Source of the DNA: Candidatus Saganbacteria bacterium
Lineage (GTDB): Bacteria > Margulisbacteria > WOR-1 > O2-12-FULL-45-9 > XYB2-FULL-48-7
Assembly: GCA_020051815.1 (NCBI GenBank)
Contig: JAGVQF010000076.1
Span: 1 to 12,151 of the forward strand
DNA: 12,151 bases
Direction: 5' to 3'
Part shown: piece by piece, positions 1-12,151 of the stretch
How positions within the stretch are numbered: position 1 is the stretch's first letter
How the letters are laid out: each line of letters starts with the position of its first letter
Notes under the pieces: generated by a model
Databases searched by the model: none
The model's input: the letters and a program-made list of their open reading frames with translations, nothing else
What the model was told of the DNA's origin: nothing
Program-made: the position numbers and the translations under genes

Positions 1-609
1 CTGTTAAACGACGGCCTGGTGGGGGAGATCAGCGAACGGCAGAAAAAATTACTGGCCGCTTCGCTCGCAAATGTCGACCGGCTGGCCAATATAATCAATA
101 ACCTGCTCGATATCTCAAAGATCGAATCGCGCTCCATAGAGCTAAGGCGCCGTCCGGCCGATCTGGGCGCGTTGGCCCTGAAAGCCATCGAACTGTTAAA
201 GGACCTGGCGGACAAAAAAAATATCTCGATCGATACCAAGCTGATCTCCGGAGATGTGACCCTGGTCGATCCCGACCAGATACTGCGGGTCTTTATCAAT
301 CTGATTGATAACGCCATCAAATACACCGGCGAGCGTGGCAAGATCACGGTCGGGTTTGAGGTCGCGGGCAATGAGATCAAGTCGTACGTCGGGGACACCG
401 GCCCCGGTATCGCCAAGAACGACCAGTCGATGATCTTTGAGCGATTCATCCGGTTGGGCGGCGCCGAGACGGTGGCGCGCGGCTCCGGCCTCGGGCTGTC
501 GATCTGCAAGGCGATCGTTGAAATGCACAAGGGACTGATCTGGGTCGAAAGCGAACCGGGGCGGGGCTCAAAATTTATTTTCACCCTGCCGAAGATCGAG
601 GGCCAATGA
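1..609 (+). CDS. Sensor histidine kinase, C-terminal part (5' end outside window)
   Basis: This is the 3' part of a two-component sensor kinase; the frame is open from base 1, so the true start lies upstream. The first visible residues (LLNDGLVGEISERQKKLL) match the second half of a HisKA dimerisation helix, which places the phosphoacceptor His just outside the window. A HATPase_c domain follows: N box INLIDNAIKYT, G1 box VGDTGPGI, F box IFERF and G2 box GSGLGLSICKAIV, ending in GRGSKFIFTLP. All ATP-binding motifs look intact. The family autophosphorylates on His and passes the phosphate to a response regulator. The stop codon overlaps the start of the downstream receiver gene (ATGA), so the two are probably translationally coupled cognate partners. 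The sensory input domain is not visible, so the signal is unknown. Confidence 0.93.
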   Translation: MLNDGLVGEISERQKKLLAASLANVDRLANIINNLLDISKIESRSIELRRRPADLGALALKAIELLKDLADKKNISIDTKLISGDVTLVDPDQILRVFINLIDNAIKYTGERGKITVGFEVAGNEIKSYVGDTGPGIAKNDQSMIFERFIRLGGAETVARGSGLGLSICKAIVEMHKGLIWVESEPGRGSKFIFTLPKIEGQ

Positions 610-980
610 GCGATAACCAGCGTATCTTAATAATTGAAGACGAAGCAGATATCGTGACGGCGCTGAAGATCCGCCTCGAAGCCAACGGCTACGAAGTGGT
701 CTCGGCCGCCGACGGGGCTGACGGGCTGCATAAAGCCCGGACCGAGAACCCGGCCCTGATCATCCTGGACATAATGCTGCCCAAACTTGACGGCTACAAG
801 ATCGCGCGCATGCTCAAATTCGATGAGAAATTCTCGGCGATCCCGATCGTCATGCTGATGGCCAAAGTCCAGGAAGCGGATATTTTGAAAGGCAAAGAGG
901 CGGGGGCCGACGCGTATATCACAAAGCCGTTCAAGTCCGACGAGCTGCTGGCTGAAATAAAGAAACTGCTGAAGGCCTAG
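606..980 (+). CDS. Receiver-only response regulator with Met at the conserved Thr/Ser position
   Basis: A 124-aa stand-alone CheY-like receiver domain with no output domain. The acidic pocket (E11, D12), the phosphoacceptor D55 in ILDIMLP and K107 in ITKPF are present. The start overlaps the kinase stop, pointing to a cognate pair; GAGGG lies just upstream. The switch Thr/Ser at the end of beta-4, normally in LTAK, is Met85 here (LMAK, codon ATG at 858-860). That residue usually hydrogen-bonds the phosphoryl group, so signalling may be altered. A single C-to-T change from ACG would explain it. Single-domain regulators act by protein contact, for example in a phosphorelay or on a target enzyme. 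The gene converges on the glucan phosphorylase gene; the stops share a CTAG, leaving no room for a terminator between them. Confidence 0.93.
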   Translation: MSDNQRILIIEDEADIVTALKIRLEANGYEVVSAADGADGLHKARTENPALIILDIMLPKLDGYKIARMLKFDEKFSAIPIVMLMAKVQEADILKGKEAGADAYITKPFKSDELLAEIKKLLKA

Positions 981-2941
981 ACCTGCCAGATGCGGGTCCT
1001 GTATTCCCCGATCATGCGACCCGTGTTAAAAAAACCGCTTTGCGCGATGCAGTTTATCATCATCTCGAGCCACGGCGAATCTTCGATCTTGACTTTGCCG
1101 CCGGCGGTCGAATAATAGAGCTCGGCCATCTCTTCCAGGTTTTTGTAGAGCTCAATCGAATCATCCTTCAGTTTTAGGTCCGACTCACTGCCGATCTGGC
1201 CGGGCGGCGGGACATAACCGAAGATCCGGCCGATATTTTTATCAGCCGCTTCGACCACCCAACCATCTAGCGTGCTCAATTGGAGAACGCCGTTCAGGAT
1301 CGCTTTCATGCCGCTGGTGCCCGACGCCTCAAACGGCGGCAATGGGTTATTGAGCCAGACATCGGAGCCGATGGTCAATTTTTTGGCAAAATAAGTATCG
1401 TAATTTTCCAAGAAGACGATCCGCAGCAGTTTTCGCTCACCGTTCAGCATATTGATCTTTTCCAGCATATTGTCGAGGTGGATCGAGGCCGGCACGTCGG
1501 CTGGATGGGCCTTGCCGGCGATGACGATCTGGAGCGGCCCGACCCGCCGGGCGATCTCGATCAGGCGGTTGGGGTCTTCCAGCAGGAGGGTGGGCCGCTT
1601 GTAGGGCGCGATCCGCCGGGCCCAGCAAATGGTGAACGCGCGATCGTCAAAGTGCCAGAACTCCAGGAATTTGGCCAGCGCCTGCTTGTTCTCGATGTGC
1701 GCCTGCCAGAGGTCGCGGCGGAAAGCCGGGTCGTCTTTGAGATTTTGCACGTTGGAAAGCAGGCACGGGTCATTCTCCCAATCCCCGATCCTGTCTTTAT
1801 ATTTGATCAGCAGTTCTTTGATCGGCGCCGAGAGCCAGGTAAAGGTGTGGATGCCGTTGGTGACGCTTTCGATCTTCTCTTTGTAGCGCGGGAACTGCAG
1901 ACGGGTCACTTCGCCGTGCTTTTGCGCCACGGCGTTGACGTGTTCGCTCACGCTCATGGCCAAAAGCGTCAGGTTAGCCTGGGAATGGTTCTTTTCGTCG
2001 CGGCCGAATCGTTTGACGATCTCTGCCGCTTCCTGGCCGATGGTAGCGGTCAGCTCCTGCAGGTCGAAGCGGTCGTGGCCGGCTTCGACTGGGGTGTGGC
2101 AGGTGTAGGCAAACCTGGCTTTGGGTTTGGCGACAAAAGCAAGTGCCGCATGTCCCTCATTAAGATGATATTTGTTGATGTCGTAGCCCAGGGCTTCGAT
2201 CGCCTTGACCCCGCCCATGCCCAGGATCGCCCGCTGGCAGAGCTTGATCCAGCCGTTCGTCGAGCGGTAGAGCTGGTCGGTCAGCTCGCGGAAATACTCG
2301 GGATTTTCCGGGACGTTGGAATCGATCAGGACGAGGGGCACGACGCTTTTTTGGTCGTAAGAGTAGACGTAGTATTTCCACAATTTAAGCTGCAGCTTTT
2401 GGCCGCTGATCTCGATCTCGATCCTCGGCTTGAGCGGGACGAGGCCGGGGTAGGTGCGGGGATCCCATGAAGTGGCTTCGGGCACCTGGCCGCCGGCGCG
2501 GAACCAGAACTTTTGTTTAAAGTAGCCCTTGTTCCAGAGGATGCCCAGGCCGACCAGCGAAAGGTTGGCGTCGGCCGCTGATTTGAGCGAGTCGCCGGCC
2601 AGCACACCCAGGCCGCCGCTGTAGATCGGCAGGTCGAGCAGTTTTTTCGTCGGCAGCAAGTGATAATAATCCATGTCCTGCATGTTCGAGAAGACCTCGT
2701 GGTCGGATGAGATATTGGCTTTTGAAGTCGGGTTGACGGTCTGGAAAGTGTGGTAGATGCTGGGCGCCAGGCCGTATTCCATCGAAAAATAGGCGATCGA
2801 CGGCGTTTTGGCCAAAAGTTTTTCTTCCGCTGCGATGACCGCCGCCGCGGGAAAGCCGAAAAACTTATCACTCGAAATATCTTTCCGATATTTCTCTTCG
2901 GTGGTATCAAGCTGGATCAGATCGATTATCTTGGCCGGCAT
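977..2941 (-). CDS. glgP: Alpha-glucan (glycogen) phosphorylase, GT35 family
   Basis: A 654-aa pyridoxal-phosphate enzyme that releases glucose-1-phosphate from glycogen or maltodextrin by phosphorolysis in the cytoplasm. The PLP-lysine signature EASGTSGMKAILN is intact, with the Schiff-base lysine at about K546 (codon 1304-1306). Family landmarks appear in order: IAYFSMEYGLAPSIYHTF near the N-terminus, YSGGLGVLAGDSLKSAAD, HLNEGHAALAF, CHTPVEAGHDRF, SVTNGIHTFTW, ARRIAPYKRPTLLL and GKAHPAD. The length suits the shorter bacterial/archaeal phosphorylase group (TIGR02094-type) rather than the roughly 800-aa classical form. The frame is open up to 3058, but that extension lies inside the methyltransferase gene. 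The ATG at 2941, 5 nt after the methyltransferase stop, begins the recognisable N-terminus. No strong Shine-Dalgarno is seen there, so coupling to the upstream gene is likely. Confidence 0.95.
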   Translation of the reverse strand: MPAKIIDLIQLDTTEEKYRKDISSDKFFGFPAAAVIAAEEKLLAKTPSIAYFSMEYGLAPSIYHTFQTVNPTSKANISSDHEVFSNMQDMDYYHLLPTKKLLDLPIYSGGLGVLAGDSLKSAADANLSLVGLGILWNKGYFKQKFWFRAGGQVPEATSWDPRTYPGLVPLKPRIEIEISGQKLQLKLWKYYVYSYDQKSVVPLVLIDSNVPENPEYFRELTDQLYRSTNGWIKLCQRAILGMGGVKAIEALGYDINKYHLNEGHAALAFVAKPKARFAYTCHTPVEAGHDRFDLQELTATIGQEAAEIVKRFGRDEKNHSQANLTLLAMSVSEHVNAVAQKHGEVTRLQFPRYKEKIESVTNGIHTFTWLSAPIKELLIKYKDRIGDWENDPCLLSNVQNLKDDPAFRRDLWQAHIENKQALAKFLEFWHFDDRAFTICWARRIAPYKRPTLLLEDPNRLIEIARRVGPLQIVIAGKAHPADVPASIHLDNMLEKINMLNGERKLLRIVFLENYDTYFAKKLTIGSDVWLNNPLPPFEASGTSGMKAILNGVLQLSTLDGWVVEAADKNIGRIFGYVPPPGQIGSESDLKLKDDSIELYKNLEEMAELYYSTAGGKVKIEDSPWLEMMINCIAQSGFFNTGRMIGEYRTRIWQV

Positions 2942-2946
2942 ATCTT

Positions 2947-3768
2947 TTATTTTACCATTTTTTGCGCGATAAGCGAGAGGAACATCGGGATCTCGTCGCG
3001 CGCGCGGTTTTCCATGCGCGAGCTTGCGCCCGGTTTGCTCTGGCGGTGCGAGACCCATTCTTCGAGCTGGATCAGCGCGAGGCCGTCCGCATTAAGTTGC
3101 TTTATGTATTCAGAGAGCGGGCGATGGAAGGTCCAGGTATGCAGGGCGGGCGCCGCCCCCGGGTGCATCTGGATCGGGATCTTTTGCGATGTCATATAGC
3201 TGTCCACCCGCCGGTACTGCAGTTTTCTCTTTTCATCGATCCCCCAGCCGCTCTGGCGCGGGATGCGAAAGCAGGGATGGCTCATGACCAGCAGCAGGCG
3301 GCCGTTATTTTTTAAGACCCGCGCCATTTCGCTGATGATCTTAGGGAGCGGCTCCATGTTCTGGATCGCCATGATACAGCTGGCCGCGTCAAAACTTGCG
3401 TCTTGGAAAACTCGCAGGTTAGCCGCGTCGGCGACGAGATATCTGATATTGGCCGAGCGGCTCTGCGCGGTCTTGATCAGGCTTGCCGCGGAATCAAGGC
3501 CGGTGACGTCGGCGCCGGCGCGCGCCAGCTCGCGGCTAAAGACCCCCTGGCCGCAGCCGACATCAAGGATCTTTTCGCCTTTTTGGGGGGAAAGCATCCG
3601 CAAAGCGCCGGGGAGTATGACGTTCTCGTGATAGTCGGAACCGCGCTCGCCGACCAATTTGTCATACCAGCCGGCGACCTTGTTCCAACTTGTCCCGACA
3701 TTCCCATCGTCGTGACCGGTGTCGTTTTTTTGCGCGCCGCGCGGTTTGAAACGGCGGTGATGTGTCAT
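2947..3768 (-). CDS. Class I SAM-dependent methyltransferase
   Basis: A 273-aa protein with a Rossmann-like methyltransferase fold. Motif I, KILDVGCGQG, is at residues 66-75. An acidic residue ending beta-2 (GLD92) probably binds the SAM ribose, and VADAANL resembles motif III. The segment SWNKVAGWYDKLVGERGSDYH just before the core is typical of this group of small-molecule-type methyltransferases; the substrate cannot be named. The first 20-25 residues are basic and polar and look like an unstructured extension, but no later start codon exists before the conserved part. The ATG lies about 14 nt after a predicted -10 box, so the leader is very short and has no clear ribosome-binding site. It is probably co-transcribed with glgP, though I see no biochemical link between them. 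Confidence 0.88.
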   Translation of the reverse strand: MTHHRRFKPRGAQKNDTGHDDGNVGTSWNKVAGWYDKLVGERGSDYHENVILPGALRMLSPQKGEKILDVGCGQGVFSRELARAGADVTGLDSAASLIKTAQSRSANIRYLVADAANLRVFQDASFDAASCIMAIQNMEPLPKIISEMARVLKNNGRLLLVMSHPCFRIPRQSGWGIDEKRKLQYRRVDSYMTSQKIPIQMHPGAAPALHTWTFHRPLSEYIKQLNADGLALIQLEEWVSHRQSKPGASSRMENRARDEIPMFLSLIAQKMVK

Positions 3769-3782
3769 TTGATGATGATCGA

Positions 3783-3811
3783 ATTATACAGAACAAAACG
3801 CCAATCCGCAA
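3783..3811 (-). promoter_or_regulatory. Sigma70-type promoter for the methyltransferase-glgP operon
   Basis: On the minus strand TTGCGG (3811-3806) and TATAAT (3788-3783) are separated by 17 nt. The predicted start lies about 8 nt before the methyltransferase ATG. It stands back to back with the promoter at 3827-3855, the two -35 boxes being 15 nt apart. Confidence 0.6.
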
Positions 3812-3826
3812 GAAAATAGAAAGTAC

Positions 3827-3855
3827 TTGACAAGAAAACGCTCCAAATTTATAAT
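3827..3855 (+). promoter_or_regulatory. Consensus sigma70 promoter for the DUF134-corA operon
   Basis: TTGACA (3827-3832) and TATAAT (3850-3855) with exactly 17 nt between them form a perfect consensus promoter. The predicted start is near 3862, at the centre of a 16-bp palindrome. Such a strong promoter overlapping an operator-like palindrome suggests it is normally repressed. Confidence 0.85.
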
Positions 3856-3869
3856 GCGCATATGCGCAT
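3854..3869. promoter_or_regulatory. Perfect 16-bp palindrome, putative operator
   Basis: ATGCGCATATGCGCAT is a perfect inverted repeat. It covers the last two bases of the -10 box and the predicted transcription start of the DUF134-corA operon. A dimeric HTH protein bound here would block RNA polymerase. The first gene of the operon encodes such a protein, so autorepression is the simplest inference. No second copy is evident in the window. Confidence 0.6.
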
Positions 3870-3884
3870 AATGGAGCAGCGGTA

Positions 3885-4187
3885 ATGGCGAGGCCGAAAA
3901 AGCAACGCACGATCAATATTTATGTCCAGGAGCGGCTCTTCGCGCCGCGGGAGGGGATCGCTTCGACTGCGGAGATCAAAGCGGATGAGCTGGAGGCGAT
4001 GCGGCTCTGCGATCGGGAAGCGTTTTATCAGGAAAAAGCCGCCGGCAAGATGGGCGTTTCGCGGCGCACGCTCGAGCGGATGCTCGATTCCGGCCGCAAA
4101 AAAGTGGCCGACGCCCTCATCATGGGCAAAGCGATCAGGATCACCAGGCCCGAGTACGTCAAATTCAGGAAAGGGGTGGGGCCGTGA
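3885..4187 (+). CDS. UPF0251/DUF134 family helix-turn-helix protein
   Basis: A 100-aa protein of the UPF0251 (DUF134) family. It opens with the family's MARPKKQR and contains IKADELEAMRLCDREAFYQEKAAGKMGVSRRTLERMLDSGRKK VADAL-type sequence in which GVSRRTLERML is the recognition-helix region of a sigma-factor-like HTH. The usual N-terminal Cys/His residues of many family members are not obvious. The family is poorly characterised, and members often sit beside metal-cofactor genes. GGAG at 3873-3876 lies 8 nt before the ATG. The gene follows a consensus promoter overlapped by a 16-bp palindrome and leads a three-gene operon ending in a CorA transporter. I infer an autoregulated metal-responsive repressor; DNA binding and the ligand are untested. 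Confidence 0.88.
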   Translation: MARPKKQRTINIYVQERLFAPREGIASTAEIKADELEAMRLCDREAFYQEKAAGKMGVSRRTLERMLDSGRKKVADALIMGKAIRITRPEYVKFRKGVGP

Positions 4188-4378
4188 AACTCGTGCCGAT
4201 CAAAGAAGAAAGCCGCGTGGACGAGGCATTTAAAGCCCGGTCGGAAGATAAATATTATTATTTTGTCAGCGAAACCAACCCCGAATATCAGCCGATCATC
4301 TACGGCGTGACCAGCGCCTCCCTAATCGAGATATTAGTCGAGTATTGGCAGAGGCTGTTAAACGGCCAAAGGAATTAA
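4184..4378 (+). CDS. 64-aa protein of unknown function between DUF134 and corA
   Basis: A small soluble protein that I do not recognise. It starts with GTG overlapping the stop of the DUF134 gene (GTGA) and ends 3 nt before the corA start codon plus its leading bases, so all three genes are translationally packed. The G-rich run just upstream (GGGGTGGGG) could serve as ribosome-binding site. The sequence is charged at the N-terminus (KEESRVDEAFKARSEDKYYYF), followed by a hydrophobic stretch IIYGVTSASLIEILVEYW that looks like a beta-strand and an amphipathic helix rather than a membrane span. There are no Cys or His residues, so direct soft-metal binding is unlikely. Its place in the operon suggests a partner or modulator of the regulator or the transporter. 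Confidence 0.7.
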   Translation: MKLVPIKEESRVDEAFKARSEDKYYYFVSETNPEYQPIIYGVTSASLIEILVEYWQRLLNGQRN

Positions 4379-4381
4379 AAA

Positions 4382-5413
4382 ATGACTAAAAAAGGCCTGA
4401 TCAGTTCTAAGGCTGAACTAGAGCGAAAAGCAGCCAGGATATCGATCTTTGACTTTGACGAGAGCCAATACACTGAAAAAGAGATACCGTATCATGAATG
4501 CCAGGCATATAAGAATAAGCCGACGGTCACCTGGATCAACGTTGACGGCATTCACAATACCAAAGTTATCAAAGACATCTGCGACTGTTTTAAACTAAAT
4601 CCCCTGGTCTATGAACAGCTGATCGATAACACCCAAAAGCCGAAGATCGAGGATTATGGCGATCATCTTTTGATCGTCCTGAAAATGTTCTTATATAACA
4701 AGGAGACCGCGGCGATAATCTCCGAGCAGGTCAGCCTGGTCATCGGGGCCAATTATATCCTGACCTTCCAGGAAAGGGATATCCAGGAGGATGTCTTTGA
4801 CCCGGTCAGGAAGCGGATCAGGACATCCGGCACCAAGATCCGCCAATCCAAGGCCGACTACCTGGCCTACCGGTTGATCGACGCGATCATCGATTATTAT
4901 TTTGCTATCCTGGAGATCATGGGCGAGCGGATCGAAAAGATCGAGCAGGAAACGATCGCGGCCCCAGGCAAAACAACGCTGGTGCAGATGCAAAAGATCA
5001 GGAAAGATATGCTCTATTTGCGCAAATCGATCTGGCCGGTCAGGGAGATCATGAATTCGCTGCAGAGGGGCGAATCAAAATTGATCTCCGAGGGGACTCA
5101 AAAACATATGCGCAACTTGTATGAGCACACTGCCCAGATCATCGACACGATCGAAACCTTGCGCGATACCATGTCTTCTTTGCTGGATATCTATCTCTCC
5201 AGCATCAGTAATAAATTGAACGAGATCATGAAGGTCCTGACCATGATCTCGACGATTTTTATCCCGTTGACCTTTGTCGTCGGCGTCTATGGCATGAATT
5301 TTAAATATATGCCGGAACTTAACTGGGAATACGGCTATCTGTCGGTCTGGGTTGTGACTTTGGCCATAGTCTGCGTGATGCTTTATTATTTTAAAAGAAA
5401 AAAGTGGTTTTAA
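4382..5413 (+). CDS. corA: CorA-type Mg2+/Co2+ transporter
   Basis: A 343-aa inner-membrane divalent-cation channel of the CorA family, which forms pentamers and imports Mg2+ (also Co2+ or Ni2+). It has the usual large soluble N-terminal domain with a long helical stalk, and two C-terminal membrane helices (about 285-303 and 319-337). The diagnostic selectivity-filter motif YGMNF is present (G304-M305-N306), preceded by IMKVLTMISTIFIPLTFVVGV. The loop MPELNWEYGY and the basic tail FKRKKWF are also typical. Length and features are complete. AAGGA at 4369-4373 lies 8 nt before the ATG. As last gene of the DUF134 operon it is probably controlled by the palindrome at 3854-3869, which suggests the regulator senses a divalent metal. 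Confidence 0.95.
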   Translation: MTKKGLISSKAELERKAARISIFDFDESQYTEKEIPYHECQAYKNKPTVTWINVDGIHNTKVIKDICDCFKLNPLVYEQLIDNTQKPKIEDYGDHLLIVLKMFLYNKETAAIISEQVSLVIGANYILTFQERDIQEDVFDPVRKRIRTSGTKIRQSKADYLAYRLIDAIIDYYFAILEIMGERIEKIEQETIAAPGKTTLVQMQKIRKDMLYLRKSIWPVREIMNSLQRGESKLISEGTQKHMRNLYEHTAQIIDTIETLRDTMSSLLDIYLSSISNKLNEIMKVLTMISTIFIPLTFVVGVYGMNFKYMPELNWEYGYLSVWVVTLAIVCVMLYYFKRKKWF

Positions 5414-5761
5414 CCTGATCAAATTCAGCCCCAGGTCGTGCATTTCAAAACATCTATCGAACGGTTTTTCGACAATAAGTGTGCCGGTTTTGTCGCGAAT
5501 TGCTCACGAATTCAACAATCGCGGATTACACTAATGGAAATATCTCGAATGCTCGAATCGACTCCAAATTACCCGAATCCGGACTTTCGGATTGGCGATC
5601 ATTTGCGTTCATTTCGCGGATTTGCGCCATATTTCATTCGCACAATTAGCGATAAATTTATTCTTGAGAATTAGCGTTGAATTTTTACTGGAAGCAAATT
5701 AAATAATGAAGAATTAATATGTTTTTGATGGCACACTTTTTATTAAGAAACCCTCTCTAAC
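5414..5761. other. AT-rich intergenic region without a supported gene
   Basis: About 350 bp with no convincing gene. The one frame of note (78 codons, from 5438) has no ribosome-binding site or recognisable domain. The stretch from about 5495 to 5690 is dense in variants of the words CGAAT, ATTCGC and TTAGCG in both orientations. A 6-bp inverted repeat, AATCCG/CGGATT around GACTTT, spans 5576-5593 without a T-tract. I see no clear terminator for corA. Confidence 0.6.
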
Positions 5762-5790
5762 TTGCGAAATACAGCTCTTGTTGCTAAAAT
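5762..5790 (+). promoter_or_regulatory. Probable tRNA-Asn promoter
   Basis: TTGCGA (5762-5767) and TAAAAT (5785-5790) are 17 nt apart. The predicted start near 5797 is about 14 nt upstream of the duplicated tRNA 5' end at 5811 but about 130 nt upstream of the intact tRNA. This fits a promoter that was close to the tRNA before a repeat element separated them. Confidence 0.5.
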
Positions 5791-5806
5791 GGCCCAGTGG
5801 CCACGA

Positions 5807-5939
5807 GCATTCCCCGGTAGCCCCTCGACAGGCTCGGGGCTTTGAGTATATGATTTATGCCGAGCGACATCGAGCGATGTCGAGCGAACAAAGTGAGTCG
5901 AGACAGAGTCGAGATGGAGTCGAGGCATTCCCCGGTAGC
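5807..5939. repeat. Palindromic repeat element flanked by 15-bp direct repeats of the tRNA 5' end
   Basis: GCATTCCCCGGTAGC occurs at 5807-5821 and again at 5925-5939, where it forms the first 11 nt of the tRNA plus 4 nt of leader. Between the copies lie about 103 bp made of repeat motifs: an imperfect CCCCTCGA...TCGGGG hairpin (5821-5839), a perfect stem CGACATCG-AG-CGATGTCG (5865-5882), and an 11-bp tandem repeat starting GAGTCGAG (5895-5924, 2.7 copies). It encodes nothing. The structure resembles REP/MITE-like elements with the first copy as a target-site duplication, but a slippage-type duplication is also possible. Confidence 0.7.
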
Positions 5940-6000
5940 GCAGTGGTAGCGCAGGTGACTGTTAATCACTTGGTCGTAGGTTCGAATCCTACCCGGGGAG
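5929..6000 (+). tRNA. tRNA-Asn (anticodon GTT)
   Basis: A complete 72-nt cloverleaf. The acceptor stem TCCCCGG/CCGGGGA is fully paired, the D stem is GCGC/GCGC, and the anticodon stem GGTGA/TCACT closes the loop CTGTTAA with anticodon GTT. The T arm is GTAGG-TTCGAAT-CCTAC. The discriminator base is G73 (6000), as expected for Asn. The 3' CCA is not encoded, so it must be added by a nucleotidyltransferase. Its first 11 nt are repeated 118 bp upstream. Confidence 0.96.
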
Positions 6001-6016
6001 CTTTCCTTTCCGCTTT

Positions 6017-6670
6017 TTAAAAATAAATCGTTCCGCCGAACTGGCTGAAGCTGATCGCGGCGTCCATCCAGGCGTTTGAGCCGCTGCTGCTCAAATATTT
6101 TATCCCGGTCAAAGCCATCGATAGCCCATACTGGTAATAGAGCCCGACGCCGATGTTGTCGGTGACGCGGGTATAGGTCTTGAGCCCAAGCATGAAACCC
6201 GGGATGCCGCCGGCAAAATTGCCGGCCGGGGCGGGCGTGCCGGCCACGCCGGCTATCTCCTGCTGGGCGGCGAACCAGCCGAGGTTGTAGTCGACGAACG
6301 CGGAGACGGAGTTTCCCCCGCCCAGATTAAAATCAACAATGCCGCCCAAAGAGGTCTGGAAAAGCTGGAAGTCGTGCCAGCTGCTTCTTAGGGGGCTATA
6401 GTTGAAGATAAAGTGGGGACCCGCTTTGATCCCGGACGACACCGGATAAAAGAGCGAGGCCTCGCCGCCAAACCCGATCTTTGTCTCCGAGTTCACTGTT
6501 CCCAGGTAGATCGAATCCAGGCCGTCCTTCAGCGCAACATTGGTCGCGTTGACGAGCAGGTTGATGTTGAGGTTGCCGCCCAGCCAGGCAATATCGGTCG
6601 CCCCCGATCCCCCGGCCGAAAGTGTGATGACCGCTAAAAGCAAGATCGCAACTATATATTTTTTCATCAT
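6017..6670 (-). CDS. Small outer-membrane beta-barrel-type protein
   Basis: A 217-aa protein with a clear signal peptide: lysines at the N-terminus, the hydrophobic run YIVAILLLAVITL, then a small-residue region ending around GSGA. The mature part is rich in Gly and aromatic residues in alternating patterns (GFGGEASLFYP, KAGPHFIFNY, SAFVDYNLGWF, GVGLYYQYGLSM) and ends GGTIYF; a C-terminal Phe is the usual recognition signal of outer-membrane barrels. A barrel of about eight strands is likely, but no family can be named. AGGAGG at 6675-6680 lies 4 nt before the first ATG and 7 nt before the second (6667); the second spacing is better, so translation probably starts at 6667. The gene converges on the tRNA with only 16 bp between them. 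Confidence 0.82.
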   Translation of the reverse strand: MMKKYIVAILLLAVITLSAGGSGATDIAWLGGNLNINLLVNATNVALKDGLDSIYLGTVNSETKIGFGGEASLFYPVSSGIKAGPHFIFNYSPLRSSWHDFQLFQTSLGGIVDFNLGGGNSVSAFVDYNLGWFAAQQEIAGVAGTPAPAGNFAGGIPGFMLGLKTYTRVTDNIGVGLYYQYGLSMALTGIKYLSSSGSNAWMDAAISFSQFGGTIYF

Positions 6671-6688
6671 GTTCCCTCCTGGTCGGGT

Positions 6689-6719
6689 ATTATAGCAGAT
6701 GCCAAGAGAAAGTTGACAA
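6689..6719 (-). promoter_or_regulatory. Extended -10 promoter for the outer-membrane protein gene
   Basis: On the minus strand TGCTATAAT forms an extended -10 (TATAAT at 6694-6689). A weak TTGTCA -35 lies about 19 nt upstream and overlaps the -35 of the divergent promoter at 6713-6740. The extended -10 could compensate for the long spacer. Confidence 0.5.
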
Positions 6720-6740
6720 ATAATAAATGAGGACTATAAT
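6713..6740 (+). promoter_or_regulatory. Consensus sigma70 promoter for the membrane-protein gene pair
   Basis: TTGACA (6713-6718) and TATAAT (6735-6740) with a 16-nt spacer match both consensus hexamers. The predicted start is about 24 nt upstream of the ATG at 6771. Confidence 0.8.
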
Positions 6741-6770
6741 TTCGTCAGGTTCAATAGCCAGTAGGGTACA

Positions 6771-7280
6771 ATGAATAACCGGACAAGAGCTAAGGCGACC
6801 CTGATCGCGAGTTTCGTTCTCATCTCTCTGGGCGGTTTTATCCTTCATTTCCGGTTCCACAGCCCGTTCCTCACCCCGCATGGTTACGGCTATTTGCCTT
6901 TTGCCGTCGGACTGATCGGCCTTTTGGTCCTGCCGGTCCTTTTCTGGTTCAGGTCGACCACCGCCTATGCTTTTGTCATCAATACGATGCTGGTTATTAT
7001 CGGCACGATCACAATGGCGAATTTTTCGGTCCATTACTTTAAAGTCCCGCTCACACTTTATAATATTGTCTTTAACACCTTGCTGGCCGATATCGCCATC
7101 CTCTGGGCTAATTTCGCGATCGGCTGGCTCATTTTTAATCTTGAACAATTAAGATCAGACCAGCCGCCATCCGTCTTTGACTTAAAACGTTTTTTTCGCT
7201 ATCCGAATTTCGGCTGGGTGTTGGTCCATCTGGCCGCCCTGTCGGCCGTTTACGCCTTGGGCAAGATCCTCTGGCAATAG
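6771..7280 (+). CDS. Five-helix integral membrane protein of unknown function
   Basis: A 169-aa hydrophobic protein that I do not recognise. Membrane segments are predicted at about residues 8-27, 39-60, 63-87, 98-123 and 147-168; hydrophilic loops are short except for one of about 24 residues (LEQLRSDQPPSVFDLKRFFR) before the last helix. No catalytic motif is visible; isolated His residues occur in HFRFHSPFLTPHGYG. AGGG at 6763-6766 lies 4 nt before the ATG, and a consensus promoter is 30 nt upstream. A 31-aa gene follows after 12 nt and resembles the last helix of this protein, so the pair is probably one operon and may form one complex. Confidence 0.78.
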   Translation: MNNRTRAKATLIASFVLISLGGFILHFRFHSPFLTPHGYGYLPFAVGLIGLLVLPVLFWFRSTTAYAFVINTMLVIIGTITMANFSVHYFKVPLTLYNIVFNTLLADIAILWANFAIGWLIFNLEQLRSDQPPSVFDLKRFFRYPNFGWVLVHLAALSAVYALGKILWQ

Positions 7281-7292
7281 GAGATAATAATC

Positions 7293-7388
7293 ATGCAGAA
7301 TTTTTTATTGTTTAAGCCGGGCTGGTTGATCCTGCACGCGGTCGCGATCGCTTTTATTTTCTGGCTGGGCCACGCGATCAAGTTTTAG
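7293..7388 (+). CDS. 31-aa single-helix membrane protein related to the last helix of its neighbour
   Basis: A very short frame starting ATG at 7293 with a good ribosome-binding site (AGGAG at 7279-7283, 9 nt spacing). It encodes MQNFLLFKPGWLILHAV and continues as a single membrane span, ending HAIKF. The core GWLILHAVAIAFIFWLGH aligns without gaps to GWVLVHLAALSAVYALGK of the upstream 169-aa protein: the Gly-Trp, His, Ala and Leu-Gly positions are identical. It starts 12 nt after that gene's stop. Its end overlaps the stop of the convergent 809-aa gene by 4 nt. It may be a small subunit, or the decayed end of a duplicated copy; the intact start and ribosome site favour a real gene. Confidence 0.55.
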   Translation: MQNFLLFKPGWLILHAVAIAFIFWLGHAIKF

Positions 7389-9814
7389 CCGCCTGACGCA
7401 GCTCCGGATTTTTGCTTGATCTCTTTGATGATATCAAAAGTCCTCGGATCAGTTGAGGATTTATCGGGAATGCCTTCAATCGTTTTTTCGACTTCCTCGA
7501 AAGTGATCGCTTTGTCAGATTCGGAAAGGCCATATTCCCGGCCCCGGAAAGGGGCAATATATTTAACAAATAGATACTTGGCCGCCAGTTCAAAGTTCCC
7601 CGTCCTCATTAATTCCCTGATCCGACTGCGAAGTGCCTGGCCGAAAGAGACATAATTTTCAAAAACAGTGGCAAAATCTTCTTTCCTATTGCTCAATCCG
7701 TAATCGCGGGCAAAATCTTTTTTGTCAAAATCGCTCCGATCGTTTTTATTAATGTCGAATTCCCCTCCCCAAACCTCTCGCTTAATTCTTTCCGGTGTCC
7801 AGCTGATCTTGTAGTACAGGAGCGACGGATCGCCGGTTGTCTCTTGCTTGCCCGAAGAGAAACCGACGGAAAGATTCAAGTCCCAGTGATGGCCGAATTC
7901 GTGGGCGATAGTGCTTAACGAACAGCCGCTGCTGGTGTTGATGAGAACCTTGTTCGGCGGATAAGATCCAGCAAATTCGCTTACCCCTGCCTCGCGGAAA
8001 ATAACTTGTAATTTCTGGGAAGGATCAAAGGAGTTGAAAAACTCATCGGGCAATGCCTCCGATGCCCGGATTAGTTCCGGTGCAAAACCAATAGTTTTCT
8101 GTGGATTTTCAAAAACCGCGATGAAATTTCTCCGGTTGAAATATTCAATAATCGCCTTATCGGCTTCAAGCCGGATTGAGCCGGGAATAATTATCGGCTG
8201 GTGATCGTCGTTTTTTCTGGCGACTAAACTTATGCCGTCCATCTCGATGATTCTTGCAAGGCCGGCTCCTGTTCGGAACCGGGGTTGAAAAGATTCGGAG
8301 GCGGCAAGATTTTTTAGAAGCATCAATCTTGTGTCATTTGTTGCCAGCGGCGCAATGTAATCGCGAATTATTTTCTGCGCATATGTTATGCTGTCCTGAT
8401 AATATTTCGGGTCAAAATTTTGGTAATCTTGAGCTTCGAAGAGAATAAAGCTTAGCAAACCAAGATAGTAAACTTCCTTTAAGTGCCCGTTTGGCGAACC
8501 AGCGACCAATTCCGCCGCTTTTTTGTACTCTCCAAAGTATTCCCCCCCGGGGGTTATTTCTTTAGCCTGGTAGAGGATATCGGATAATTCAATTTTCTCG
8601 TTATTATTAAGGTCCTGGCTGATAAAGGGAATGGCCTTGAATAAATAAGAAATATATTTGAGCGCGTCTTCATTATTATACTTCGACAGCATTTTAGATA
8701 TAAATTTGCCGAGGTAATAGGAATCTTCGGGTAGTCCGGATAGGAAATCCCAGATGATTTTTGTTTCCAGTTTGTATGAGTTTAATAAGTAGAGGACAAT
8801 TTCTGGATAATCAGATAGCAGCTTGAGGTTCCCTTTTCTGGTCAGATCGGTTACCAGTTTTAACGCTCGATCTTTATTAGGATCATTGGCTATCAGGGAC
8901 GAGTAAATTCCGGGCAGTATATTTGGCATTTGTTCGGTTGCGTTCGCATACTCCAATATATCATTCTTCGACACTCCCGCGACCAGCAATTCTCTTATGG
9001 CGGTTAAGAGTTTTTCCTGCTCATCCTTTGAAAAATAATCATCGCCGGTGTTATTATCAATAAAGGAAAATATCTTTCGCCGTAAGCTTAAAACTTCGTC
9101 GTTGTCAAAGCCGGATGATTTTAACGCGTCGACCAGTTCTTTGCCCGGCCTATGGGGGTAAAATTTGACGGCAAGCCCATTGCTGTAAAAGTGCTCCCTT
9201 CTTAGAGGGCCGATTTTAGCGGCCTCTTCAAAAATATTCTTCAGGCGGGCGATAATTTCGTTTTTATCAAAGCCCGACCCCCAAAGCGTCTCGATGTAGT
9301 TATCCAATCCTTCGCGGGCCTCGGGGAATGTGCCCAGGTAAGAAAGGATGGTCATGATTTCGTTATCGTTTGCGCCGATTCTCAACAATGATGGAGTCCG
9401 GTCGTCGTACGGCATCAATCCCAAAATACGGGATTCTTCAACTCCCAGCTGGAGGGCAGCCTGCGCAAATTCGATTAGCGGGACAACTTGATTGACACAG
9501 GTCCCCGTGCAACCGAAGGTGTTTGTGATATCGTCGCGTCTTGTTTCAGGAAGACTAATCAGGTATTTTGAAAATATTTGATACGCCTTTTTATCGGCTT
9601 CAATCTCATAATTTCGGAAAATTCCATTTTTCGTTTCCTGATTGGCCGCCGCCATGTATTCCCAGATCTCGACGGAAGAATTGTTATCCTGATCATATTC
9701 CTGAATGTCGTCAGCTGATTCCTGGCTGGAAATATGCCCGTCAAGCGAGGTGTCAAGTTTTAGAAATGCTTGCTTAAGCGAATTGAAATCGGTTATGTTT
9801 GAAATGCCTTCCAT
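7385..9814 (-). CDS. Large protein with zinc-metalloprotease motif and EF-hand-like calcium loops
   Basis: An 809-aa protein with no family I can name. AGGAG lies 7-8 nt before the ATG at 9814. The N-terminus has two canonical calcium-loop patterns, D21-E32 (DTSLDGHISSQE) and D41-E52 (DQDNNSSVEIWE), only 20 residues apart. Further loops occur at D253-D264 (DNNTGDDYFSKD), D401-D412 (DLNNNEKIELSD) and D687-K698 (DINKNDRSDFDK). The middle, about residues 80-550, is helical without a recognised domain. Near the C-terminus AHEFGHHWD (H638, E639, H642) is a zincin HExxH motif. E712 or E719 in EDFATVFENYV is a plausible third zinc ligand. No signal peptide or membrane helix is seen. The gene is AT-richer than its neighbours and begins within a serine-dehydratase remnant, suggesting acquisition. 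Function: probable Ca-dependent zinc peptidase, an inference. Confidence 0.85.
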   Translation of the reverse strand: MEGISNITDFNSLKQAFLKLDTSLDGHISSQESADDIQEYDQDNNSSVEIWEYMAAANQETKNGIFRNYEIEADKKAYQIFSKYLISLPETRRDDITNTFGCTGTCVNQVVPLIEFAQAALQLGVEESRILGLMPYDDRTPSLLRIGANDNEIMTILSYLGTFPEAREGLDNYIETLWGSGFDKNEIIARLKNIFEEAAKIGPLRREHFYSNGLAVKFYPHRPGKELVDALKSSGFDNDEVLSLRRKIFSFIDNNTGDDYFSKDEQEKLLTAIRELLVAGVSKNDILEYANATEQMPNILPGIYSSLIANDPNKDRALKLVTDLTRKGNLKLLSDYPEIVLYLLNSYKLETKIIWDFLSGLPEDSYYLGKFISKMLSKYNNEDALKYISYLFKAIPFISQDLNNNEKIELSDILYQAKEITPGGEYFGEYKKAAELVAGSPNGHLKEVYYLGLLSFILFEAQDYQNFDPKYYQDSITYAQKIIRDYIAPLATNDTRLMLLKNLAASESFQPRFRTGAGLARIIEMDGISLVARKNDDHQPIIIPGSIRLEADKAIIEYFNRRNFIAVFENPQKTIGFAPELIRASEALPDEFFNSFDPSQKLQVIFREAGVSEFAGSYPPNKVLINTSSGCSLSTIAHEFGHHWDLNLSVGFSSGKQETTGDPSLLYYKISWTPERIKREVWGGEFDINKNDRSDFDKKDFARDYGLSNRKEDFATVFENYVSFGQALRSRIRELMRTGNFELAAKYLFVKYIAPFRGREYGLSESDKAITFEEVEKTIEGIPDKSSTDPRTFDIIKEIKQKSGAASGG

Positions 9815-9968
9815 GAATTAGCTCCTCTGTTCTTATCTCTGCCGGAATTGGCAAAAATTTCAATATATAAGCCGCTTGACCTGGGCTATATACCCCGATC
9901 GTGTGCGAGCTTGAAGGGCCGGGGCCGATCTTGAATAAATTAAAGACCGAAGTTTTGATGATATTCAT
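9774..9968 (-). pseudogene. L-serine dehydratase, N-terminal remnant
   Basis: The frame from ATG 9968 encodes SVFNLFKIGPGPSSSHTIG, which matches the N-terminus of iron-sulfur L-serine ammonia-lyases (compare SLFDMFKVGIGPSSSHTVG in the SdaA type). The SSSHT motif is intact. A three-residue insertion (VYS) seems to interrupt the next conserved part before PGQAAYILKF. Homology then fades at about residue 45, and the frame ends at 9774, 41 nt inside the metalloprotease gene. The intact enzyme is over 400 aa and degrades serine to pyruvate and ammonia; the catalytic Cys cluster is missing here. No other part of the gene is in the window. It lies 32 nt downstream of the glcD-like gene, probably its former operon partner. 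Confidence 0.8.
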
Positions 9969-10284
9969 CAAACCTATTTCGGCGGGGAGAGGTGAGAATT
10001 TCAGGCTGGCAGAATGTTGTTCCGGCCGAGGACGAAAGACGGATCGAAAACCTTCTTCACTTTCATCATTTCCTCAATGCCCGCCAGTCCGTACATCTCT
10101 CTTAAATAATCGTGCTTGATCTTGCCGATGCCGTGCTCGGCGGAAACGGTGCCGCCAAAGGAAACGGCTTTGCGAACGAATTTTAAGATCAATTCTTTGG
10201 CCAGCGGCAGGTCTTGTTCTTTCTTGGCGATCAAATTAACGTGTAAATGGTTGTCACCGATGTGGCCGAATTTGATATAGAAAA

Positions 10285-10315
10285 GTCGCGAGTCGCGAGT
10301 CGCGAGTTCCGAGTC
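10285..10315. repeat. 7-bp tandem repeat (GTCGCGA) inside the glcD-like gene
   Basis: Three perfect copies of GTCGCGA, a fourth variant GTTCCGA and a partial unit GTC. On the coding strand they encode the segment DSELATRDSR just before the conserved FGHIGDNHLHVN, so they add a loop without breaking the frame. Confidence 0.85.
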
Positions 10316-10583
10316 ATAATAGTTAAACATTTCTTTGAATTTATCATTCGGTACGGCGATGTCGGTCGCCAGTTTTACCTGATGATATTGCTTGAACATC
10401 TCGTTGATGTGTTCGGGGATGGCGTGGCGGAATTTTAATAATTCGCTCCGTTGCTTCTCGTCGGCCGAGAGCCAGCAGTCATCAAGCGAGGCTCCGTACT
10501 TTTCCAAAAGCCCCGCCCAGTAATCGATATAGTCCTTGTCGTTCTCGGCCACGATCTCCTGTTCGATATAGATCGCGGCTTTT

Positions 10584-10618
10584 GAGAGAGTAGGGATTAG
10601 GGGGTAGGATCTAGATAG
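10584..10618. repeat. Degenerate 7-bp repeat (TAGGGNN) inside the glcD-like gene
   Basis: GAGAGAG, TAGGGAT, TAGGGGG, TAGGATC and TAGATAG follow each other in 7-bp register. They encode roughly LSRSYPLIPTLSK on the coding strand. The periodicity is weaker than in the other two tracts. Confidence 0.55.
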
Positions 10619-10880
10619 CATACGCAAGGTGTTTTCGTCGAAAAATTCGTAAAAATTGACTGCCCTGTCTTCCGCCTGTTTGCTTTCCAGAACAAAATCG
10701 ACCGCCTTTTCTTCGGTCGGAAAGAAGGCGACAAGATCAAACGTTTCTTTCATGGCGGGGATGAGCGCGACCTCGATCTCTGTGACGATGCCAAGGGTGC
10801 CTTCGGACCCAATGAAAAGATCGATCAGGTCCATGCCGGGTTTGCTGAAATAACCGGCGGAATTCTTTGTTTGAGGCATT

Positions 10881-10929
10881 GTGTAATGGGGTATGGGGTA
10901 GGAGGTATGGGGTATGGGGGAGGGGTTAC
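10881..10929. repeat. 7-bp repeat (GGGGTAT)x7, G-quadruplex candidate, inside the glcD-like gene
   Basis: Seven consecutive heptamers: GTGTAAT, GGGGTAT, GGGGTAG, GAGGTAT, GGGGTAT, GGGGGAG and GGGTTAC. On the coding strand this gives the Pro/Tyr/His segment NPSPIPHTSYPIPHYT, placed where relatives have a short loop before GYF. Five G-runs of four or more (10888-10925) with short loops could form a quadruplex on the template strand. Confidence 0.85.
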
Positions 10930-11421
10930 GCTGCAAGTCGAGTGTTGAACCATCCGGCAAAGCGACTTTCAGGCGTTTGATCCAATTGCGTGTGGAGCCG
11001 AAGCGGAAACTGCGGCCGCCGGAAGCATTGGTCGCGACATTACCGCCCAAGGTTGCCGATTTTTCCGTCGGGTCCGGCGGATAGAGGAGGCCGGCCTTCC
11101 CGACGGCTTTTCCAGCTCGTCGAGAGTCACACCCGGCTGGACAACGGCAAACTTCTGCTCTTTATCGATATTAATGACCTTGTTAAGCTTTTGTGTTGTT
11201 AATATCCAGCCGCCGAAAGGGATACAGCCGCCGGTTGTCCCGGTCTGCCCGGCGGAGACGGTTAAGGGGGTCTTCTTCGCCACACATTCAGCCAAAGCTT
11301 CATTGATCTCATCTTCATTTTCCGGCACATAAATGCCGTCGGCATGGCCGCCGGCCAGGTTGGAGCTGTCTTCGAGGTAGCCGGCGATGATGTCGGGGTC
11401 GGTTTTCTTGATCATTACGTG

Positions 11422-11451
11422 AGTATAACAGATTAAAAAAGCACTTGACAA
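11422..11451 (-). promoter_or_regulatory. Promoter for the glcD-like gene, predicting a leaderless mRNA
   Basis: On the minus strand TTGTCA (11451-11446) and TATACT (11427-11422) are 18 nt apart. Only CACGTA separates the -10 from the ATG at 11415, so transcription would begin at or next to the start codon. No Shine-Dalgarno precedes the ATG. Confidence 0.55.
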
Positions 11452-11474
11452 ACTTGGGCCGTCTCCTTTATAAT
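11445..11474 (+). promoter_or_regulatory. Consensus-hexamer promoter upstream of the 23S leader
   Basis: TTGACA (11445-11450) and TATAAT (11469-11474) with an 18-nt spacer. The predicted start is near 11481. Its -35 shares five bases with the -35 of the divergent promoter. Confidence 0.72.
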
Positions 11475-11480
11475 AGTAAC

Positions 11481-11567
11481 ACTTGATGCCGAAAGTTATC
11501 ACTTTTAAATAACATCGAGTTTACATCAATCACGCGAATTTAAAAACGCACTTGATGTGCGTTTTTT
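11481..11567 (+). ncRNA. Putative structured leader or short RNA ending at a terminator
   Basis: The predicted transcript from 11481 to the terminator would be about 87 nt. TTGATG (11483-11488) can pair with CATCAA (11524-11529), enclosing a second stem GTTAT/ATAAC (11495-11499 with 11509-11513). The nonamer CACTTGATG recurs at 11480-11488 and 11549-11557; the second copy forms part of the terminator hairpin, so CATCAA could pair with either. This is attenuator-like, but it could also be an independent small RNA. Confidence 0.4.
11542..11567 (+). terminator. Intrinsic terminator between promoter and 23S rRNA
   Basis: A perfect 10-bp stem, AAAAACGCAC/GTGCGTTTTT, around loop TTGAT, followed by T residues to 11567. 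The A-run on the other side makes it potentially bidirectional. It lies upstream of boxA, so transcripts from 11481 would meet it first. Confidence 0.75.
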
Positions 11568-11568
11568 G

Positions 11569-11596
11569 TTGTCCCGACGACTTTGTGTCGGGACAA
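11569..11596 (+). other. Perfect 10-bp hairpin in the 23S leader
   Basis: TTGTCCCGAC (11569-11578) pairs perfectly with GTCGGGACAA (11587-11596) around an 8-nt loop. It directly follows the terminator. It may be a boxB-like element or a dispersed palindrome; the core GTCCCGAC also occurs near 3690 within the methyltransferase gene. Confidence 0.55.
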
Positions 11597-11628
11597 GTCC
11601 GCAAGTGCCCGGTGGGTTAAAGCGGAAC

Positions 11629-11640
11629 GAACCTTGAAAA
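11629..11640 (+). promoter_or_regulatory. rRNA antitermination boxA
   Basis: GAACCTTGAAAA is identical, as I recall it, to the boxA described in cyanobacterial 16S-23S spacers, and is followed by the typical TTGAATAG. In the family boxA recruits Nus factors to rRNA transcripts. A small hairpin TTCTCG/CGAGAA (11674-11688) lies just before the 23S. Confidence 0.65.
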
Positions 11641-11690
11641 TTGAATAGCGATAAAACCAAAATTAAGAATTGATTCTCGCATCGAGAAAT

Positions 11691-12151
11691 GATCAAGTTA
11701 CTGCGGCGCGTAGTGGATACCTTGGCAATACAAGTCGATGAAGGACGCGATTGGCTGCGATATGCCCCGGGGAGCTGTCAAAATAGCATTGATCCGGGGA
11801 TTTCCGAATGGGGCAACCCGGTCCGGTTAATACCGAACCATCCCGCAAGGGGAGACAACCCGCTGAACTGAAACATCTAAGTAAGCGGAGGAAGAGAAAG
11901 TAACAACGATTCCCGGAGTAGTGGCGAGCGAAACGGGAACAGCCCAAACCCTGGCAGTTTCTGCCGGGGGGTAGCGGGACCGCGATATGGGACCAAAAGG
12001 TTTAGTTGAAGCGATCTGGAAAGATCCGCCAAAGAAGGTGATAGCCCTGTAAACGAAAGGCCCAATGGCTCTAGCGGTATCCCAAGAACTGCGGGACACG
12101 AGAAATCCTGTAGGAATCAGGGAGGACCATCTCCTAAGGCTAAATACTCTG
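11691..12151 (+). rRNA. 23S ribosomal RNA, 5' part (runs off window)
   Basis: The start is aligned by the conserved 5' end (CAAGTTACTG against TAAGCGACTA in E. coli). It is confirmed by GATGAAGGACG, ATTTCCGAATGGGG, ACTGAAACATCTAAGTA, GTAGTGGCGAGCGAA, CAGCCC and GGAGGACCAT...CTAAGGCTAAATACTC in the expected order. About 460 nt of the roughly 2.9 kb gene is present, covering domain I. No 16S rRNA or spacer tRNA precedes it in the 11.7 kb shown; the nearest upstream gene is the divergent glcD-like gene. The exact 5' end depends on processing and could differ by a few bases. Confidence 0.95.

Follow-up and report, generated by a model that had tools for sequence, protein, structure and literature searches.

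What kind of protein joins an HExxH zinc motif to calcium-binding loops in Candidatus Saganbacteria, and does calcium govern its activity? The question arises in the window analysed here, the whole 12,151-nucleotide stretch of contig JAGVQF010000076.1 (assembly GCA_020051815.1), in which the initial annotation saw a possible calcium-gated peptidase of an undescribed family. The reading that we favour, with a probability of roughly two in three, is a signal-less, M34-type zinc endopeptidase that is positioned by a helical scaffold and controlled in the time or place of its action by calcium, acting through an EF-hand pair. The support consists of the conservation of the site, the spacing between a tyrosine and a glutamate, the resemblance of the modelled fold, and an EF-hand pair found in both the sequence and the model. 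The features are collected in Table 1.

Table 1. Features of the protease gene and its product, in window coordinates.
Feature	Positions	Strand	Basis
Coding sequence (809 aa) for EF-hand pair, scaffold and zincin domain	7385..9814	-	ORF listing, homologues
Ribosome-binding site GAGGAG, 7 nt before ATG	9822..9827	-	sequence
EF-hand pair, residues 10-61	9632..9787	-	model; alignment with P0002, P0003 and other heads
Predicted calcium loop 1, residues 21-32, DTSLDGHISSQE	9719..9754	-	loose pattern, alignment
Predicted calcium loop 2, residues 41-52, DQDNNSSVEIWE	9659..9694	-	loose pattern, alignment
Helical scaffold (residues 62-510), modelled for the most part at low confidence	8285..9631	-	helical in model, block pLDDT 35-87
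C-terminal zincin domain, residues 511-806	7397..8284	-	aligned in 14/14 members; model; VIA-align
Motif HEFGH (638-642), with H638 and H642 as proposed zinc ligands and E639 as proposed base	7889..7903	-	invariant 14/14
Insert region (653-706), in places of low model confidence, containing the conserved motif DRxDFDxxDF at 692-701	7697..7858	-	alignment A7
Candidate oxyanion tyrosine Y705, seven residues ahead of E712	7700..7702	-	alignment A7; PPEP-3 Tyr190/Glu197
E712, proposed third zinc ligand	7679..7681	-	invariant 14/14

The 809-residue frame called at 7385..9814 is present, but it lies on the minus strand, where it runs from an ATG at 9814 to 7385; frame 1 of the plus strand contains many stops. 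The gene is found as a single copy in its bin (1.1 Mb in 215 contigs, 70% complete). Directly before it comes the opening part of a serine dehydratase beta gene (9885-9968, minus strand; PF03315 positions 1-22 of 155, E 1e-7), the frame of which stops after 64 codons. A near-complete match to this dehydratase occurs in the same-genus genome G057 and none further in G000 (70% complete), and the gene may have been displaced by that of the protease. At 10001-11502, also on the minus strand, a FAD-linked oxidase (GlcD-like) gene is broken into two frames that overlap, each holding a part of FAD_binding_4; this is a frameshift or sequence error, and genome G061 carries the oxidase as one 520-codon frame with 72% identity. 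When the first 60 residues of the adjoining open frames were read, no common partner was found beside the protease at loci L062-L065 and L005.

The AHEFGHHWD motif (H638-E639-H642) noted initially is confirmed, lies on a model helix spanning residues 633-649, and contains an HExxH that is beyond chance. In alignment A7, which has 14 rows with the window protein included, H638, E639, H642, H643, W672, D700, F701, E712, D713, A715 and Y721 are all invariant, and no aligned member lacks HExxH. The downstream segment EDFATVFENYV begins at E712, and of the two glutamates offered as third ligand it is E712 that stands as the candidate, because E719 is a glutamate in 10 rows as against 14 for E712. 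Position 705 is a tyrosine in 13 rows and a glutamine in P0004, and its distance to E712 is seven residues in every row. The loss of the tyrosine in P0004 would suit a catalytically dead scaffold protein that retains the zinc fold only, but E639, the proposed base, and all three putative ligands are invariant in the 14 sequences, which makes this very improbable. Within the insert region, conservation extends beyond D700 and F701 to F696 (13/14) and to R693 and D697 (12/14 each), and pLDDT falls below 50 at residues 653-661 and 684-706.

PPEP-1, PPEP-2 and PPEP-3 are assigned to family M34 in MEROPS. A model of residues 476-809 (m78834c07d6ff; pLDDT 81, pTM 0.79) resembles the M34 fold in VIA-align comparisons and may share it, with identities of 14-17% to the PPEPs. 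In the excerpted account of PPEP-3, the zinc ligands are His153 and His157, the base Glu154, the third ligand Glu197 and the oxyanion residue Tyr190 (PMC12828418), two of these being numbered one lower in PDB titles. By that excerpt, the window protein is PPEP-like in pairing a glutamate third ligand with a tyrosine seven residues earlier (E712/Y705, as Glu197/Tyr190). The spacing from base to tyrosine is 36 residues in PPEP-3, 58-68 in family members and 66 in the window protein, and the longer spacing implies an insert in the family.

Other results count against the M34 reading. M34 families are absent among the top Foldseek rows for the zincin-domain model, where M1 peptidases stand instead (E values from 0.013 upwards), and no match to a curated M34 sequence profile was listed for any of eight domain sequences at E values up to 10; the domain is therefore termed M34-like and is not assigned as a member of M34. 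Weak matches, under the cut-off where scored, link members of this set of eight to Peptidase_M90 (two, best E 0.097), Peptidase_Mx1 (one, E 0.019) and TIGR04549 (three, best E 0.0019), the last being a zinc metallohydrolase lipoprotein profile against which the window domain scores 12.7 bits for an NCBIfam cut-off of 75 bits. These matches, together with the M1 rows, favour another gluzincin, be it M1/thermolysin-like, M90 MtfA-like or of the TIGR04549 lipoprotein type, whose M34 likeness would reflect the common zincin core alone; we judge this unlikely. The profile searches and the conservation of the site give good support to a peptidase whose family has no curated profile, which upholds the proposal of an undescribed family.

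With the C-terminal region as query, a homologue search brought up the protein and 11 relatives; P0013 and P0014 were then picked up by a profile, for a total of 13 protein relatives. An earlier search, using words from the first 500 residues and scoring the best 8000 candidates, matched the protein itself alone. The whole 809-residue sequence matched none of the genome contigs, and profile A3 matched four loci in them, two in one bin. All relatives with a named phylum belong to Saganbacteria/Margulisbacteria (P0004, P0005, P0008 and P0014, and 4/4 contig loci), the phylum name being absent for 9 of the 13 protein relatives. A profile of the domain matched 8 of 74 phylum genomes. The five strong matches (E < 1e-80; G000, G061, G044, G048 and G072) all come from the window's class (31 genomes), that to G014 is distant (E 9.5e-9), and the weak ones to G012 and G045 (E 0.003-0.006) were left uncounted. 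The distant relative in G014 (L071, frame from 1126, plus strand) has HEVGHH, YGMTNCSEDFA with its tyrosine seven before the glutamate, and a lipoprotein-like start; it possibly represents a secreted branch. Among viral contigs, 52 stretches with the pattern included no relatives of the protease, and a literature search returned no publication joining Saganbacteria with EF-hand.

At the N-terminus, two helix-loop-helix units with acidic 12-residue loops are present in the model and the alignment, with helices at residues 10-20, 34-40 and 50-61, short strand or bridge residues at 28-29 and 47-48, and pLDDT of 78-89. Five scattered EF-hand loops had been proposed, and those at 21 and 41 stand as this adjacent pair. 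A loose pattern, which had been loosened with the loops already known, matches at 21, 41, 253 and 401 against a shuffle mean of 0.27, with 0 of 2000 shuffles reaching four; the strict PROSITE pattern matches 0 of the five, failing at positions 4 and 13 in loop 1 and at position 6 in loop 2. P0002 and P0003 have counterparts of both N-terminal loops (21 and 41) in the alignment, where positions 1, 3 and 5 are Asp, Ser or Asn and position 12 is Glu, and P0004 keeps the first without the second; those at 253 and 401 are not conserved in these three closest homologues. The last loop, placed at 687 between HExxH and the third ligand, is not confirmed: it matches no pattern tried, and residues 687-691 align with the mostly non-acidic GKVPM, GKVNV and EKVAP of P0002-P0004. 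Direct gating by five loops spread through the enzyme might draw on the four loose matches and on the 687 region, which leads into the conserved acidic DRxDFDxxDF, but the alignment with P0002-P0004 leaves it scarcely credible.

Against the EF-hand Pfam cut-off of 25.4 bits the window protein scores 12.1, and the generic profiles PF13499 and PF00036 find no match in the window's own genome, so that its EF-hand pair is read from the model and the homologues; the close homologue P0003 carries a precomputed PF13405. A loose-pattern loop falls in the first 60 residues of 7 of the 13 members with an N-terminus, the window protein included and the fragment P0013 left aside. In the remaining six, P0007 has one at 436, P0014 has two at 246 and 782, and P0006, P0009, P0011 and P0012 have no loose-pattern loop anywhere; a further member from G048 (L023), outside this set, has two near its start. 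The six members without a loop near the start argue against a universal calcium requirement. Of the proposed calcium-gated peptidase, the peptidase part is well supported and the gating is possible.

The scaffold is helical in the model, as first described. Across homologues the C-terminal domain of about 300 residues is conserved, and the parts ahead of it differ, being unassigned helical, TPR or HEAT; P0003, of 522 residues in total, has the EF head and the protease domain with a far shorter middle. Full-length Foldseek and VIA lists hold mainly helical repeat proteins, and a single-sequence PDB search gave nothing useful. Three candidates were rejected: a UBA_3 match (residues 167-192, E 0.0011, below cut-off), which is not among the best 25 of 56 homologue families; the PDB matches of profile A3, which are TPR designs reached via the scaffold; and those of profile A6, which are repeat designs and weak, chance-like matches.

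The head is not confined to proteases. A head profile (A5) was built from eight sequences, three of them family proteases. At E values no higher than 0.01 it gave 20 matches, spread over 17 of the 74 phylum genomes; 16 matches lie within about 52 codons of an upstream in-frame stop (six of these being profile seeds), three are internal and one (L056) is unplaced. Searching the 31 class genomes with PF00036 yielded 24 matches, which fall in 13 of them, and 15 frames were examined. In the 11 frames longer than 250 codons, the loop lies within 45 codons of the start in six and internally in four, one of which is presumably a cysteine desulfurase, and one is cut by a contig end; the other four frames are short multi-EF-hand proteins. 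Among ten EF-headed proteins scanned, HEAT_2 is over the cut-off in three and MORN_2 below it in two. The EF-headed L077 passes the EF-hand Pfam cut-off (28.0 vs 25.4 bits), L024 has a sub-threshold Dockerin type I match (PF00404, 21.1 vs 22.9 bits), and L048 has no family in the domain scan.

Individual EF-headed proteins are varied. In one of the three with HEAT_2 (L080, 107-2665, plus strand), the EF-type head and the repeats are joined by a CheR methyltransferase domain (E 8.9e-14). Two have family-less C-terminal domains, with HRGH/GSC kept in both relatives compared (L077, 379-2412, minus strand) and GHG/SC kept in 3/5 compared loci, those aligning by tblastn (L079, 457-3519, minus strand). 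From their sequence motifs these domains are possibly peptidases of another clan, perhaps clan-CD-like. At L064, an EF-headed protein of 800 residues (6041-8440, plus strand), with a C-terminus that looks barrel-like by eye and no evident signal peptide, lies directly downstream of the EF-headed protease P0008.

The occurrence of the head on unrelated bodies favours a general module, and since it also sits on non-peptidase bodies it may be an address or docking module. The EF-hand pair would then be a dockerin-like head that directs diverse proteins to a common site, a common partner or a common export route. The mostly N-terminal A5 matches fit such a head, as do the bodies behind it (HEAT, HEAT with CheR over the cut-off, MORN_2-like below it, and the His/Cys domains) and the EF-headed gene directly after P0008. 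However, the generic PF00036 search is less one-sided, and ordinary EF-hands may account for the weakest of the A5 matches (E 0.003-0.01); we regard the address head as a tenable but less probable alternative.

In the favoured reading of a calcium-controlled endopeptidase, H638, H642 and E712 would hold the zinc, E639 would activate the water for catalysis and Y705 would stabilise the oxyanion. The variable scaffold would place the enzyme on its substrate or partner, and the N-terminal EF-hand pair would bind calcium and so decide when or where the enzyme acts. The enzyme is probably intracellular: the predicted lack of a signal peptide is upheld by a maximal 12-residue hydropathy of 0.43 in the first 60 residues. 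Values in the 13 relatives are low too, at or below 1.16 (the 1.16 being that of the fragment P0013), against 3.33 for the single control protein, the neighbour at 6017-6670.

Calcium-controlled intracellular proteases are familiar from eukaryotes in the form of the calpains. Bacterial calpain homologues are reported to be without calcium-binding sites (abstract of PMC4631099). A bacterial protease with a genuine EF-hand input would, if true, be unusual, and the calcium question is directly testable with recombinant protein. More speculatively, and in our view doubtfully, the standard N-terminal head might be an interchangeable calcium input that is joined, often via helical repeats, to varied C-terminal peptidases (the M34-like zincins and both sorts of His/Cys domain) and to other bodies. 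Saganbacteria and their kin would then possess, across the lineage, an intracellular system of proteolysis or effectors that calcium triggers.

Like EF-hand proteins (PF00036, PF13499), the window protein carries a pair of modelled helix-loop-helix units, each with a loop of 12 residues, but its loop starts are only 20 residues apart. As in dockerin type I (PF00404), paired short calcium loops form a module on varied proteins, whereas the head here is N-terminal and without a signal peptide. The catalytic domain of anthrax lethal factor also belongs to M34 and is part of an exported toxin; compared with it, the window protein is signal-less and differs in its N-terminal half. Solved PPEP chains are of about 190-215 residues, to which the window protein adds an EF head and a helical scaffold. 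Unlike the PPEPs, which are secreted according to the excerpt of PMC12828418, it is without a signal peptide by hydropathy, and an M34-like fold known here from secreted enzymes and toxins would be extended to signal-less proteins of an uncultured phylum.
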